From positions 124,001 to 188,000 of the forward strand of contig JAEKKJ010000008.1 in the NCBI GenBank assembly GCA_019510435.1: 64,000 bases of DNA, given 5' to 3'. The translations under genes and the position numbers were made by a program. Position 1 is the stretch's first letter. Each line of letters opens with the position of its first letter. Below are positions 1 to 64,000 of the stretch, piece after piece. The stretch is from Caulobacterales bacterium (GTDB taxonomy: Bacteria; Pseudomonadota; Alphaproteobacteria; Caulobacterales; Caulobacteraceae). The notes beneath the pieces are model-generated. The model saw nothing but the letters and a program-made list of their open reading frames with translations, did not search any database and was not told the origin of the DNA.

Positions 1-169
1 TCCCCTTGATGTCGTTGAGGTTCAGCTCGGCCACCAGGGTCAGGTCGTAGCCGATCTGCTCGGCCCGCTGGCAAAGGCGGCGGCTGTAGTCCCAGCTGGC
101 CTCCATGTGCTCGTCGGCCACGTTGCGCAGCCAGCCGCCGAAGACGGGGGTCCAGAAGCCGTACCTCAC
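1..169 (-). CDS. LLM-class flavin-dependent monooxygenase, N-terminal fragment (cut by window edge)
   Basis: Only the first 56 codons are in the window; the gene runs off the left edge. The start is a GTG whose last bases overlap the TGA of the ATP-grasp gene upstream (GTGA overlap), so the two are translationally coupled. The translation opens RYGFWTPVFGGWLRN and continues with an RRLCQRAEQIGYDLTLVAE segment, typical of the first beta strand and helix of bacterial luciferase-like, FMNH2-dependent monooxygenases of the alkanesulfonate/sulfone monooxygenase type. The substrate cannot be read from this fragment. Confidence is good for the family and low for the function. Confidence 0.8.
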   Translation of the reverse strand, partial: MRYGFWTPVFGGWLRNVADEHMEASWDYSRRLCQRAEQIGYDLTLVAELNLNDIKG

Positions 170-1089
170 GCCGCGGCCTTCCGCTGGGCGGCGATGAGGC
201 CGCAGAGGTAGTCCACCAGCCGCTCGTGCGGGTCCCAGCCCAGCACCTCCAGCGGCTTGGCGACGAAGTTGGACATGGCGTTGAGGTCGTAGAAGCGGGC
301 GACGCCGTCGCGGTCGTCGACCATGTATTCGATGCCGCCGACGTCGAGGCCGCTCATGGCTGCGACGCGCTCGACCGCCCGCACGATGTCCGCCGGCGGC
401 TGGAACTGGCTGATGGTGATGGTGGGCTTGTCCACCATGCAGACGTCGGCCGGGCAGAGGTCGAAGGTGGAGCCGGCGCCGTCCAGCGCCAGGGCGTAGA
501 GCAGCTGGCCGTCCAGCACCTCGCAGCGGATCACGCGGGCCTCGCGCGCCGGGACATAGGCCTGCACCAGGGCCACGCCGTCGACGCCGACCGGGGTCAG
601 CCCATCGGCCACGGCGGCGGCCAGTTCCTCGGGCGTGTCGTAACGGATCATGCCGGTCCCGGACCCGCCGACATTGACCTTCACCATCACCGGATAGCCG
701 ACCTCGGCCGCCAGGCACGGCACGTCGGCGCGGCGGTGGGCGACGCGGGTCGCCGGGATCGCCAGGCCCGCCTCGACGAAGAGGCTGAGCTGGCGGGCCT
801 TGTTGGTGTCGTAGGCCAGCACGCCGGGGCCGTTGACCACCCGTGCGCCCAGCGACTGCCAGTGGCCGAGGGCCGCCATGGAATAGTAGAGCGCATGCTC
901 CTCCTGGCGCAGGAAGGAGCTCATGGCCAGGCGGTTCAGGATCACCGGCGCGGGCGCGCGCGGATCGGCCGGATCGAAGGTGTGGTCCTGGATCGGGATC
1001 GCGGTCCAGTCCAGGCCGCGGCGGTCCAGGGCGGCGAACAGCGCCGCGAACCACTGGGGATGCTCGTAGAAGACGGCGAGGTCGGCCAA
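166..1089 (-). CDS. ATP-grasp domain protein (RimK-like ligase)
   Basis: A 307-residue soluble protein with an N-terminal pre-grasp domain (about 1-95) and an ATP-grasp fold (about 95-295). Visible signatures are the lysine before a glycine-rich loop (VMVKVNVGGSGTGM, about 133-147), the E/R-rich strand around VQAYVPAREARV, and the metal-binding end GGIEYMVDD followed by FYDLNAMSN. Such enzymes activate a carboxylate with ATP and join it to an amine or thiol. The substrate is unknown. It overlaps the downstream flavin monooxygenase by 4 bp, so the pair probably works on one compound. It could be a peptide or amino-acid ligase for a small natural product, which is inference only. Confidence 0.75.
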   Translation of the reverse strand: MADLAVFYEHPQWFAALFAALDRRGLDWTAIPIQDHTFDPADPRAPAPVILNRLAMSSFLRQEEHALYYSMAALGHWQSLGARVVNGPGVLAYDTNKARQLSLFVEAGLAIPATRVAHRRADVPCLAAEVGYPVMVKVNVGGSGTGMIRYDTPEELAAAVADGLTPVGVDGVALVQAYVPAREARVIRCEVLDGQLLYALALDGAGSTFDLCPADVCMVDKPTITISQFQPPADIVRAVERVAAMSGLDVGGIEYMVDDRDGVARFYDLNAMSNFVAKPLEVLGWDPHERLVDYLCGLIAAQRKAAA

Positions 1090-1283
1090 GCGCGGAACTC
1101 CGGCGGGCGGCGGCCCGCGGGCGCGATCCTTAGCGCGCGGCGCTCATCGCCGCCAAGAGGGGCCCGAGGCTGGCGGTCTCCGCCGCGATCTGTAGATGCG
1201 TAAAGGAACAGAACCTACCTATGCATGGCGAAGGCCTCGGCCACTCGCTATGATCGGTTCGAATTCTGCATCCGAGGCTGCCC

Positions 1284-1790
1284 ATGCAATGGAGAGAGCT
1301 AGACGACGAGGCCTGTTCCCTGGCCCGCACGCTGTCGCTGATCGGCGATCGCTGGACCCTGCTGATCCTGCGCGACTGCTTCCTGCGGGTGCGGCGCTTC
1401 GACGACTTCCAGGCCCGGCTGGGCATCGGCCGGCCGATCCTGGCCGACCGGCTGAGGAAGCTGGTGGACGCCTTCATCCTGACCAAGGTGGCCTATCGGC
1501 AGAAGCCCACCCGCTACGAATACCGCCTGACGCCCAAGGGCCTCGACCTCTATCCGGTGATCCTGTCGCTGGTGCATTTCGGCGACGTCCACCTGGCGGG
1601 CAAGCCGGGCCGGCCCCTGCTGCATCGCCATCGCAGTTGCGGGCATGTCTTCGACCCGGTGCTGAGTTGTTCCGCGTGCGGCGAGGCGGTGAATCCGCGC
1701 GAGGTGGAGGTGCTGCCCGGGCCCGGCGCGCGTGAGGCGCGTCACCTGCCGCCGGCCGCCGCGCCATCCGCCGCCGCGCGCGGCCGATAG
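1284..1790 (+). CDS. HxlR-family winged-helix transcriptional regulator
   Basis: A 168-residue protein. Residues about 10-95 form the HxlR/DUF24 winged helix: CSLARTLSLIGDRWTLLILRD, then RRFDDFQARLGIGRPILADRL and a YRLTPKGLDLYPVI wing. HxlR regulators usually have a conserved N-terminal cysteine that senses aldehydes or oxidants, and Cys11 is in that place. The C-terminal extension has a CGHVFDPVLSCSACGE segment that resembles a small zinc ribbon, followed by a low-complexity Ala/Pro tail. It is convergent with, and directly abuts, the SDR gene on the other strand. A plausible promoter lies in the AT-richer stretch 1190-1283. Confidence 0.85.
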   Translation: MQWRELDDEACSLARTLSLIGDRWTLLILRDCFLRVRRFDDFQARLGIGRPILADRLRKLVDAFILTKVAYRQKPTRYEYRLTPKGLDLYPVILSLVHFGDVHLAGKPGRPLLHRHRSCGHVFDPVLSCSACGEAVNPREVEVLPGPGAREARHLPPAAAPSAAARGR

Positions 1791-2537
1791 TCACCATTTC
1801 TCGCCGTACGGGCGGATCTCCATCTCGAAGGTCCAGGCGTCGCGCGGCTGCTGGTGCAGGGCCCAGTACGCCTCGGCCACCGCGGCGGGCCGCATCAGGC
1901 GGTCGGGCTCCAGGGCTTCCACCGCCGCCTCGCCCTCCCGCGCCCGGATCCGCTCGCGCACCCAGGCGGTGTCGACGCCGGCGTCGATGACCAGGTGCGC
2001 CACATGGAGGCCCTGCGGCCCCAGTTCCCGGGCGGCCGACTGCGCCAGGGCGCGCAGGCCGAACTTGGCGCTGGCGAAGGCCGCATAGCCGACCCCGCCG
2101 CGCAGGCCCGCCGTGGCGCCAGTGAAAAAGATCGAGCCCCGCCCACGCGGCAGCATGTGGCGCGCGGCCTCGCGCCCGGCCAGGAAGCCGGCGAAACAGG
2201 CCATCTCCCAGACCTTGCGGAACACCCGGCTGGTGGTCTCCAGCAGCGGGAAGTTCACGTTCGCGCCGATGTTGAAGACGCAGACCTCCAGCGGCGCGGC
2301 CGCCTCCGCCTCGGCCAGAAAGGCGATGACCTGGTCCTCGTCACGCGCGTCCAGGCCGCGGGTGACGACGCGCCCGCCCGCGGCCTCGATCTCGGCCTTC
2401 AGCGGCTCCAGCTTCTCGGCCTGCCGCCGGCCGGCGAAGACCAGGTAGCCCTCCGCCGCGAACCGCTTGGCGATCTCGCCGCCGATGAAGTCCCCGGCCC
2501 CGATCACGGCGACGGTGGCGTTGCGTGGCGCAGTCAT
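1791..2537 (-). CDS. SDR family NAD(P)-dependent oxidoreductase
   Basis: 248 residues starting at MTAPRNATVAVIGAG. The N-terminal Rossmann motif is present but altered (GAGDFIGGEIAKRF instead of the usual TGxxxGxG). The catalytic region has a serine segment (GSIFFTGATAGL), but the usual YxxxK site reads YAAFASAKFGLRAL, where the tyrosine of GYAAF lies seven residues before the lysine instead of four. The canonical Tyr-Lys spacing is therefore not kept, so activity is uncertain and it may be an atypical SDR. It is divergent from the isomerase gene at 2679, with two palindromes in the shared spacer, and convergent with the HxlR gene. Confidence 0.8.
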   Translation of the reverse strand: MTAPRNATVAVIGAGDFIGGEIAKRFAAEGYLVFAGRRQAEKLEPLKAEIEAAGGRVVTRGLDARDEDQVIAFLAEAEAAAPLEVCVFNIGANVNFPLLETTSRVFRKVWEMACFAGFLAGREAARHMLPRGRGSIFFTGATAGLRGGVGYAAFASAKFGLRALAQSAARELGPQGLHVAHLVIDAGVDTAWVRERIRAREGEAAVEALEPDRLMRPAAVAEAYWALHQQPRDAWTFEMEIRPYGEKW

Positions 2538-2551
2538 GGCGGCGATCCTTG

Positions 2552-2597
2552 CTGACCCGGGTTCAGTGCGTTCTTTTCTGAAACTCGTCAAGACGAG
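2552..2597. promoter_or_regulatory. Two operator-like palindromes in the SDR/isomerase divergent spacer
   Basis: Positions 2552-2566 read CTGACCCGGGTTCAG, an inverted repeat with one mismatched pair. Positions 2584-2597 read CTCGTCAAGACGAG, with perfect 6-bp arms. Both lie in the 141-bp region between divergent genes, where a TetR- or LysR-type repressor site would be expected. The cognate regulator is not identifiable. Confidence 0.35.
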
Positions 2598-2678
2598 GAA
2601 ATCTGCGCTCACGCTCCAAGGCGCTTGAAGCCCGTTCGCGCATCTGTCAGTTCTGTTTTCAAATCCACGGAGGCGGCC

Positions 2679-4364
<1,686 letters not shown>

Positions 4365-4382
4365 TCCGGGCCGCCGACCGCC

Positions 4383-5324
4383 ATGCGCTTCATCGACGAG
4401 GACGAGGTCCGCGCGCGCCTGACCTACGAGCGGGCGATCCCCGTGGTGCGGGCGGCGATGGTCGCCTTCTCCACCGGCCAGACCCGGCAGCTGCTGCGCT
4501 CGATCATACCCCTGGCCGAGGGGCGGCTGTTCGGGATCATGCCGGGCGCCATGGGCGAGCGGGGCGCTTTCGGCGCCAAGCTGATCAGCATCTTCCCGGA
4601 GAACTTCGCCAAGGGCGGGCCGTCGCACCAGGGCGTGGTGGTGATGTTCGATCCTGACACCGGGGCGGTGAGCGGGCTGGCGCACGCTGGCGAGGTCACC
4701 GCCATCCGCACCGCCGCGGCCAGCGCGGTCGCCACCGACGCCCTGGCGCGGCCGGAGGCGTCCCGGCTGGCGATCCTGGGCTATGGCGAGCAGGCGGGCA
4801 CACACATCCGCGCCATCTCCCGGGTGCGCGCCCTCTCGGAGGTCACGATCTGGGGCCGCTCGCCGGACCGGGCGCAGGCGCTGGCCGCGAAGATGGCGGC
4901 GGAGACGGGCCTGGCCGTGCGGGCCAGCCCCACCGCCCGCGAGGCGGTGGCGCAGGCCGATATCGTCTGCACCCTGACGACGGCGATGACGCCGATCCTG
5001 CAAGGCGCCTGGGTCGCGCCGGGGACCCACCTGAACCTCGTGGGTTCCAGCTACGCCGGTCCTGTGGAGGTGGACGACGACCTGGTGGTCCGCTCGCGCT
5101 TCGTGGCGGACAGCCGCGAGGGCGTGCTGGCCCAGGGCGCGGAGTTCCTGCACGCCAAGGCCGCCGGCCTGATCGGCGACGACCATATCGCCGCCGAGAT
5201 CGGCGAGGTGCTGGCGGGGCTGAAGGACGGCCGCCAAAGCGCCGACCAGATCACCGTCTACAAGTCCCTCGGCCACATCGTGCAGGACCTGGCCAGCGTG
5301 CAGATGCTGCTGGACGAGGAGTAG
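4383..5324 (+). CDS. Ornithine cyclodeaminase / mu-crystallin family protein
   Basis: 313 residues matching the OCD/mu-crystallin fold. Residues 1-110 form the dimerisation/substrate domain (MRFIDEDEVRARLTYERAI, FGAKLISIFPENFAKG, with the lysine of GAKL). A Rossmann domain starts at AILGYGEQAGTHIRAI (about 130). The TAIRTAAASAVATDALA segment is diagnostic. Relatives convert ornithine to proline with NAD, or reduce ketimines and imine acids, and true specificity varies widely. It starts 18 bp after the frameshifted nitronate monooxygenase gene, suggesting co-transcription. A long inverted-repeat element follows its stop. Confidence 0.85.
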   Translation: MRFIDEDEVRARLTYERAIPVVRAAMVAFSTGQTRQLLRSIIPLAEGRLFGIMPGAMGERGAFGAKLISIFPENFAKGGPSHQGVVVMFDPDTGAVSGLAHAGEVTAIRTAAASAVATDALARPEASRLAILGYGEQAGTHIRAISRVRALSEVTIWGRSPDRAQALAAKMAAETGLAVRASPTAREAVAQADIVCTLTTAMTPILQGAWVAPGTHLNLVGSSYAGPVEVDDDLVVRSRFVADSREGVLAQGAEFLHAKAAGLIGDDHIAAEIGEVLAGLKDGRQSADQITVYKSLGHIVQDLASVQMLLDEE

Positions 5325-5331
5325 GCGAGGA

Positions 5332-5545
5332 GCGCCCCCTTGTTCCTCTCCCACGCCGTGGGAAAGGGGGACCGGCCGCCGAAGCCGGCGCGAGCCGGCT
5401 GGAGAGCGGCTGGTGGAAAGGGCAGGCCCCATCCACCGACTCCGCAACAGCCCGGTCATTCCGCCCTGCGGCCGCTTGCCCTCTCCACCACCCGCTCTGC
5501 GGCGGGCGGTCCCCCTTTCCCACTGCGTAGGAGAGGAACAGGTGA
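5332..5545. repeat. Composite inverted-repeat element (GTTCCTCTCCCAC family)
   Basis: Arms at 5341-5373 and 5508-5540 are inverted copies matching at 31 of 33 positions. An inner pair (TGGTGGAAAGGGCA at 5411 and its near complement ending at 5490) extends the fold. The outer edge carries GCGCCCCCT, also seen at the related element at 52131. The element fills the gap between the convergent OCD and HlyD genes and could act as a bidirectional terminator. Single hairpins of the same family occur at 13914 and 28153. Confidence 0.8.
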
Positions 5546-5548
5546 GGG

Positions 5549-6688
5549 CTACCGCCCCGGCGTCTTCAGCCGCACCTCGACGGTCGTCGACAGCCCCGGG
5601 CGCAGGCGCTCGAGGCCCGGCTGGCCGGGGTCGATGCGGATGCGGACGGGCACGCGCTGGACGATCTTGGTGAAGTTGCCGGTGCCCGGCTCGAACGGCA
5701 GCAGCGAGAAGGTCGAGCCGGAGCCGGGGGCGAAGCTCTCGACCTCGCCCTTCAGCGCCTTGCCGGGCAGGGCGTCGACCTTGATCGTCGCCGGCTGGCC
5801 CGCGACCATCCGCGAGACCTGGGTCTCCTTGAAGTTGGCGGTCACGTAGAGGGCGTTCATCGGCACCACCGCGAGCAGGCGCGTGCCGGGCTGGACGTAG
5901 TCGCCGGGCTCCACCTGCCGGTCGCCGACCACGCCGTCGATCGGCGCGCGCACCAGGGTGTGGGCCTGGTCCTGGCGGGCGAGGTCGAGGGCGGCCTGGG
6001 CCCGGGCCACGGCGGCCTCCGCGGCGGCCAGCTGGGCCTCCAGGGTGGCGCGGCGGGCGGCGGTCACCGCCTCCTGGCTCTTGCTCACATCCAGCTCGGC
6101 GCGGGTGCGGTCGGCCGCGGACGAGGCGCCGACAGCGGCGGCCCGGTACTGGTCGGCGTCCTTGCGGGCGACAGCGCCGCTGGCCACCAGGGTCTCGTAG
6201 CGGACCCGGTCGGCCTGGGCGCGCTCGTTGTCCGCGTCGGCGGCGCGGATGCGGGTCTGGGCCGCGCGGACGTTGGCGGCCGCCAGGCGCTGCTCGGCGT
6301 CGAGCGAGACCAGGGCCGCGCGGGCCGAGGCCACGGCGGCCTGGGCGTTGCCGAGGTCGGCGGCGGCCGCGCTCGCCCGGGCGTCGAACTCCTCGGGATC
6401 GATGCGCACCAGGGGGTCACCGCGGCGGACCTGCTGGTTGTGGCGCACCAGCACCTGGGCCACCAGGCCGCGCACCTTGGGCGCCACCACCGAGCTGTCG
6501 GCCTGGACATAGGCTGCGTCGGTGGAGACCTCGCCCTTCGGGGCGGCGATATAGGCCGTGCCGGCCAGGGCGATCGCCACGGCGGTCCCGACCGCGAGCC
6601 CGGTCTTGCGGGAGAAGGGCAGGCCCGGCTTGGGCTTGGCCAGGGGCGGCGCGTCCAGGGACACGTCCTTCAGGACGGCGGCGGTCAT
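5549..6688 (-). CDS. HlyD/EmrA-type membrane fusion protein
   Basis: 379 residues. A short cytoplasmic N-terminus precedes one transmembrane helix (about 28-50, TGLAVGTAVAIALAGTAYIA). A periplasmic lipoyl half-motif follows (VVAPKVRGLVAQVLVRHNQQVRRGDPLVRID), then a long Ala/Arg/Gln coiled-coil hairpin (about 110-235), and the second lipoyl half plus beta-barrel (LVRAPIDGVVGDRQVEPGDYVQPG). This is the EmrA architecture that links an inner-membrane MFS pump to an outer-membrane channel. Its ATG overlaps the TetR stop by 4 bp, and the MFS pump and NodT channel genes diverge from it, so the four genes make one tripartite efflux module. Confidence 0.9.
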   Translation of the reverse strand: MTAAVLKDVSLDAPPLAKPKPGLPFSRKTGLAVGTAVAIALAGTAYIAAPKGEVSTDAAYVQADSSVVAPKVRGLVAQVLVRHNQQVRRGDPLVRIDPEEFDARASAAAADLGNAQAAVASARAALVSLDAEQRLAAANVRAAQTRIRAADADNERAQADRVRYETLVASGAVARKDADQYRAAAVGASSAADRTRAELDVSKSQEAVTAARRATLEAQLAAAEAAVARAQAALDLARQDQAHTLVRAPIDGVVGDRQVEPGDYVQPGTRLLAVVPMNALYVTANFKETQVSRMVAGQPATIKVDALPGKALKGEVESFAPGSGSTFSLLPFEPGTGNFTKIVQRVPVRIRIDPGQPGLERLRPGLSTTVEVRLKTPGR

Positions 6689-7278
6689 GACTTCAGCTCC
6701 AGGTCGAAGCGGCGGCTCAGGGATTGGCGGCTGTGGGCGAGGATGGCGTCGGATCGGGCGCGGTCGGGCTCGGCGCGGGCCAGGGCCAGGGCGCCGACCA
6801 TCTCGGCCAGCATCGAATATCCGTCGGTGTCGGGCTCGGCCCGGCCCTGCTTGCGGAACTGCGCGGCGAGCGCGCCGGCTAGCCCGGCGACCCCCGCCGC
6901 GTAGCGCGCCCGCGCCTCGCCCTCGAGCCGCGGCGCGTCGGCCGACAGGAAGGGCAGGGGGCAGCCGCTGGTGGTGGCGTCCCGGTGCGCGGTGGAGAGG
7001 TAGAACTCAAGGTAGGCGCTCAGCGCCTCGCGCGGCGGCAGGTCGGCCATGCGGCGCACCTGCTGGGCGCGGCCCTCGGCGAACATCTGGCCGATGGTCT
7101 CGGCCACGAAGGCCTCGCGCGAAGGGAAGTGGGCGTAGAACCCGCCGTGGGTCAGGCCGGCCTTGGCCATCACCCCCGCCACGGCGATCTTGTGCGGACC
7201 CTCGGCCCGCATCGCCTTGGCCGCTTCGGTCAGCACCCGCTCCCGCGTCTTCTGCTTGTGTTCGGCGTCGTACCGCAT
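6685..7278 (-). CDS. TetR/AcrR-family repressor of the adjacent efflux genes
   Basis: 197 residues with an N-terminal HTH (about 10-58: RERVLTEAAKAMRAEG, VAGVMAKAGLTHGGFYAHFPSREAFVAE). The C-terminal ligand domain contains the SGCPLPFL cysteine segment often seen in this subgroup. It is the first gene of a leftward operon with the HlyD adaptor (ATGA overlap) and is divergent from the MFS pump, the classic layout for a local repressor of both transcripts. The inducer is unknown. Confidence 0.9.
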   Translation of the reverse strand: MRYDAEHKQKTRERVLTEAAKAMRAEGPHKIAVAGVMAKAGLTHGGFYAHFPSREAFVAETIGQMFAEGRAQQVRRMADLPPREALSAYLEFYLSTAHRDATTSGCPLPFLSADAPRLEGEARARYAAGVAGLAGALAAQFRKQGRAEPDTDGYSMLAEMVGALALARAEPDRARSDAILAHSRQSLSRRFDLELKS

Positions 7279-7342
7279 GGGTCTTGCGCTCCGTTAGTAT
7301 GATGCACATAATATTATCCGACGCTGGACGCAAGAGGCCGCC
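7279..7342. promoter_or_regulatory. Divergent promoter/operator region for tetR-hlyD and the MFS pump
   Basis: A short AT-rich island in otherwise very GC-rich DNA. It holds a TATGAT -10-like hexamer at 7298-7303 (+ strand) and a perfect 10-bp palindrome ATAATATTAT at 7308-7317, which also offers TAATAT on the - strand. This is where the TetR product would be expected to bind and block both directions. The precise operator is inferred, not shown. Confidence 0.5.
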
Positions 7343-8959
7343 ATGAAGGACACCCCCGACTTCGAGCGGCCCGACTTCGAGCGGCCCTCTCCGCCACTCC
7401 TGGATCCTGGCTCGCTGCCCACGGCGCGGAAGTTCCTGATCTTCGCGGTGATGGCGTTCGGCCAGTTCATGGCCCTGATCGACATCCAGATCGTCGCCGC
7501 CTCGCTGAACGACGTGCAGGCGGGCCTCTCCGCCGGCCCCGACGAGATCAGCTGGGTGCAGACCGGCTATCTGATGGCCGAGCTGGTGATGATCCCGTTC
7601 TCGGCCTTCCTGGCCCAGGCGCTGTCCACCCGCTGGCTGTTCGCCCTCTCCGCCGCCCTGTTCACGATCTCCAGCGCCATGTGCGGCATGGCCTGGGACA
7701 TCGGCTCCATGGTGCTGTTCCGGGTGATCCAGGGCTTCGTGGGCGGGGCCATGGTGCCCACGGTCTTCGCCACCGGCTTTGCGATGTTCTCGGGGCCGCA
7801 GCGGGCGCTGATCCCCGCGATCCTCGGAATGGTCTCGGTGCTGGCGCCGACCCTGGGCCCGACGGTGGGCGGGTGGCTCACGGACGCCGCCGGCTGGCGC
7901 TGGATCTTCTACATCAACGTCGTGCCCGGGATCGTCGTGACGATCCTGTCGCTGGCCCTGATCCGCGTCGACCGCCCGAACCTCGGCATGCTGAAGAAGA
8001 TCGACTACTCGCACCTGGCGGCCATGGCCGTCTTCCTGGGCGGCCTGGAATACGTTCTGGAGGAGGGGCCGCGCCACGACTGGTTCGGCGACCCGGCCAT
8101 CCAGACCGGCGCCTGGCTCTCGTTCGTCGGCTTCGTCCTCTTCCTGGAGCGCTCCTTCCGCTCGGGCGGGCCGATCGTCCGGCTGATGCCGTTCCGCCGG
8201 CCGACCTTCCTCTTCGCCTGCATTTTCAGCCTGGTGATCGGCTTCGGCCTCTATTCGTCCACCTACCTGATCCCGGTCTTCCTCGGCCGGGTGCGCGGCT
8301 ACAACAGCCTGGAGATCGGCTCGACGGTCTTCGTCACCGGCTTCGCCCAGATCATCTCCACGGTCATCGCCGCCCGCGCCTCGCAGCGGGTGGATCCCCG
8401 GTACGTGATCACCGTCGGGCTGATCCTGTTCTCGCTCTCCATGTACCTGACGTCCCAGATGACCCCGGACTGGGGCTTCGCCGCCTTCCTGGTCCCGCAG
8501 CTGATGCGCGGCTTCGCCCTGATGCTGTGCATCGTGCCCAGCGTGACCCTGGCCCTGACCGGCTTCGACGGGCCCGAGCTGCGCTACGCCTCGGCGCTGT
8601 TCAACCTGATGCGCAACCTTGGCGGGGCGGTGGGGATCGCGGTGGTCAACACCTGGCTGGGCGACTCCAGCCGCATCGCCGTGGCGCGCCTGGGCGCGGC
8701 CATGGGCGAGGCCGGGCGCACGGCCCCCGACGTGATCGCCCAGCTGGCCGCCGGGATCGGCCAGGTCACCGCCGATCCGGGCCATGCCGCCCTGCTGGCC
8801 CGGGGCGAACTGGCCCGGCTGGTGGGCCGCCATGCCCTGACGCTGGCCTTCAACGACGTCTTCCGCCTGATGACCTGGATGTTCCTGGTGGCGCTGATCC
8901 TGGTGCCGCTCTGCCGTCCGCAACCCCTGAACGCGCCCGCTCCGGCCGACGCCCACTGA
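7343..8959 (+). CDS. DHA2-family MFS drug:H+ antiporter (EmrB-like)
   Basis: 538 residues with about 14 predicted membrane helices, the DHA2 number. Visible MFS signatures include ALIDIQIVAASLNDVQAGLSA in helix 1, TGYLMAELVMIPFSAFLAQ in helix 2, a GFVGGAMVPTVFA stretch, and the antiporter motif in GMVSVLAPTLGPTVGGWL. It would export hydrophobic compounds through the HlyD and NodT partners. The cytoplasmic N-terminus holds a duplicated PDFER unit from a 15-bp perfect tandem repeat (7355-7384). The NodT gene follows at once. Regulation is likely by the divergent TetR. Confidence 0.9.
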   Translation: MKDTPDFERPDFERPSPPLLDPGSLPTARKFLIFAVMAFGQFMALIDIQIVAASLNDVQAGLSAGPDEISWVQTGYLMAELVMIPFSAFLAQALSTRWLFALSAALFTISSAMCGMAWDIGSMVLFRVIQGFVGGAMVPTVFATGFAMFSGPQRALIPAILGMVSVLAPTLGPTVGGWLTDAAGWRWIFYINVVPGIVVTILSLALIRVDRPNLGMLKKIDYSHLAAMAVFLGGLEYVLEEGPRHDWFGDPAIQTGAWLSFVGFVLFLERSFRSGGPIVRLMPFRRPTFLFACIFSLVIGFGLYSSTYLIPVFLGRVRGYNSLEIGSTVFVTGFAQIISTVIAARASQRVDPRYVITVGLILFSLSMYLTSQMTPDWGFAAFLVPQLMRGFALMLCIVPSVTLALTGFDGPELRYASALFNLMRNLGGAVGIAVVNTWLGDSSRIAVARLGAAMGEAGRTAPDVIAQLAAGIGQVTADPGHAALLARGELARLVGRHALTLAFNDVFRLMTWMFLVALILVPLCRPQPLNAPAPADAH

Positions 8960-8973
8960 TGGGATCCCCTGCC

Positions 8974-10440
8974 ATGCGCCCATTCGCCCTGCCGCTCGCC
9001 CTGGCCGCGGCCCTGCTCACCACGGCCTGCGCCGTCGGGCCCGACTACCGCCGCCCGGAGATGAAGCTGACGCCAGGATGGCAGACCGACCTTGCCGCCC
9101 AGCGGGGCCGGGTCGCCGCACCGGTCGACGCCTGGTGGACCGGCTTTGACGATCCGGAACTGGTGCGCGTGGTCGACCGGGCGCTGGCCCAGAACCTCGA
9201 CCTGGCCCAGGCGCGCGCCCGGGTGCAAGCCTCCCGGGCCGCGGCCCGCGCGGCCGGGGCCGCCCTGCTGCCCCGGCTCGACGCCCGCGGATCGGCGGCG
9301 GACGGACGCCAGTCGCTGCTGACCCCGATCGGGCGCGTTGGCTCCCGCATCCCCGGCTACGACCGCGACTACGAGGCCTATGACCTGGGGGCCGCGGCGT
9401 CCTGGGAGATCGACCTGTTCGGCGGCCTGCGCCGCGAGCACGAGGCCGCGCGCGCCGAAGCCGCCGCCGCCGAGGCTGGCGCCGCGGGGGCCCGGATCAC
9501 CGTCGCTGCCGAGGCTGCCGACGCCTACCTCCAGATCCGCGCCTTCCAGGGCCGCCTGGATGTGGCGCGTCGCCAGATCGCCGTGCAGCAGGACCTGGTG
9601 GGCCTGATCCGCCAGCGCGCCGCACAGGGCCTCGCCGCCGAGCGCGAGCTGCACCAGACGCTGGCGGCCCTGGAGGGCGCGCAGGCCTCGCTGCCGCCGC
9701 TGGAGGCGGGCCTTGCCGCCCAGCTGAACCGCCTCGATGTGCTGATGGGCGCCCAGCCGGGGACGTGGCGTGCAGAGCTCACGGCCGGCTCGGCCATGCC
9801 GGCTCCGCCGCGCCTGGCCCAGGGCGATGGCCCGGCGGACCTGCTGCGTCGCCGGCCCGACGTGCTGGCCGCCGAGCAGAGGCTGGTGGCCGCCAATGCG
9901 CGCATCGGCGCGGCCATCTCCGACTACTATCCGAAGGTCTCGATCTCGGCGCTGGCCGGCTTTTCGACCCTGGGCGGCGGACGCTTCTTCAGCGGCGATG
10001 CGGCCCAGAACCAGGTGGCGGCCGGCTTCGGGTGGCGGCTGTTCGACTTCGGCCGCGTGGATGCCGAGGTCGCCGGCGCGAAGGGTCGCGAGGCCGAGGC
10101 GCTGGCCGCCTACCGCGGGACCGTCCTGCACGCGGTGGAGGACGTGGAGAACGCCTTTTCCAGCCTCGTCCAGGAAGAGCGGCGCGCCGACGTCCTGGAG
10201 CGCCAGATCGCCGACCTCACCGCCGCCCGCGCCCAGGCCCGCGCCGCCTACGAGGGCGGGGCGCTGAGCCTGATCGAGGTGCTGGACGCCGACCGCGACC
10301 TGCTGGCGGCCAGCGACCAGCTGGTCCAGGCGCGCGCCGGCGCCGACCGCGCCGCGGTCACCGCCTACCGCGCCCTCGGCGGCGGCTGGACCCCGCCCGC
10401 CACCCTCGCCGCACACGCCACTGGACGCGCCGCCGACTGA
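8974..10440 (+). CDS. NodT/TolC-type outer-membrane efflux lipoprotein
   Basis: 488 residues from the ATG at 8974, which has a GGGA upstream; an earlier in-frame ATG at 8959 overlaps the pump's stop (TGATG) and would add five residues. The signal peptide ends in a lipobox (LLTTAC), followed by the AVGPDYRRPE start typical of the NodT/OprM family. Two repeated OEP domains follow, with long alpha-helical hairpin segments and ADLLRRRPDVLAAEQRLVAANARIGAAISDYYPK, a hallmark of the family. It forms the outer-membrane and periplasmic tunnel for the MFS/HlyD pair encoded next to it. Confidence 0.9.
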   Translation: MRPFALPLALAAALLTTACAVGPDYRRPEMKLTPGWQTDLAAQRGRVAAPVDAWWTGFDDPELVRVVDRALAQNLDLAQARARVQASRAAARAAGAALLPRLDARGSAADGRQSLLTPIGRVGSRIPGYDRDYEAYDLGAAASWEIDLFGGLRREHEAARAEAAAAEAGAAGARITVAAEAADAYLQIRAFQGRLDVARRQIAVQQDLVGLIRQRAAQGLAAERELHQTLAALEGAQASLPPLEAGLAAQLNRLDVLMGAQPGTWRAELTAGSAMPAPPRLAQGDGPADLLRRRPDVLAAEQRLVAANARIGAAISDYYPKVSISALAGFSTLGGGRFFSGDAAQNQVAAGFGWRLFDFGRVDAEVAGAKGREAEALAAYRGTVLHAVEDVENAFSSLVQEERRADVLERQIADLTAARAQARAAYEGGALSLIEVLDADRDLLAASDQLVQARAGADRAAVTAYRALGGGWTPPATLAAHATGRAAD

Positions 10441-10475
10441 CGTGTTGGGTCCCGCCGGTTGAGCCGGAGGTCGGT

Positions 10476-11729
10476 ATGAGGACGGAGCCGTTCGCGTTTT
10501 TGGGGTCGGAGGGCCAGCAGCTTTCCGGCCGGCTGGACCTGCCCGAGGCGCCGCCGCGGACCTACGCGGTCTTCGCCCACTGCTTCACCTGCACCAAGGC
10601 CTCGGTGGCGGCCACGCGGATCGCCCGGGCCCTGACCCGCAAGGGCATCGGGGTGCTGCGCTTCGACTTCACCGGCCTCGGCGACAGCGAAGGCGCCTTC
10701 GCCGATTCGACCTTCAGCGGCAGCGTGCGCGACGTGGCCGCCGCCGCGCGGGCCATGACCGCCGCGGGCCGCGCGCCGGCGCTGCTGATCGGCCACAGCC
10801 TGGGCGGCGCGGCGGTCCTGGCAGCGGCCGGCGGGCTGGCGGAGGTCAAGGCGGTGACCACCATCGGCGCTCCGTTCTCGCCCGACCACGTGCGCGCCCT
10901 GCTGGGCGACCACGCCGCCGAGCTGGAGGCCAAGGGCGAGGCGGAGGTGAACATCGGCGGGCGGCCCTTCCACCTGCGCCGCGCCTTCTTCGACGACCTG
11001 GCCCAGCACGACGCCCAGGCGGTGATCCACGACCTGCGCCGGGCGTTGCTGATCCTGCACTCGCCGATCGACAAGATCGTCGACGTGGGCAACGCCTCGC
11101 AGATCTTCCTGGCGGCGCGGCACCCCAAGAGCTTCGTCTCGCTGGACCACGCCGACCACCTGCTGACGCGCGCCGCCGACGCCGACTACGCCGCCGAGTT
11201 GATCGCCGCCTGGGCCTCGCGCTACCTGACCGCGGAGGAGCCGGTGCGCAGCGCCGACCAGCCGGGGTTCGTCACCGTCGAGGAGACCGGGGCCGGGGGC
11301 TACCAGCTGGAGGTGCGGGCGGGGGAGGCGACGCTGATCGCCGACGAGCCGGTGGAGGCCGGCGGCCTGGGCTCGGGGCCCACGCCCTACGACCTGTTGA
11401 ACGCCGCCCTCGGCGCCTGCACCGCCATCACGCTGCGCATGTACGCCCAGCGCAAGGCCTGGCCGCTGGACAAGGTTCGGGTCGCGGTCGGCCACACCCG
11501 CGATCCGGCCCAGACGCCGCCCGAGCAGTTCTCCCGCGACATCCGCGTCACCGGTCCGCTGGACGCGGCCCAGCGCCAGCGGCTGCTGGAGATCGCCGAG
11601 CAGTGCCCGGTGCACCGCACCCTCTCCGGCGGCGCCCGCGTCACCACCGCCATGGACGACGCCATGCCGCCCGCGGCCGGCCCGATGGAGCACAGCCTCG
11701 AGGCGGAGGCGGACACCGGCGGCGCCTGA
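10476..11729 (+). CDS. Bifunctional alpha/beta-hydrolase / OsmC-family fusion
   Basis: 417 residues. The N-terminal 250 residues are an alpha/beta hydrolase with the nucleophile elbow GHSLGG and a late histidine in LDHADHLL. Residues about 265-400 are an OsmC/Ohr domain with its two reactive cysteines (ALGACTAITLRMYA and EQCPVHRTL). This fusion is a known architecture in proteobacteria. OsmC domains reduce organic hydroperoxides, and the hydrolase part may release or detoxify ester peroxides. The ATG has a CCGGAGG Shine-Dalgarno. It follows the efflux genes by 35 bp, so a shared transcript is possible. Confidence 0.88.
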   Translation: MRTEPFAFLGSEGQQLSGRLDLPEAPPRTYAVFAHCFTCTKASVAATRIARALTRKGIGVLRFDFTGLGDSEGAFADSTFSGSVRDVAAAARAMTAAGRAPALLIGHSLGGAAVLAAAGGLAEVKAVTTIGAPFSPDHVRALLGDHAAELEAKGEAEVNIGGRPFHLRRAFFDDLAQHDAQAVIHDLRRALLILHSPIDKIVDVGNASQIFLAARHPKSFVSLDHADHLLTRAADADYAAELIAAWASRYLTAEEPVRSADQPGFVTVEETGAGGYQLEVRAGEATLIADEPVEAGGLGSGPTPYDLLNAALGACTAITLRMYAQRKAWPLDKVRVAVGHTRDPAQTPPEQFSRDIRVTGPLDAAQRQRLLEIAEQCPVHRTLSGGARVTTAMDDAMPPAAGPMEHSLEAEADTGGA

Positions 11730-11746
11730 GGCGGCGCCTCGCTGCG

Positions 11747-13819
11747 CTACTTCGCGGTCAGTTCCTTCAGCAGCGCCGTCTCGCCATAGACCTTGTCCAG
11801 GGCCTCGGTGGCTGCGGCGGTGGAGACCACCACCGTGCGGTTGATCGACCCGTCGTAGCCGTAGTCCCCGCCCAGGGAGTGGATGTTGCCGTCGAAGGCC
11901 GCGCCCAGCACCTCGCCCTTGGCGTTGACCACCGGCGAGCCGGAGTTGCCGCCGATGATGTCGTTGGTGGTGACGAAGTCGAACACCGTGTTCGGGTTCA
12001 GCTTGTCCTTGGCGGCGATCCATCGGGGCGCTAGCTCGAAGGGCTCGGAGCCGGTCGCCCGCTCGTAGAGGCCCGAGAACGTCGTGAAGGCCGGCACGGT
12101 CACGCCGCGATAGGTCCAGCCCGCCACCTTGCCGTAGGACAGGCGCAGGGTGAACGTGGCGTCCGGATAGACGGCGTCGCCATAGGCCGCGAAGCGCGCC
12201 CGGGCCAGGCGCTGGGCGGCCCGGTCGGTGGGGCCGGAGACTTCGGTGTCCCAGCGCTGGCGCACCTCGCGCGCGGCCGCGTCGGTCTTCAGCACGTACT
12301 GGATCAGCGGGTCGGGCGAGGCCTGGACCGCGGCGAGGCCGCCGTCCCACAGGGCCTTGCGCACCGTCGGGTCGGCCAGCTTGGTCCCGCTCACCAGCCG
12401 CGCCGACAGTTGCTCGGGGCTCTCCTTGCCCAGCAGCAGCTTGGTGGCCGGATCGTCGGCGGTCAGGTACTCGCGGGTCTTGGAGAGCCAGAACTCCAGG
12501 TAGAGCTGCTCCAGCGGCGTATCTACGGGCTTCTCGTCCAGCAGCTGCTTGGCCATCAGCGGCAGGCGCGCGTCGGCGTATTCGGGCAGGCGCTCGCCCG
12601 CCGGCTTGGCCCGTTCCTGCGCCCCGCGCACGATCTCGCGCGCATAGCCGTAGAGGTCGGAGAGCGAGCCCGCCGTCTGTTCCAGCATTCGGTAGCGGAC
12701 ATAGAGGTCGCCATAGGCGGTTTGCGCCTTGCCGATCTCGCCCCAGGGGTCGCCGACATCCGCGGCCACCTTGGGATCGGCCGCCACCTTGGCCTTCAGC
12801 TCGGCCTCAGCGGCGCGCTTGGCGTCCATGAACTTGGCGTCGTTCAGCGCGAACTGGCGGCCGAAGAAGACCTTGAAGCTGTTCTCCAGTCCGAACAGCG
12901 GGTCCGTGGCCGTGCGCTTCTGCTCGGCGCCCTCCTCGCTGAACCGGATCAGCCGCCCGCGCAGCTCCGAGCGCTGCAGCTGGCTGATCGGGAGGGCCAG
13001 GTCCCGCTGGGTCTCCAGCTGGGCCACGGTGAGCTGCCGGTCGGTGCCGCCCGGATTGCCCGAGACGAACACCGGCTCACCCTCCTTGGGCGCCCGGGTC
13101 TGCCAGGTCAGGTGCTGCGGCGTCGCGACCGGCTTGCCGTCCTCATAGAGCCGCACGAAGCTGATATCGAGGTTGTAGCGCGGGAAGTTGAAGTTGTCCG
13201 GGTCGCCACCGAAGAACGCCGTGGCGAACTCGGGCGCGAACACCAGGCGCACATCGGCATATTTGCGGTATTTGTAGAGCTTGTACTGTCCGCCCCGGTA
13301 CAGGGTCACCACCTGGCAGCGGAACTTGGGGTCCTTGGCGCAGCCCTCCGCCTCGATGGCGCCGATGGCCGCGTCGCGCGCCTTGACGAAGTCCTGGCCC
13401 GACTTGCCCGCCGCCGCGTCGGTCACCCGCTGGGTCACGTCGGCGATGGAGACCAGCACCTCGGCCTGCATCCCGGCGCACTTCTTCTCCTCGGCGCGGG
13501 TGGCGGCCAGGAAGCCCTGCTTCACATAGTCGGTCTGGCCGCTGGAGAGCTCCTGGGCGCAATCGACCACGCAGTGGTGGTTGGAAAACACCAGGCCGTC
13601 CTTGGAGACCAGCGAGGCTGAGCAGCCGCTGGTCAGGCGCACCGAGGCGGCCTGCACCCGGTCCAGCCAGGCCTGGTCGATCTTCACGCCATAGGCCTGT
13701 TCCACCTTGGCGGCCGGGAAGTGGTCGAAGGTCCACATGCCCTCGTCCGCCGCCGCTGGCCCGGCCATGGCCATTAGCGCCGCGACCCCCGCGCCGCCGA
13801 TCAGGTTCAACTTCGCCAT
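11747..13819 (-). CDS. S46-family dipeptidyl peptidase (exported)
   Basis: 690 residues from the ATG at 13819, preceded by GGGAG and followed by a signal peptide (about 1-27, LIGGAGVAALMAMAGPAAADEG). The serine-protease triad is visible: the SNHHCVVDC histidine near the N-terminus, an aspartate in the central FNFPRYNLDISFVRLYED region, and the C-terminal serine in GGNSGSPVVNAKGEVLG. S46 enzymes (DPP7/DPP11 type) cut dipeptides from peptide N-termini in the periplasm, feeding peptide uptake. The length matches the family. The gene is convergent with the hydrolase-OsmC fusion. Confidence 0.9.
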   Translation of the reverse strand: MAKLNLIGGAGVAALMAMAGPAAADEGMWTFDHFPAAKVEQAYGVKIDQAWLDRVQAASVRLTSGCSASLVSKDGLVFSNHHCVVDCAQELSSGQTDYVKQGFLAATRAEEKKCAGMQAEVLVSIADVTQRVTDAAAGKSGQDFVKARDAAIGAIEAEGCAKDPKFRCQVVTLYRGGQYKLYKYRKYADVRLVFAPEFATAFFGGDPDNFNFPRYNLDISFVRLYEDGKPVATPQHLTWQTRAPKEGEPVFVSGNPGGTDRQLTVAQLETQRDLALPISQLQRSELRGRLIRFSEEGAEQKRTATDPLFGLENSFKVFFGRQFALNDAKFMDAKRAAEAELKAKVAADPKVAADVGDPWGEIGKAQTAYGDLYVRYRMLEQTAGSLSDLYGYAREIVRGAQERAKPAGERLPEYADARLPLMAKQLLDEKPVDTPLEQLYLEFWLSKTREYLTADDPATKLLLGKESPEQLSARLVSGTKLADPTVRKALWDGGLAAVQASPDPLIQYVLKTDAAAREVRQRWDTEVSGPTDRAAQRLARARFAAYGDAVYPDATFTLRLSYGKVAGWTYRGVTVPAFTTFSGLYERATGSEPFELAPRWIAAKDKLNPNTVFDFVTTNDIIGGNSGSPVVNAKGEVLGAAFDGNIHSLGGDYGYDGSINRTVVVSTAAATEALDKVYGETALLKELTAK

Positions 13820-13913
13820 CTGCAACTCCCGCATCGGCGCTCCAGCGCCGGAATCTGCAGGCACGTGATCACGCCTGGGCGCGAAAGTGAACTCGAGGGA
13901 GCGCCGCTGCGCC

Positions 13914-13944
13914 TGTTCCTCTCCCACTGCGTGGGAGAGGAACA
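13914..13944. repeat. Perfect GTTCCTCTCCCAC hairpin repeat
   Basis: TGTTCCTCTCCCAC at 13914-13927 is mirrored by its exact complement at 13931-13944 around a 3-nt loop, a 14-bp stem. It lies 5 bp beyond the stop of the EF-hand gene and upstream of the S46 peptidase gene. It belongs to the same repeat family as 5341/5508 and 28153 and may terminate or stabilise the EF-hand transcript. Confidence 0.8.
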
Positions 13945-13949
13945 ACCGC

Positions 13950-14717
13950 TCAACGGCGGCGCTGGCGGCGTTGGGGTTGGCCGGTCTGGCCGCCTTGCTG
14001 GCCGTCCTGGTCCTTCTGGGCGGCCATGCCGCGCTGCGCCGGCGTGGGCTTCAGTTCCGCCAGCGTGACCGCCCCGTCGTGGTCGGCGTCCAGCAGGGCG
14101 AAGCGGCGGTCGGCGGCGGCCTGCCACTCGGCGCGGCTGACGCTGAGCGAGAAGTCGGAGTCGGCGCCGCGGATCGGGTGCGGCTCGTTGATCAGGCTAT
14201 AGACCGCCGCGCCCTGGCGGCGGGTGTCCAGCTCGTTGCGGCCCGGCGCTCCACCGCGGCCCCCGCGCCCACCGCCGCCGCCGAACCCGCCGCCAAGGCC
14301 CATGGCGTCGCGGGCGATTTCCGGGACCAGCACCTCTTCCCAATGACTCACCTCGGGCATGCTGATCTCGCCGTCGCCATTGGCGTCCAGCACCTTGAAG
14401 TAGGCCTCCGCGTCGGCGCGGAACTCGGCCAGGGTGATCTTGCCGTCGTGGTTCGTGTCCGCCTCGGCGAACCAGGCCGCGACGGGATAGGGCTGGCCCA
14501 TGGGGGCGCGGAAGGGCTTGCCGCTGGGACTGACGAACAGCTGCTCGCGGGGCCGGCGCGGACCGCCGCCGCTGTCCTCGTCCGGGAAGCCCACGCTGGT
14601 CTCGCCGCGGCGGTCGAAACGGACATGGCCGTTGCGCATGGGCGGGCCCTCCGGCTCGGCGCAGGCCGCAACGCTCAGCGCCAGGGCCATCACGCCCGCC
14701 CAGGTTCTCGTACGCAT
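13950..14717 (-). CDS. EF-hand calcium-binding lipoprotein
   Basis: 255 residues starting at MRTRTWAGVMALALSVAAC; the AAC box marks a lipoprotein cleavage. Three EF-hand loops are clear: DTNHDGKITLAEF, DANGDGEISMPEV and, near the C-terminus, DADHDGAVTLAEL. A Gly/Arg-rich linker (GGGFGGGGGRGGRGG) separates the second and third. The C-terminus is a Gln/Arg-rich tail. It is likely a periplasm-facing Ca2+-binding protein of unknown role; such proteins are common in Caulobacterales. No Shine-Dalgarno is obvious before the chosen ATG, so the start is less certain than the family. Confidence 0.8.
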   Translation of the reverse strand: MRTRTWAGVMALALSVAACAEPEGPPMRNGHVRFDRRGETSVGFPDEDSGGGPRRPREQLFVSPSGKPFRAPMGQPYPVAAWFAEADTNHDGKITLAEFRADAEAYFKVLDANGDGEISMPEVSHWEEVLVPEIARDAMGLGGGFGGGGGRGGRGGAPGRNELDTRRQGAAVYSLINEPHPIRGADSDFSLSVSRAEWQAAADRRFALLDADHDGAVTLAELKPTPAQRGMAAQKDQDGQQGGQTGQPQRRQRRR

Positions 14718-14808
14718 GGCCAACTTGGGTCCCCGACCGATCCGACGTGGACCTTCATAGGCCAAAGCGGCGCTCCGATGTCCAGGGCGCCACAATCGCG
14801 AGGTCGTG

Positions 14809-15681
14809 CTACTCCGCCGGCTCCAGGGCGGCCTTCGGCTCAGCCGCACCCTCCAGCCGCCCCTCGATGAAGGCCAGCAGGTCGGCGTTGATGATCTCCG
14901 CATGGGTCGTCGCCATGCCGTGGGGCAGGCCCGGATAGACCTTCAGCGTCCCCTTCTGCAGCAGCTTGATCCCCTTCAGCGCCGCGTCGTGGATCGGCAC
15001 GATCTGGTCGTCGTCGCCGTGCATCAGCAGCACCGGGACGTCGATCTTCTTCAGGTCCTCGGTGAAGTCGGTCTCGGAGAACGCCTTGATGCAGTCGTAG
15101 TGGGCCTTCACCGAGCCCATCATCCCCTGCAGCCACCACTTGCGGATCAGGCCTTCGCTGACCTTGGCGCCCGGCCGGTTGAAGCCGAAGAACGGGCCGG
15201 TGGGCACGTCGATGTAGAGCTGGGCGCGGTCGGCCAGCACTGCGGCGCGGAAGCCGTCGAACACCTCGATGGGCGTGCCCTCGGGGTTGCTGTCCTTCTT
15301 GACCATCACCGGCGGCACCGCGCCGATCAGCACCGCCTTGGCGGCGCGCGACGTGCCATGGCGGCCGAGGAAGTGGGCCACCTCGCCGCCTCCGGTGGAG
15401 TGGCCGACGTGGATCGCGTCCTTGAGGTCCAGGGCCGTCACCAGCGCCAGCAGGTCGTCGGCGTAGGTGTCCATCTCGTTGCCGTCCCAGGTCTGGGACG
15501 AGCGCCCGTGGCCGCGGCGGTCATGGGCGATCACGCGATAGCCGCGCGCGCCGAAGAACATCATCTGGGCGTCCCAGTCGTCCGCCGTCAGCGGCCAGCC
15601 ATGACTGAACACAATCGGCTGACCCGAGCCCCAGTCCTTGTAGAAGATCTGCGCGCCGTCCTTCGTGGTGATCGTGGGCAT
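14809..15681 (-). CDS. Alpha/beta hydrolase, non-heme chloroperoxidase (perhydrolase) type
   Basis: 290 residues opening [20 protein letters not shown], the standard start of cofactor-free haloperoxidases/arylesterases. The triad is seen as serine in GHSTGGGE, aspartate in [10 protein letters not shown] and histidine in [10 protein letters not shown]. The oxyanion/cap motif [14 protein letters not shown] is also typical. Members hydrolyse esters and, with carboxylate and peroxide, make peracids. The start is fixed by AAAGGA seven bases upstream, but that site lies in a strong hairpin (15687-15706) that may mask it. Confidence 0.9.
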
Positions 15682-15686
15682 CGGGG

Positions 15687-15706
15687 GGTCCTTTCCGAAA
15701 AGGACC
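15687..15706 (-). promoter_or_regulatory. Hairpin that buries the Shine-Dalgarno of the chloroperoxidase gene
   Basis: On the - strand the mRNA reads GGTCCTTT, a 4-nt loop UCGG, then AAAGGACC, followed by CCCCG and the ATG. The perfect 8-bp stem pairs the whole AAAGGA ribosome-binding site with a U-rich strand, a shape seen in RNA thermometers and other translation switches. The function is inferred from the structure alone. Confidence 0.4.
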
Positions 15707-15827
15707 GGCGGGAGAGCCGCCGGCAAGGCCAAGCCTCGCCGCGCAACAAACCCGGATCGGTTGAGCGCGCTACCACCTTTGCGTGACGGTCCGGTCAAAC
15801 CTTTGTATGGCCCAGCTTGGCGCCCGT

Positions 15828-16835
15828 TCAGTAGCTGCCGAAGCGGATCTCCGAACTGCCCGCGGGCAGGTCGATGGTCATGCCGTCCTTGGCCAGTCGC
15901 CAGTCCAGCTTGCCCCCGTCGTCCATGCCCTTGGTGAAGGCCTGCGGCGTGTAGAACGGCAGGCCCGCCTGGGTCAGGTGGCTCAGCACCAGCACCTTGA
16001 CGCCGGCCATGCGGGCGATGTCCGCCGCCTCCACCGGCTCGGTGTGGTAGCTGACGGTGTCGGCCATGATCGAGCTGGTCCGCGCCATGCCCATGGCGGC
16101 CAGGCCCTGCGACATCTGGCGCGTCATGGCGTTGTTCTGGGCCTCGTGGATCAGGACGTCGGCGCCCTTCGCGGCGGCGGCCAGAGGCGGCCATTTGCGG
16201 GTGTCGCCGCTGATCACCACCGAGCGGCCGTGGTAATCGAAACGGTAGCCGAAGGCCGGGGTCACCGGGTCGTGGGCGACGCGGATGGCGGTGACGGTGA
16301 GGTCGCCGTCCTTCCACGCCACGGCGGTCCCGTCGGGCTTGGCGATCTCGATCACCTTGGGCGCCAGCAGGCCGGCGTCGATCGGCAGCTTGATGTCGCC
16401 GTGCTCGTGGTGCGCACGGCGGAAGCCGTGGTCGGTCTCGTAGGCGAGGTTGAAGCCTGCGGCCAGCTTGTCGACGCCGGAGGGCCCCACCAGCGCCAGC
16501 GGCTGCGGGCGCCCGGCTACCCAGCTCTGCATGTTGACCTCGCCCACGTCGCCGATGTGGTCGGAGTGCAGGTGGGTGATGAACAGCGCCTGGGCCCGGG
16601 CCAGCGGGGCGCGCCAGCTGAGCAGGTTCTTGGTGGACTCCGGCCCGGCGTCCACCAGGTAGAGCTTGCCGCCGGCGATCACCGCCGTGCAGGCCTTGGC
16701 GCGGTCGGGGATGGGCAGGGGCCCCGAGGTGCCGCAGAAGATCACCTTCAGCCCGTCCGGCGCAGCCGGCTGGGCCTGGGCGGCGGCGAACGGCAGCAGC
16801 GCGACGGCGGCGAGCGCGAGCAGGAACCGGACCAT
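15828..16835 (-). CDS. Exported metallo-beta-lactamase-fold hydrolase (RNase Z/arylsulfatase-like)
   Basis: 335 residues with a signal peptide (about 1-21, [20 protein letters not shown]). The MBL metal motif is HLHSDHIGD (about 88), with later ligands in [24 protein letters not shown] and LSHLT. The [20 protein letters not shown] start resembles the tRNase Z/arylsulfatase branch, but export points to a periplasmic esterase or phosphodiesterase. It is divergent from the isomerase gene at 16923 across a spacer that holds a 19-bp palindrome. Confidence 0.85.
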
Positions 16836-16887
16836 GGATCACCTCTGGCGGCGGAACGGCGTTTCGGCTTCCATGCTAGAGGTTATT

Positions 16888-16906
16888 GTGGCATTAGCAA
16901 TGCCAC
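16888..16906. promoter_or_regulatory. 19-bp palindromic operator candidate
   Basis: GTGGCATTAGCAATGCCAC has perfect 8-bp arms around AGC. It sits in an AT-richer patch between the divergent MBL hydrolase (start 16835) and the isomerase-like gene, 17 bp upstream of the latter's ATG. Length and symmetry fit a dimeric TetR/MarR/GntR-type site. No adjacent gene is an obvious cognate regulator except possibly the LysR at 17590. Confidence 0.5.
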
Positions 16907-16922
16907 TTTATCGGGGGCTGCG

Positions 16923-17570
16923 ATGACGCTGAGCTACGACCTCTACTGGTCCTTCCGCTCACCCTATTCCTACATGGTGACGCCTCGCCTGCTGGCGTTG
17001 GAGGCGGAGTACGACGTCGTCTGCAACGTGCGGCCGGTCTATCCGCTGGCGGTGCGCACGCCGGAGTTCTTCGACGGGCGCGACCCGCTCTGGACGCGCT
17101 ACCTGTTGACGGACGTGTTCCGAGAGGCCGCCTTCCTGGGCCTGCCGTTCCGCTGGCCACGGCCCGACCCGGTGCAGCAGGCGCCGGAGGTCGGCTACCG
17201 CATGGCCCAGCCCTGGATCCACCGCCTGACCCACCTGGGCGCGGCGGCGGCGGAGCGCGGCCGGGGCCTGGCGTTCCTGCGCGAGGCCAGCCACACGATC
17301 TGGAGCGGCCAGGTGGAGAACTGGCACGAGGGCGACCACCTGGCGCACGCAGCGGGGCGCGCCGGCCTGGACTTCGCCGAACTGGCTGCGGCCGTCGACG
17401 CGGATCCCGCCCGTCACGCCGCCATCGTCGAGCAGAACCAGGTCGCCCAGCGCGAGGCCGGGCACTGGGGCGTGCCGATGATGGTCTTCGACGGCGAGGT
17501 CTTCTTCGGCCAGGATCGCTTCGACCAGTTGAAGTGGCGCATGGACCAGCGGGGGCTGGCGAGACGCTGA
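16923..17570 (+). CDS. 2-hydroxychromene-2-carboxylate isomerase-like protein (DsbA fold)
   Basis: 215 residues. The N-terminus SYDLYWSFRSPYSYMVTPRLL has the SPYS glutathione-site segment, and the C-terminus has HWGVPMMVFDGEVFFGQDRFDQL with the cis-proline loop. There is no CxxC, so it is not a disulfide oxidase. It is more distant from the usual HCCA isomerases than the paralogue at 2679, and the substrate is unknown. A palindrome directly upstream suggests tight control. Confidence 0.78.
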   Translation: MTLSYDLYWSFRSPYSYMVTPRLLALEAEYDVVCNVRPVYPLAVRTPEFFDGRDPLWTRYLLTDVFREAAFLGLPFRWPRPDPVQQAPEVGYRMAQPWIHRLTHLGAAAAERGRGLAFLREASHTIWSGQVENWHEGDHLAHAAGRAGLDFAELAAAVDADPARHAAIVEQNQVAQREAGHWGVPMMVFDGEVFFGQDRFDQLKWRMDQRGLARR

Positions 17571-17589
17571 TAGCTGCTGGCTATCGAAA

Positions 17590-18498
17590 TCAGGCCGCGG
17601 CGCTCAGCGGCCGTTCGCTGACAGCGGCCTTCGACAGTTCCGCCATGGCCTTGATCAGCGGCGAGCGCCAGCGCTCGGCGGTGGTCAGCATCCAGCAGGC
17701 GTAGGTGACGTCCAGGGTGTTGGACACCGGCTTCAGCCGCCCGTCGGCCAGCGGCTCGGCGAAGAGGAACGACGCGCCCATGGCGATGCTGTCGGTGTCG
17801 AGCGCGCGCTGCACCACCAGGCCGTAGTCGTCGCTCATGAAGGCGCGCAGGTTCTCGCCCTCCTCGCGGCTCAGCTCCCCCGCCCAGCGTTCCACGCCGG
17901 GCAGGATGCTGGGCAGGGCGAAGGGATACTGCAGCAGCTCACGCGGCCCCGCGTCCTGCAGCGCCAGGGCCGGATGCCCCGGCCGCGCCACGAGGATGAT
18001 GGCGTCCTCGAACAGCTTCTTACGGATCAGCTCACCATAGCGGGCGGCGTGCTCGGAATAGCCGAAGGCGATGTCCACGCGCCCGTCCTGCAGGGCCGCG
18101 ATCACGTCCGGCCCCTTCTCCTGCACCGTCTCAACATGCAGCTTGGGAAAGCGTACGGCGATGCGGCGCAGCAGCTCGGGCAGGGGCTTCAGGCGGCTGG
18201 CGGGGCCCACCGCGATACGGATCCGGCCCTCCTCGCCGCGCGCCAGCTGCTCCAGGTCGCGGCTGAGGGCGGCGACGCCCTGCAGCAGGGCCTCGGCTCG
18301 CTGGGCGACGAAGGCGCCGTAGGCGGTGGGCCGCGCCGCGCCATTGGTGCGCTCGAACAGCTTCAGCGACAGCTGCGCTTCCAGGCGCGCGATGCTCTTC
18401 GACAGCGTCGGCTGCGAGATCGAAAGCTTGCGGGCCGCGCCGCTGAAGCCGCCCGCGCGGCAGATTTCCAGGATCTGTTCGAGGTGACGAAGCTCCAT
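17590..18498 (-). CDS. LysR-family transcriptional regulator
   Basis: 302 residues. The N-terminal winged HTH is clear (MELRHLEQILEICRAGGFSG, SISQPTLSKSIARLEAQLSLKLFER). Residues about 92-290 form the periplasmic-binding-like effector domain (IRIAVGPASRLKPLPELLRRI, DIAFGYSEHAARYGELIRKKLFED). It is divergent from the sulfatase gene across a 115-bp spacer, the usual position for a LysR activator of its neighbour. The regulon is inferred; the ligand is unknown. Confidence 0.9.
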   Translation of the reverse strand: MELRHLEQILEICRAGGFSGAARKLSISQPTLSKSIARLEAQLSLKLFERTNGAARPTAYGAFVAQRAEALLQGVAALSRDLEQLARGEEGRIRIAVGPASRLKPLPELLRRIAVRFPKLHVETVQEKGPDVIAALQDGRVDIAFGYSEHAARYGELIRKKLFEDAIILVARPGHPALALQDAGPRELLQYPFALPSILPGVERWAGELSREEGENLRAFMSDDYGLVVQRALDTDSIAMGASFLFAEPLADGRLKPVSNTLDVTYACWMLTTAERWRSPLIKAMAELSKAAVSERPLSAAA

Positions 18499-18613
18499 GC
18501 CTCGAAGCTATAGCAGCCGAACGCGGCCTTGGGCAGATTGCAACGCCGCTTGGCGCTAACGTCCGATCGCCGCAGTTCAAGTTGCCGAAGGAACTGGGGA
18601 GGGAGTTCTGGGG

Positions 18614-20173
18614 ATGAAACGCACCCGCCTGGCCGTCATGGCCGCCGTCATCGCCGCGACCGCGGCCGCCGCGCCGGCGGCAACGGCCGTCGACCGTCAC
18701 CGGCCCGCGGCCCGACGGCCGAATGTCATCGTCATCCTGGCCGACGACCTGGGCTATGGCGACACCGCCGTCTATGGCAGCAAGATCGTCAAGACTCCCA
18801 ACATCGACGCCCTGGCGGCCGACGGCGTGCGCTTCACCGACGCCTATGTGACCCACCCGGTCTGCGCGCCCTCGCGCGCGGGCCTGCTGACCGGCCGCTA
18901 CCAGACCCGCTTCGGCTGGGAGTTCAATCCGGTCGGCCGCGACCGGCAGGGCGGCGTGTCGCTGCACGAGGCGTTCATCGGCCAGATCATGAAGACCGCC
19001 GGCTACCACACCGGCATGATCGGCAAGTGGCACCTGGGCGAGGCGCCCGGCTATCAGCCGGTCGACCGCGGCTTCGACGAGTTCTTCGGCACGTTGCAGG
19101 GCGCCACCGCCTACATCACCGATCCGCAGCCGGGCGACGACAGCTACGATCCGCCGGGAGCAGCGGCCTCCTATCGCGCCACAGCGGAGGATCCGCTTCC
19201 GCCGGACGCCACCGTCGCCCAGCGGATGGCCTATGTGCGCGCGCACGCGCCGATCCGCCGGGGCCGGGAGGTGGCGAAGGTCCCGGGCTATGTGACCGAA
19301 GCCTTCACCGCCGAGGCGGTGCGCTTCATCGGGGCGAACAGGACCCGGCCGTTCTTCCTCTACCTGGCCTACAACGCGCCCCATACGCCGCTGCAGGCGA
19401 CCAGGAAGTACCTCGACCGCTATCCGGACGTGTCCGACCGCGGCAAGCGGGTCTACGCCGCCATGGTCTCGGCGCTGGATGACGGCGTCGGCGAGGTGCG
19501 CGCCAAGCTGAAGGCCGAGGGGCTGGAGAAGGACACCCTGATCGTCTTCCTCTCCGACAACGGCTGCGCCGGCTACGTCCAGGGCGCCTGCTCCAACGCG
19601 CCGCTCAGCGGTTTCAAGGGCACGCACCTGGAAGGCGGGGTGCGCGTCCCGTTCATCGCCGCCTGGCCCGGGCGGATCCCGGCCGGCCGGGTGGACGATC
19701 GCATGGTCTCCAGCCTCGACATCGTGCCCACCGCCGCCGCCCTGGTGGGCGCCAAGCTGCCGCACGGCTCGGACGGGGTGAACCTGATGCCCTATCTCGC
19801 CGGCGGCGACGGGCGCACGCCCAATCCGACCCTCTACTGGCGCGCCGGCAACACCTTCGCGATCCGCGACGCGGGCTGGAAGCTGTGGCTGGCCGACAAG
19901 GCCGATCCCGACGGCAAGCCCGGGCCGGAGGCCGCCATCACGCCCAACGGCACGCCGCTGACGCCCTCGCCGTTCGGCCAGCACGCCATGCTCTACGACC
20001 TGAGCTCCGACCTCGGCGAGACCCGCAACCGCGCCGGCGACCAGCCGGGCGTGGTGGCGGCGCTGAAGGCCAAGCTGAAGGCCTGGAACAAGGGCAATGT
20101 CCCGGCCCAGTGGACCAGCATGCGCCAGTCCACGCGGCGGCAGGACGGCCAGCTCTTGAAGCTGTACGACTGA
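18614..20173 (+). CDS. Exported sulfatase (arylsulfatase family, Cys-type)
   Basis: 519 residues with a signal peptide (about 1-25). The metal-binding ILADDLGYGD (Asp44/45) and the sulfatase signature VCAPSRAGLLTGRY are present. Cys84 of CAPSR is the residue converted to formylglycine, and a second signature follows in GMIGKWHLG. It would cleave sulfate esters in the periplasm. No formylglycine-generating enzyme gene is in the window, so maturation depends on a distant gene. A GGGAGG site precedes the ATG. The divergent LysR and the TetR gene 4 bp downstream are candidate regulators. Confidence 0.92.
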   Translation: MKRTRLAVMAAVIAATAAAAPAATAVDRHRPAARRPNVIVILADDLGYGDTAVYGSKIVKTPNIDALAADGVRFTDAYVTHPVCAPSRAGLLTGRYQTRFGWEFNPVGRDRQGGVSLHEAFIGQIMKTAGYHTGMIGKWHLGEAPGYQPVDRGFDEFFGTLQGATAYITDPQPGDDSYDPPGAAASYRATAEDPLPPDATVAQRMAYVRAHAPIRRGREVAKVPGYVTEAFTAEAVRFIGANRTRPFFLYLAYNAPHTPLQATRKYLDRYPDVSDRGKRVYAAMVSALDDGVGEVRAKLKAEGLEKDTLIVFLSDNGCAGYVQGACSNAPLSGFKGTHLEGGVRVPFIAAWPGRIPAGRVDDRMVSSLDIVPTAAALVGAKLPHGSDGVNLMPYLAGGDGRTPNPTLYWRAGNTFAIRDAGWKLWLADKADPDGKPGPEAAITPNGTPLTPSPFGQHAMLYDLSSDLGETRNRAGDQPGVVAALKAKLKAWNKGNVPAQWTSMRQSTRRQDGQLLKLYD

Positions 20174-20177
20174 GCCG

Positions 20178-20885
20178 GTGCCGAGACCCAAGACCACAGC
20201 CGCCGCACACGACGACGAGGCCCCTGCGCCCGAGGCCCTCGCGCCCGAGGCCGCGCGGGCGGCGCGGGAGGCCGAGCGGCGAGAGCACTTCATGCGGGTG
20301 GCCGCGGCGGTGTTCCGCGAGCATGGCCTGGGCGGGGCCACCATGGAGCAGGTGGCCGCCGCGGCCGGCGTCACCAAGATGGTGCTCTATCGCCGCTTCG
20401 CCTCGAAGGAGGCCCTGATCCAGGCGATCTTCAGCGAGGTGATGCGTCGCCTGAAGGTGGGCGACGGCGGGCCTTGGCGCGGCTATGGCGCAGGCATGCG
20501 GCGCTCGCTGGCCGCGGCCCGCTCGTTCCAGGATGGGTTCCTGCTGCTGGTCCGCCAGGGGGGGCAGCACCCGGCCTACCAGCCGATCCAGGCCGAGATG
20601 CGCCGGCGCACCGGCCAGCGGCTGCGCGGCCTGCTCTGGTATCCCGATCCGCCGCCGCCGCGGGCCGAGCGGCCGGCCCTGCTGGACCTGTCGCTGGAGC
20701 CGATGATCTCGTTCTGCAACGAGGCCCTGGCCTATTGGCTCGAGCATGGCCAGCCGTCGCGCGACGAGCTGTACCTACGCTGGTACGCCCAGATGATGCA
20801 GGCCTGGCGCCACAACGCCGCCGAGCTGCTCAACCTCGACTCGCCGGAACAGGACTGGCCCTTCGACACCGAGGGGCGCCCGTAA
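20178..20885 (+). CDS. TetR-family transcriptional regulator
   Basis: 235 residues from a GTG start 4 bp after the sulfatase stop. An Ala/Glu-rich N-terminal extension (about 1-35) precedes the HTH (RREHFMRVAAAVFREHGLGGATMEQVAAAAGVTKMVLYRRFASKEALIQ). The C-terminal half resembles the AefR-like group. Co-transcription with the sulfatase suggests it senses a product of desulfation or controls the following receptor genes; that is inference. Confidence 0.88.
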   Translation: MPRPKTTAAAHDDEAPAPEALAPEAARAAREAERREHFMRVAAAVFREHGLGGATMEQVAAAAGVTKMVLYRRFASKEALIQAIFSEVMRRLKVGDGGPWRGYGAGMRRSLAAARSFQDGFLLLVRQGGQHPAYQPIQAEMRRRTGQRLRGLLWYPDPPPPRAERPALLDLSLEPMISFCNEALAYWLEHGQPSRDELYLRWYAQMMQAWRHNAAELLNLDSPEQDWPFDTEGRP

Positions 20886-20902
20886 TGCAGGAGGAAAGGC
20901 CC

Positions 20903-21355
20903 ATGGTCAGCCGCCGGGATGCGCTGCTGGGCGCGGGGGCCTCGATCGCCGCGCCGCCCGTGGCCGCGAAGCATGCGAAGTTCGCCGCCGAGATCGCCGC
21001 CGCGCAGGCCTGCCTGGACGCCTTCATGGCCGCCTTCAACGCCCGCGACCTCACCGCCTTCGAGGCCAGCTTCAACTTCCCGCACGTGCGCTTCGCCTCG
21101 GGAAAGGTGACCCTCATCAACCCGGGCTACCACAAGCCGGAGATGTTCGAGCGCGGCGCCCTGGCCGAGTGGGACCACTCCGCCTGGCAGCGGCGCGAGG
21201 TGATCCATGCCGGCGCCGACAAGGTCCACCTCGACACCCACTTCGCCCGCTACCGCAAGGACGGCAGCCTGATCGGCGGCTTCGATTCCGTCTACGTCGT
21301 CACCCGCCAGGAGGGCCACTGGGGCATCCAGGGCCGCTCCAGCTACGCACCCTGA
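20903..21355 (+). CDS. Exported NTF2-like/SnoaL-fold protein
   Basis: 150 residues from the ATG at 20903, preceded by a strong AGGAGGAAAGG site; an ATG at 20885 would add six residues. The start VSRRDALLGAGASIAAPPVAA looks like a twin-arginine signal. The remainder has the cone-fold pattern of NTF2-like proteins (QACLDAFMAAFNARDLTAFEASFNFPHVRFASGKV ... WQRREVIHAGADKVHLDTHFARY). The role is unknown. It sits between the TetR gene and the TonB receptor. Confidence 0.7.
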   Translation: MVSRRDALLGAGASIAAPPVAAKHAKFAAEIAAAQACLDAFMAAFNARDLTAFEASFNFPHVRFASGKVTLINPGYHKPEMFERGALAEWDHSAWQRREVIHAGADKVHLDTHFARYRKDGSLIGGFDSVYVVTRQEGHWGIQGRSSYAP

Positions 21356-21450
21356 TGGCGCTGCCCCAGGTCAAGTGGACAGCGCGCTATGGGGCCAAGC
21401 CTTCCAGGCATTGGAAAACCGCGGTTCGGTTCAGTAGCTTCATGAGGTCT

Positions 21451-21466
21451 GTTACCGCGCAGTAAC
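21451..21466. promoter_or_regulatory. 16-bp near-perfect palindrome upstream of the TonB receptor
   Basis: GTTACCGCGCAGTAAC matches its complement in seven of eight pairs. It lies 48 bp upstream of the receptor ATG, in the 159-bp spacer that is the only long gap in this rightward run. It fits an operator for a dimeric regulator, possibly the TetR encoded at 20178. Confidence 0.45.
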
Positions 21467-21514
21467 GCCCCGGCACGTGGGCGGAGGCCGCGGCAAAAGG
21501 GGGAAGACCTGCGC

Positions 21515-23752
21515 ATGACCGCACTGCAATCGCTCAAGGGCGCCTCGATCGTCGCCCTCTGCTGGGGCCTGGCCGCGCCGGCGTTCGCCGAGCCCAAGGG
21601 CGCCGCGACCGAGATCGACGAGGTGGTGATCACCGCCCGCAAGCGCGAGGAGCGCCTGCGCGACGTGCCGGTGGCCGCCACCGCGCTCAGCGCCGATGAC
21701 CTCAAGGACATGGGCGGCCTGGCCAACGCCCAGCAGCTGCTCGCCAACGTGCCGGGCGTGAACTTCGCCAACACCTCGAATGCGCTCACCTCCGACGTCT
21801 CGATCCGTGGGTCGGGCACCTCGCGGGCGACCAACGCCGAGGCCGGCGTCGGCCTCTTCGTGGACGGCGCCTTCATCGGCGGCGGCAACGTGGCCGGCCG
21901 CACCTTCGCCGGCATCGACCTCTTCGACGTCTCCCGCGTGGAGGTGCTGCGGGGCGTGCAGGGCGGGCTGGGCGGACGCAACGCCGAGGGCGGCTCGATC
22001 AATGTGATCCTGGCGCGGCCCACCCATCGCTTCGAGGGTTACGCCTTCGCCACCGCGGCCATGCACGACAAGTACGAGCTGGAGCTGGTGACCAACCTGC
22101 CCATCGACGAGCACTGGGCCGCGCGCGTCAGCCTCGACTACGGCAAGCAGTCCAAGGGCTTCTACCACCTGTTCGCGATCGACCAGTACGCCGACGCCAC
22201 CGAGCGCCAGTTCGGCCGCGCGCAGCTGAACTACACCAACGGCAATTTCACCGCGAACGCCATGGTCGAGCGGGCCAACGAGCGTACGCCGGGCCTGGTG
22301 TACCAGGTGGTGACCTTCGCCAACGCCAACTTCCCGCAGGGCTACTACACCGACAAGTACGAGACGGCCTGGAACTCGCCGTCCGCCGGCAAGCAGCGCC
22401 TGACCGACTTCGAGTTCACCACCAGCCTGGACCTGGGCTGGGCCACGCTGGCCACGGTGAGCAACCTGCGCGACCGGCGCGGGCAGAACCAGTACGACCG
22501 CGACGGGCTGTCGCCGGACTTCTTCCAGCCGCTGATCGCCACGCCGGGTCGCGTCTCCGCGTCGGGCCTGGCGACCATCCGCGCCACCGACTACGGCCTG
22601 GGCGGCGACCAGGTCGACCACGCGCGCATCACCTACCACGACGTCCACCTGAGCGGCGCGGCCCAGCGGCTCACCTGGGTGGCCGGCGGCGAATACTACC
22701 TGCTGAACGACACGCCCTCGAACATCCTGTCCAAGACGCCGACCACCGCCAGCCCCAACGCCGGCACCATCAGCCGCAGCCGGCTGCGGTTCGAATCCTA
22801 TGCCTTCTATGGCGAACTGGGCTTCGACCTGACCTCGCAGCTGAACCTCTCGGGCGACCTGCGCTACACGCATGACGACGAGGACTTCCTGCAGCGCCAG
22901 TACGTCTATGTGACCGACGTCCCGATCACCACGCCCAGCCTCAACCCGACCGGCAGCCGCCAGCAGGGCAACGTCTCCTACACAGCCACCCTGGCCTACA
23001 AGCCCACCGGCCAGATGCTGCTCTACGCCAAGGTGGGCTCGGCCTACCGGGCCGGCGGGTTCAATGGCAACCTGGGCGATGCGCGCCAGCCGATCCCGAT
23101 CCCGCTCGAGTTCGATAACGAGACCATGACCGCCTACGAGGTCGGCTTCAAAGGCAACCTGACCTCGAACCTCTTCCTGACGGCGGCGGCCTATTCCAAC
23201 CACTTCGACAACCTGGTCCTGCAGGGCGACAACGGCTGCCGGATCAGCCTGCCGTCGTGCCCGGTTCAGGCGACCTCCTTCGCGTTCAACGCCGGCCCGG
23301 CGCGGCTCTGGGGCATCGAGGTGGAGGCGACGGCCCGGGCGCAGGTGGCCGGTGGGGCCCTGCGCGTCACGGTCGGCGGTTCGCGCCAGGGCGGCCATGT
23401 CACCGGCGGCGTCGACAAGGGTTTCAAGCAGCCCCAGCAGCCGAAGTGGACCGAGACCTTCAGCGCCACCTACCGCCACGACCTAGCCCGCGGCGTCGTC
23501 GGCTTCGTCAACGTCAACGGCTCGGGCCGCCAGGGCGGGGTGCAGGAGGCCAACCAGACGACGCTGCTGCACGACTACGGCGTCTTCAACCTGCGCGGCG
23601 GCCTGGACTGGAAGTCGTACGAACTGACCGGCTACGTGAACAACGCCGGCGACAAGTCCTACCTGGTCTTCCACGCCCCCACGGCGACCGGCGACGTGCG
23701 CCGCTACAACCAGCCGCGCACCTACGGCGTCCAGCTCCGCTACAGCTGGTGA
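21515..23752 (+). CDS. TonB-dependent outer-membrane receptor
   Basis: 745 residues with a signal peptide ending near AAPAFA (about 24). A TonB box-like EIDEVVITARKREERLRDVPVAATAL follows, then the plug domain (VPGVNFANTS..., GVGLFVDGAFIGGG, RVEVLRGVQGGLGGRNAEGGSINVI). The 22-strand barrel ends in the aromatic RTYGVQLRYSW. The long Caulobacterales-type sequence suggests uptake of a complex organic ligand rather than a classic siderophore. Neighbouring sulfatase, hydrolase-like and GST genes hint at a sulfated or hydrophobic substrate, which is inference. Confidence 0.93.
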   Translation: MTALQSLKGASIVALCWGLAAPAFAEPKGAATEIDEVVITARKREERLRDVPVAATALSADDLKDMGGLANAQQLLANVPGVNFANTSNALTSDVSIRGSGTSRATNAEAGVGLFVDGAFIGGGNVAGRTFAGIDLFDVSRVEVLRGVQGGLGGRNAEGGSINVILARPTHRFEGYAFATAAMHDKYELELVTNLPIDEHWAARVSLDYGKQSKGFYHLFAIDQYADATERQFGRAQLNYTNGNFTANAMVERANERTPGLVYQVVTFANANFPQGYYTDKYETAWNSPSAGKQRLTDFEFTTSLDLGWATLATVSNLRDRRGQNQYDRDGLSPDFFQPLIATPGRVSASGLATIRATDYGLGGDQVDHARITYHDVHLSGAAQRLTWVAGGEYYLLNDTPSNILSKTPTTASPNAGTISRSRLRFESYAFYGELGFDLTSQLNLSGDLRYTHDDEDFLQRQYVYVTDVPITTPSLNPTGSRQQGNVSYTATLAYKPTGQMLLYAKVGSAYRAGGFNGNLGDARQPIPIPLEFDNETMTAYEVGFKGNLTSNLFLTAAAYSNHFDNLVLQGDNGCRISLPSCPVQATSFAFNAGPARLWGIEVEATARAQVAGGALRVTVGGSRQGGHVTGGVDKGFKQPQQPKWTETFSATYRHDLARGVVGFVNVNGSGRQGGVQEANQTTLLHDYGVFNLRGGLDWKSYELTGYVNNAGDKSYLVFHAPTATGDVRRYNQPRTYGVQLRYSW

Positions 23753-23790
23753 CGGTCGCGCCGGCCGATGGCCTCAGCTAGCGTCGCGCC

Positions 23791-25101
23791 ATGGAGCCCT
23801 CGGACCCCCCACGCGCGTCGCGACGCAGCCTTCTCGGCGGCGGGGCGGGGCTGTTGGCGGCCAGCGGGGCCGCGGCGCGGGCGCCGGCGGTGACGGTCGG
23901 CTCCGCGGCTGACGCCCAGGCGATCCTCGAGCGCTACCACGGCTTGGGGCTCAAGGCGTCGGGGAGCCCCGGCGACATCGCCACAGGCGCGTGGATCGAG
24001 GCCGAGCTGACGGCCGCCGGCTACGGCTGCGTGCGCCAGCCGTTCGAGACGCCGGCTTACGAGGGTGAACCGCCAACGCTCACCGCCGGGACCGCCCGCG
24101 CGGAGCTGATCCCGCAGGCCATCGTGCAGACCACCGGCCAGGACGGCGTTACTGGCCCGCTGTACCTCGCCGGCCAGGGATCCGCCGCGCCCGGCGGAAT
24201 CGCCCTCATCGTCCTGCCCCATGCCCGCTGGTCGACCGCCAAGGGCGAGGTCGAGCGGCGGGTCCAGGCGGCGATCGGCGCGGGCGCGGCGGGCGTGGTG
24301 CTGGTGACCACCGGCCCCACCGGCGAGGCCCTGGCCCTGAACGCGCCGGTGGACCGGCCCCTGTTCGACCGACCCGTGGCTGTCCTCGCGCCGCGGCAGG
24401 CCGAGCCTTTCCTCCAGGCGGCTAGTCAAGGCGAGACCGCCACCTTGCGCATTCCCGGGCGCTCGTTCCGACGGCCCGCGTTCAACGTCACCGCGACCCT
24501 GAAGCGCGGCGGGGGCCGGACCCTGGTCCTGTCCACGCCGCGGTCCGGCTGGTTCACCTGCGCCGGAGAGCGCGGGACGGGCCTCGCCGTCTGGCTGCTG
24601 CTGGCGCGCTGGGCGGCGAAGGCGAAGCTGGCGGCGGACGTGGCCCTCGTCTGCACCAGCGGCCACGAGTACGAATACGCCGGCGGCGAGGCCTATATCC
24701 GCGCCAGGGCGCCGCCGAACGACACCGCCCTGTGGGTCCACCTGGGCGCCAATGTCGCGGCGCGCGACTGGCACGAGCGCGGCCCGCTGCTCTCGCCCCT
24801 GCCCAGCGCCGACCCCCAGCGGTTCCTGCTGGCCAGCCCCCCGCTGGTCCCCGCAGCCCAGGCGGCCTTCGCCGGCCTGCCCGGGCTGGAGCAGGTCTAT
24901 GCCGCCGATCCCAAGCAGGCGGCGGGCGAGCTCAGCAGCATCCTGGCCGGCGGCTATGGGCCGGTGATCGGCGTCTTCGGCTCGCATCGCTTCCACCACG
25001 CGCGGAACGACGACCTGCGCTGCGTGGAGCCCACGCTGGTCCCGCCGGTGGCGGCCGCCTTCGCGAAGGTGATCTCCCAGGCGTTGCAGAAAGTGGCATA
25101 G
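23791..25101 (+). CDS. Tat-exported M28-peptidase-like protein lacking metal ligands
   Basis: 436 residues. The N-terminus has ASRRSLLGGGAGLLAASGAAA, a twin-arginine signal. Residues about 110-200 resemble a protease-associated insert (GIALIVLPHARWS ... GAGAAGVVLVTTGPTGEAL). The C-terminal half has the M28 aminopeptidase fold order. Where active M28 enzymes have an HxD and a DDN metal site, this protein reads LSTPRSGWFTCAGERGTGLA; only the late HHARNDD segment resembles a ligand region. It is probably a non-catalytic or altered hydrolase. It starts 38 bp after the TonB receptor gene. Confidence 0.65.
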   Translation: MEPSDPPRASRRSLLGGGAGLLAASGAAARAPAVTVGSAADAQAILERYHGLGLKASGSPGDIATGAWIEAELTAAGYGCVRQPFETPAYEGEPPTLTAGTARAELIPQAIVQTTGQDGVTGPLYLAGQGSAAPGGIALIVLPHARWSTAKGEVERRVQAAIGAGAAGVVLVTTGPTGEALALNAPVDRPLFDRPVAVLAPRQAEPFLQAASQGETATLRIPGRSFRRPAFNVTATLKRGGGRTLVLSTPRSGWFTCAGERGTGLAVWLLLARWAAKAKLAADVALVCTSGHEYEYAGGEAYIRARAPPNDTALWVHLGANVAARDWHERGPLLSPLPSADPQRFLLASPPLVPAAQAAFAGLPGLEQVYAADPKQAAGELSSILAGGYGPVIGVFGSHRFHHARNDDLRCVEPTLVPPVAAAFAKVISQALQKVA

Positions 25102-25141
25102 GGCGTGACAATATCCCCGAGCATTTGAAGGGGAGGGCGCG

Positions 25142-26167
25142 ATGCAGACGCCGCACTACCGGATCCTGGGCGGCCTCGGCTCGCCCTATTCGCTGAAAAT
25201 GCGCGCGATCCTGCGCTACCGCCGCCTGCCGCACGTGTGGGTGCAGATCAACGACAGCCACAACGAGGAGCGCGCCCAGGTCCGCGCGCCGGTGATCCCG
25301 GTGCTGCGCTATCCCGACGGCGGCTACCACAACGACTCCACCCCGATGATCTACGAGCTGGAGGCGCTGCATGCGGAGCGCGGCGTCGTGCCGGCCGATC
25401 CGGGCGACGCCTTCCTGGCCTTCCTGCTGGAGGACATGGCCGACGAGTGGGGCACCAAGCTGATGTTCCACTACCGCTGGTTCCGCGAGCGCGACCAGGT
25501 GCGGATGAGCGAGTGGCTGGCCTACGATCGGGCCCAGGGCGGCGGCTATGCCGGCATCAAGGCGTTCGCCGACCGCTTCCGCGACCGCCAGGTGGGCCGC
25601 ATGGCGCTGGTGGGCTGCACGCCGCAGAACGCCCCGATCATCGAGGACACCGCCCGCACCCTGGCCGCCATCTTCGAGGCCCAGGTGCTGGAGCGGCCGT
25701 TCCTCTTCGGGGCGCGTCCCTCGCTGGCCGAGTTCGGCTGGTACGGCCAGTTCTCCCAGCTGATCGTCGATCCCACGCCCAACGATCTGATGCGCGAGAT
25801 CGCGCCCTTCACGGTGCGCTGGCTGATGCACATGGACGACCTGTCGGGCCTGGAAGAGGGGGCTTGGCGCGCGCCCGGCGAGGCGCTGCCGCCGGCCGTG
25901 GACCAGCTGCTGGCCTTCGCCGGCGAGGTCTATTTCCCGTTCCTGGAAGCCAACGCCCAAGCCATCGCCGACAGCGCCGAGACCTTCACCGTCGAACTGC
26001 TGGGCCGGCCCTACACCCAGGCCCCGTTCAAGTATCAGGTCCGCTGCCTGGAACAGCTGCGACGCGCCTTCGTCGACCTGCCGGCGGAGGCCCGGGACCG
26101 CATCGCCCCGCGGCTGGACAAGGCCGGCGTCCTCGCCCGCCTCACGAAGCGCATCGTCCCGGCTTGA
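25142..26167 (+). CDS. Glutathione S-transferase family protein
   Basis: 341 residues, longer than usual GSTs (about 210). The N-terminal thioredoxin-like domain (YRILGGLGSPYSLKMRAILRYRRLPHVWV ... VRAPVIPVLRYPDGGYHNDSTPMIYELEAL) shows the SPYS glutathione-site start and the cis-Pro/Asp-Ser recognition loop. The all-helical C-domain follows (RPFLFGARPSLAEFGWYGQF), with an extra C-terminal region from about 240. The ATG has a GGGAGG site. The substrate is unknown. It may share a transcript with the M28-like gene 40 bp upstream. Confidence 0.85.
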   Translation: MQTPHYRILGGLGSPYSLKMRAILRYRRLPHVWVQINDSHNEERAQVRAPVIPVLRYPDGGYHNDSTPMIYELEALHAERGVVPADPGDAFLAFLLEDMADEWGTKLMFHYRWFRERDQVRMSEWLAYDRAQGGGYAGIKAFADRFRDRQVGRMALVGCTPQNAPIIEDTARTLAAIFEAQVLERPFLFGARPSLAEFGWYGQFSQLIVDPTPNDLMREIAPFTVRWLMHMDDLSGLEEGAWRAPGEALPPAVDQLLAFAGEVYFPFLEANAQAIADSAETFTVELLGRPYTQAPFKYQVRCLEQLRRAFVDLPAEARDRIAPRLDKAGVLARLTKRIVPA

Positions 26168-26187
26168 TCCATGGGTAGGATGGGGGA

Positions 26188-26994
26188 ATGGACGAGATTC
26201 CCCACCCCAGCACGCCGCAGATGGCGTCGCCCACCTACCGCCTGGCCTCCCTGGACCAGGACTTCATCATGGGCCCCTCCATGCGGGGCGTCCGCTTCCT
26301 GCTGGAGTTCGCCAAGGCGGACGAGGCGCTGCGCACCTGGGGTGTGGTCTCCACCATCGTGGTGTTCGGCAGCGCGCGGGTGGGCGAGGAGGGCTCTGAC
26401 GCGCACCGCCGGTGGTACGCCGCCGCGCGCGAGTTCGGCGGGATCGCCTCCAGGCTGGGCGGCGCCCACCTGTCGGCCCGCAAGGAGCGGCACAATGTGA
26501 TCTGCACCGGCGGCGGGCCGGGGATCATGGAGGCCGCCAACCGCGGCGCCGCCGACGTGGGCGCGCCGTCCATCGGGCTCAACATCACCCTGCCGCACGA
26601 GCAGTACCCCAACCCCTACACCACGCCCGAGCTCACCTTCCGCTTCCACTACTTCGCCATGCGCAAGATGCACCTGGCCATGCGGGCCAACGCCCTGGTG
26701 GTGTTCCCGGGCGGGTTCGGGACCCTGGACGAGCTGTTCGAGGTGCTGACCCTGCGCCAGACCGACAAAAGCCCGCCGATCCCCATCGTGCTGTTCGACG
26801 AGGGCTACTGGCGCTCGGTGATCAACTTCGATGCCCTGGTGGCCGCCGGCATGGTCAAGGCCGCGGACCTGGCCCTGTTCCGCTTCGCCGAGACGCCGCA
26901 GGCGGTCTGGGACTGCCTGGTCGACGGCGGCCTGAAGCCCCATGCCGAGCCCGACTGGGAGGCGCCGCCGGCGGATCCGCAGGACCACGCCTGA
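26188..26994 (+). CDS. LOG-family nucleotide 5'-monophosphate nucleosidase-like protein
   Basis: 268 residues with both LOG (formerly 'lysine decarboxylase') signatures: [14 protein letters not shown] and [16 protein letters not shown]-family enzymes cleave nucleoside 5'-monophosphates to the free base and ribose 5-phosphate; plant and bacterial LOG release cytokinins, and E. coli PpnN acts on purine and pyrimidine nucleotides. The gene starts 20 bp after the GST gene and ends 64 bp before rutA. A role in freeing uracil for the Rut enzymes is an attractive but untested reading. Confidence 0.88.
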
Positions 26995-27058
26995 GCAGGC
27001 TTGCGAAGCCACGCGCGGCGGCGCCAACTGGCCGGCGGAGCAGGGGAATCCTCACCGC

Positions 27059-28141
27059 ATGGACATCGGCGTCTTCATCCCGATCGGCAACAACGGCTGG
27101 CTGATCTCGGCCACCTCGCCGCAGTACATGCCCAGCTTCGAGCTGAACAAGGAGATCACCCAGAAGGCCGAGCGCTGCGGCTTCGACTTCGCCCTCTCGA
27201 TGATCAAGCTGCGCGGGTTCGGCGGGAAGACGGAGTTCTGGGAGCACAACCTGGAGAGCTTCACCCTGATGGCGGGGCTGGCCGCGGTCACCTCGAAGAT
27301 CAAGCTCTTCGCCACGGTGGCGACCCTCACCATCCCGCCGGCGATCGTGGCGCGGATGGCCTCGACGATCGATTCCATCGCGCCCGGCCGGTTCGGCATC
27401 AACCTGGTCACCGGCTGGCAGAAGGCCGAGTACGACCAGATGGGCCTGTGGCCCGGCGACACCCACTACCGCGACCGCTACAACTACCTGGCCGAGTACG
27501 CGACGGTGCTGAAGGGCCTGATGGAGACGGGCGTCAGCGACTTCTCCGGCAAGTACTTCCAGATGCGCGACTGCCGCGTCAGCCCGCGGCCGTCGGCGGG
27601 GGTGAAGATCATCTGCGCCGGCTCCAGCGACGAGGGCCTGGCCTTCACCGCCCAGTACGCGGACTACAGCTTCGCCCTCGGCATGGGGACCAATACGCCC
27701 ACCAAGTTCGCCTCGGTGAGCTCGCGCCTGGCCGATGCGAAGGCCAAGACCGGCCGCGACGTGGCCGCCTACATCCTCTTCATGGTGATCGCCGACGAGA
27801 CCGACGAGAGGGCCATGGCCAAGTGGCAGCTCTATCGCGACGGCGCCGACCAGGACGCCCTGGCCTGGCTGACCAACCAGGCCGCGCCCAACGCCCAGCA
27901 CGGCGCCGCCAACACCAACACCACCCAGCTCGCCGCGCCGGAGTCGGCCGTGAACCTCAACATGGGCACCCTGGTGGGCAGCTATGAGAACGTCGCCCGG
28001 ATGCTGGACGAGGTCGCCGAGGTGCCCGGGACGGCGGGCGTGCTGCTGACCTTCGACGACTTCGTGCAGGGGGTGGAGAACTTCGGGACCAGGATCCAGC
28101 CGCTGATGAAGAGCCGGGCGCATGTGCATGCCGATGCGTGA
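27059..28141 (+). CDS. rutA: Pyrimidine oxygenase RutA
   Basis: 360 residues, the normal RutA length, beginning [17 protein letters not shown]. The flavin-dependent TIM-barrel segments [11 protein letters not shown]-type core, [19 protein letters not shown] and ISPRP-like [20 protein letters not shown] match RutA closely. RutA uses FMNH2 and O2 to open the uracil ring, giving ureidoacrylate peracid, which RutB then hydrolyses. It needs a flavin reductase (RutF), which is not encoded nearby. It leads an apparent rutABC operon; a hairpin repeat lies between it and rutB. Confidence 0.93.
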
Positions 28142-28142
28142 G

Positions 28143-28183
28143 GGCGCCCCTTGTTCCTTTCCCACGCAGTGGGAGAGGAACGA
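28143..28183. repeat. Hairpin repeat between rutA and rutB that contains the rutB ribosome-binding site
   Basis: GTTCCTTTCCCAC (28153-28165) pairs with GTGGGAGAGGAAC (28169-28181) around GCA, a 13-bp stem with one G-U pair, preceded by GCGCCCC as in related elements. The GAGAGG at 28173-28178 is the only Shine-Dalgarno for rutB, eight bases before its ATG, and lies in the 3' arm. The repeat therefore both supplies the site and can hide it. Confidence 0.75.
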
Positions 28184-28186
28184 GCC

Positions 28187-28906
28187 ATGCATAGACCTAC
28201 CGTCCCGCTCCCCGGCGCCGTCACCCTGCCGGCGCGGCCGGAGAACCTGCCGATCGATCCCAAGGCCACGGCGCTGATCGTGGTGGACATGCAGAACGCC
28301 TACGCCAGCCCGGGCGGCTACCTGGACCTGGCGGGCTTCGACATCGAGGGCGCCGCCGCGGTGATCGAGAAGATCGCCGTCACCGTCGAGGCCGCGCGCC
28401 GGGCGGGCGTGCAGGTGGTGTTCTTCCAGAACGGCTGGGACCCCGGCTATGCCGAGGCGGGCGGTCCCGGCTCGCCCAACTGGTGGAAGTCCAACGCCCT
28501 GAAGACCATGCGCGAGCGTCCGGAGTTGGAGGGCCAGCTCCTGGCCAAGGGAACCTGGGACTATGCCCTGGTGGACCGGCTGCCGCCGCAGCCCGGCGAC
28601 ATCGTCATCCCCAAGCCGCGCTACTCGGCGTTCTTCAACACCGCCCTGGATTCCATGCTGCGGGCGCGCGGCATCCGCAACCTCGCCTTTTGCGGCATCG
28701 CCACCAACGTCTGCGTGGAGAGCACCCTGCGCGACGGCTACCACCTGGAATATTTCGGCGTCCTGCTGGAGGACGCCACCCATCAGGCGGGCCCGGCGTT
28801 CCTGCAGGAGGCCAGCGTCTACAACATCGAGAAGTTCTTCGGCTGGGTGTCCAACACCGCCGACTTCTGCGGCGCCATCGGCCAGGCGCCGCCGTCCAAC
28901 CCGTAA
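28187..28906 (+). CDS. rutB: Peroxyureidoacrylate/ureidoacrylate amidohydrolase RutB
   Basis: 239 residues of the cysteine-hydrolase (isochorismatase-like) fold. The catalytic Asp lies in [19 protein letters not shown], the lysine in [14 protein letters not shown], and the nucleophile in [22 protein letters not shown]; the last is diagnostic of RutB. It removes carbamate from the RutA product, leaving aminoacrylate. The start follows the GAGAGG in the upstream hairpin repeat. rutC follows after 12 bp. Confidence 0.93.
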
Positions 28907-28918
28907 CGAGGACCAAGC

Positions 28919-29308
28919 ATGCCCAAGACCGTCATCACGCCGCCCGGGACCGGCACGCCGATCGCGCCGTTCTCACCCGGGACCCTCGCCGACGGGGTGG
29001 TCTATGTCTCGGGCACCCTGGCCTTCGACAAGGACAACAACGTCGCCCACGTCGGCGACGCCGCCGCCCAGACGCGCCAGGTGCTGGAGACCATCAAGTC
29101 CGTGGTGGAGACCGCCGGCGGAACGCTGGAAGACGTGACCATGAACCACATCTTCCTCAAGGACTGGTCCGACTACGCCGCCATCAACAAGGTCTACGCC
29201 GAGTACTTCCCCGGCGAGAAACCGGCGCGCTTCTGCATCCAGTGCGGGCTGGTGCGCCCGGACTTCCTGGTGGAGATCGCCAGCATCGCCCACGTCGGCA
29301 AGCGGTAG
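28919..29308 (+). CDS. rutC: RutC, RidA-family aminoacrylate deaminase
   Basis: 129 residues of the YjgF/RidA family. The fold start [24 protein letters not shown] and the C-terminal [23 protein letters not shown], with the conserved arginine that binds the substrate carboxylate, are visible. RutC converts 3-aminoacrylate to malonic semialdehyde with loss of ammonia. A GAGG site precedes the ATG. It lies between rutB (12 bp) and the nitroreductase gene (4 bp). Confidence 0.92.
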
Positions 29309-29312
29309 CGCC

Positions 29313-29912
29313 ATGACCGTGGAAGCCAACGGCCGGACCGCCGATTTCGACATCGACCCGATGTTCCTGGACCGCTGGTCCCCGCGGGCCTTCTCGGGCG
29401 AGGCCATGCCGCACGAGCTCCTGATGAGCCTGTTCGAGGCGGCGCGCTGGGCGCCCTCGGCCTTCAACGGCCAGCCCTGGCGCTTCGTCTACGCCCACGC
29501 CGGCACGACCGACTGGGACCGGCTGATGGAGGTGCTGATCCCCTACAACCAGGCCTGGGTGAAGCACGCCTCGGTGCTGATGTTCGTGATCTCCGACCGC
29601 TTCCGGCGGTCCGAGGGGCGCGAGCCCGAGCCGCTGTACAGCCATTCGTTCGACACTGGCGCGGCCTGGGCGTGCCTGGCGCTGCAGGCCCATCGCGCCG
29701 GCTGGGCGGCGCACGGGATGAGCGGGTTCGACCTGGCCCGGGCCCATGAGGTGCTGGGCGTGCCCGAGGCGGAGTACCGCGTGGAGGCGGCCATCGCGGT
29801 CGGGCGACCTGTCGACGCCGCGATCCTGGACGAGCCCTACCGCTCGCGCGAAAAACCGAGTTCGCGCAAGCCCGTGTCGAGCTTTGCTTTCGAAGGCGCG
29901 TTCCGGGTGTAG
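29313..29912 (+). CDS. Nitroreductase-family protein at the RutE position
   Basis: 199 residues of the FMN nitroreductase fold: DRWSPRAFSGEAMPHELLMSLFEAARWAPSAFNGQPWRFVYA at the N-terminus, then SFDTGAAWACLALQAHRAGWAAHGMSGFDLARA. RutE of E. coli is also a nitroreductase-fold malonic semialdehyde reductase of similar length, but this sequence has the general nitroreductase pattern (R-S-x-R-x-F, P-S-x-x-N-x-Q-P) rather than a close RutE match. By position (4 bp after rutC) it may reduce malonic semialdehyde, or recycle flavin in place of RutF. Both roles are inference. Confidence 0.8.
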   Translation: MTVEANGRTADFDIDPMFLDRWSPRAFSGEAMPHELLMSLFEAARWAPSAFNGQPWRFVYAHAGTTDWDRLMEVLIPYNQAWVKHASVLMFVISDRFRRSEGREPEPLYSHSFDTGAAWACLALQAHRAGWAAHGMSGFDLARAHEVLGVPEAEYRVEAAIAVGRPVDAAILDEPYRSREKPSSRKPVSSFAFEGAFRV

Positions 29913-29965
29913 GCTGTGGCGCAGCGGCGCAAGTCAGACGCCGTCAGCGCTGCGGGGGTTGCGCC

Positions 29966-30514
29966 ATGAACGATATCGACCGGTCCATCGGCGTGCGCAC
30001 CTTTGCGAGCGACGCCGTCCACCTGATCCGCACCACCCAGACTATCCAGTACCAGCTGAGCCAGATGGCCGACCAGAAGGCCAACATGGTGCTGGCCGCC
30101 AGCTTCGTGATCTTCACGGTGACGCTGAGCCAGGCCAAGGGCGGGGTGGCCACCCTGCCGCTGCCGCTCATGGTGCTGGGCGCCTCGGCTTTCTCGGCCG
30201 CCTTCCTGGCGATCCTGGCCGTGCTGCCGTCGGTCAAGGCGCCGCCCAAGGCCACCGGGGTGAAGAACGTGCTGTTCTTCAACGCCTTCACCCAGATCCC
30301 CGAGCAGGAGTTCGTGGAGATGCTGCTCGGCATCATGGGCGACTCGAAGACCATGTACGAGGCCATGGCCCACGACATCTACCAGAACGGCCAGGTGCTC
30401 GCGCACAAGAAGTACCGCTACCTCGGCTACGCCTATCGCATCCTTTTGACCGGCCTGGTGGCCAGCTTCATCACCTTCATGATCCCGTTCCTGCTGCGCG
30501 GGCTGAAGGTCTAG
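29966..30514 (+). CDS. PycTM/DUF5706-like membrane protein (Pycsar-effector family), orphan
   Basis: 182 residues with three hydrophobic helices (about 41-56, 66-88, 158-178). The conserved ADQKAN motif (35-40) just before helix 1, after the ...TTQTIQYQLSQM... amphipathic stretch, and the loop PPKATGVKNVLFFNAFTQIPEQEFVEML are the pattern of Pfam PycTM/DUF5706. In Pycsar antiphage systems such proteins sense cCMP or cUMP made by an adjacent cyclase and damage the membrane. No cyclase gene is next to it here, so a defence role is unproven. It follows the rut genes by 53 bp and may share their transcript. Confidence 0.65.
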   Translation: MNDIDRSIGVRTFASDAVHLIRTTQTIQYQLSQMADQKANMVLAASFVIFTVTLSQAKGGVATLPLPLMVLGASAFSAAFLAILAVLPSVKAPPKATGVKNVLFFNAFTQIPEQEFVEMLLGIMGDSKTMYEAMAHDIYQNGQVLAHKKYRYLGYAYRILLTGLVASFITFMIPFLLRGLKV

Positions 30515-30520
30515 CAGGCG

Positions 30521-30934
30521 TCACGGCCGCCAGTCGGGCGGGGCCAGTTCGAAGCCTTCGAACCGGAACCCGGGGACCACGACGCAGGCCACCAGGGTCC
30601 AGCCCCGCTCCGCCTCTGCCGACTGCCACTCGTGCGCGCGCACAAGCCGCTGCGGCGCATGCCCGGGCCCGGGGCCGAGCCAGGCTTCCACGGTCACGCC
30701 CTCGTGGGCGGTGAGCAGGCGCAGGGGCGCCCCGGCCTGGAAGATCCACAGCTCCTCGGCGTCGACCCGGTGCCAGTGCGAGCGGTGGCCTTCCTCCAGC
30801 AGGAACAGGATCGAGGTGCCCGCGGCGCGGCCGTCCGGCATCGCCGCCTCGGAGCGCCAGGTCTCGCGATACCAGCCGCCCTCGGGGTGCGGGCGCAGGC
30901 CCAGGCGGGCGATGATCTCGGCAGCGTCGCTCAT
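30521..30934 (-). CDS. Cupin-superfamily DUF985 protein
   Basis: 137 residues, a single cupin barrel of the DUF985 type: GLRPHPEGGWYRETWRS at the N-terminus, SILFLLEEGHRSHWHRVDAEELWIFQAG with the metal-binding-type histidines, and a late LVACVVVPGFRFEGFEL. The biochemical role of the family is not established; some relatives are called epimerase- or isomerase-like. It is convergent with the PycTM-like gene, six bases apart, and divergent from the adenosine deaminase gene. Confidence 0.85.
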   Translation of the reverse strand: MSDAAEIIARLGLRPHPEGGWYRETWRSEAAMPDGRAAGTSILFLLEEGHRSHWHRVDAEELWIFQAGAPLRLLTAHEGVTVEAWLGPGPGHAPQRLVRAHEWQSAEAERGWTLVACVVVPGFRFEGFELAPPDWRP

Positions 30935-31015
30935 GCGGGGCAAAGAATGGCCGATCCGTCGGCGGTCGTCAGCCCGACCTTGACCGCGCCGCCGCGCTCG
31001 GGCCGGCTTGGGCTC

Positions 31016-32491
31016 ATGAAACGATTCCTCGCAGCCCTGGTGGGGGCCCTGGTCGCTGCCGGCGCGGCCGCCGCCGCCACGCCGGACCTGGCGAAGATGT
31101 CGCCGGCCGAACTGGCGGCCTTCATGACCGCCTTCCCGAAGGGCGGCGAGCTGCACAACCACCTGGGCGGCGGCACGCCGGCGGAGGACATCCTGACCTG
31201 GGCGGTGGAAGACGGCCTGTGCGTCGACATGGTCGAGCTGGCCATCCGCGGCGCGGGCCCCTGCACCGCCGACAACCTGAAGCCTGCCGCCGCGGTCGCC
31301 GGCGACGAGGCCCTGCGCTCGGCCCTGATCGACAGCCTGACGGTGCGCCATCCCGGCTTCCGCGACCGCTCCGGCCACGACCAGTTCTTCAGCGCCTTCG
31401 CCCGGCGCAGCGTGTTGCCGCGCCGCGGCGGCGACGCCCTGGCCGAGACCCTGGACGGCCTGGCGCGGCAGAACACCTTCTACGCCGAGCTGATGGTCTC
31501 GCCGCAGGTGGGGACGTCGCGCGGCCTGGGCGCCCGAGTGGGCTGGCGCGGCGATCCGGCCGCCACGCGCGCCGCGCTGAGCGAGGCGGGCCTGGAGAAG
31601 CTGGTCCCCGCGGTCAGCGCCGACACCGACGCGCTGGAGGCCCGGGCCCGGCAGGTGATGAAGTGTGGCGCGCCGGCAGCCCATGGCGGCTGCCAGGTGA
31701 CGGTGCGCTTCCTGTTCCAGGCCCTGCGCCAGGGCCCGCCCGAGCAGACCATGGCCCAGCTGCAGCTGGCCGTGGCGGTCATCCAGGCCGACAAGCGCTG
31801 GGTGGGCCTGCAGCTGGTGGCGCCCGAGGACAGCTACGACGCCACGCGGTACTACGACCTGCATATGCACATGGTGGACCTGCTCACCGACCATGGCCGC
31901 AAGGTCCCGGTGGCCCTACACGCGGGGGAGGTGACCCTGAAGCTGGTGGCGCCGGCGGAGGTCAGCCACCGGGTGCGCGACGCGGTGGAGATCGCCGGCG
32001 CCCGCCGCATCGGCCACGGGACCGACCTGCCGCTGGAGACCGGGGCCGCCCAGCTGGCGGCCGAGATGGCGGCCAAGGGCGTGCTGGTGGAGGTGAACCT
32101 GCTCTCCAACCAGGCGATCCTGGAGATCGACCCCAAGGACCACCCCTACGCCTGGCTGCGCAAGATGGGCGTGCCGGCCAGTCTCTCCACCGACGACGCC
32201 GGGATCAGCCGCAGCGAGCTCGCCGGAGACTACGCCGCCGCGGTGCGCAACGGGGCCACTTACGACGACCTGAAGACTTCGGCGCGCAACGCCATCGCCT
32301 TCAGCTTCCTGCCGGGGGAGGGACTCTGGGCCGATCCGAACAGCTATCGGCGGCCGGTCGCGGCCTGTGCCGGCCAGATCGGCGCGGAGACGCCACACGG
32401 CGCCTGCGCCGAGCTGGTGGCCCGCAGCGATAAGGCGCGCGAACAGTGGCGCCACGAGCGGCTGCTGAAGGCGTTCGAGGCCGCCCGCTAG
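31016..32491 (+). CDS. Exported adenosine deaminase-family protein
   Basis: 491 residues from the ATG at 31016, with a signal peptide (about 1-21, FLAALVGALVAAGAAAAA). The zinc/catalytic set is complete: ELHNHLGGG, the HAGE segment, GHGTDLPL and SLSTDDAGISRSEL. It is longer than cytoplasmic Add (about 330), with insertions before the barrel as in secreted ADGF-like enzymes. It would deaminate (deoxy)adenosine in the periplasm to inosine, feeding the purine route encoded downstream. No Shine-Dalgarno is obvious. Confidence 0.87.
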   Translation: MKRFLAALVGALVAAGAAAAATPDLAKMSPAELAAFMTAFPKGGELHNHLGGGTPAEDILTWAVEDGLCVDMVELAIRGAGPCTADNLKPAAAVAGDEALRSALIDSLTVRHPGFRDRSGHDQFFSAFARRSVLPRRGGDALAETLDGLARQNTFYAELMVSPQVGTSRGLGARVGWRGDPAATRAALSEAGLEKLVPAVSADTDALEARARQVMKCGAPAAHGGCQVTVRFLFQALRQGPPEQTMAQLQLAVAVIQADKRWVGLQLVAPEDSYDATRYYDLHMHMVDLLTDHGRKVPVALHAGEVTLKLVAPAEVSHRVRDAVEIAGARRIGHGTDLPLETGAAQLAAEMAAKGVLVEVNLLSNQAILEIDPKDHPYAWLRKMGVPASLSTDDAGISRSELAGDYAAAVRNGATYDDLKTSARNAIAFSFLPGEGLWADPNSYRRPVAACAGQIGAETPHGACAELVARSDKAREQWRHERLLKAFEAAR

Positions 32492-32571
32492 GGGAAGCGG
32501 AGTCTTCGCGCACAGCCCGTCTTCCATCCGTCGCAAATCGCCGTTAAGCCCGCGCTGGTTGTATTTGTGGC

Positions 32572-34404
32572 GTGGGTCCTGGTGTGGCGTCGATCCACCG
32601 CGCAGCGGCGTGGCAAGTCTGGATCCGGTGCGGCTGGAAGCTGCTGACCGTCTTCGCGCCGGTGTTCCTGGCGACGGGCGCCGGCCTCGGCGTCCTCATC
32701 CTCGACCTGCATGGCCCGGCCTGGCTGCCGTGGCTCGGCCTCGTTCCGGCCGCGGGGGTCGCGGCCCTGGCGATGCGGCCGGAGCCGCGCGGCGCACCGC
32801 CACCCTCGGGCGCCGACGCGCTGCTGACCCTGGCGATCGTGCTGGCGGCGCTCGTCTGGGCCTGGACGCTGTTCGGACCGGGCGTCCTGCCGATCGGCGA
32901 TCCGGTGGCGGTGCCGCAGTTCGCCCGTAGCCTGGCCACCGGCCTGCCGCTCACCGAGGCCTTCCCGCCCGGCAGCTCCGGTCACGCCTATCCGCCGGGC
33001 TATCCGCTGCTGTTCGCCCCGGCTGAGGCGGTGCTGCAGCCCGACACGGCGCTGATGCTGTTCAAGCTGGTGACCGTGGCCGTCGCGGCCCTGATCCCGG
33101 CAGCCTGGGGCGGGCTGCACCGGGCCTTGTTCGCGCCCGACCGGCCGGCCTGGCAGGTGGCCGCCCTGGCCTATGTCGCCTTCATCCTGCTCGAGCGGCA
33201 GCTGGGCTTCCTGACGCCGTTCGCGGGCAAGAACGCGGTGGAGTTCGCGCTCCTGCTCTTCCCGGCGGTGATCCTGGCGACCATCCGCCTGGCCGAGCGG
33301 CCGCGCCTGTGGCCTCTGGCGGCCCTGCCGCTCGGCGGGCTGTTCGTGATCCACTACAGCATGCTGCACCTGGCGGCCGCCTTCCTCGCCGCCTACGCGC
33401 TCCTTGGCAGGCCGTGGCGCTGGGGGCCCGTGCTGCGGATGGTCGGCGCCGGAGCTATCGCTTGCGGCCTCCTGCTTCTGGCGGCGGGCGAGGCGCTGCA
33501 CGATCCGCGGGCGGCGGCCGCGCCCTGGACGCTCGGGCCGGCGTTGGGCCTGCTGGCGCGGGCGGTTGTCGCGTCGCGACCGCCGCTGGTGATCTTCCAC
33601 GACGCCGCCTTCGGCCTGACGCCGGCCTACTACCGGATCCTGGTGGTCGCGGCGTGCGGCGCCGTCGCGGTCGCGCTGGGTTTTTCGCTTCGGCGTCCCG
33701 GGCTGTGGCGTGCGGCGATGATCTACGGCCTGGCCTTGGCCGCGAGCCTCGCCTTCGGCTACGGCGTCGTGCCGGCGCGGATCAACCTCGACTTCGTGCG
33801 CTGCTTCGCCTGGACGCTGCAGGCCGCCCTGTTCCTCGTGGCGATGCTGGCCCTGGTCGAGGGCTGGGGCAGGCTCGCGGGGTCATGGCGCTGGGCGGCG
33901 CCGTTGGCCGCCGCGCCGGTCCTGGCCGTGGCGCTCGCGATCGCCTGGCACGACATGCGGGTGGAGCGCGCCGCCTTCCGCCAGGCCACCCAGCCGCGCG
34001 CGGCCATTCACCAGATCGCCGCGGCCCTGCCGCAGGATCGCGCCTGCATGCTGATCGCCCACGGTCAGGCGCGCCCGGACGTCCTGGTGACCATCCAGGA
34101 CGCCCCGCCCTGGAACTATGCGGAGGCCCTCAGCCCCTGCGTGTTCGTCGGCGGCTCGTGGGTCCACGCCGGGTGGCCGGGCGGCCGCGACCTCGACGGC
34201 CTGCCCTCGGCCGAGGCGCTGCGCCGGCTGCCGGCGGGCCTGCCGGTGTACTTCGTGGGACCGCGCGCGCAGCTGGACGCCTACGCCGGCGCCCTGGCCG
34301 GGCAGGGGCTCGGCTGGGCGTGGCGGCCGGCCGGCCAAGCCGCGGGATCGGCCCTGTGGCGGGCGGAGCGCCCGTCCGGGTCCTACGCCTCGAACGCCAT
34401 GTAG
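32572..34404 (+). CDS. Polytopic membrane protein, possible GT-C-type glycosyltransferase
   Basis: 610 residues with about 12 hydrophobic segments in the first 460 residues and a soluble C-terminal domain (about 470-600). The first large loop holds FPPGSSGHAYPPGYPLLFAP, a YPPGYP motif common in GT-C mannosyl/arabinosyl-type transferases using lipid-linked sugars, preceded by an acidic residue (PIGDPVAVPQF). No closer family is recognised. The start is a GTG with no clear Shine-Dalgarno, so the N-terminus is uncertain. The last 22 bp overlap the convergent permease gene. Confidence 0.65.
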   Translation: MGPGVASIHRAAAWQVWIRCGWKLLTVFAPVFLATGAGLGVLILDLHGPAWLPWLGLVPAAGVAALAMRPEPRGAPPPSGADALLTLAIVLAALVWAWTLFGPGVLPIGDPVAVPQFARSLATGLPLTEAFPPGSSGHAYPPGYPLLFAPAEAVLQPDTALMLFKLVTVAVAALIPAAWGGLHRALFAPDRPAWQVAALAYVAFILLERQLGFLTPFAGKNAVEFALLLFPAVILATIRLAERPRLWPLAALPLGGLFVIHYSMLHLAAAFLAAYALLGRPWRWGPVLRMVGAGAIACGLLLLAAGEALHDPRAAAAPWTLGPALGLLARAVVASRPPLVIFHDAAFGLTPAYYRILVVAACGAVAVALGFSLRRPGLWRAAMIYGLALAASLAFGYGVVPARINLDFVRCFAWTLQAALFLVAMLALVEGWGRLAGSWRWAAPLAAAPVLAVALAIAWHDMRVERAAFRQATQPRAAIHQIAAALPQDRACMLIAHGQARPDVLVTIQDAPPWNYAEALSPCVFVGGSWVHAGWPGGRDLDGLPSAEALRRLPAGLPVYFVGPRAQLDAYAGALAGQGLGWAWRPAGQAAGSALWRAERPSGSYASNAM

Positions 34405-35711
34405 ATGAACCGGGTCACGAACAGGGCCGCCAGGGCGAACAGCAGCCAGTCGGCCTTCTCGAACCGGCGGGCGACGACCTTCAGCAGGGCATAGGCGATG
34501 ACCCCCACCGCCAGGCCGTTGGCGATGGAAAAGGTCAGCGGGATCATCACCAGGGTCAGGAACGCGGGGATCGCCACCACCGGATCCTCCCAGTCGATCT
34601 CGACCAGGGGCGCCATCATCATCCCGCCCACCAGCACCAGGGCCGGCGCGGTGGCCGCCGCCGGGATCACCTGGGCCCAGGGCGCCACGAACAGCGTCGC
34701 CAGGAACATCAGCCCGGTGACCACCGCGGTGAGGCCCGTGCGCCCGCCCGCCGACACGCCCGAGGCGCTCTCGATGTAGCTGACCACCGTCGAGGTGCCG
34801 GCGAAGGAGCCGACGATGGTGGCGGTGGCGTCGGCGAAGAGGATGCGGTTCAGGCGCGGGATGGTGCCGTCCGGCTGCACCAGCCCGGCCTTCTTCGAGA
34901 CCGCGACCAGGGTGCCGACATTGTCGAACAGGTCGACGAACAGGAAGACGAACAGGATCTCCAGCAGCGACAGGCCGAAGCCCTTTCCGCCGATCCCGAG
35001 GGCGGCCGGGATGTCCAGCTTCAGCGCCGTGCCGGTCATCTGGTCCAGGCTGTAGGGCTGCGGCGCCCATTGGGCGAGGCCCAGCAGCCAGCCCAGCACC
35101 GCGGTCGCCACGATGCCGATGAAGATCGCCCCCTTCACCCGCAGCACGGTCAGGCCAGAGAGGATCGCCAGGCCCAGCAGCGCCAGGGCGACGGTTGAGG
35201 AGTGGATGTTCCCGAGCCCGACGATGGTGGCGGGATTGGCGACGACCAGGCCCGCGCCGCGCAGTCCGATGAAGGCGATGAAGAGGCCGACCCCGGCTGC
35301 GATGGCCGAGAACAGCGCCCGCGGGATCGCGCTGACGATCAGCTGGCGCACGCCCGCCACCGTCAGGACAATGAACAGAACCCCGGAGATGAACACCAGC
35401 CCCAGCGCCGTCTGCCACGGCACGCCCATGCCCTTGACCACGGTGAAGGCGAAATAGGCGTTGAGGCCCATCCCGGGCGCGAGCGCGATCGGGTAGTTGG
35501 CGATCAGGCCCATCAGCAGGCAGCCGACCCCGGCGGCCAGGCAGGTGGCGGCCGCCACGCCCGCGACCGGCATTCCGGTCGAGCCCAGGATCGAGGGATT
35601 GACCAGGACGATATAGGCCATGGTCAGGAAGGTGGTGAGGCCGGCCAGCACCTCGGTCCGGACGCTCGTGCCCCGTTCGCGAAGCTGGAAAGTGCGCTCG
35701 ATCAGGCTCAT
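34383..35711 (-). CDS. NCS2/AzgA-type purine (adenine/guanine/hypoxanthine) permease
   Basis: 442 residues with about 13 membrane segments. The N-terminus (RTFQLRERGTSVRTEVLAGLTTFLTMAYIVLVNPSIL) and APGMGLNAYFAFTVV are diagnostic of the AzgA branch, as are FLFVDLFDNVGTLVAVSKKAG and the FAGTSTVVSYIESASGVSAGGRTGLTAVV signature. It imports purine bases by proton symport. Its ATG overlaps the stop of the NUP gene by 4 bp. Together with guanine deaminase and xanthine dehydrogenase upstream, it provides uptake for the catabolic pathway. Confidence 0.92.
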   Translation of the reverse strand: MSLIERTFQLRERGTSVRTEVLAGLTTFLTMAYIVLVNPSILGSTGMPVAGVAAATCLAAGVGCLLMGLIANYPIALAPGMGLNAYFAFTVVKGMGVPWQTALGLVFISGVLFIVLTVAGVRQLIVSAIPRALFSAIAAGVGLFIAFIGLRGAGLVVANPATIVGLGNIHSSTVALALLGLAILSGLTVLRVKGAIFIGIVATAVLGWLLGLAQWAPQPYSLDQMTGTALKLDIPAALGIGGKGFGLSLLEILFVFLFVDLFDNVGTLVAVSKKAGLVQPDGTIPRLNRILFADATATIVGSFAGTSTVVSYIESASGVSAGGRTGLTAVVTGLMFLATLFVAPWAQVIPAAATAPALVLVGGMMMAPLVEIDWEDPVVAIPAFLTLVMIPLTFSIANGLAVGVIAYALLKVVARRFEKADWLLFALAALFVTRFIYMAFEA

Positions 35712-36742
35712 TTCGCGGCCGCCTGCGGGACGGTGGCGGCGTACTTGCCCCAGCCGGAGACCAGGGCCTTCACCACCGGCTGGCCCACCTTGTAGGCCGC
35801 CTCGAAGGCCGCCGCGGCGCCGCCCTCGGTGAACTCCACCACCTGGCTCTCCCCGTCGCCCTCGCGGGTGTAGTTGCTGCCCGTGCGCAGGACGAGGATG
35901 CGGCGCATGTCGACCTTGCCGGCGCGGCTGAAGAGGTCGAGCACGTCCAGGATCCCCTGGTCCTCGCACTCGCTCATGGCGAAGACGCCGGCGCCGTCGG
36001 TGTAGGCCTTGACCCAGTCGCGGGCCCATTGGGTCTTCAGGTCGCCGTGCCAGAAGCGCACGGTGCCCAGATCGTCGCCGATGAACACCTGGGGCAGCTT
36101 CTGGGCCTCCGGCTCGCTCTTGAAGCGGAGGCGGGTGGCGGCCAGGTGGGGATTGTCGGGGAGCTCGATGTCCTTGGTCAGCTGGAAGGCCCACTGGGTC
36201 AGGCCCGGGTCCAGCCGCCAGACCATGCCGCTGGAGCCGGGCGCCGCCGCCTTGACGCCCGGCCGCCTGGCGCCGGTGGCGTAGAGGCCCCAGGGCCAGT
36301 CCTTGGGGATCTCGCGGTCGTCGATCTCGAAGATCGGGTCGGCGTCCACCACCCAGTTGGCCCAGGCCGCGCTGCCGATGGAGCCGGCGCGGGGGTCGAC
36401 CCCGGCGATGCCGGCGACGATCCAGTAGGCGTGGGAAAGGTCCAGGTCCGGGTCCAGCAGCAGGGCCGCCACGCTCTCCCGGGCCCGGCCGCGCATGCCG
36501 GTGACCACGCCCAGCACTCCGTCATCGGAGGCCAGCACGCGACCCTCGATCCCGGGGACCTTGACCGGATGGGTGAGGGGATAGCGCTCGGCCCAGGCCT
36601 GGAACTCGCCGGATTTCTTGGCGGCCGTGGCGCCGGATTCGAAGGTGGTCAGCACCACGACCTTCACCATCATCGGCTTGGCCAGCGCCAGGGAGGGCGC
36701 CAAGAGCGCGACGATCAGAGCGATGAGACGGAACACGAGCAC
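35708..36742 (-). CDS. Purine nucleoside permease (NUP) family protein, exported
   Basis: 344 residues with a signal peptide (about 1-21). The body matches the NUP family: MMVKVVVLTTFESGATAAKKSGEFQAW, GVLGVVTGMRGRARESVAALLLDPDLDL, YWIVAGIAGVDPRAGSIGSAAWANWVVD, which is a nucleoside-phosphorylase-like fold. There are no multiple transmembrane helices, so 'permease' in the family name is probably indirect; a periplasmic nucleoside-binding or -cleaving role is more likely. It is translationally coupled to the NCS2 permease (ATGA), suggesting it delivers bases to it. Confidence 0.85.
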   Translation of the reverse strand: MLVFRLIALIVALLAPSLALAKPMMVKVVVLTTFESGATAAKKSGEFQAWAERYPLTHPVKVPGIEGRVLASDDGVLGVVTGMRGRARESVAALLLDPDLDLSHAYWIVAGIAGVDPRAGSIGSAAWANWVVDADPIFEIDDREIPKDWPWGLYATGARRPGVKAAAPGSSGMVWRLDPGLTQWAFQLTKDIELPDNPHLAATRLRFKSEPEAQKLPQVFIGDDLGTVRFWHGDLKTQWARDWVKAYTDGAGVFAMSECEDQGILDVLDLFSRAGKVDMRRILVLRTGSNYTREGDGESQVVEFTEGGAAAAFEAAYKVGQPVVKALVSGWGKYAATVPQAAAK

Positions 36743-36857
36743 CCCCGAAGCAGCGGGGCCATGGTCGCGGGGCGCGGTGACGGGGGCAAGGGGTAAGCGG
36801 CGGCGGCGCGTGCGGCTCCGGTGGCTGCACCTTTAAGCGCCTCAGCGGCGGCAGCGC

Positions 36858-37199
36858 CTACTTCGCCGTCTTGGACTTCGCCGGCTTGGGCTTGGGCGCT
36901 GGCAGTTGTGCGGTGGTGACGCGGACGAGGTCGGTCAGCCCGTCCGCATCCTCCCAGCGGTCCGCGGGTATCAACAGGTAGGGCTTCGCGCCGGGATACG
37001 GCGGGACCTCCGCCGCATCCTCGGCCAGGGCCCGGGCGCCGGGGGTCGGCTTGAGGAAGAGCTGCTCGTCGGCGATGATCGCGATCATCTTGCCATCACA
37101 ATAGACGCCGTACTCGCCGAACATCGGCCTGGCCGAGACGGCGCCGGCTCCGGCGATCTGCCCGACGATGTAATCCACGGTCCTGCGGTCGGTCGCCAT
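36858..37199 (-). CDS. TfoX/Sxy N-terminal-domain family protein
   Basis: 113 residues: TVDYIVGQIAGAGAVSARPMFGEYGVYCDGKMIAIIADEQLFLKP is the standard TfoX N-terminal domain, followed by a Lys/Pro/Ala-rich tail. Only the N-domain is present. In gamma-proteobacteria TfoX controls competence, but stand-alone N-domain proteins in alphaproteobacteria have no assigned role. It sits between guaD (56 bp) and the NUP gene (115 bp) on the same strand and may simply be carried in the operon. Confidence 0.85.
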   Translation of the reverse strand: MATDRRTVDYIVGQIAGAGAVSARPMFGEYGVYCDGKMIAIIADEQLFLKPTPGARALAEDAAEVPPYPGAKPYLLIPADRWEDADGLTDLVRVTTAQLPAPKPKPAKSKTAK

Positions 37200-37255
37200 C
37201 CGCCATTGTGAGCGGAGTTTTGGGGGCCCGGTCAACTCGGAGGCCGCTGCGCCCC

Positions 37256-38560
37256 CTAGCCCGACCGTGCGTGGGCCAGTTCGCCCATCAGGTAGGTGCG
37301 CTCCACCACGCGGTCGTCGGCCAGCACCGCGAGGACGAACAGCACCTCGGCCAGGGTCTTCGCCTGGGCGGTCCGCCGGGCCAGCAGGGGCGTCGCCGCG
37401 AGGTCCAGGACCAGGAAGTCGGCTTCCTTGCCGGGCGCCAGGTTGCCGACCTTGTGGTCGATGCGCAGGGCTCGCGCCCCGGCCAGGGTGCCGAGGTAGA
37501 AGGCCTGCAGCGGGTCCAGGTTGTCGCCCCGCAGCTGGCCGACCTTGTAGGCCTCGCCCATCATGTGCAGCAGGGAGAACGACCCGCCGCCGCCGACGTC
37601 GGTGCCGAGCGCGGTGTTCACACCGCAGGCGCAGGCCTGTTTCAGCGAGAAGAGGCCACTGCCCAGCAACAGGTTGGAGGAGGGGCAGAAGGCGGCCGAC
37701 GCGCCCGCCGCCGCCATGCGCCGCAACGCCCCGTCGTCGGCGTGGACGCAGTGGGCGAAGACCGAGCGGGGGCCCACCAGCCCGAAGCTGTCGTAGACGT
37801 CCAGATAGTCGCGGGCGTCGGGAAACAGCTCGCCGACGCGGGCGATCTCGTCGGCGTTCTCCGACATGTGGGTGTGGACCAGCACATCGGGGTGGGCGGC
37901 CGCCAGCTCGCCCGCCATGGCCAGCTGCGCGTCGGTGGAGGTCACCGCGAAACGCGGGGTCACCGCATAGCCCAGCCGTCCGCGCCCGCGCCAGGCGCGG
38001 ATCAGGGCCTCGGTGTCGGCGCGGCCGGTCTCGACCGTGTCGGTGAGGCCGGCGGGCGCATTGCGGTCCATCAGCACCTTGCCGCCGATCAGCCGCATGT
38101 TGCGCTTCAGCGCCGCCTCGAACAGCGCCTCGGCGGAAGCCCTGTGCACGGTGCAGAACGCCAGGGCGCTGGTGGTCCCGTTGGCCAGCAGCTGGTCCAG
38201 GAAGAAGTCCGCCGCGGCGTCGGCGTGGGCGCGGTCGGCAAAGGCCTGTTCGGCCGGGAAGGTGTGGGTGGTCAGCCAGTCCAGCAGCTGGGTCCCCCAG
38301 GCCGCCATCACGTCCACCTGCGGATAGTGCACGTGGGCGTCGACGAAGCCAGGCGTGATCAGCCGGCCGGGCAGCTCGCTGACCGCCACGTCCGAACCCA
38401 ACGTCGGCGCGAGCTCGGCATAGGCGCCGGACGCGGCCACATGGCCGTCCTCCACCACCAGCAGGCCATCGGCGTGGTAGGCGCAGGCCTCCGCCGCGGG
38501 CGCGCGGGTTGGGTCCTCCAGCATGTGCAGGAGGGCGGCGCGGTAGGCGTGGCGCGTCAT
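37256..38560 (-). CDS. guaD: Guanine deaminase
   Basis: 434 residues of the amidohydrolase superfamily. Metal ligands are in GFVDAHVHYPQVDVM, LVHTHMSENADEI and ALGTDVGGGGSFSLLHMM; the HYPQ and GTDVGGG segments are characteristic of guanine deaminase. Its length fits GuaD. It converts guanine to xanthine and ammonia, the entry to the xanthine dehydrogenase step encoded upstream in the same operon. The ATG overlaps the allA stop (ATGA). Confidence 0.93.
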   Translation of the reverse strand: MTRHAYRAALLHMLEDPTRAPAAEACAYHADGLLVVEDGHVAASGAYAELAPTLGSDVAVSELPGRLITPGFVDAHVHYPQVDVMAAWGTQLLDWLTTHTFPAEQAFADRAHADAAADFFLDQLLANGTTSALAFCTVHRASAEALFEAALKRNMRLIGGKVLMDRNAPAGLTDTVETGRADTEALIRAWRGRGRLGYAVTPRFAVTSTDAQLAMAGELAAAHPDVLVHTHMSENADEIARVGELFPDARDYLDVYDSFGLVGPRSVFAHCVHADDGALRRMAAAGASAAFCPSSNLLLGSGLFSLKQACACGVNTALGTDVGGGGSFSLLHMMGEAYKVGQLRGDNLDPLQAFYLGTLAGARALRIDHKVGNLAPGKEADFLVLDLAATPLLARRTAQAKTLAEVLFVLAVLADDRVVERTYLMGELAHARSG

Positions 38561-39045
38561 GGGCGGACCGCGATCCAGTCGGCTTCGGCCAGGGTGACCT
38601 CGTCGAGGTTGTCGCCCGGGCCCTCGCGGTCGACCACCAGGAAGTCGCTCTCCGCCTCCTGGGCCAGCAGGAAGTGGTGCCAGACGCCACGGGCGTAGTT
38701 GACGCCCTGATGGGGGGCCGCCTGGAAGAGGCGCACGGCCGCCGGATCGAAGTCGCCGCGCGGCGCCACGGCCACCAGATAGGGCCGCCCCTGCAGCGGC
38801 ATGAAGGCCTGGCTGCCCAGGGGATGGCGCTCGAAGATCTTCAGCACCAGGGGCGTGAGCGGCGTGGAGCGGAAGAGGCTGATGATGGCGCGGCCCTCGC
38901 CGACCTCCACGTCCGCCAGGTCGTGGAAGCGGGTGGTCCAGCCGTAGTTGATCGGGATCACCTCCGCCCGCTCGGAGGCCTCGATCACCTCGCCGAACGG
39001 CGCGAAGGCGTCGGCGGTCAGGGGCTGGGGGGTGAGGCTACGCAT
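38557..39045 (-). CDS. allA: Ureidoglycolate lyase
   Basis: 162 residues starting at MRSLTPQPLTADAFAPFGEVIEA, with GAGGAG ten bases upstream. The AllA fold is marked by GRAIISLFRSTPL, LKIFERHPLGSQAFMPLQGRPYLVAVAP and GVNYARGVWHHFLLAQE. It releases urea and glyoxylate from ureidoglycolate, the last step after allantoicase. The urea then goes to the urease encoded 10 kb to the right. It lies 63 bp downstream of puuD and is coupled to guaD. Confidence 0.92.
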   Translation of the reverse strand: MRSLTPQPLTADAFAPFGEVIEASERAEVIPINYGWTTRFHDLADVEVGEGRAIISLFRSTPLTPLVLKIFERHPLGSQAFMPLQGRPYLVAVAPRGDFDPAAVRLFQAAPHQGVNYARGVWHHFLLAQEAESDFLVVDREGPGDNLDEVTLAEADWIAVRP

Positions 39046-39108
39046 GGCGGGCGCTCCTCTCCTCACCCGAAGGGGGAGGGGGGGCAGGCTGCGTTCGCGA
39101 TTGCGCCA

Positions 39109-40293
39109 TCACGATCCCACCTTCGCCCCGGCCTTGATCCAGGCGCCCAGCTGCGCGCGTTCGGCGTCGGTCATGTGGGTCTCGTTGCCCAGCGGCATGG
39201 ATGGGGTCGCCACAGCGCGTTCGTAGATCTTGTCCGCCCGGCCCTTCAGGCCCTCGGCGGTGTCGAACATCGCCCCGTTCGGCGCGGTGGGCACGCCGCG
39301 GTGCGTCGGATGGGCCGAGTGGCACATGACGCAGTGGCGGTCGACGATGGCGCGGACCGCGGCATAGCCCGGGTCGGCCACCTCGACGACCTTCGGCTTG
39401 GAGGTCTCGTTGATCACCGCCACGGTCACGAAGGCCAGGGCGCCCATGGCCAGCACCTGCGGCTCGAAGCGGCCCGCGTTCTTCAGGTTGAAGAAGTGGC
39501 GGATGGTCCAGCCCGCCACGCCCAGCCCCGCCAGCCACAGCCAGCTGAACGGCCCCGCGAAGACCATCGGATAGTGGTTGCTGATCATGATGAGCAGCAC
39601 CGGCAGCGTCATGTAGTTGTTGTGGACGGACCGCTGCTTGGCCTGCTTGCCCAGGGCCGGGTCGGGCGCCTGCCCGGCCAGCACCTGGGCCACCACCTTG
39701 CGCTGGTTCGGGATGATGATCATGAAGACGTTGGCGGCCATCACCGTGCCGATGATCGCGCCGACGTGCATGAAGGCGCCGAGGTCGGAGAACACCCGGC
39801 CGAGGCCATAGGCCGCCGCGGTCAGCACCAGGAACCACACGGCGCCGAACACCCGCAGGTTCTGGCCGATCGGCGAGCGGCAGAGGCCGTCGTACACCAG
39901 CCACCCGCCGGCCAGGCTGGCCAGCCCGATGGCGATCGCCTGCCAGGTCTCCAGCGGCAGCTTGGCCTTGTCGATCAGGTTCAGGTCCGCGCCGACGTAG
40001 AAGATCAGCGCCAGCAGCAGGAAGCCGGAGATCCAGGTGGTGTAGGCCTCCCACTTGAACCAGTGCAGCTCGTCCGGCATGTCGGCCGGCGCGACCATGA
40101 ACTTGATCTGCCGGTAGAACCCGCCGGAGTGGACGCTCCACAGCTCCCCGGCGACGCCCTCACCAGCCTCCGGCGCCTTCTTCAGGTGGCTGTCCAGCCA
40201 CATGAAATAGAACGACGACCCGATCCAGGCGATGCCCGCGATCAGGTGCAGCCACCGGATCGCCAGGTTCGCCCACGCCCCCCATTCCCCCAT
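39109..40293 (-). CDS. puuD: Membrane-bound urate hydroxylase PuuD with C-terminal cytochrome c
   Basis: 394 residues. Eight or so membrane helices begin with NLAIRWLHLIAGIAWIGSSFYFMWLD, which carries the conserved histidine, and the DUF989 core includes FKWEAYTTWISGFLLL and SNHYPMVF. The C-terminal domain (about 310-394) is a mono-heme cytochrome c: CVMCH and the distal MPLGNETHMTDAERAQLGAWIKAGA. PuuD oxidises urate to 5-hydroxyisourate and passes electrons to the respiratory chain, so no peroxide is made. It overlaps xdhC by one base (TGATG). Confidence 0.93.
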   Translation of the reverse strand: MGEWGAWANLAIRWLHLIAGIAWIGSSFYFMWLDSHLKKAPEAGEGVAGELWSVHSGGFYRQIKFMVAPADMPDELHWFKWEAYTTWISGFLLLALIFYVGADLNLIDKAKLPLETWQAIAIGLASLAGGWLVYDGLCRSPIGQNLRVFGAVWFLVLTAAAYGLGRVFSDLGAFMHVGAIIGTVMAANVFMIIIPNQRKVVAQVLAGQAPDPALGKQAKQRSVHNNYMTLPVLLIMISNHYPMVFAGPFSWLWLAGLGVAGWTIRHFFNLKNAGRFEPQVLAMGALAFVTVAVINETSKPKVVEVADPGYAAVRAIVDRHCVMCHSAHPTHRGVPTAPNGAMFDTAEGLKGRADKIYERAVATPSMPLGNETHMTDAERAQLGAWIKAGAKVGS

Positions 40294-41246
40294 CACGCCG
40301 TCTCGTCCTCCTGCGTCAGTTCCAAAAGCTGCGCGGCCAGGGCGATGGCGATCACCGCCGGCGCCTTGTTCTTCAGGCTGGGGATGCCGATCGGGCAGTT
40401 CAGGCGGGCGATGGCCGCCTCGCCGAGGCCGTCGTCGCGCAGCCGGCTCTCGAAGCGCGCCCGTTTGGTGCGCGAGCCGATCAGGCCGAGGTAGCCGAAG
40501 GTTCCCCGCCGCAGGGCCGCGCGCGTGAGCCGGTAGTCCAGGTCGTGGCTGTGGGTGAAGATGGCCAGCAGCGAGCCGTCGGGCGCGACCTCCACGGCCT
40601 CTTCCAGCTCGTCCTCGCTGAGGATGGTCGCACGGGTGCCGCTGGCCTCGGGCCGCAGGTCCTCGCGGCTGGCCAGCCAGTCCAGGTGGAACGGCAGGGG
40701 CGCGACCGCGCGGGCCACGGCCTGGCCCACGTGCCCGGCGCCGAAGATCGCCAGGCGCGGCAGGGCGGGGCGGATCAGTTCGGACACGCGGGTCACCTCG
40801 GCGATGGAAAGGCGCGGGCTGTCCGAGCCCGCGGCGGTGGGCGCCTCCAGGGCGCGGACGAGGCCGTCGGCGCCGAAGCGGGCGGTCAGGCGGAAGGGCT
40901 CTTGCGCGCCGGCGGCCGGCTCCAGCCACGCGAGGCTTCGCGCGTCCACCCGCTCCACCAGCAGGCGCACATGGCCGCCGCAGCACTGGCCTAGCAGTGG
41001 GCCCAGCGGATAGTCCTGCAACGCATGGCGGCGCGCGGTCTGGCCCAGCAGCCGCCGCGCCTGGTCCAGGCCCTGGCGCTCCAGAGAGCCGCCGCCGATG
41101 GTGCCGCTGAACCGGTCGGGCCAGACCAGCATCCGCGCGCCCAGCTCCCGCGGGGTCGAGCCCTGGGCGCCGACGATGGTGACCATGGCCAGGGTCTCGC
41201 CGCGGCGGGCGGAGGCGAGGGCTTCTGCGATCCAGCTCGTCGACAT
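40293..41246 (-). CDS. xdhC: Xanthine dehydrogenase accessory protein XdhC
   Basis: 317 residues. An N-terminal XdhC/CoxI domain (GETLAMVTIVGAQGSTPRELGARMLV, SGTIGGGSLE, GQCCGGHVRLLVE) precedes a Rossmann domain (PRLAIFGAGHVGQAVARAV ... FGYLGLIGSRTKRARFESRL). XdhC binds molybdenum cofactor, favours its sulfuration and inserts it in XdhB. The order xdhA-xdhB-xdhC with one-base TGATG overlaps on both sides shows a tightly coupled operon. Confidence 0.93.
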   Translation of the reverse strand: MSTSWIAEALASARRGETLAMVTIVGAQGSTPRELGARMLVWPDRFSGTIGGGSLERQGLDQARRLLGQTARRHALQDYPLGPLLGQCCGGHVRLLVERVDARSLAWLEPAAGAQEPFRLTARFGADGLVRALEAPTAAGSDSPRLSIAEVTRVSELIRPALPRLAIFGAGHVGQAVARAVAPLPFHLDWLASREDLRPEASGTRATILSEDELEEAVEVAPDGSLLAIFTHSHDLDYRLTRAALRRGTFGYLGLIGSRTKRARFESRLRDDGLGEAAIARLNCPIGIPSLKNKAPAVIAIALAAQLLELTQEDETA

Positions 41247-43555
41247 CAAAGCCGGCTCCGCACGTCGCTGACCGCCGCCAGGATCCGCTCCGGAGTGGCG
41301 GGCGCATCGAGCTCGGGGATCACCCTGTGGCCGCCGACGCTGGCGACGGCGTCGGTCAGCGCCGAGAACACCGAGATCGCCAGCATCAGCGGCGGCTCGC
41401 CCACCGCCTTGGACCGGTGGACGGTGTTCTCGCGGTTCTCGCCCGGGCCCCAGATGGCGATGTTGAACACGTCCGGCCGGTCGCCCGCGGTGGGGATCTT
41501 GTAGGTGGAGGGGGCGTGGGTCCAAAGCCGGCCCCTGGCGTCGAACACCAGCTCCTCGGTGGTGAGCCAGCCCATGCCCTGGACGAAGCCGCCCTCGATC
41601 TGGCCCAGGTCGATGGCCGGGTTCAGCGAGCGGCCGACGTCGTGGAGGATGTCGACCCGCACCACCCGGTTCTCGCCGGTCAGGGTGTCGACCACCACCT
41701 CGGAGCAGGCCGCGCCATAGGCGAAGTAGTAGAACGGCCGGCCGGTATGGCTTTCGCGGTCGTAGTGGATGTCCGGGGTCTTGTAGAAGCCGGCGGCGGA
41801 CAGCGAGACGCGGGCCAGATAGGCCTCGTTGACGAAGGCGCCGAAGCTCATGTGGCGCTCGCCGACCCGCACGCCGTCGACGCCGAAGGTGGGCTCGCCG
41901 CCATAGGCCTCGCGGGCGAAGGCGGCGAGGCGGGCCTTGATCTGCTCGCAGGCGTCCAGCGCCGCCATGCCGTTGAGGTCGCTGCCCGAGGAGGCGGCGG
42001 TGGCGGAGGTGTTGGGCGCCTTGTCCGTGCGCGTCGAGGTGATCTTCACGGCCGCCAGCGGGACCTGGAAGGCGTGGGCGACCACCTGGGCGACCTTGAT
42101 GTTGAGCCCCTGGCCCATCTCGGTCCCGCCGTGGTTCAGGTGGATCGAGCCGTCGGTGTAGACGTGCACCAGGGCCGCCGCCTGGTTCAGGTGGGTGGTG
42201 GTGAAGGAGATGCCGAACTTGACCGGCGTCAGGGCCAGGCCGCGCTTGAGCTGGGTGTTCTCCGCATTCCAGCGCTGCACGGCGGCGCGGCGGGCGCGGT
42301 AGGCGCAGGCCTGCGCCAGTTCGCTCATCAGCTCGTGGGCGACGCTGTCGGTGACGGTCTGGCCGTAGGGCGTGAGGTCGCCGGCCACGCCGTAGAGGTT
42401 GGCCAGGCGCACATCCAGCGGGTCCTTGCCCAGGCTCCAGGCGGCCGCGTCCAGCGCCCGCTCGATGGCCATCATCCCCTGCGGTCCGCCGAAGCCGCGG
42501 AAGGCGGTGTTGGAGACGGTGTGGGTCATCAGGCGGTGCGAGACGATCTCGGCGGCCTGCAGCGCATAGGCGTTGTCGGCGTGGAACATCGCCCGGTCGT
42601 TGATGGCGCGGCTGAGGTCGGTGGAGAAGCCGCAGCGCGAGGCGAAGTCGAAGGCGGCGCCGGCGAGGCGACCGTCGTCGTCGAAGCCCAGCTGCCAGCC
42701 GATCTCGAAGTCGTGCCGCTTGCCGGTCATGGCCATGTCGTCGTCGCGGTCGAGGCGGATCTTGGCCGGCCGGCGGGTCTTGGTCGCCGCCAGCGCCGCC
42801 ATGGCCGCCCATTGGACGGACTGGGTCTCCTTGCCGCCGAAGCCGCCGCCCATGCGGCGCACCTCCACGGTGATCGCGGCGTCCGGGCAGGCGAGGACAC
42901 GGGCCAGCACGTGCTGGGTCTCGGTGGGATGCTGGGTCGAGGTCCAGACGTGCAGGTCGCCGCCCTCGCCGGGGACCACCAGGGCGACCTGGCCCTCGAG
43001 GTAGAAATGCTCTTGGCCGCCGACACCCAGGCGCCCGGCCAGGCGGTGCGGCGCGGCGGCGATGGCGGCCTGCGCGTCGCCCAGGCGCATGACCTGGGTC
43101 GGCTCGATGTGGGCCTCGGCGGCGCGCGCGGCGGCGATGTCCAGCAGGGCCGGCAGGTCCTCGTACTCCACCACGGCCAGGGCCGCGGCCGCCCGCGCCT
43201 TGGGCAGGGTCTCGCCGACCACGCAGAACAGCGGCTGGCCGACGAAGCTCACCTCGCCGTCCGCGAACATCGGGTCGTCGCCGGCGAAGGGGCTGATGTC
43301 GTTCTTGCCGGGGATGTCGGCCGGCGTCAGGACCGCCACGACGCCCGGGGCGGCGCGCACGGCGGCGAGGTCCAGCCGCGTCACGCGCGCATGGGCCTGG
43401 GCGCTCTGGCCGACGAAGAGGTGCGTCAGGCCCGGCGGCTCTGGAATGTCGTCGATATAGAGCGCCTCACCAGAGACGTGGCGCGCGGCGCTGTCATGGC
43501 CGATCGGCGCGTGCAGCGCGGACTTGAGGGCTGGGACGGCGCCGGAGTCAGCCAT
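41246..43555 (-). CDS. xdhB: Xanthine dehydrogenase molybdopterin-binding subunit
   Basis: 769 residues, full length for XdhB. The N-terminus has GHDSAARHVSGEALYIDDIPEPPGLTH. The molybdopterin contacts are RRMGGGFGGKETQ, AFRGFGGPQG and GGTEMGQGLNIKVAQV, and the catalytic glutamate lies in KAVGEPPLMLAISVFSAL near the C-terminus. With XdhA it oxidises hypoxanthine to xanthine and on to urate, using NAD+. It overlaps xdhA by 8 bp. Confidence 0.95.
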   Translation of the reverse strand: MADSGAVPALKSALHAPIGHDSAARHVSGEALYIDDIPEPPGLTHLFVGQSAQAHARVTRLDLAAVRAAPGVVAVLTPADIPGKNDISPFAGDDPMFADGEVSFVGQPLFCVVGETLPKARAAAALAVVEYEDLPALLDIAAARAAEAHIEPTQVMRLGDAQAAIAAAPHRLAGRLGVGGQEHFYLEGQVALVVPGEGGDLHVWTSTQHPTETQHVLARVLACPDAAITVEVRRMGGGFGGKETQSVQWAAMAALAATKTRRPAKIRLDRDDDMAMTGKRHDFEIGWQLGFDDDGRLAGAAFDFASRCGFSTDLSRAINDRAMFHADNAYALQAAEIVSHRLMTHTVSNTAFRGFGGPQGMMAIERALDAAAWSLGKDPLDVRLANLYGVAGDLTPYGQTVTDSVAHELMSELAQACAYRARRAAVQRWNAENTQLKRGLALTPVKFGISFTTTHLNQAAALVHVYTDGSIHLNHGGTEMGQGLNIKVAQVVAHAFQVPLAAVKITSTRTDKAPNTSATAASSGSDLNGMAALDACEQIKARLAAFAREAYGGEPTFGVDGVRVGERHMSFGAFVNEAYLARVSLSAAGFYKTPDIHYDRESHTGRPFYYFAYGAACSEVVVDTLTGENRVVRVDILHDVGRSLNPAIDLGQIEGGFVQGMGWLTTEELVFDARGRLWTHAPSTYKIPTAGDRPDVFNIAIWGPGENRENTVHRSKAVGEPPLMLAISVFSALTDAVASVGGHRVIPELDAPATPERILAAVSDVRSRL

Positions 43556-44999
43556 GGGCGGCCACCGGGGCCAGGGCGCGGACGCCGGCCGGCCCGCCTT
43601 CGGTCTCCAGGAACGCCCGGCGGACCAGGTTCTGCGCCGCCGTCAGGCGGTAGGCGGCCGAGGCGCGCATGTCGGTGATCGGCGTGAAATCCCGAGCCAG
43701 CGCTTCGGCGGCGGCCTCGACGGTCTCGCGCGTCCAGGGCCGGCCGGCCAGGGCCGCCTCCGCCTGCGCGGCGCGCTTGGGCGTAGCGGCCATGCCACCG
43801 AAGGCGATCCGCGCGTCGGTGATGCGTCCAGCCTCGAGCCCGACCGACAGGCCCATGCAGACCGCCGAGATGTCCTGGTCGAAGCGCTTGGAGAGCTTGG
43901 CGATGCGGACGATGCGGCCGGCGGCGGGCTTCTGGACCACCACCGCCTCCACGAACTCACCTGGCTGGCGGTCCTGCTTCCCGTAGGCCAGGAAGTAGGT
44001 CTCCAGCGGCAGCTCCCGCCGCGCCGCGCCTCGGCGCAGCACGAGCGTTGCGCCCGCCGCGATCAGGGCCGGGGGCATGTCGCCGATGGGTGAGCCGTTG
44101 GCGATGTTGCCGCAGACCGTTCCGAGGTTGCGCACCTGCAGCCCCCCCAGCCGGCGCAGCAGCGCATCGAATTCCGGATGCAGCGCGGCCAGGGCGGCAT
44201 GGGCGTCGGCATAACGGACACCCGCGCCGATGCGGATCCTGTCCCCCAGATCCTCGATCGCTCGCAGATCGCCCGCCGCGTTCAGCGAGACGACGGTGGC
44301 CAGCTCCCGGTGCTGCTTGGTGACCCAGAGCCCGACGTCCGTGCCGCCGGCCAGGACCGTCGCCTCCGGATGCTCGACCAGCACCTGAGCCAGCTCGTCG
44401 GCGCTGCGCGGCGCGAAGAACCGGCGGCCCTTGTAGGCCAGGGCCAGGCCCTCGGCCGGCCGGATCGCCTGCAGCGCGGCGATCAGGGCCGCATCGTCGG
44501 CGGTGTCCGGGCTACCGCCCATGGCTTCGCCCGCCGCCAGGATCGGCCCATAGCCGGTGCAGCGGCAGAGGTTGCCGGCCAGGGCGTCCTTCAGGCTCGC
44601 CGCGTCGGTGGCCGCGCCGTCCCGCTGCGCCGCATAGAGGCTCATCACGAACCCCGGCGTGCAGAAGCCGCACTGGCTGGCGTGGGCGTCCACCATCGCC
44701 TGCTGCACCGGATGCAGCGCGCCCTCGCGGCCCAGGCTCTCGACCGTGAACAGGGCCCGCCCGTCCAGCATGGGCGCGAACAGGATGCAGGCGTTGACCG
44801 CCCGGAACCGCACCCGGTCCCCCTCCAGCTCGCCCAGCACCACGGTGCAGGCGCCGCAGTCGCCCTCGGCGCAGCCCTCCTTGGTCCCCGTGCGCCGCGC
44901 GTCGTAGCGCAGCCAGTTCAGGACGGTGAGGGTCGGGTCGGTGTCAGGCCCCAGCTCGCGGACCTCGCCGTCGAGCAGGAAGCGGATGGGCCGGGCCAT
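43548..44999 (-). CDS. xdhA: Xanthine dehydrogenase small subunit (2Fe-2S and FAD domains)
   Basis: 483 residues. The first plant-type 2Fe-2S site is GTKEGCAEGDCGACTVV and the second is SQCGFCTPGFVMS ... GNLCRCTGYGPI. The FAD domain follows from about 190 (ATVLAGGTDVGLWV, NLGTVCGNIANGSPIGDMPPAL). This is the single-chain small-subunit form typical of bacterial XdhA. The chosen ATG lies one base after the uraH stop; an in-frame upstream extension would overlap uraH and is unlikely. Confidence 0.94.
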   Translation of the reverse strand: MARPIRFLLDGEVRELGPDTDPTLTVLNWLRYDARRTGTKEGCAEGDCGACTVVLGELEGDRVRFRAVNACILFAPMLDGRALFTVESLGREGALHPVQQAMVDAHASQCGFCTPGFVMSLYAAQRDGAATDAASLKDALAGNLCRCTGYGPILAAGEAMGGSPDTADDAALIAALQAIRPAEGLALAYKGRRFFAPRSADELAQVLVEHPEATVLAGGTDVGLWVTKQHRELATVVSLNAAGDLRAIEDLGDRIRIGAGVRYADAHAALAALHPEFDALLRRLGGLQVRNLGTVCGNIANGSPIGDMPPALIAAGATLVLRRGAARRELPLETYFLAYGKQDRQPGEFVEAVVVQKPAAGRIVRIAKLSKRFDQDISAVCMGLSVGLEAGRITDARIAFGGMAATPKRAAQAEAALAGRPWTRETVEAAAEALARDFTPITDMRASAAYRLTAAQNLVRRAFLETEGGPAGVRALAPVAAHG

Positions 45000-45000
45000 C

Positions 45001-45342
45001 TCAGCTGCCCCGGTAGGTCGAGTAGGCATAGGGGCTGACCAGCAGCGGCACGTGGTAGTGCGCCGCCGCGTCGGCGATCCCGAAATCGATGACCACCGTC
45101 TCCAGGAAGGCGGGCGAGGGCAGGGGCACGCCCAGGTCGCGGAAGTAGTGCCCCACGTCGAACTCGAGCCGGTAGGTCCCCGCCTTGATGGTGGCGGCGT
45201 CCAGCAGCGGCCGATCCACCCGGCCGTCCAGGTTGGTCACCGCCTGCGCCAGGGTCTCGCCGCCCTGCATCAGGCGCAGCGACAGGCCCGAGGCCGGCTG
45301 GCCGTGCATGGTGTCGAGAACGTGGGTGGTGAGGCCGCTCAT
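45001..45342 (-). CDS. uraH: 5-Hydroxyisourate hydrolase
   Basis: 113 residues of the transthyretin-like family. SGLTTHVLDTMHGQPASGLSL at the start and the C-terminal YAYSTYRGS tetrapeptide signature (YRGS) are decisive; the conserved His, Arg and His of the active site are present. It hydrolyses the PuuD product to OHCU. It is the first gene of the leftward operon uraH-xdhA-xdhB-xdhC-puuD-allA-guaD and is divergent from puuE-uraD-alc. Confidence 0.93.
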   Translation of the reverse strand: MSGLTTHVLDTMHGQPASGLSLRLMQGGETLAQAVTNLDGRVDRPLLDAATIKAGTYRLEFDVGHYFRDLGVPLPSPAFLETVVIDFGIADAAAHYHVPLLVSPYAYSTYRGS

Positions 45343-45452
45343 GCAGATTCCGTGTTCGCAGCCGCCCAGAATCGGCGCGGAGGGCGCGAATTGCAACCTC
45401 GGCCCCGGATTGCGAGGCTGCAGGCCCTTCGAAGCCTGCTAAGCGGACAGCC
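45343..45452. promoter_or_regulatory. Shared promoter region of the two divergent purine-catabolism operons
   Basis: This 110-bp spacer separates uraH (leftward) from puuE (rightward), so it must drive both halves of the pathway. It includes a related pair ATTGCAACCTCGG / ATTGCGAGGCTG and a CCTCG...CGAGG inverted repeat around 45397-45420. No purine-responsive regulator gene is in the window. The binding site is a guess. Confidence 0.4.
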
Positions 45453-46361
45453 ATGCCTGACGCCTACCCCCGCGACCTCATCGGCTACGGTAAGGAGCCG
45501 CCGCACGCCGACTGGCCTGGCGGCGCGCGCATCGCCATCCAGCTGGTGTTGAACTACGAGGAGGGCGGCGAGAACAGCGTCCTGCACGGCGACGCCGCGT
45601 CCGAGGCGTTCCTCTCCGACATGATCAATCCCGCCCCGGTGGTCGGGGCGCGGCACATGAGCATGGAGCAGATCTACGAATACGGCTCGCGCGCCGGCGT
45701 CTGGCGGCTGCTGCGGCTGTTCGAGCGCTATGGCGTGCCGGTGACGGTGTTCGGCGTGGCCATGGCGATGGAGCGCAATCCGGCGGTGGTGGAGGCGATG
45801 CTTGAGGCGGGCCACGAGATCGCCAGCCACGGCTGGCGCTGGATCAACTACCAGGACGTGCCCGAGCGTGTGGAACGCGAACATATGCTGCGCGCCATCG
45901 ACATCCACCGCCGCCTGACCGGGGAAGCGCCGCTGGGCTGGTACACCGGCCGAACCAGCCCCAACACCCGGCGCATCGTCGCCGACCACGGCGGGTTCCT
46001 CTATGACGCCGACGACTACTCCGACGACCTGCCGTTCTGGACGCAGGTGAACCGCCGCCCGCACCTGATCGTGCCCTACACGCTGGAGGCCAACGACATG
46101 CGCTTCTCCGGCACGGGCCTCAACACCGGCGAGCAGTTCTTCTCCTATCTCAAGGACGCCTTCGACGTGCTCTACGCCGAGGGCGAGGATCGGCCGAAGA
46201 TGATGTCGGTGGGCCTGCACTGCCGCATCGTCGGGCGGCCGGGCAAGATGGCGGGGCTGGAGCGGTTCCTGCACTATGCCCTCGGCCACCAGGACGTCTG
46301 GTTCTGCCGCCGCGCCGACATCGCCCGCCACTGGCGCGAGCGGCATCCGTATGCGGTATGA
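45453..46361 (+). CDS. puuE: Allantoinase PuuE (polysaccharide-deacetylase fold)
   Basis: 302 residues of the NodB-like carbohydrate esterase fold, in the cofactor-light allantoinase branch: YPRDLIGYGKEPPHADWPGGARIAIQLVLNYEEGGENS is its hallmark start. Further marks are GHEIASHGWRWINYQ, LGWYTGRTSPNTRRIVADHGGFLYDADDYSDDLPFW and SVGLHCRIVGRPGKMAGLERFL. It hydrolyses allantoin to allantoate. The 3' end overlaps uraD by 11 bp, indicating coupling. Confidence 0.93.
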   Translation: MPDAYPRDLIGYGKEPPHADWPGGARIAIQLVLNYEEGGENSVLHGDAASEAFLSDMINPAPVVGARHMSMEQIYEYGSRAGVWRLLRLFERYGVPVTVFGVAMAMERNPAVVEAMLEAGHEIASHGWRWINYQDVPERVEREHMLRAIDIHRRLTGEAPLGWYTGRTSPNTRRIVADHGGFLYDADDYSDDLPFWTQVNRRPHLIVPYTLEANDMRFSGTGLNTGEQFFSYLKDAFDVLYAEGEDRPKMMSVGLHCRIVGRPGKMAGLERFLHYALGHQDVWFCRRADIARHWRERHPYAV

Positions 46362-46854
46362 CGCGGCCACGGCGGGCAAGATGACCAAGGACCAATTCGT
46401 CGCTCGCTTCGGTGGCGTCTACGAGCACTCGCCATGGGTGGCGGAGGGGGTCTGGCCGCTGGCCGCCGCCGGCGGCCTCGGGACGGCCGAGGTGATGGCG
46501 CGCGAGATGAGGGTCGTGGTCGAGGCCGCGTCGCGGGAGATGAAGCTGGCGCTGATCCGGGCCCACCCGGAGCTGGCCGGCCGGGCGCGCATGGCCGACG
46601 CCTCGGTGCGCGAACAGGCGGGCGCGGGCCTGGACCAATGCAGCCCGCAGGAGTTCGCGGCGTTCCAGCGGCTCAATGGCGCCTACAACGCCCGCTTCGG
46701 CTTCCCCTTCATCGTCGCCGTGAAGGGCATGAGCCGGGCCGACATCCTGGCCGCCTTCGAGGCGCGCCTGGCCAACGACCCCGAAACCGAGTTCGAGGCG
46801 GCGATGGAGCAGATCCACCGGATCGCCGGTTTCCGGCTCGCCGATCTTCTGTAA
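46351..46854 (+). CDS. uraD: OHCU decarboxylase
   Basis: 167 residues. The signature ALIRAHPELAGRARMA, with the catalytic histidine of HPELAGR, and the C-terminal FGFPFIVAVKGMSRADILAAFEARLAN are typical. It decarboxylates 2-oxo-4-hydroxy-4-carboxy-5-ureidoimidazoline to S-allantoin, between UraH and PuuE in the pathway. The start at 46351 overlaps the puuE end; ATG 46381 (MTKDQF) is an alternative start. Confidence 0.92.
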   Translation: MRYDAATAGKMTKDQFVARFGGVYEHSPWVAEGVWPLAAAGGLGTAEVMAREMRVVVEAASREMKLALIRAHPELAGRARMADASVREQAGAGLDQCSPQEFAAFQRLNGAYNARFGFPFIVAVKGMSRADILAAFEARLANDPETEFEAAMEQIHRIAGFRLADLL

Positions 46855-46863
46855 GAAGCCGCC

Positions 46864-47853
46864 ATGTTCGACGACCTGCGCCGCAGCTTTGTGGATCTCG
46901 CCCAGCCGCGCCTGGGCTCGGAGGTGGTCTACGCCACCGACGACTTCTTCGCCGACAAGGCCCGCCTGATCAGCCCGGCCGAGCCGGTGTTCATCCCCGG
47001 CAAGTACGACGACAACGGCAAGTGGATGGACGGCTGGGAAAGCCGGCGCAAGCGCACGCCGGGCCACGACTGGTGCGTGATCAAGCTGGGCGTCCCCGGC
47101 GTGATCGCCGGCTTCGAGATCGACACGCGGCACTTCACCGGCAACTACCCGCCGGGCGCGGAGCTGGAGGTCTGCGTCTCCGGCGAAACGGTCCCGGGCG
47201 AGGACGCCGGATGGGTGAAGGTGACCCAGCGCCTGGCGCTCAAGGGCGACGACCGCGCCTGGGTCCCGGTGCAGCACGTCCAGCCGGTCACCCACGTGCG
47301 CCTGCACATCTTCCCGGACGGCGGCGTGGCGCGGCTACGGGTCTGGGGCCGGGTGGATCCGGACTGGTCGAAGGTGGCGCATGGCGAGGTCATCGACCTC
47401 CTGGCCATGGCCTGGGGCGGACGCGGCGTTACCGCCAACGACGAACATTTCGGCCGCGTGGAGAACCTGACCGCGCCTGGCCGCGGGGTGGACATGGGCG
47501 ACGGCTGGGAGACGCGGCGGCGGCGCGAGCCCGGCCACGACTGGGCGATCCTGGAGCTGGGGACCTTCGGGCGGATCGAGGACGTCATCGTCGACACCGC
47601 CCACTTCAAGGGCAACTACCCCGACCGCTGCTCGATCCAGGCCACCGCCCGGGCGCATGGAACGCCCGCCGAGATCGCCGAGCAGGCCCAGGCCTGGCCC
47701 ATCCTGCTGCCCGAGGTGAAGCTCTCGCCCGACCACGTCCACAGTTTCATGGGCCAGCTGGCCGACGTCGGCCCGGTGCGGTTCGTACGCCTCAACATCT
47801 TCCCCGACGGGGGTGTCAGCCGCCTGCGCCTGATGGGGACTGTGGCGCGGTAG
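46864..47853 (+). CDS. alc: Allantoicase
   Basis: 329 residues with two repeated jelly-roll domains, as expected. The first has KWMDGWESRRKRTPGHDWCVIKLG and HVRLHIFPDGGVARLRVWG; the second has GDGWETRRRREPGHDWAILELG and FVRLNIFPDGGVSRLRLMG. It cleaves allantoate to ureidoglycolate and urea. It starts nine bases after uraD. A long inverted-repeat element follows and separates it from the convergent urease operon. Confidence 0.94.
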   Translation: MFDDLRRSFVDLAQPRLGSEVVYATDDFFADKARLISPAEPVFIPGKYDDNGKWMDGWESRRKRTPGHDWCVIKLGVPGVIAGFEIDTRHFTGNYPPGAELEVCVSGETVPGEDAGWVKVTQRLALKGDDRAWVPVQHVQPVTHVRLHIFPDGGVARLRVWGRVDPDWSKVAHGEVIDLLAMAWGGRGVTANDEHFGRVENLTAPGRGVDMGDGWETRRRREPGHDWAILELGTFGRIEDVIVDTAHFKGNYPDRCSIQATARAHGTPAEIAEQAQAWPILLPEVKLSPDHVHSFMGQLADVGPVRFVRLNIFPDGGVSRLRLMGTVAR

Positions 47854-47867
47854 GCGCGTCCATCGCG

Positions 47868-47990
47868 TGTCATCCCGGTTTCGCGGGACGCGAAGACCGG
47901 GACCCATCCAGCTCTGAACTTCGCGTCCGAAGCCTGGTAGACGGACGTTCTTGGGTCCCGGTCTTCGGCTGCGCCGAAACCGGGATGACA
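47868..47990. repeat. GTCATCCC...GGGACCCA inverted-repeat element
   Basis: Two 39-nt arms (47868-47906 and 47952-47990) are inverted copies: both outer ends read TGTCATCCCGGTT and both inner ends read GAAGACCGGGACCCA. The short central part differs between arms. It fills the convergent gap between alc and ureG and may act as a bidirectional terminator. A second element of the same design lies at 49762. Confidence 0.85.
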
Positions 47991-47997
47991 TGCGGGG

Positions 47998-48624
47998 TTA
48001 GGCCGGGAGAGCGATCGGAAGTCCGCCGGCCCGGCTCAGGAACCCGATCACCTCGTCCAACCCCGCGAGCCGCGTCAGGTCGGTGAACACGAAGGGCCGC
48101 TCGCCGCGAGCGGTGCGCGCGTCGCGGTCCATCACCGAAAGGTCCGCACCCACGTGGGGCGCGAGGTCGGTCTTGTTGATGATCAGGAGGTCCGAGCGTG
48201 TGATGGCCGGCCCGCCCTTGCGCGGGATCTTCTCGCCCTGGCAGACGCTGACCACATAGAGCGTGAGGTCGGCCAGGTCCGGCGAGAAGGTGGCCGCCAG
48301 GTTGTCGCCGCCGCTCTCGATGAAGATCACGTCCAGGTCCGGGAACCGGCGGTTCAGGTCGGCCACGGCGGCGAGGTTCAGCGAGGCGTCCTCGCGGATC
48401 GCGGTGTGCGGGCAGCCGCCCGTCTCGACACCCAGGATCCGGTCGCTGGGCAGGGCCTGCAGCCGGTTCAGGATCAGGGCGTCTTCCTGGGTGTAGATGT
48501 CGTTGGTGATCACCGCGATCGACCAGCGGTCGCGCATGGCCTTGCACAGCTTCTCGGTCAGGGTGGTCTTGCCCGAGCCTACCGGCCCGCCGATCCCCAC
48601 GCGTAATGGCCCGTTGCCACTCAT
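47998..48624 (-). CDS. ureG: Urease accessory GTPase UreG
   Basis: 208 residues from [22 protein letters not shown], which holds the P-loop. Other marks are [28 protein letters not shown] (the Cys-Pro-His metal site), [15 protein letters not shown] and [10 protein letters not shown] (G4). UreG hydrolyses GTP to drive nickel delivery into the urease active site with UreD and UreF. It is the last gene of the ure operon; the upstream in-frame extension over the ureF spacer lacks support. Confidence 0.95.
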
Positions 48625-48637
48625 GAGATGGCCCCGC

Positions 48638-49294
48638 TCATGAGATGAACAGCCTTCCTTCAAGCGTCTCGTGGCGCATGGCGGCGATGTCGGAGACCAG
48701 GGCGCATTGGCCGAGGTCGTCCAGGGTGGACTCCACAGCCCGCGCCGCCACGCGCAGGATCGTGGCCTCCAGCGCCGCGATGGTGGCCACCGCGTCGGTC
48801 TGGCCCAGGGGGACCAGCCGCACCGCCACGCTGACCAGGTTGGACGCGAAGGCGTGCAGCCAGGCGGTTAGCGCCGGCTCCAGGGGAATGCCGGCCGCCC
48901 CGGCCGCGGCCCCGAGGGCCACGGGGTAGGGCGCCCGGATGATCGGCGGCGGCGCCCAGGCGGCCACGGCGGTCAGGAAGGCTTCGCCCTGGGCCATCGT
49001 CTCGCGCCGGCGTTCCGCGGACGGGGCCAACGCTTCCCCCAGCTCCGCAATCGCGTCGAGGGCGGCGTGGTCCTCCCGCGTGACCGCGCACCAGGCCGCG
49101 CGGGCCAGTACCGCGTCGGTCCAGCCGGACCCGTGCTCCAACAGGCCCATGATCCAGCCTGCCAGCGTCCGGCGGTCATTGACCGCCCCCTCGCGGATCG
49201 CGGTCTCCAGGCCGTGCGAATAGCCGAAGGCCCCCACCGGGAAGGCGGGCGACAGCCAGGTGAGCAGGCGCAGCAGGCGGGCTTCAGTGGCCAT
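48638..49294 (-). CDS. ureF: Urease accessory protein UreF
   Basis: 218 residues, all helical. The signature [24 protein letters not shown] is diagnostic of UreF, followed by [19 protein letters not shown] and the C-terminal [17 protein letters not shown]. It bridges UreD and UreG in the urease activation complex. Its start overlaps the ureE end by 11 bp. Confidence 0.93.
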
Positions 49295-49739
49295 GGTCGT
49301 GAGCCCCGTGGTCCTGATAGGCGCCGCCTTCCGGATCGAAGGGCGCCTCGATCTCGCGGACCCGCGCGCCCTGATGCTCCAGCATGTGGGCGATGACGTG
49401 GTCCCGGCGGATCAGGATGCGGTCCTCGAACACCTGGGCCGACAGGTGCCGGTTGCCGATGTGCCAGGCCAGGCGGACCAGATCGGCTGGCGTGGCGGCG
49501 CGGATCTCCAGTAGGGGTTCTGGGCTGGCGACAACCTGCACCACGCCGCCGCCAGGGAGCTGCAGCCCGTCGCCATCGCGCAGATGTGTGGCTGCGGCGA
49601 GGTCCAGCAGGTAGGGCGTGCCCGAAGCCCCCGTCAGCACGATCCGCCGCCGATGGCGCCCGTCGTAGTCGAGCGTGACGGTGTCGGCTGCGGCGCCGGT
49701 CCATGCGCCGGCGGGCAGGACGTCGGTGATGGTGGTCAT
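49284..49739 (-). CDS. ureE: Urease accessory nickel chaperone UreE
   Basis: 151 residues. The N-domain has [28 protein letters not shown] and the C-domain [32 protein letters not shown], with the conserved Ni-site histidine. The C-terminus is a histidine-rich tail (HGAHDHGH) for nickel storage. It delivers Ni2+ to UreG. An inverted-repeat element separates it from ureC upstream, so ureEFG may be expressed at a different level from ureDABC. Confidence 0.93.
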
Positions 49740-49761
49740 ACCCGCAGGCCCTCACAACGCT

Positions 49762-49872
49762 CGTCATCCCACGGGCGGCCGCAGGCCGAACCGGGGGACC
49801 CAAGCCGGGTTGCCGGGCGGGCGAGGCCGCTTGGGTCCCCCGGATCGCGCGTCGCGCGACCGTGGGATGACG
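49762..49872. repeat. GTCATCCC-type inverted-repeat element inside the urease operon
   Basis: Outer arms CGTCATCCCACGG (49762-49774) and its exact complement (49860-49872) enclose inner arms CCGGGGGACCCAAG (49791-49804) and its complement (49830-49843). The layout matches the element at 47868. It lies between ureC and ureE on the same transcript and could cause partial termination or RNA processing. Confidence 0.85.
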
Positions 49873-49902
49873 ATGGGTTGGGTAGGCCGGCCATCGACGC
49901 GC

Positions 49903-51609
<1,707 letters not shown>

Positions 51610-51622
51610 CAGGCGTCCTTCA

Positions 51623-51928
51623 TCAGAGCTTGCCCATCACGTCCTGGCGGAAGCCGTAGACCGTCCGGTCGCCGGCGAGCGGGACCAGGTTCACCTCGCG
51701 CGCCTGGCCCGGCTCGAAGCGCACCGCAGTGCCGGCGGCGATGTCCAGGCGCTGGCCGCGCGCGGCCGCCCGGTCGAACCGAAGCGCCGGATTGGCCTCG
51801 AAGAAGTGGTAGTGGCTGCCCACCTGGATGGGCCGGTCGCCGCTGTTGGCCACGCGCAGGGTGGTGACCGGCGCGCCGGCGTTGAGCTCGATCTCGCCCT
51901 CGGCCGCGATGACCTCGCCGGGGATCAT
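51623..51928 (-). CDS. ureB: Urease subunit beta
   Basis: 101 residues with [18 protein letters not shown] at the start and the family core [28 protein letters not shown], ending [10 protein letters not shown]. It is a structural subunit of the (UreABC)3 trimer. Its ATG overlaps the stop of the small His-containing gene by 4 bp, so ureB translation is coupled to that gene. Confidence 0.95.
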
Positions 51929-52248
51929 CGGCGGGCCCGACGCGCGAGGCGCACCGCCCCGCCCAGGGCGAAGAGCCCGGCGATCACCAGCTCGGCCAGG
52001 TGGTCCGGCGAGGTCGCGATGTGGTGCGCGACCTGGCTGAGGCCCATGGCGGCGTGGTCGCCGGGGTGGGCGAGGGCGAGTGTGGGAGCGAGGGAGGCGG
52101 CCAGGGTCAGCGCCTGGCCCCAGCGCCCCGAGCGCCCCCTCCCCCGTTGCACGGGGGAGGAACTAGCTGGGTCGGCCTCTCCAGTTCCTCCCCGGCGTGC
52201 GGGGGAGGGGGACCGCGAAGCGGTGGAGGGGGCGCTGCCTATGCGCAT
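51925..52248 (-). CDS. Small His-containing exported/membrane protein of the urease operon, with a repeat-derived N-terminus
   Basis: 107 residues from the ATG at 52248, preceded by a GAGGAG site overlapping the ureA stop. Residues 5-40 are encoded by an intergenic repeat (52131-52236). Next come a hydrophobic signal-like segment ([15 protein letters not shown]), then [27 protein letters not shown] with clustered histidines, and one C-terminal membrane helix with an Arg-rich end. Similar short HPGDH proteins occur in other alphaproteobacterial urease operons to my recollection; the role is unknown, and nickel handling is a guess. With its N-terminus disturbed, the gene may no longer work. Confidence 0.55.
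52131..52236. repeat. 106-bp inverted-repeat element inserted at the 5' end of the small urease-operon gene
   Basis: The ends are AGCGCCCCCTC (52131-52141) and its exact complement (52226-52236). Inside are two C-rich/G-rich hairpins with GGGGGAGGAAC and GTTCCTCCCC cores, related to the GTTCCTCTCCCAC family. It lies just after the start codon of the 107-residue gene and keeps that frame open although its length is not a multiple of three. Confidence 0.75.
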
Positions 52249-52258
52249 GAGAGTCTCC

Positions 52259-52561
52259 TCAACGGATCGGGTGGTGGACGGTGACCAGCTTGGTGCCGTC
52301 GGGAAAGGTGGCCTCGACCTGGACGTCGTGGATCATCTCCGGGATGCCGGCCATGCACTGGGCGCGGGTGATCACATGCGCCCCGGCCTCCATCAGGTCG
52401 GAGACGGTGCGCCCGTCGCGCGCGCCCTCGACCACGAAATCGGTGATCAGGGCCACGGCCTCGGGATGGTTCAGCTTGACGCCGCGGGCCAGGCGCTTCC
52501 TCGCCACCTCGGCGGCCATGGCCACCAGGAGCTTGTCCTTCTCGCGCGGGGTCAGGTTCAC
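52259..52561 (-). CDS. ureA: Urease subunit gamma
   Basis: 100 residues from a GTG start one base after the ureD stop: [41 protein letters not shown] is the typical UreA start, followed by [40 protein letters not shown]. It is a structural urease subunit. UreA and UreB are separate, as is usual outside Helicobacter. Confidence 0.96.
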
Positions 52562-52562
52562 G

Positions 52563-53390
52563 TCAGGCTCTCCACACACGGGGCAGGGGCCGGCCGTCGC
52601 GCAGCGCCTCCAGCGCCGGCAGCAACGTCTGGCGCAGGACAAAGCCGTCGGCCGCCGCGACCCGCGCGAACAGCTTGCCGTCGAAGGCGCTGGCCCCGCC
52701 GCGGGGCCCGAGCGCGGCGCGCACCGCCGGCAGGAACCGCTCCGCATCGTCCGCCACGAGCAGCATCGAGGCGAAGGCCCGCGCGCCGGCCAGGACGCAG
52801 GCCTTGGCCGCCAGGTCGGTGATGGCGCCCTCCAGGCGCAGGTCGTCGGCGAACACCAGCCGGCCCTCGCGGCGGATCCGCCAGCGGTCGGCCAGGCGGC
52901 CGTGGCGCACGCTCTCGCCCATGGCCTCCCGGCCCAGGACCACGGCCTCCACCGCCAGCAGCCGCGCATCGGCCGCCAGGTCCGCCTCCAGCCGCCGGGC
53001 CAGGGCGCCGCCGTCGAACAGGATCGTCTCCTGCGGCAGCCAGTCGAGGCTCGCCCCCTCGCCGAGGTCCAGGGTGACGGCGGTCTCCGCCTGTCCGGCC
53101 CGCGCCCGGTAGACCTTCTCACAGGCCTGGGTGGTGAGGGTCAGCCGCGCGCCGGGCCCGACCTCGGCGTCCCACGTGAGCCGGTCTCCGTCGGTGAGGC
53201 CGCCGGACGAGTTGATCAGCACCGCCTCCAGGCCGAGGGCGCTATGGTCGCGCGGCAGGCGGATCTTGCCGCAGCCATCCTGGTAGAGGCGCGCCAGACA
53301 GGTCTTGCCGTCCTCGGCGCGCACGGCGATGCGCGCGGCGCCGCGCGCACGCTGCAGGGCGGTCGGCAATGAGGCAGGCCCCTGGATCAC
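52563..53390 (-). CDS. ureD: Urease accessory protein UreD
   Basis: 275 residues from a GTG at 53390 preceded by AGGGTGA; a longer in-frame extension upstream is Arg-rich and unsupported. The UreD core is seen in [53 protein letters not shown] and [20 protein letters not shown]. It is the scaffold for UreF and UreG on apo-urease. It is the first gene of the leftward operon ureD-A-orf-B-C-E-F-G, divergent from the URC genes. Confidence 0.92.
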
Positions 53391-53555
53391 CGGCTCACCC
53401 TGGGGCGGTTGCGGCAAGTGTCCAGACAACCGCGACCGTGGGCGCCCCGTCAACCGCCGGCGCCCAGGTTTTAGGCGCCATGTCGTCCCGCGCCGGCCGA
53501 GGCGGGCCGCCACACGACTTGCCAAGGGGCTTCGGCAGAGGCAGCATCCCCGCTC
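53391..53555. promoter_or_regulatory. Divergent control region between the urease and URC operons
   Basis: The ureD-to-urc1 gap is 259 bp, the largest in the window. This part holds no open frame with gene-like features. It must contain promoters for both urease and the uracil-degradation genes; no clear -35/-10 pair or operator is visible. The downstream part is described separately as the URC leader. Confidence 0.4.
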
Positions 53556-53594
53556 AAAGGCCCTGCGCCGGCGAACCCGGCGACAGGGCCTTTT
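53556..53594 (+). terminator. Terminator-like hairpin in the URC leader (candidate attenuator)
   Basis: AAAGGCCCTG (53556-53565) pairs perfectly with CAGGGCCTTT (53584-53593), extended inward by six more pairs with one bulged A, and ends in TTTT. Upstream of it on this strand is only the divergent ureD gene, so it is in the 5' leader of urc1 rather than after a gene. This suggests premature termination control. Confidence 0.55.
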
Positions 53595-53638
53595 CGACTC
53601 TGGGCCTTATCGACTCTGGGCCTTTTCGACTCTGGAGG
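53591..53638 (+). repeat. Three 16-bp tandem repeats directly upstream of urc1
   Basis: TTTTCGACTCTGGGCC, TTATCGACTCTGGGCC and TTTTCGACTCTGGAGG follow without gaps. The GGAGG in the third copy is the urc1 ribosome-binding site, 11 bases before the ATG. The GGGCCTT(T) parts at 53602 and 53618 copy the 3' arm of the hairpin above and could pair with its 5' arm instead. Confidence 0.8.
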
Positions 53639-53649
53639 TTCAACTGCCC

Positions 53650-54906
53650 ATGTCCGGCAACAGGACATCCCATATCCGCCTGACCTCGCACCCGGGGGGC
53701 GGCAGCACGAGCCGCTTCCCCATCCACTGGGACGCCCCCACGGCGCGCGAGCGCGGCCCGGTGATCGCCACCGTCAACGCCGGCGCCGACCGCAACGCCA
53801 TCGGCGCCCACGGCGGCGCCTACTCCGTCTACCGCGCCCTGGCGGTCGCGAGCGGCGCCATGGACCCGATGGTCCGGCCCGAGCTGGTCAACACCCACCC
53901 CGTGGTCCCGGTCGGCCCGCATCCGCAGTGGAGCGAGCCGGGCAAGATCGTCTCGCTCGACCCTTGGGGCGCCCGCATCGCCGAGGACTTCGCCCCCGAG
54001 ATTGCCGAGGGCGTCGACATCCGCCCCACCATCGCCGTCACCAAGGCCCGCATCGACCTGCCGGAGATCCACGAGGCGATCCGCGCCGGACGGCTGAAGC
54101 CCGACGGCAAGGTGCTGCACGACACCGGCGACGTGGCCGTCACCAAGGCCGCCATCGACCCGGTCTGGCACCTGCCCGGCGTCGCCGCCCGCTTCGGCGT
54201 CGAGGAGACCCAGCTGCGCCGGGTGCTGTTCGAGCAGACCGGCGGCATGTACCCGGAGCTGGTCACCCGGCCGGACCTATCGGTGTTCCTGCCCCCCATC
54301 GGCGGGATCACGCTCTACATCTTCGGCGACGCGACCAAGCTGGGCGACCGCTCCGTGCCGCTGACCTGCCGGGTGCACGACGAGTGCAACGGCTCCGACG
54401 TGTTCGGCTCCGACATCTGCACCTGCCGGCCCTACCTGACCCACGGGATCGAGGAGGCGACGCGCCAGGCCCAGGCGGGCGGAACCGGCCTGATCGCCTA
54501 CAACCGCAAGGAAGGCCGCGCCCTGGGCGAGGTGACCAAGTTCCTGGTCTACAACGCGCGCAAGCGCCAGCCGGGCGGCGACCAGGCGGCCACCTACTTC
54601 GAGCGCACCGAGTGCGTGGCCGGCGTGCAGGACGCGCGCTTCCAGCAACTGATGCCCGACGTGATCCACTGGCTGGGCATCCGCCGGATCGACCGCTTCG
54701 TCTCCATGTCCAACATGAAGTACGACGCCATGGTGGCCGGGGGCATTGAGATCGGCGAGCGCGTGCCCATCCCCGCCGACCTGATCCCGCCCGACGCCAG
54801 CGTCGAGATGGAGGCCAAGAAGGCGGCCGGCTACTTCACGCCGGAGGGCGCGCCGTCCGAGGCCGACCTGAAGAAGACTGTCGGCCGCGACCTGAAGGAA
54901 TTCTAG
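53650..54906 (+). CDS. GTP cyclohydrolase II-like protein of uracil degradation (URC1)
   Basis: 418 residues. The C-terminal half is a GTP cyclohydrolase II domain with the zinc ligands spaced C-x10-C-x-C (VHDECNGSDVFGSDICTC) and an altered catalytic motif (YNRKEGRALGEVTKFLVYNARK, where riboflavin enzymes have QEGRGIG). The N-terminal 200 residues are specific to the URC1 group. Adjacent DUF1688 and upp genes match the URC pathway first described in the yeast Lachancea kluyveri, where uracil is degraded via UMP with release of urea. This is therefore probably not riboflavin synthesis. Urease is divergent next door. Confidence 0.85.
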   Translation: MSGNRTSHIRLTSHPGGGSTSRFPIHWDAPTARERGPVIATVNAGADRNAIGAHGGAYSVYRALAVASGAMDPMVRPELVNTHPVVPVGPHPQWSEPGKIVSLDPWGARIAEDFAPEIAEGVDIRPTIAVTKARIDLPEIHEAIRAGRLKPDGKVLHDTGDVAVTKAAIDPVWHLPGVAARFGVEETQLRRVLFEQTGGMYPELVTRPDLSVFLPPIGGITLYIFGDATKLGDRSVPLTCRVHDECNGSDVFGSDICTCRPYLTHGIEEATRQAQAGGTGLIAYNRKEGRALGEVTKFLVYNARKRQPGGDQAATYFERTECVAGVQDARFQQLMPDVIHWLGIRRIDRFVSMSNMKYDAMVAGGIEIGERVPIPADLIPPDASVEMEAKKAAGYFTPEGAPSEADLKKTVGRDLKEF

Positions 54907-56076
54907 TTGTCGCAGGGGGATGTCGATCAGGCCCGCGACCTGCTCACGGCCGGCGCCGTGCGCAACCGGGCCAACGAGATGCTGGGGCTCGCCGAGGCCC
55001 TGCAGCTCCAGGAATGGCGGGTGGACCTGTGGCGCATGGACGCGGCCGCCGACCTGACCGCCGAGACCGTCCGCGCCAACTATCCGGATCTGGAGGTCCC
55101 GTTCCACGCCCGCTGGCGGCACTTCACCGCGGGCGGGCGCGACCTCTGGGCCGAGCTGGAGACGCCCACCGATCCGACTGAGCTGGGGCGCGCCGCCTTC
55201 GACCTGGTGATCCCGTCGGTGCTGCTGGACGCCGGCGCCGGGCCGGCCTGGCGCTACCGGGACGCAGCGACCGGGGCGGAGCTGGCCCGATCGGAGGGCC
55301 TGGGCGTGGCCTCGTTCCGGCTGTTCCAGTCGGGCGCCCTGTCCTCGGACCCCTCCGATCCGCTGCGGGCCGATGCGCTGGAGCGGGTGGAGGCGGCGAC
55401 GATCGCGCGGGCCTTCCAGGTGAGCGACGATAATCCGCTGGCGGGCCTGGAGGGTCGCGCGGCCCTGCTGCGGCGGCTTGGCAAGGCCGTGGGGCGGCCG
55501 GGCGACCTGTTCGACGCCATGGTCGCCAGGACCAAGCGCGGCCTCTTGCCCGCGCCGGTGATCCTGGAGGTGCTGCTCGAGGCGCTGGGACCGATCTGGC
55601 CGGGCCGGCTCAGCCTGGGCGGCCTGCCGCTGGGCGACTGCTGGCGCCATCCGGCCGCCAGCGGCCTGGTGCCCCTGCACAAGCTCAGCCAGTGGATGAG
55701 CTATTCGCTGATCGAGCCGCTGGAGGCCGCGGGCGTCAGCGTCATCGACGTCGACGGCCTCACGGGGCTCGCCGAATACCGCAACGGCGGGCTCTTCGTG
55801 GACACCGGGGTCCTGGCGCTCAGCGATCCCGCCGACGCGGGCCGCGCCCATCCGGTGGACAGCCCGCTGGTGGTGGGCTGGCGCTCGCTGACGGTGGCCC
55901 TGCTGGACCGCCTGGCGCCCATGGTCCGCGAGCGGCTGGGGGTCAGCGCCAAGGCCTTTCCGTTGGCCCGGGTGCTGGAGGGCGGCAGCTGGGCCGCGGG
56001 CCGGCGCATCGCCCGGGAGAAACGGGCGGACGGCGGCCCGCCCGTCGCCGTCATCTCCGACGGCACCGTGTTCTAG
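54907..56076 (+). CDS. DUF1688-family uracil-degradation protein (URC4)
   Basis: 389 residues from a TTG start that abuts the urc1 stop, with GAAGGA upstream. The family pattern is [10 protein letters not shown]-like [23 protein letters not shown] at the start, [16 protein letters not shown], and the C-terminal [21 protein letters not shown] and [23 protein letters not shown]1688 proteins are URC4 of the uracil catabolic pathway, needed for breakdown but of unknown chemistry. The gene order urc1-urc4-upp is the recurring bacterial arrangement. Confidence 0.87.
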
Positions 56077-56087
56077 GGGGACTAAGG

Positions 56088-56729
56088 ATGGCTCGGCAGA
56101 GCAAGGGCGTCACCGTCGTCGATCACCCGCTGGTGCAGCACAAGCTGACCCTGATGCGGAAGAAGGACACCTCCACCAAGAGCTTCCGCCAGCTGCTCAA
56201 GGAGATCGGCGCGTTGCTCTGCTACGAGGTCACCCGCGACCTGCCGCTGGAGATGATCGAGATCGAGACGCCGCTCACCACGATGCAGGCGCCGCAGCTG
56301 GTGGGCAAGAAGCTGGTGTTCGCCCCGATCCTGCGCTCGGGCATGGGCATGCTGGACGGGATGCTGGACCTGGCGCCCGCCGCGCGCGTCGCCCACGTGG
56401 GCCTCTATCGCGACCCGGCCACGCTCGCCTGCGTGGAGTACTACTTCAAGGCCCCGGCTGACCTGGCCGACCGCCTGGTGGTGGTGATCGACCCGATGCT
56501 CGCCACCGGCAACACCGCCATCGCCGCCGTGGACCGGCTGATGGAGGCGGGCGCCCGCGAAATCCGCCTGGCCTGCCTGCTGGCCAGCCCCGAGGGCCTG
56601 TCGAAGTTCCAGGGGCACCATCCCAACGTCCGCGTCTGGACCGCGGCCGTAGACGAGCAGCTGAACGACCACGGCTACATCCTGCCCGGCCTGGGCGACG
56701 CCGGCGACCGGATGTACGGCACGCGCTGA
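56088..56729 (+). CDS. upp: Uracil phosphoribosyltransferase
   Basis: 213 residues, full length. [35 protein letters not shown] opens it, the PRPP-binding motif is [21 protein letters not shown], and the uracil pocket is in [18 protein letters not shown]. It makes UMP from uracil and PRPP. In the URC pathway this is the committing step, so in this operon it probably serves degradation as well as salvage. It starts 11 bp after the DUF1688 gene. Confidence 0.95.
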
Positions 56730-56737
56730 GGCCCGTA

Positions 56738-56765
56738 GGGGCCCGCTCACGAAGCGTGAGGGCCC
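56738..56765 (+). other. Hairpin just after upp, without a T-tract
   Basis: CTCACG (56746-56751) pairs with CGTGAG (56755-56760) around AAG, and GGGCC (56739-56743) with GGCCC (56761-56765) below a two-base bulge. It starts nine bases after the upp stop and may protect the 3' end of the mRNA. Confidence 0.4.
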
Positions 56766-56849
56766 AGATTCGCCGTGAATTCGGGCGCCGGGGGTCGAAC
56801 CTGCCGCGATCCTGGGCGACCGGCGGCAGATTCCGGTCGCTGGTCGCGC

Positions 56850-56959
56850 TCCCATTGATCCCGGTGTCAGCCAGCCCAGAGTGGCCAGGCCCTCTCAGGG
56901 CGTTCTCCTTCCTCGCACTTCGAGGGCCGCGCGGTTCGACGGCGCGGCCCTCTTCTTTT
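56850..56959 (+). ncRNA. Possible small RNA or 3'-UTR-derived RNA ending at the URC terminator
   Basis: Downstream of upp, a short hairpin GCCCT-CTC-AGGGC (56889-56901) is followed by a single-stranded pyrimidine-rich run (CGTTCTCCTTCCTCGCACTT) and then by a strong intrinsic terminator. Hairpin, C/U-rich loop and terminator is the shape of many alphaproteobacterial sRNAs that bind Shine-Dalgarno regions. No promoter is evident, so it could also be just a long 3' UTR. Confidence 0.2.
56922..56959 (+). terminator. Intrinsic terminator of the URC operon
   Basis: GAGGGCCGCGC (56922-56932) pairs perfectly with GCGCGGCCCTC (56942-56952), an 11-bp stem followed by TTCTTTT. The T-tract orientation terminates rightward transcription, from upp, before it reaches the leftward beta-lactamase gene. 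Confidence 0.85.
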
Positions 56960-56964
56960 GCGGC

Positions 56965-57858
56965 TCAGCCGCCGAAGCCCGAGGTGGTCAGGAGGCGCGC
57001 CACGGAGGCCAGGGCGGCGTCGCGCCCGCCGCCGCCGACCGTCGCCTGCGTGAGATAGACCGAGATCAGCAGCGGAGCGCGGCCCGGCGGCCAGATCACC
57101 GCGATGTCGTTGGTCGTGCCGTGGCCGCCGGAACCGGTCTTGTCCCCGACACGCCACCCCTCCGGCAGCCCCGCCCGCAGACGCTTGCCGCCCGTCTGGT
57201 TGGCGACCAGCCAGGCCGTCAGCTGGGCTCGCGAGCTGGCCGACAGGGCGTCGCCCAGCGTGAGCTTGCGCAGGCTGTCCAGCATTGCAGCCGGGCTTGT
57301 CGTGTCCCGCACGTCGCCGGGGACGGCCTCGCTCATCTCGGTCTCGTGGCGGTCCAGGCGGGTGACCTGATCGCCCAGGCTGCGCCAGAACGCGGTGAGG
57401 GCCGGCGGACCGCCGACCGCCTCCAGCAGCAGGTTCGCGGCCGTGTTGTCGCTCTGCGTGACCGCGGCCTCGCAAAGCGTCCGGATCGGCAGGCCGGCGC
57501 CCACATGCTTCTCGGTCACCGGCGCATAGTTCACCAGCGCCTCCGGCCCGTAGGCCACGACCCGATCCAGCCGCTCGCGCCCCTCGTCCGCCCGCTTCAG
57601 CACCAGGGCGGCGAGCGAGGCCTTAAAGGTGCTGCACATCGGATAGCGCTCGTCGGCGCGGTAGGCGAACCGGGCCTGGGTCTGCAGGTCCAGCGCCGCC
57701 ACGCCCAGCCGCCCGCCGCTCATGCGTTCGATGTCGGCCATACGCCGGCTAATGGCGGAGCGTGCGGCGGCGGCGAGCACGGGCGCGCCCGCGCCGACGG
57801 CCAGAGCTGCGGCTGGCGTCGCCGCCAAGGCGGCCAACAGGGTTCTACGGTCGAGCAT
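56965..57858 (-). CDS. Class A beta-lactamase
   Basis: 297 residues from the ATG at 57858, which has a perfect AGGAGGTGA site; an upstream in-frame ATG lacks one. DRRTLLAALAATPAAALA looks like a Tat signal. The class A motifs are all present: PMCSTFKAS (Ser76, Lys79), VTQSDNTAANLLL, HETEMSEAVPGD with the general-base glutamate, and GDKTGSGGHGT. A cysteine precedes the active serine as in some broad-spectrum enzymes, but its usual partner at position 238 is glycine. It is divergent from ampR, so induction by cell-wall fragments is expected. The spectrum cannot be predicted. Confidence 0.95.
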   Translation of the reverse strand: MLDRRTLLAALAATPAAALAVGAGAPVLAAAARSAISRRMADIERMSGGRLGVAALDLQTQARFAYRADERYPMCSTFKASLAALVLKRADEGRERLDRVVAYGPEALVNYAPVTEKHVGAGLPIRTLCEAAVTQSDNTAANLLLEAVGGPPALTAFWRSLGDQVTRLDRHETEMSEAVPGDVRDTTSPAAMLDSLRKLTLGDALSASSRAQLTAWLVANQTGGKRLRAGLPEGWRVGDKTGSGGHGTTNDIAVIWPPGRAPLLISVYLTQATVGGGGRDAALASVARLLTTSGFGG

Positions 57859-57952
57859 CAGGTCACCTCCTGGCGGCAAGATGCCTGCGCCGTGACCTCA
57901 GCCGCAAACGACCATACCTTGGCGCCGACCCTAGGAAAATTTGACCCTCCAC
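57859..57952. promoter_or_regulatory. ampR-bla intergenic control region
   Basis: This 94-bp spacer lies between divergent bla and ampR, where AmpR binds in all characterised systems to repress or activate bla. A GACCCT direct repeat flanks an AT-rich AGGAAAATTT stretch at about 57928-57947. The exact operator cannot be set from sequence alone. Confidence 0.55.
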
Positions 57953-58846
57953 ATGAACCGCAACCACCTGCCCCTCAACGCCTTGCGCGCCTTCGAGGCC
58001 TCGGCCCGCCATCTCAGCTTCACCCGGGCGGGCCTGGAGCTGCACGTGACGCAGGCGGCGGTCAGCCACCAGGTGAAGGCCCTGGAGGCGCGGCTGGGCG
58101 TGGTCCTCTTCCGCCGGCTGCCGCGCGGCCTGGCGCTTACGGACGAGGGCCTGGCCCTGCTGCCAACCCTCCGCGACGCCTTCGAGCGCATCGGCGACGT
58201 CCTGGAGCGGTTCGAGGGCGGGCGGGTGCTGGAGGTGCTGAGCGTGGGTGTGGTCGGCACCTTCGCGGTCGGCTGGCTGCTCCCGCGCCTGCCGGCCTTC
58301 CGCGAGGCGCACGGGTTCGTCGACCTGCGGATCTTCACCAACAACAACCGCATCGACATCGCCGGGGAAGGACTGGACTGCGCCATCCGGTTCGGCGACG
58401 GCGCCTGGCACGGGACCGAGGCCGTGGAGCTGTGCGCCGCGCCGATGACGCCGCTGTGCAGCCCGGCGCTCGCCGAGCGTCTCGCCGCCGGCCCCACGAC
58501 CCTGGGCCGCGAGGTGCTGCTGCGCAGCTATCGCGCCGAGGACTGGCCGGACTGGTTCGCCGCCGCGGGCCTGCCCTCGCCGCCGATCCGCGGCCCGGTC
58601 TTCGACTCCTCCTGGGTGATGGTCGAGGCGGCGATCCAGGGGGCCGGCGTCGCCCTGGCCCCGGCCGGCATGTTCGCCCGCGACCTGGAGCAGGGCCGGC
58701 TGGTGCGCCCCTTCGACCTGGCCGTCGACACCGGCCGCTACTGGCTCACCTGGCTGAAGTCGCGGCCGATGACCCCGGCCCTGGCGGCGTTCCGCGACTG
58801 GGTGATGGGCGCAGTCGGCAATCCGCCACTTCAGGGCGCGATATAG
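57953..58846 (+). CDS. ampR: LysR-family beta-lactamase regulator AmpR
   Basis: 297 residues that follow AmpR closely: HLPLNALRAFEASARHLSFTRAGLELHVTQAAVSHQVKALE in the HTH, FRRLPRGLALTDEGLALLP, then VLSVGVVGTFAVGWLLPRLPAFR, NNRIDIAGEGLDCAIRFGDGAWHGTEAVEL and SSWVMVEAAIQGAGVALAP in the effector domain. AmpR senses muropeptides and UDP-MurNAc-peptide and switches bla on when the wall is damaged. The match plus the divergent bla makes the call firm. The 3' end overlaps the next, convergent LysR gene by 16 bp. Confidence 0.92.
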   Translation: MNRNHLPLNALRAFEASARHLSFTRAGLELHVTQAAVSHQVKALEARLGVVLFRRLPRGLALTDEGLALLPTLRDAFERIGDVLERFEGGRVLEVLSVGVVGTFAVGWLLPRLPAFREAHGFVDLRIFTNNNRIDIAGEGLDCAIRFGDGAWHGTEAVELCAAPMTPLCSPALAERLAAGPTTLGREVLLRSYRAEDWPDWFAAAGLPSPPIRGPVFDSSWVMVEAAIQGAGVALAPAGMFARDLEQGRLVRPFDLAVDTGRYWLTWLKSRPMTPALAAFRDWVMGAVGNPPLQGAI

Positions 58847-59724
58847 GCGGCGAGCTCATGCGGCTCGCCGGTCGGAAAGGCGTCCCTGAGGTGGTCGAGG
58901 AAGGCCGCGACCCGGGCGCTCAGCAGCCGCCGCGAGGGGTATAGGGTCCAGAGCGTCGTCTCCGGCCCCTCGACGTCGCCCCAGCTCACCAGGGCGCCCG
59001 CCGCCAGGTCGTGGCTGACCAGCGACACCGGCAGGCGGGCGGCCCCGACCCCCGCCCGGACCGCGTCGCGGACCATGATCATCGACGACAGGCTCAGGAC
59101 CGGCTCGACCGGCAGGCGCGACCGGCCTGCGGGCGTGGTGAGGTCCCACACCTCGGGCCCGCTCGCCGGCCCGCGCACCACGGCGGCCGCGGCTGAGCCG
59201 TCCGTCGGGCGCGCCAAGGCCGGGCTCGCCGCCACCACCAGCCGATCGCGTAGAAAGGCGCGCCCGACCAGGGTCTCGTCCGGATCGGGATTCACCCGGA
59301 TCACGAGGTCGAAGCCCTCCTCGATCATGTCCACGGGACGGTCTTCGGTGGTCACCTCCAGCCGGACCTGCGGGAACTTCATGGCGAACTCGGCGGCCAG
59401 CCTGCCCATGGCGGTCTGGCAGAACAGCAGCGGCGCGCTGATCCGCAGCCGCCCACGCGGCGTCTGCCCGCCGGACGCGATCGCCGCCGCCGTCTCGTCG
59501 AGCTCGGTGAGCAGCGCCCCGGTGCGCTGGTAGAGGGCGCGGCCTTCCTCGGTGAGCCTAAGCGCGCGGCCGCCGCGCTCGAACAGGCGCAGGCCGAGCC
59601 CGGCCTCCAGCTCCGAGACCCGGCGCGACAGGGTCGCCTTGGGTCGCCCAGCGGCCCGGGCCGCCCGTCCGAACCCCCCGTGGCGCGCGACGAGGTTGAA
59701 GTCGGCGAGGGCGAGCAGGTCCAT
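58831..59724 (-). CDS. LysR-family regulator, divergent from an NmrA-like gene
   Basis: 297 residues from ATG 59724 (a GTG nine bases upstream is possible). The HTH is MDLLALADFNLVARHGGFGRAARAAGRPKATLSRRVSELE, and the effector domain includes RGRLRISAPLLFCQTAMGRLAAEFAMKFPQVRLEV. This subgroup is often divergent from, and controls, a quinone- or NAD(P)H-handling gene. The NmrA-like gene at 59826 fits that place. Confidence 0.9.
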   Translation of the reverse strand: MDLLALADFNLVARHGGFGRAARAAGRPKATLSRRVSELEAGLGLRLFERGGRALRLTEEGRALYQRTGALLTELDETAAAIASGGQTPRGRLRISAPLLFCQTAMGRLAAEFAMKFPQVRLEVTTEDRPVDMIEEGFDLVIRVNPDPDETLVGRAFLRDRLVVAASPALARPTDGSAAAAVVRGPASGPEVWDLTTPAGRSRLPVEPVLSLSSMIMVRDAVRAGVGAARLPVSLVSHDLAAGALVSWGDVEGPETTLWTLYPSRRLLSARVAAFLDHLRDAFPTGEPHELAAYIAP

Positions 59725-59825
59725 GTGTTCCACCAGTGAGACGGTTCGTCCAAATATGCCGTCTATCGAGCAGAATGTGGATCGATGATTTTCAGGGCGT
59801 CCACTCGAACCCCGGAGATCTTCCC
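59725..59825. promoter_or_regulatory. LysR/NmrA divergent spacer with a GACGG...CCGTC repeat
   Basis: An AT-richer stretch (TTCGTCCAAATATG) is flanked by GACGG (about 59737) and CCGTC (about 59760), an inverted pair of a size LysR proteins use. A GGAG site precedes the NmrA-like ATG. The site is a candidate only. Confidence 0.4.
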
Positions 59826-60707
59826 ATGACCATCCTCGTCACCGGCGCCACCGGCCGTGTCGGCCGCCACGTCGTCCAGAAACTGGTCCAGCGCGGCGCC
59901 GCCGTGCGCGTCCTGGTCCGCGATCCCGCCAAGGCCGACGTCCCGGCCGGTGTGGAGCTCGTGCAGGGCGACCTGCTCGACATCGACGCGCTGCGCGCCG
60001 CCTTCACCGGCGTCAGCACCCTGTTCCTGCTCAATGCGGTGGCGGCGGACGAATTCACCCAGGCGCTGATCCCCCTGAACGTCGCCCGCGAGGCCGGTGT
60101 CGATCGCCTCGTCTATCTGTCGGTGATGAACAGCGACCGCTGGGTGAACGTGCCCCACTTCGCGGTGAAGTTCGGCGCGGAGCGGATGATCGAGCAGATG
60201 GGCTTCGGCGCCACGATCCTGCGTCCGGCCTATTTCATCGACAACGATCTGACGATCAAGGACGTGGTCCTGAACCACGGCGTCTATCCCATGCCGATCG
60301 GCGGCAAGGGCCTGGCCATGGTGGACGCCCGCGACATCGCCGAGGTCGCCGCCATCGAGCTGATCCGCCGCGCGGAGGCGCCGGCCAAGCTGCCGACCGA
60401 GACCATCAACCTCGTGGGCCCCGAAACCCTGACGGGCGCGGACGTCGCGGCGATCTGGTCGCAGGTCCTGGGCCGCCCGGTCGCCTATGGCGGCGACGAT
60501 CCCAGCGCCTTCGAGCAGAACCTGGCGGGCTTCATGCCGAAGTGGATGGCCTATGAGATGCGCCTCATGGCCGAGCGCTTCGTCAGCGAGGGCATGGATC
60601 CGCACGCCGGCGACGTCGAGCGCCTGACCACCATGCTGGGCCGACCGCTGCACAGCTACCGCGAGTTCGCCGCCCAGATCGCCGTGGCCGCGGCCCAGCC
60701 GGTCTGA
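59826..60707 (+). CDS. NmrA-like NAD(P)-binding protein (atypical SDR)
   Basis: 293 residues. The Rossmann start is MTILVTGATGRVGRHVVQKLVQRGAAVRVLVRDPAKA. It lacks the YxxxK catalytic pair of classical SDRs; VDRLVYLSVMNSDRWVNVPHFAVKFGAERMIEQMGFGATILRPAYFIDN is the NmrA/HSCARG or QOR2-like pattern. Relatives sense the NADPH/NADP ratio or reduce quinones. Regulation is probably by the divergent LysR. Confidence 0.87.
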   Translation: MTILVTGATGRVGRHVVQKLVQRGAAVRVLVRDPAKADVPAGVELVQGDLLDIDALRAAFTGVSTLFLLNAVAADEFTQALIPLNVAREAGVDRLVYLSVMNSDRWVNVPHFAVKFGAERMIEQMGFGATILRPAYFIDNDLTIKDVVLNHGVYPMPIGGKGLAMVDARDIAEVAAIELIRRAEAPAKLPTETINLVGPETLTGADVAAIWSQVLGRPVAYGGDDPSAFEQNLAGFMPKWMAYEMRLMAERFVSEGMDPHAGDVERLTTMLGRPLHSYREFAAQIAVAAAQPV

Positions 60708-60728
60708 GCGCGGTGGGATGCGTCGGCC

Positions 60729-61901
60729 TCACAGCACCGCGGCGATCTCCTCGGGCGTGAGGCCGGCCGCTTCCAGCACCTCGTAGGTGTGCTCGCCCAG
60801 CTTCGGCGCGGCGCCGCCGACGGGCGGAGCGCCCTCCGGGAAGCGGACCGGGGCGGCGGTGGTGCGGAAGCGGCCGCCCCAGCCGTCCTCCACCTCGAAG
60901 AAGCAGCCCGCCAGCTCGGCCATCTCGGAATTGGCCAGCTCCTCCAGGGTGCCCATCGGCGCCCAGGCCAGGTCGCTGGCCGCGAGCTTCTCCGCCGCCT
61001 CCGCCAGGGTCATCCGGCCGAAGGCCTCGTCGCACATGGCCCGCACCTCGCGCGTCACGGCCATGTCCACATGCGGCGGCTCGAAGCGCGGGTCGGCCAG
61101 CACCTCGGGCCGGTCGATGACGATCATCATGTTGGTGAAGCAGTCGATGGTCCGCGGCAGGATGCAGATCCAGCGGTCGTCGGCGGTGCGGAAGAAGCCC
61201 GAGATGCCCACCGGCCGCTCGTCGCGCGGCTGGGCCGTGACCACGTGGCCGTAGCGCAGCTGCAGCGACAGGTCCCAGCTGATGGCGTAGGCGCCGGCGC
61301 GGATCAGGCTGGTCTCCACCAGCCGCCCGCGGCCGGTCGCATGGCGCTCGTGCAGCGCCGCCAGGATGCCGGAGACAGTGGCCAGGGCCGTGACGTGGTC
61401 GCCGAAGCCGGGGCGCGAGGGGAAAGGCTCCTGGTCCGGCGGGATCATGGCGCGCGCCACCCCGCTGCGGGTCCAGAAGGCGGTGATGTCGAAGGCCGGG
61501 GCGTCCGCCTCCGGCCCGACCAGGCCATAGCCGGTGACCGCGGCATAGATCAGGCGCGGGAACTCCGCCTTCAGGGTCTCGTAGTCCAGGCCCGCCCGCC
61601 GCATCGAGCCGGGGCGGACGTTGGTGACGAAGATGTCAGCGTCCTTCAGCAAGGCCTTCAGCGCCCGGCGGCCCTCGGGGCGGGCGATGTCCAGCATCAC
61701 GCCCTTCTTGCCGCGGTTCTCGTTGGTGAAGATCGGATTGCCCGGGCTCTCGGCGGTGTCGGGCTGGAAGACACGGGTGGCGTCGCCGATCGGGCTCTCC
61801 ACCTTGACCACCTCGGCGCCCCAGTCGGCCAGCACGGCGGCGCAAGACGGCCCGGCCACCCAGGTCGCCATCTCCACCACCTTCAGTCCCTGGAGCAGCA
61901 T
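60729..61901 (-). CDS. CaiB/BaiF family (class III) CoA transferase
   Basis: 390 residues. The start LLQGLKVVEMATWVAGPSCAAVLADWGAEVVKVESP is typical, as are ENRGKKGVMLDIARPEGRRALKALL and FVTNVRPGSMRRAGLDYETL. The catalytic aspartate is in APAFDITAFWTRSGVA. These enzymes move CoA between carboxylic acids; the substrate is not predictable. It is divergent from the two-headed TetR gene, with the GPH transporter beyond, so the three may form a uptake-activation-regulation unit for an organic acid or terpenoid. That is inference. Confidence 0.92.
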   Translation of the reverse strand: MLLQGLKVVEMATWVAGPSCAAVLADWGAEVVKVESPIGDATRVFQPDTAESPGNPIFTNENRGKKGVMLDIARPEGRRALKALLKDADIFVTNVRPGSMRRAGLDYETLKAEFPRLIYAAVTGYGLVGPEADAPAFDITAFWTRSGVARAMIPPDQEPFPSRPGFGDHVTALATVSGILAALHERHATGRGRLVETSLIRAGAYAISWDLSLQLRYGHVVTAQPRDERPVGISGFFRTADDRWICILPRTIDCFTNMMIVIDRPEVLADPRFEPPHVDMAVTREVRAMCDEAFGRMTLAEAAEKLAASDLAWAPMGTLEELANSEMAELAGCFFEVEDGWGGRFRTTAAPVRFPEGAPPVGGAAPKLGEHTYEVLEAAGLTPEEIAAVL

Positions 61902-62004
61902 GCCGGCGCCTCCTTGCGTACCGCGTCAACTAAGCGCGCGTGCTGCGTCGGAACAACACGTGTCGCGCATGGAGACACACCGCGAATTTCGGTAAGACGG
62001 TGAC
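61902..62004. promoter_or_regulatory. CoA transferase / TetR divergent spacer with an ACACGTGT palindrome
   Basis: A perfect 8-bp palindrome ACACGTGT lies at 61956-61963, within a stretch between divergent genes where the double-TetR protein would be expected to act. The motif is short and may be chance. Confidence 0.3.
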
Positions 62005-63300
62005 ATGGGGATGACAGCCGACGACGGGGGTGCGTCGCAAGCCGGGGGCGCCGAGGTCCCCACGGAGGCCGGGTGCAGCGGCCCCGTCGCGCCGCGCGCG
62101 CCCACGCGCCGCTTCGAAGCGCGGCGCAACGCCATCATCCGCTCCGCCGTCGCCGAGATGAACCGCAATGGCGTCAAGGGCATGACCCTGGGCGACGTCG
62201 CCGCGCGGCTCGACCTCGTGCCGACCGGGGTCATCTACTACTTCCGCAACAAGGAGGAGCTGGCGGCGGCGGTCTTCCAGGCCGGTATCGCGGCGTTCGA
62301 GGCGCTGATCGCCCAGAGCGCGGGCGAGGCCAGCGAGGCCGAGCGGCTGGCGGCCTTCCTGCGGGCCTATTTCGACCGCGCCTTGCGGGTGGACCGCGGC
62401 GAGGCCGACCCGGCGCCGGTGTTCAACGACGTGCGCGCGCTCAACAACGCCGCCGTCAACGAGGCCTACATCCAGCTGTTCCGCAGCTTCCGCGGCCTGC
62501 TGGCGGGCCCCGACCGGCTGCCGCGGCTGCACCGCAACGCCCGCGCCCACCTGCTGATGGCGCAGGTATTCTGGATCCCCGCCTGGCGTCACCAGGCCGA
62601 GCCTACCGACTACCCACGCACGGCCGAGCGCATGGCCGCCATCCTCTCCCATGGCCTGATGCCCAAGGGCGCCGCCTGGCCCGCGCCGCGCCCGCTGAAG
62701 CTGGCGCCGGAGGACGAGGCGGCCCAGCCGGCCTCGCCGGAGCTGTTCCTGCGCGCGGCCACCCGGCTGATCAACGAGGAGGGCTACCACGGCGCCTCCG
62801 TCGAGCGGATCTCGGCCCGGCTCAATGTCTCGAAGGGCGCCTTCTACCACCACAACGAGACCAAGGACGAGCTGGTGGCGGCCTGCTTCCAGCGCACCTT
62901 CGACGTCATGTGGCGCGCGATCCACGCGGCGGAGGCGGCCGGCGGATCCGGCCTGACCGTGCTGGCCTCGGCGGTGACCGCGCTCATCGAACACCAGACC
63001 CGGGGCGAGGCGCCCCTGCTGCGCACCTCGGCCCTGACCGCCGTGCCGGTGGCGTTCCGTCCGGGGCTGATGGAGCGGTTCAACCGCATCTCCTACCGCT
63101 TCGCCTCGATCCTCTGCGACGGGATCGCCGACGGCTCGATCGCGCCGGTGGACGTCAACGTCGCCTCGCAGATGATCAGCGCGACCATCAACGCCGCCGC
63201 CGACCTGCACTACTGGACCCCGGGGATGGAACCCGAGACGGTGGTCGACCACTTCGTGCGGCCGCTGTTCGAGGGCCTGGCCTCGCCGCCCGCGCCCTGA
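62005..63300 (+). CDS. Regulator with two tandem TetR units in one chain
   Basis: 431 residues, twice the normal TetR length. The first HTH is at about 34-85 (RRNAIIRSAVAEMNRNGVKGMTLGDVAARLDLVPTGVIYYFRNKEEL) and the second at about 248-300 (ELFLRAATRLINEEGYHGASVERISARLNVSKGAFYHHNETKDEL). Each is followed by its own helical ligand domain. A single chain could thus form an intramolecular dimer-like repressor. The start is ATG 62005 (62011 is possible). It is divergent from the CoA transferase and 102 bp upstream of the GPH transporter. Confidence 0.88.
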   Translation: MGMTADDGGASQAGGAEVPTEAGCSGPVAPRAPTRRFEARRNAIIRSAVAEMNRNGVKGMTLGDVAARLDLVPTGVIYYFRNKEELAAAVFQAGIAAFEALIAQSAGEASEAERLAAFLRAYFDRALRVDRGEADPAPVFNDVRALNNAAVNEAYIQLFRSFRGLLAGPDRLPRLHRNARAHLLMAQVFWIPAWRHQAEPTDYPRTAERMAAILSHGLMPKGAAWPAPRPLKLAPEDEAAQPASPELFLRAATRLINEEGYHGASVERISARLNVSKGAFYHHNETKDELVAACFQRTFDVMWRAIHAAEAAGGSGLTVLASAVTALIEHQTRGEAPLLRTSALTAVPVAFRPGLMERFNRISYRFASILCDGIADGSIAPVDVNVASQMISATINAAADLHYWTPGMEPETVVDHFVRPLFEGLASPPAP

Positions 63301-63402
63301 GCGCCATACCTGCCGTTCAAAAGCGAAGTTGACGCCGGGCAGGGCCTGCCGCACCGTCGCCTCAACGATGACGGCCAGGGGGCCGCGCGCGGAGGATCGC
63401 CC

Positions 63403-64000
63403 TTGTCCAACACCCCGACGCCTGCGGGCGCCCGGCGGCTCAGCCTCTCGACCCGGCTGTTCTACGGCTTCGGCTCGGTGGCCTTCGGGGTGAAGGACAA
63501 CGGCTTCTCCTACTTCCTGGCCTTCTTCTACGCCCAGGTGGTGGGGGTGCCGGCCCAGACGGTGGGCCTGGCGATCATGCTGGCGCTGATCCTGGACGCC
63601 TTCATCGACCCGATCATCGGCCAACTCTCGGACAACACCCGCTCCCGGTGGGGGCGGCGGCACCCGTTCATGTACGCCGCGGCGCTCCCGGTGGCGGTGT
63701 CGTACCTCTTGATCTGGAACCCGCCCATGGCCTGGAGCCAGGGCGGGCAGGTGGCCTATCTGGTGGCGGTGGCGGTGCTCATCCGCACCTTCATCAGCTG
63801 CTACGAGGTGCCGTCGGCGGCCCTGGCGGCGGAACTGACCACCGAATACGACGAGCGCACCCGCCTGCTCAGCTACCGCTACCTGTTCGGCTGGGTCGGG
63901 GGCCTGGCCATGTATGGCCTGGCGCTGGCGGTGTTCCTGAAGCCCACCGCCGCCCATCCCGTGGGCCAGCTGAATCCGCAGGGCTACGCCCACTACGGCC
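63403..64000 (+). CDS. GPH-family MFS transporter (sugar/organic-acid symporter type), truncated by window edge
   Basis: A TTG start with GGAGG eight bases upstream opens a frame that stays open to the window end (about 199 codons). The translation has STRLFYGFGSVAFGVKDNGFSYFLAFFYAQVVG, then ILDAFIDPIIGQLSDNTRSRWGRRHPFMYAAALPVA and YEVPSAALAAELTTEYDERTRLLSYRYLFGWVGG. The DAxxDPxxGxxSDxTRxRWGRRHP motif is diagnostic of the glycoside-pentoside-hexuronide:cation symporter family. At least five membrane helices are visible. The C-terminal half is outside the window. Confidence 0.88.
   Translation, partial: MSNTPTPAGARRLSLSTRLFYGFGSVAFGVKDNGFSYFLAFFYAQVVGVPAQTVGLAIMLALILDAFIDPIIGQLSDNTRSRWGRRHPFMYAAALPVAVSYLLIWNPPMAWSQGGQVAYLVAVAVLIRTFISCYEVPSAALAAELTTEYDERTRLLSYRYLFGWVGGLAMYGLALAVFLKPTAAHPVGQLNPQGYAHYG

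What the first reader, a model, noticed from the sequence alone, without database searches (positions are those of the whole stretch)
53556..53638. Terminator-like hairpin plus three 16-bp tandem repeats in the URC leader: candidate attenuator
Seen: a 16-bp stem with TTTT lies in the 5' leader with no gene before it on that strand. It is followed by three 16-bp repeats whose GGGCCTT units copy the hairpin's own 3' arm, and the last repeat carries the ribosome-binding site. Inference: the 5' arm can pair with several alternative partners, a layout suited to switching between termination and read-through, perhaps in response to UTP, uracil or an RNA-binding protein. I know of no described leader of this form for URC genes.
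Basis: partly seen in the sequence, partly recalled or inferred. Interest (0 to 1): 0.75.

Follow-up and report, generated by a model that had tools for sequence, protein, structure and literature searches.

The report
Conserved terminator-like hairpin before URC operon
A uracil-breakdown operon in these bacteria starts with a short, strongly conserved RNA hairpin that looks like a transcription stop signal set right at the start of the message; the extra tandem repeats that drew attention are a peculiarity of a few species and not part of a conserved switch.

Summary
The hairpin and repeats are real. The hairpin (53556-53593, 16 bp, one bulge, -30 kcal/mol, UUUU) stands before urc1 in 43 of 57 genomes of the window's family that have this gene (25 of 25 in its genus), one strong copy per genome, with compensatory changes, under a TTGCCA promoter at fixed distance (36 nt in 31 of 32). 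The predicted start falls on the foot of the hairpin; in most relatives the Shine-Dalgarno sequence follows the stem by about 8 nt. Tail and stem resemble predicted intrinsic terminators of the same genome. Rfam has no such family. The repeats are not conserved: the tandem junction occurs at this leader in 2 of 101 genomes of the genus (28 of them known here to have the leader). Copies 2 and 3 lie behind the termination point, and pairing the 5' arm with them costs 10-13 kcal/mol, so the alternating-arm attenuator is not supported. Most likely this is a promoter-proximal, terminator-type 5' stem-loop that stops part of the transcripts about 45 nt after the start and caps the rest; a pure mRNA-protection or translation role is nearly as likely. 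Termination and uracil response are untested. URC leaders of a sister genus carry a different conserved structured leader.

The parts
53519..53524 (+). -35 element TTGCCA of the predicted promoter
   Evidence: TTGCCA in 29 of 32 leaders, TTGTCA in 2, TTGCAA in 1; distance to the hairpin 36 nt in 31 of 32, 37 in 1
53542..53547 (+). -10 element CAGCAT, 17 nt after the -35
   Evidence: at this place A at position 2 in 27 of 32 and T at position 6 in 31 of 32 leaders; otherwise variable; the tool's promoter scan gave 0 hits
53554..53554 (+). predicted transcription start (+/- 2 nt), in TCAAAGG, which is invariant in 15 of 15 aligned leaders
   Evidence: 7 nt after the -10 element; inferred, not measured
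53556..53593 (+). terminator-type 5' hairpin, 16 bp with one bulge
   Evidence: -30.3 kcal/mol; 31 cells with changes on both sides vs 7.7 in shuffles, 0 of 500
53591..53594 (+). U-tract (TTTT; first three paired with AAA)
   Evidence: T run of 3 or more in 44 of 46 leaders, 4 or more in 38
53586..53633 (+). three 16-nt units; unit 1 = 3' arm of the hairpin, units 2 and 3 = lineage-specific tandem duplication
   Evidence: junction at this leader in 2 of 101 genus genomes
53634..53638 (+). Shine-Dalgarno GGAGG
53650..54906 (+). urc1: GTP cyclohydrolase II-like
   Evidence: Pfam PF12471 7e-81, PF00925 1e-12
54907..56076 (+). urc4: DUF1688
   Evidence: Pfam PF07958 7e-126
56088..56729 (+). uracil phosphoribosyltransferase (start codon inferred: ATG 56088)
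   Evidence: Pfam PF14681 4e-73
52563..53399 (-). divergent ureD (stretch used for the Pfam scan; start not determined)
   Evidence: Pfam PF01774 4e-53

Best explanation
The URC operon is transcribed from a promoter at 53519-53547 whose start point lies at the foot of a terminator-type hairpin, so the hairpin is the first thing the polymerase makes. Most likely it works as a promoter-proximal intrinsic terminator (an attenuator without an antiterminator): part of the polymerases stop in or just after UUUUCG, about 45 nt from the start and, in most relatives, just before the Shine-Dalgarno sequence, and the operon is made only from those that read through. Read-through messages carry the stem-loop as a 5' cap near an exposed Shine-Dalgarno site. 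SHOWN: the hairpin, its covariation, its U-tract, the fixed promoter-hairpin distance, its single strong copy and its link to urc1. INFERRED: promoter use, start site, real termination, and any regulation of it. The extra repeat copies look like a slippage duplication in a few species.
For: 43 of 57 family genomes with urc1 at E<=1e-150 have the element at >=41 bits: 25/25 of the window's genus, 17/17 of g22, 1/1 of g21. Of 45 hits at >=41 bits in 299 genomes, 44 lie before urc1, one per genome. Covariation. Hairpins of 46 leaders -22.3 to -31.2 kcal/mol, T-tail score mean 3.38, against 3.44 for the 15 strongest hairpin+TTT entries of 464 kb of the own genome. Identity over 15 leaders: 5' arm 0.93 (lower) and 0.87 (upper) vs 0.66 at four-fold sites of urc1 and 0.31 upstream. 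Nearest upstream ORF is divergent in 34 of 40 and differs between genomes (crude ORF calls). Hairpin + T tail + SD also before urc1 in two genomes of another family (L306, L307, one genus) and by eye in L304. Hairpins of <=-20 kcal/mol with TTT ending 10-45 nt before a start codon: 4 of 342 predicted genes, one of them this hairpin read backwards.
Against: Termination is not measured. The U-tract is short (run of exactly 4 in 28 of 46, T's 1-3 paired). Two of 46 leaders (L014, L236) have a broken U-tract but keep the hairpin; 14 of 57 urc1 genomes lack the element, 11 of them (g3) with another leader. No alternative RNA structure was found that could make termination conditional. The near-fixed hairpin-SD distance (44-47 nt from hairpin start in 29 of 32) and the strict 5'-arm sequence (GCCGGCGA in 44 of 46) are not needed for termination. 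The comparison set is weak: the strong-terminator cut was mine, 2 of the 15 entries are one site, the reversed-sequence control gave 18 hits against 26 before the cut, and that scan missed this very hairpin because of its bulge. In some g22 genomes a small in-line ORF seems to end shortly upstream (L213; others by eye). 25 of 27 class leaders tested lack such a hairpin by the script.
Confidence: 0.45

Rival explanations
1. The hairpin is a 5'-terminal stem-loop that protects the mRNA from 5'-end-dependent decay and keeps the Shine-Dalgarno site open (ompA-like), with the U-rich stretch serving ribosome binding; termination is incidental.
For: Predicted start at the foot of the stem; SD follows at near-fixed distance; hairpin kept where the U-tract is lost (L014, L236); the consensus structure of seven g3 leaders also has a GGACA/TGTCC stem near the 5' end, without U-tract. 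5' UTR stem-loops confer stability in recA and vacA (PMC7509114, passages).
Against: A protective stem would not need AAA/UUU at its base plus a fourth U; a T run of 4 or more is kept in 38 of 46 and the tail resembles that of the genome's predicted terminators. The same review reports that a stem-loop placed too close to the SD lowered stability in delta-ermC.
Confidence: 0.35
2. Binding site: the conserved GCCGGCGA / 5' arm is recognised by an RNA-binding protein, a small RNA, or as DNA by a repressor just downstream of the start; or the terminated ~45-nt RNA itself acts as a small RNA.
For: GCCGGCGA in 44 of 46 leaders although its pairing partner varies (alignment), and GCCGGCG in L212 where by eye it falls in the loop; 5' arm identity 0.87-0.93.
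Against: Missing in L217 (g9) and not at this place in the g3 leaders; no candidate binder identified; no second strong site in the genome.
Confidence: 0.12
3. One reading: the 5' arm alternates between its own 3' arm and the repeat copies to choose termination or read-through.
For: Copies 2 and 3 are complementary to the 5' arm.
Against: Native hairpin favoured by 13.2 and 10.2 kcal/mol over pairing with copies 2 and 3; copies are made after the U-tract; junction at this leader in 2 of 101 genus genomes.
Confidence: 0.03
4. Ordinary terminator of an upstream transcription unit that happens to lie before urc1.
For: Similar hairpin + TTTTCG + SD between in-line genes in L230; an in-line ORF lies upstream in 5 of 40 leaders.
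Against: Nearest upstream ORF divergent in the window and in 34 of 40; the promoter lies upstream of the hairpin at fixed distance.
Confidence: 0.05

Closest known systems
serC and ybhL leader elements of alpha-proteobacteria (Rfam RF00517, RF00520; PMC1273637, passages)
   Same: Small hairpin leader in alpha-proteobacteria with a putative start site directly before it (serC also with the start codon close behind); what they sense was not known to the authors.
   Different: In serC the last hairpin is suggested to take in the ribosome-binding site; here the SD lies free behind a U-tract. No Rfam match.
Pyrimidine-gene attenuators: B. subtilis pyr (PyrR) and pyrG (reiterative transcription); E. 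coli pyrBI, codBA, upp, carAB initial-transcript control (PMC4403831, PMC6245113, passages; details of pyrG antitermination recalled)
   Same: Pyrimidine genes; control in the first tens of nucleotides; in pyrG a terminator close to the start (recalled).
   Different: No Rfam match to a pyr leader, no room for a leader peptide, no G or T run at the start; here the run is AAA.
5'-terminal protective stem-loops (ompA recalled; recA, vacA in PMC7509114, passages)
   Same: Stem-loop at the 5' end near the SD.
   Different: This one has terminator form (A-tract, GC stem, U-tract).
S. pombe urg1-urg3 uracil-induced cluster (PMC2174524, passages)
   Same: Same three families (GTP cyclohydrolase II, UPRT, DUF1688), clustered and induced by uracil.
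   Different: A eukaryote; no bearing on the hairpin itself.

Membership tests
Intrinsic (Rho-independent) terminator | GC-rich stem-loop followed by a U-rich tract | tested here: met
   -30.3 kcal/mol stem; T-tail score 3.21 in the window, mean 3.38 in 46 leaders vs 3.44 in 15 genome entries. By the stricter tool rule of 5 T in 8 bases it is not called
Intrinsic (Rho-independent) terminator | RNA 3' ends about 7-9 nt after the hairpin | not testable with these tools
   no transcript data
Transcription attenuator with alternative RNA structures | conserved mutually exclusive antiterminator made before the terminator | tested here: not met
   predicted start 2 nt before the stem; alternative partners lie downstream, are unfavourable and not conserved
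Known Rfam families | match to a covariance model | tested here: not met
   window at gathering score: only 5_ureB_sRNA and suhB elsewhere; 12 loci at E<=1: two matches, neither at the leader
PyrR-type pyr attenuator | PyrR-binding loop and antiterminator | tested here: not met
   no Rfam hit at the leader; no room for an antiterminator before the stem; the loop motif itself was not scanned for apart from Rfam
Leader-peptide attenuator | short ORF before the terminator | tested here: not met
   stem begins about 2 nt after the predicted start; holds only if that start is right
5' mRNA-stabilising stem-loop | 5'-terminal stem with few unpaired 5' nucleotides | tested here: inconclusive
   predicted start 53554 vs stem 53556; start not measured
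5' mRNA-stabilising stem-loop | longer half-life with the stem | not testable with these tools
   needs an experiment

The most novel reading that the evidence does not exclude
A one-hairpin attenuator read by start-site choice: the TCAAAGG stretch is both the start region and the base of the terminator stem, so nucleotide pools that shift the start or make the polymerase stutter on AAA would lengthen or shorten the 5' arm and thereby set termination, letting pyrimidine levels control uracil breakdown without a ligand-binding RNA, regulator protein or leader peptide. It would join E. coli upp/codBA-type start control to a terminator.
Probability: 0.07. Interest if true: 0.75.

Novelty: new member of a known kind. 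Interest (0 to 1): 0.42.

Why it matters
How bacteria regulate the URC route of uracil breakdown was not found in the papers searched. A conserved, single-copy leader hairpin at the very start of the operon, under stronger constraint than silent sites of the gene it precedes, gives a small and testable control element, and a second, different structured leader in a sister genus suggests that leader-level control of this operon may be general. It also corrects the reading of the repeats.

Tried and rejected
Tried and set aside: (1) repeats as an interspersed genomic element: no other copy with fewer than 3 mismatches. (2) A regulon: no second strong site in the own genome; the six weaker hits elsewhere that I looked at (L230, L237-L241) are terminator-like hairpins, not urc leaders; the many other weak hits were not looked at. 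(3) 'TTTTCGNNTCTGGAG' as a general genomic motif: 33 hits vs 4 in the reversed-pattern control at up to 3 mismatches, 0 to 3 of them exact; a few contexts are terminator-like; not pursued. (4) A Caulobacter-type GCTANAWC promoter (recalled): the spacing did not fit. (6) Spread in the class: besides the window, 3 of 385 genomes have a hit at E<=1e-7, none at urc1. (7) A second family (f115): 5 of 5 genomes have urc1, the terminator-like leader is in 2 (L306, L307). (8) UTP-sensitive pausing in the U-tract: no evidence either way.

Rows dropped: 3 of 21 genus genomes carry only a 59-60% identical urc1-like gene (L019, L020, L022) with no such leader. Alignment A2 held 7 reverse-strand matches and was remade as A3: 46 rows, 40 distinct; two of the 48 sources (L212, L217) gave no match at that threshold. 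Distances were counted on 32 leaders, column identities on 15 of the 18 genus leaders, without L014, L017, L021, upstream ORFs on 40. In the class 36 of 385 genomes have urc1 at 1e-120; 28 of these leaders were read and 27 tested (L309 too short); for three of them no start codon was found in frame. The -10 label in the printout is off by three bases; the hexamer was recounted.

Full report
WHAT IS THERE. In the window the URC operon runs urc1 (53650-54906), urc4/DUF1688 (54907-56076) and uracil phosphoribosyltransferase (domains). ureD is divergent upstream. Between them lies a 16-bp hairpin with one bulge (53556-53593; -30.3 kcal/mol), UUUU, then the repeats: three 16-nt units of which the first is the hairpin's own 3' arm, then GGAGG and ATG. 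The stretch folds better than all 200 shuffles (z -3.3). The unit has no other copy with fewer than 3 mismatches in the genome.

WHAT IS CONSERVED. In 60 genomes of the genus, 21 have the protein at E<=0.001. The 18 with the close form have the same hairpin; the 3 with a 59-60% identical gene do not. A covariance model from these 18 was run on 299 genomes of the family: 45 genomes have a hit at or above 41 bits, 44 of these lie before urc1 and one (G224) is a hairpin between in-line genes. Below that the list runs on into many weak hits. Of 57 genomes with urc1 at 1e-150, 43 have the element: 25/25 in the window's genus, 17/17 in g22, 1/1 in g21, 0/11 in g3 and 0/3 in g6, g7, g9. By eye, g6 (L212) and g9 (L217) have a hairpin with a short T run and changed letters at the same place. 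Base pairs covary: on 40 distinct leaders 86.6% of cells pair, 31 cells have changes on both sides against 7.7 in shuffles (0 of 500), 5 such pairs against 2.3 (1 of 500); sliding the partner by 1-3 columns gives 1-8 cells. That alignment was fitted to the model and leans towards it; on the plain alignment RNAalifold kept 8 pairs, one with changes on both sides.

PROMOTER AND GEOMETRY. TTGCCA (29 of 32; TTGTCA 2, TTGCAA 1) stands 36 nt before the hairpin in 31 of 32 leaders and 37 in one. The hexamer 17 nt after it is variable but has A at position 2 in 27 of 32 and T at position 6 in 31 of 32. This puts the start at 53554 +/- 2, on the foot of the stem; it is inferred. A Z. mobilis study finds no conservation at position -7 in C. 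crescentus promoters (PMC7566282, passages), so the promoter call rests mainly on the -35 and its fixed distance. From hairpin start to SD is 44-47 nt in 29 of 32; the exceptions are the window (79), G039 (61) and L017 (68); SD to ATG, counted from the first SD base, varies from 9 to 31. Pairwise identity over 15 leaders is 0.31 upstream, 0.93 and 0.87 in the lower and upper 5' arm, against 0.66 at four-fold sites of urc1.

IS IT A TERMINATOR? By form it fits this genome: in 464 kb of own sequence the 15 strongest hairpin+TTT entries have T runs of 3-5 and mean tail score 3.44; the 46 leaders have mean 3.38 and runs of 3 or more in 44. Limits: the reversed-sequence control gave 18 hits against 26 before my score cut, two of the 15 entries are one site, and the scan missed this hairpin because of its bulge. 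Such hairpins are rare close before start codons: 4 of 342 predicted genes at <=-20 kcal/mol, one being this hairpin read on the other strand (gene calls are crude, and the test window of 10-45 nt leaves out this hairpin itself because of the repeats). In the class, 2 of 27 urc1 leaders tested have one (L306, L307, one genus), and L304 by eye. Termination itself is not shown.

THE SWITCH MODEL. Copies 2 and 3 are made after the termination point. Forcing the 5' arm onto copy 2 or 3 gives -49.4 or -52.4 kcal/mol against -62.6. The tandem junction was sought with up to 2 mismatches in 101 genomes of the genus: exact matches only in the window genome and G039, both at the leader; 7 others have one match each with 2 mismatches, in 4 of them on a contig other than that of the leader, in 3 no leader is known. 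28 genus genomes are known here to have the leader. L017 (G030), whose SD lies 68 nt away, may hold a decayed second unit (by eye). So the duplication is local and cannot be what selection has kept.

NEIGHBOURS. The nearest upstream ORF among 40 leaders is divergent in 34, in-line in 5 (two of these look like wrong ORF calls) and not found in 1; by eye the neighbours are ureD, adenosine deaminase, guanine deaminase and others (no search behind the names). In some g22 leaders the DNA just upstream looks like the end of a small in-line ORF (L213; others by eye). The element follows urc1, not one neighbour.

MECHANISM. I rank a promoter-proximal terminator-type stem-loop that limits transcription (0.45) above a pure 5' protection/translation element (0.35), with a sequence-specific binding site next (0.12). 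Nothing here shows a response to uracil. The same three gene families are clustered and uracil-induced in S. pombe (PMC2174524, passages), and pyrimidine genes in other bacteria use start-region and terminator control (PMC4403831, PMC6245113, passages), which is why I state the start-choice attenuator as the boldest reading.

A SECOND LEADER. In g3 (perhaps Brevundimonas, a guess) 7 urc1 leaders share another element (CTGGACA...GTGTGTCCTG...GTCCGG...CCGG...GAGG); its model hits 7 of 299 family genomes at E<=1e-5, once each, and these are the seven leaders it was built from. Five further leaders (4 g3, 1 g7) share a looser pattern (CT-GACA...GGTG-CT-ACTG...ATTCC). No Rfam match at E<=1 for the five of these twelve loci that were tested.

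LITERATURE. Searches for URC1/URC4 with uracil catabolism (4 papers), Caulobacter leaders and terminators (12 papers; 61, 12 of 25 listed), GTP cyclohydrolase II/DUF1688/UPRT, Caulobacterales/Phenylobacterium RNA motifs, and terminator next to the SD showed no description of this leader in the titles and abstract starts; only open-licence PMC papers are held. PMC1273637, PMC7566282, PMC7509114, PMC2174524, PMC4117421, PMC4403831 and PMC6245113 were read as passages only.

Noticed in passing
L216 1418-1495; L220, L222, L224, L227, L228, L229 (g3); L219, L221, L223, L225, L226: urc1 leaders of a sister genus carry a different conserved leader with long invariant stretches (7 of 299 family genomes, the seven it was built from) and a looser second type; no Rfam match for the five loci tested. 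Candidate new leader RNA family.
   Followed up: partly
53596-53600, 53612-53616, 53628-53632 and the same place in relatives: A GANTC site (the CcrM methylation motif of Caulobacter, recalled) lies between hairpin and SD in 34 of 46 leaders, the N varying C 16, T 15, G 3; the window has three. It may also just be part of the terminator tail.
   Followed up: partly
L213, L214, L215, L218: SD to ATG is 24-31 nt, with, by eye, a self-complementary stretch between: a small hairpin may bring the two together.
   Followed up: no
G000:C35 near 190925 (in L291): An acyltransferase-like gene (by eye) is preceded, 22 nt before its start, by a very strong hairpin with CTTTTCGAACTGGAG (-37.8 kcal/mol): the same terminator-next-to-SD layout.
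   Followed up: no
L304, L306, L307: Terminator-like hairpins with T tail just before urc1 in two other families of the class (L304 by eye), different sequence.
   Followed up: partly
51173-51458 (+) and 56882-56965 (+): Rfam hits in the window: 5_ureB_sRNA (antisense to the urease alpha gene, 86 bits) and suhB/mmgR (43 bits).
   Followed up: no
L018/L023 (G010): urc1 of this genome matches in two pieces in different frames (residues 1-290 and 283-418).
   Followed up: no
L017 1419-1503: The leader of G030 has a 68-nt hairpin-to-SD distance and may hold a decayed second copy of the repeat unit (by eye).
   Followed up: no
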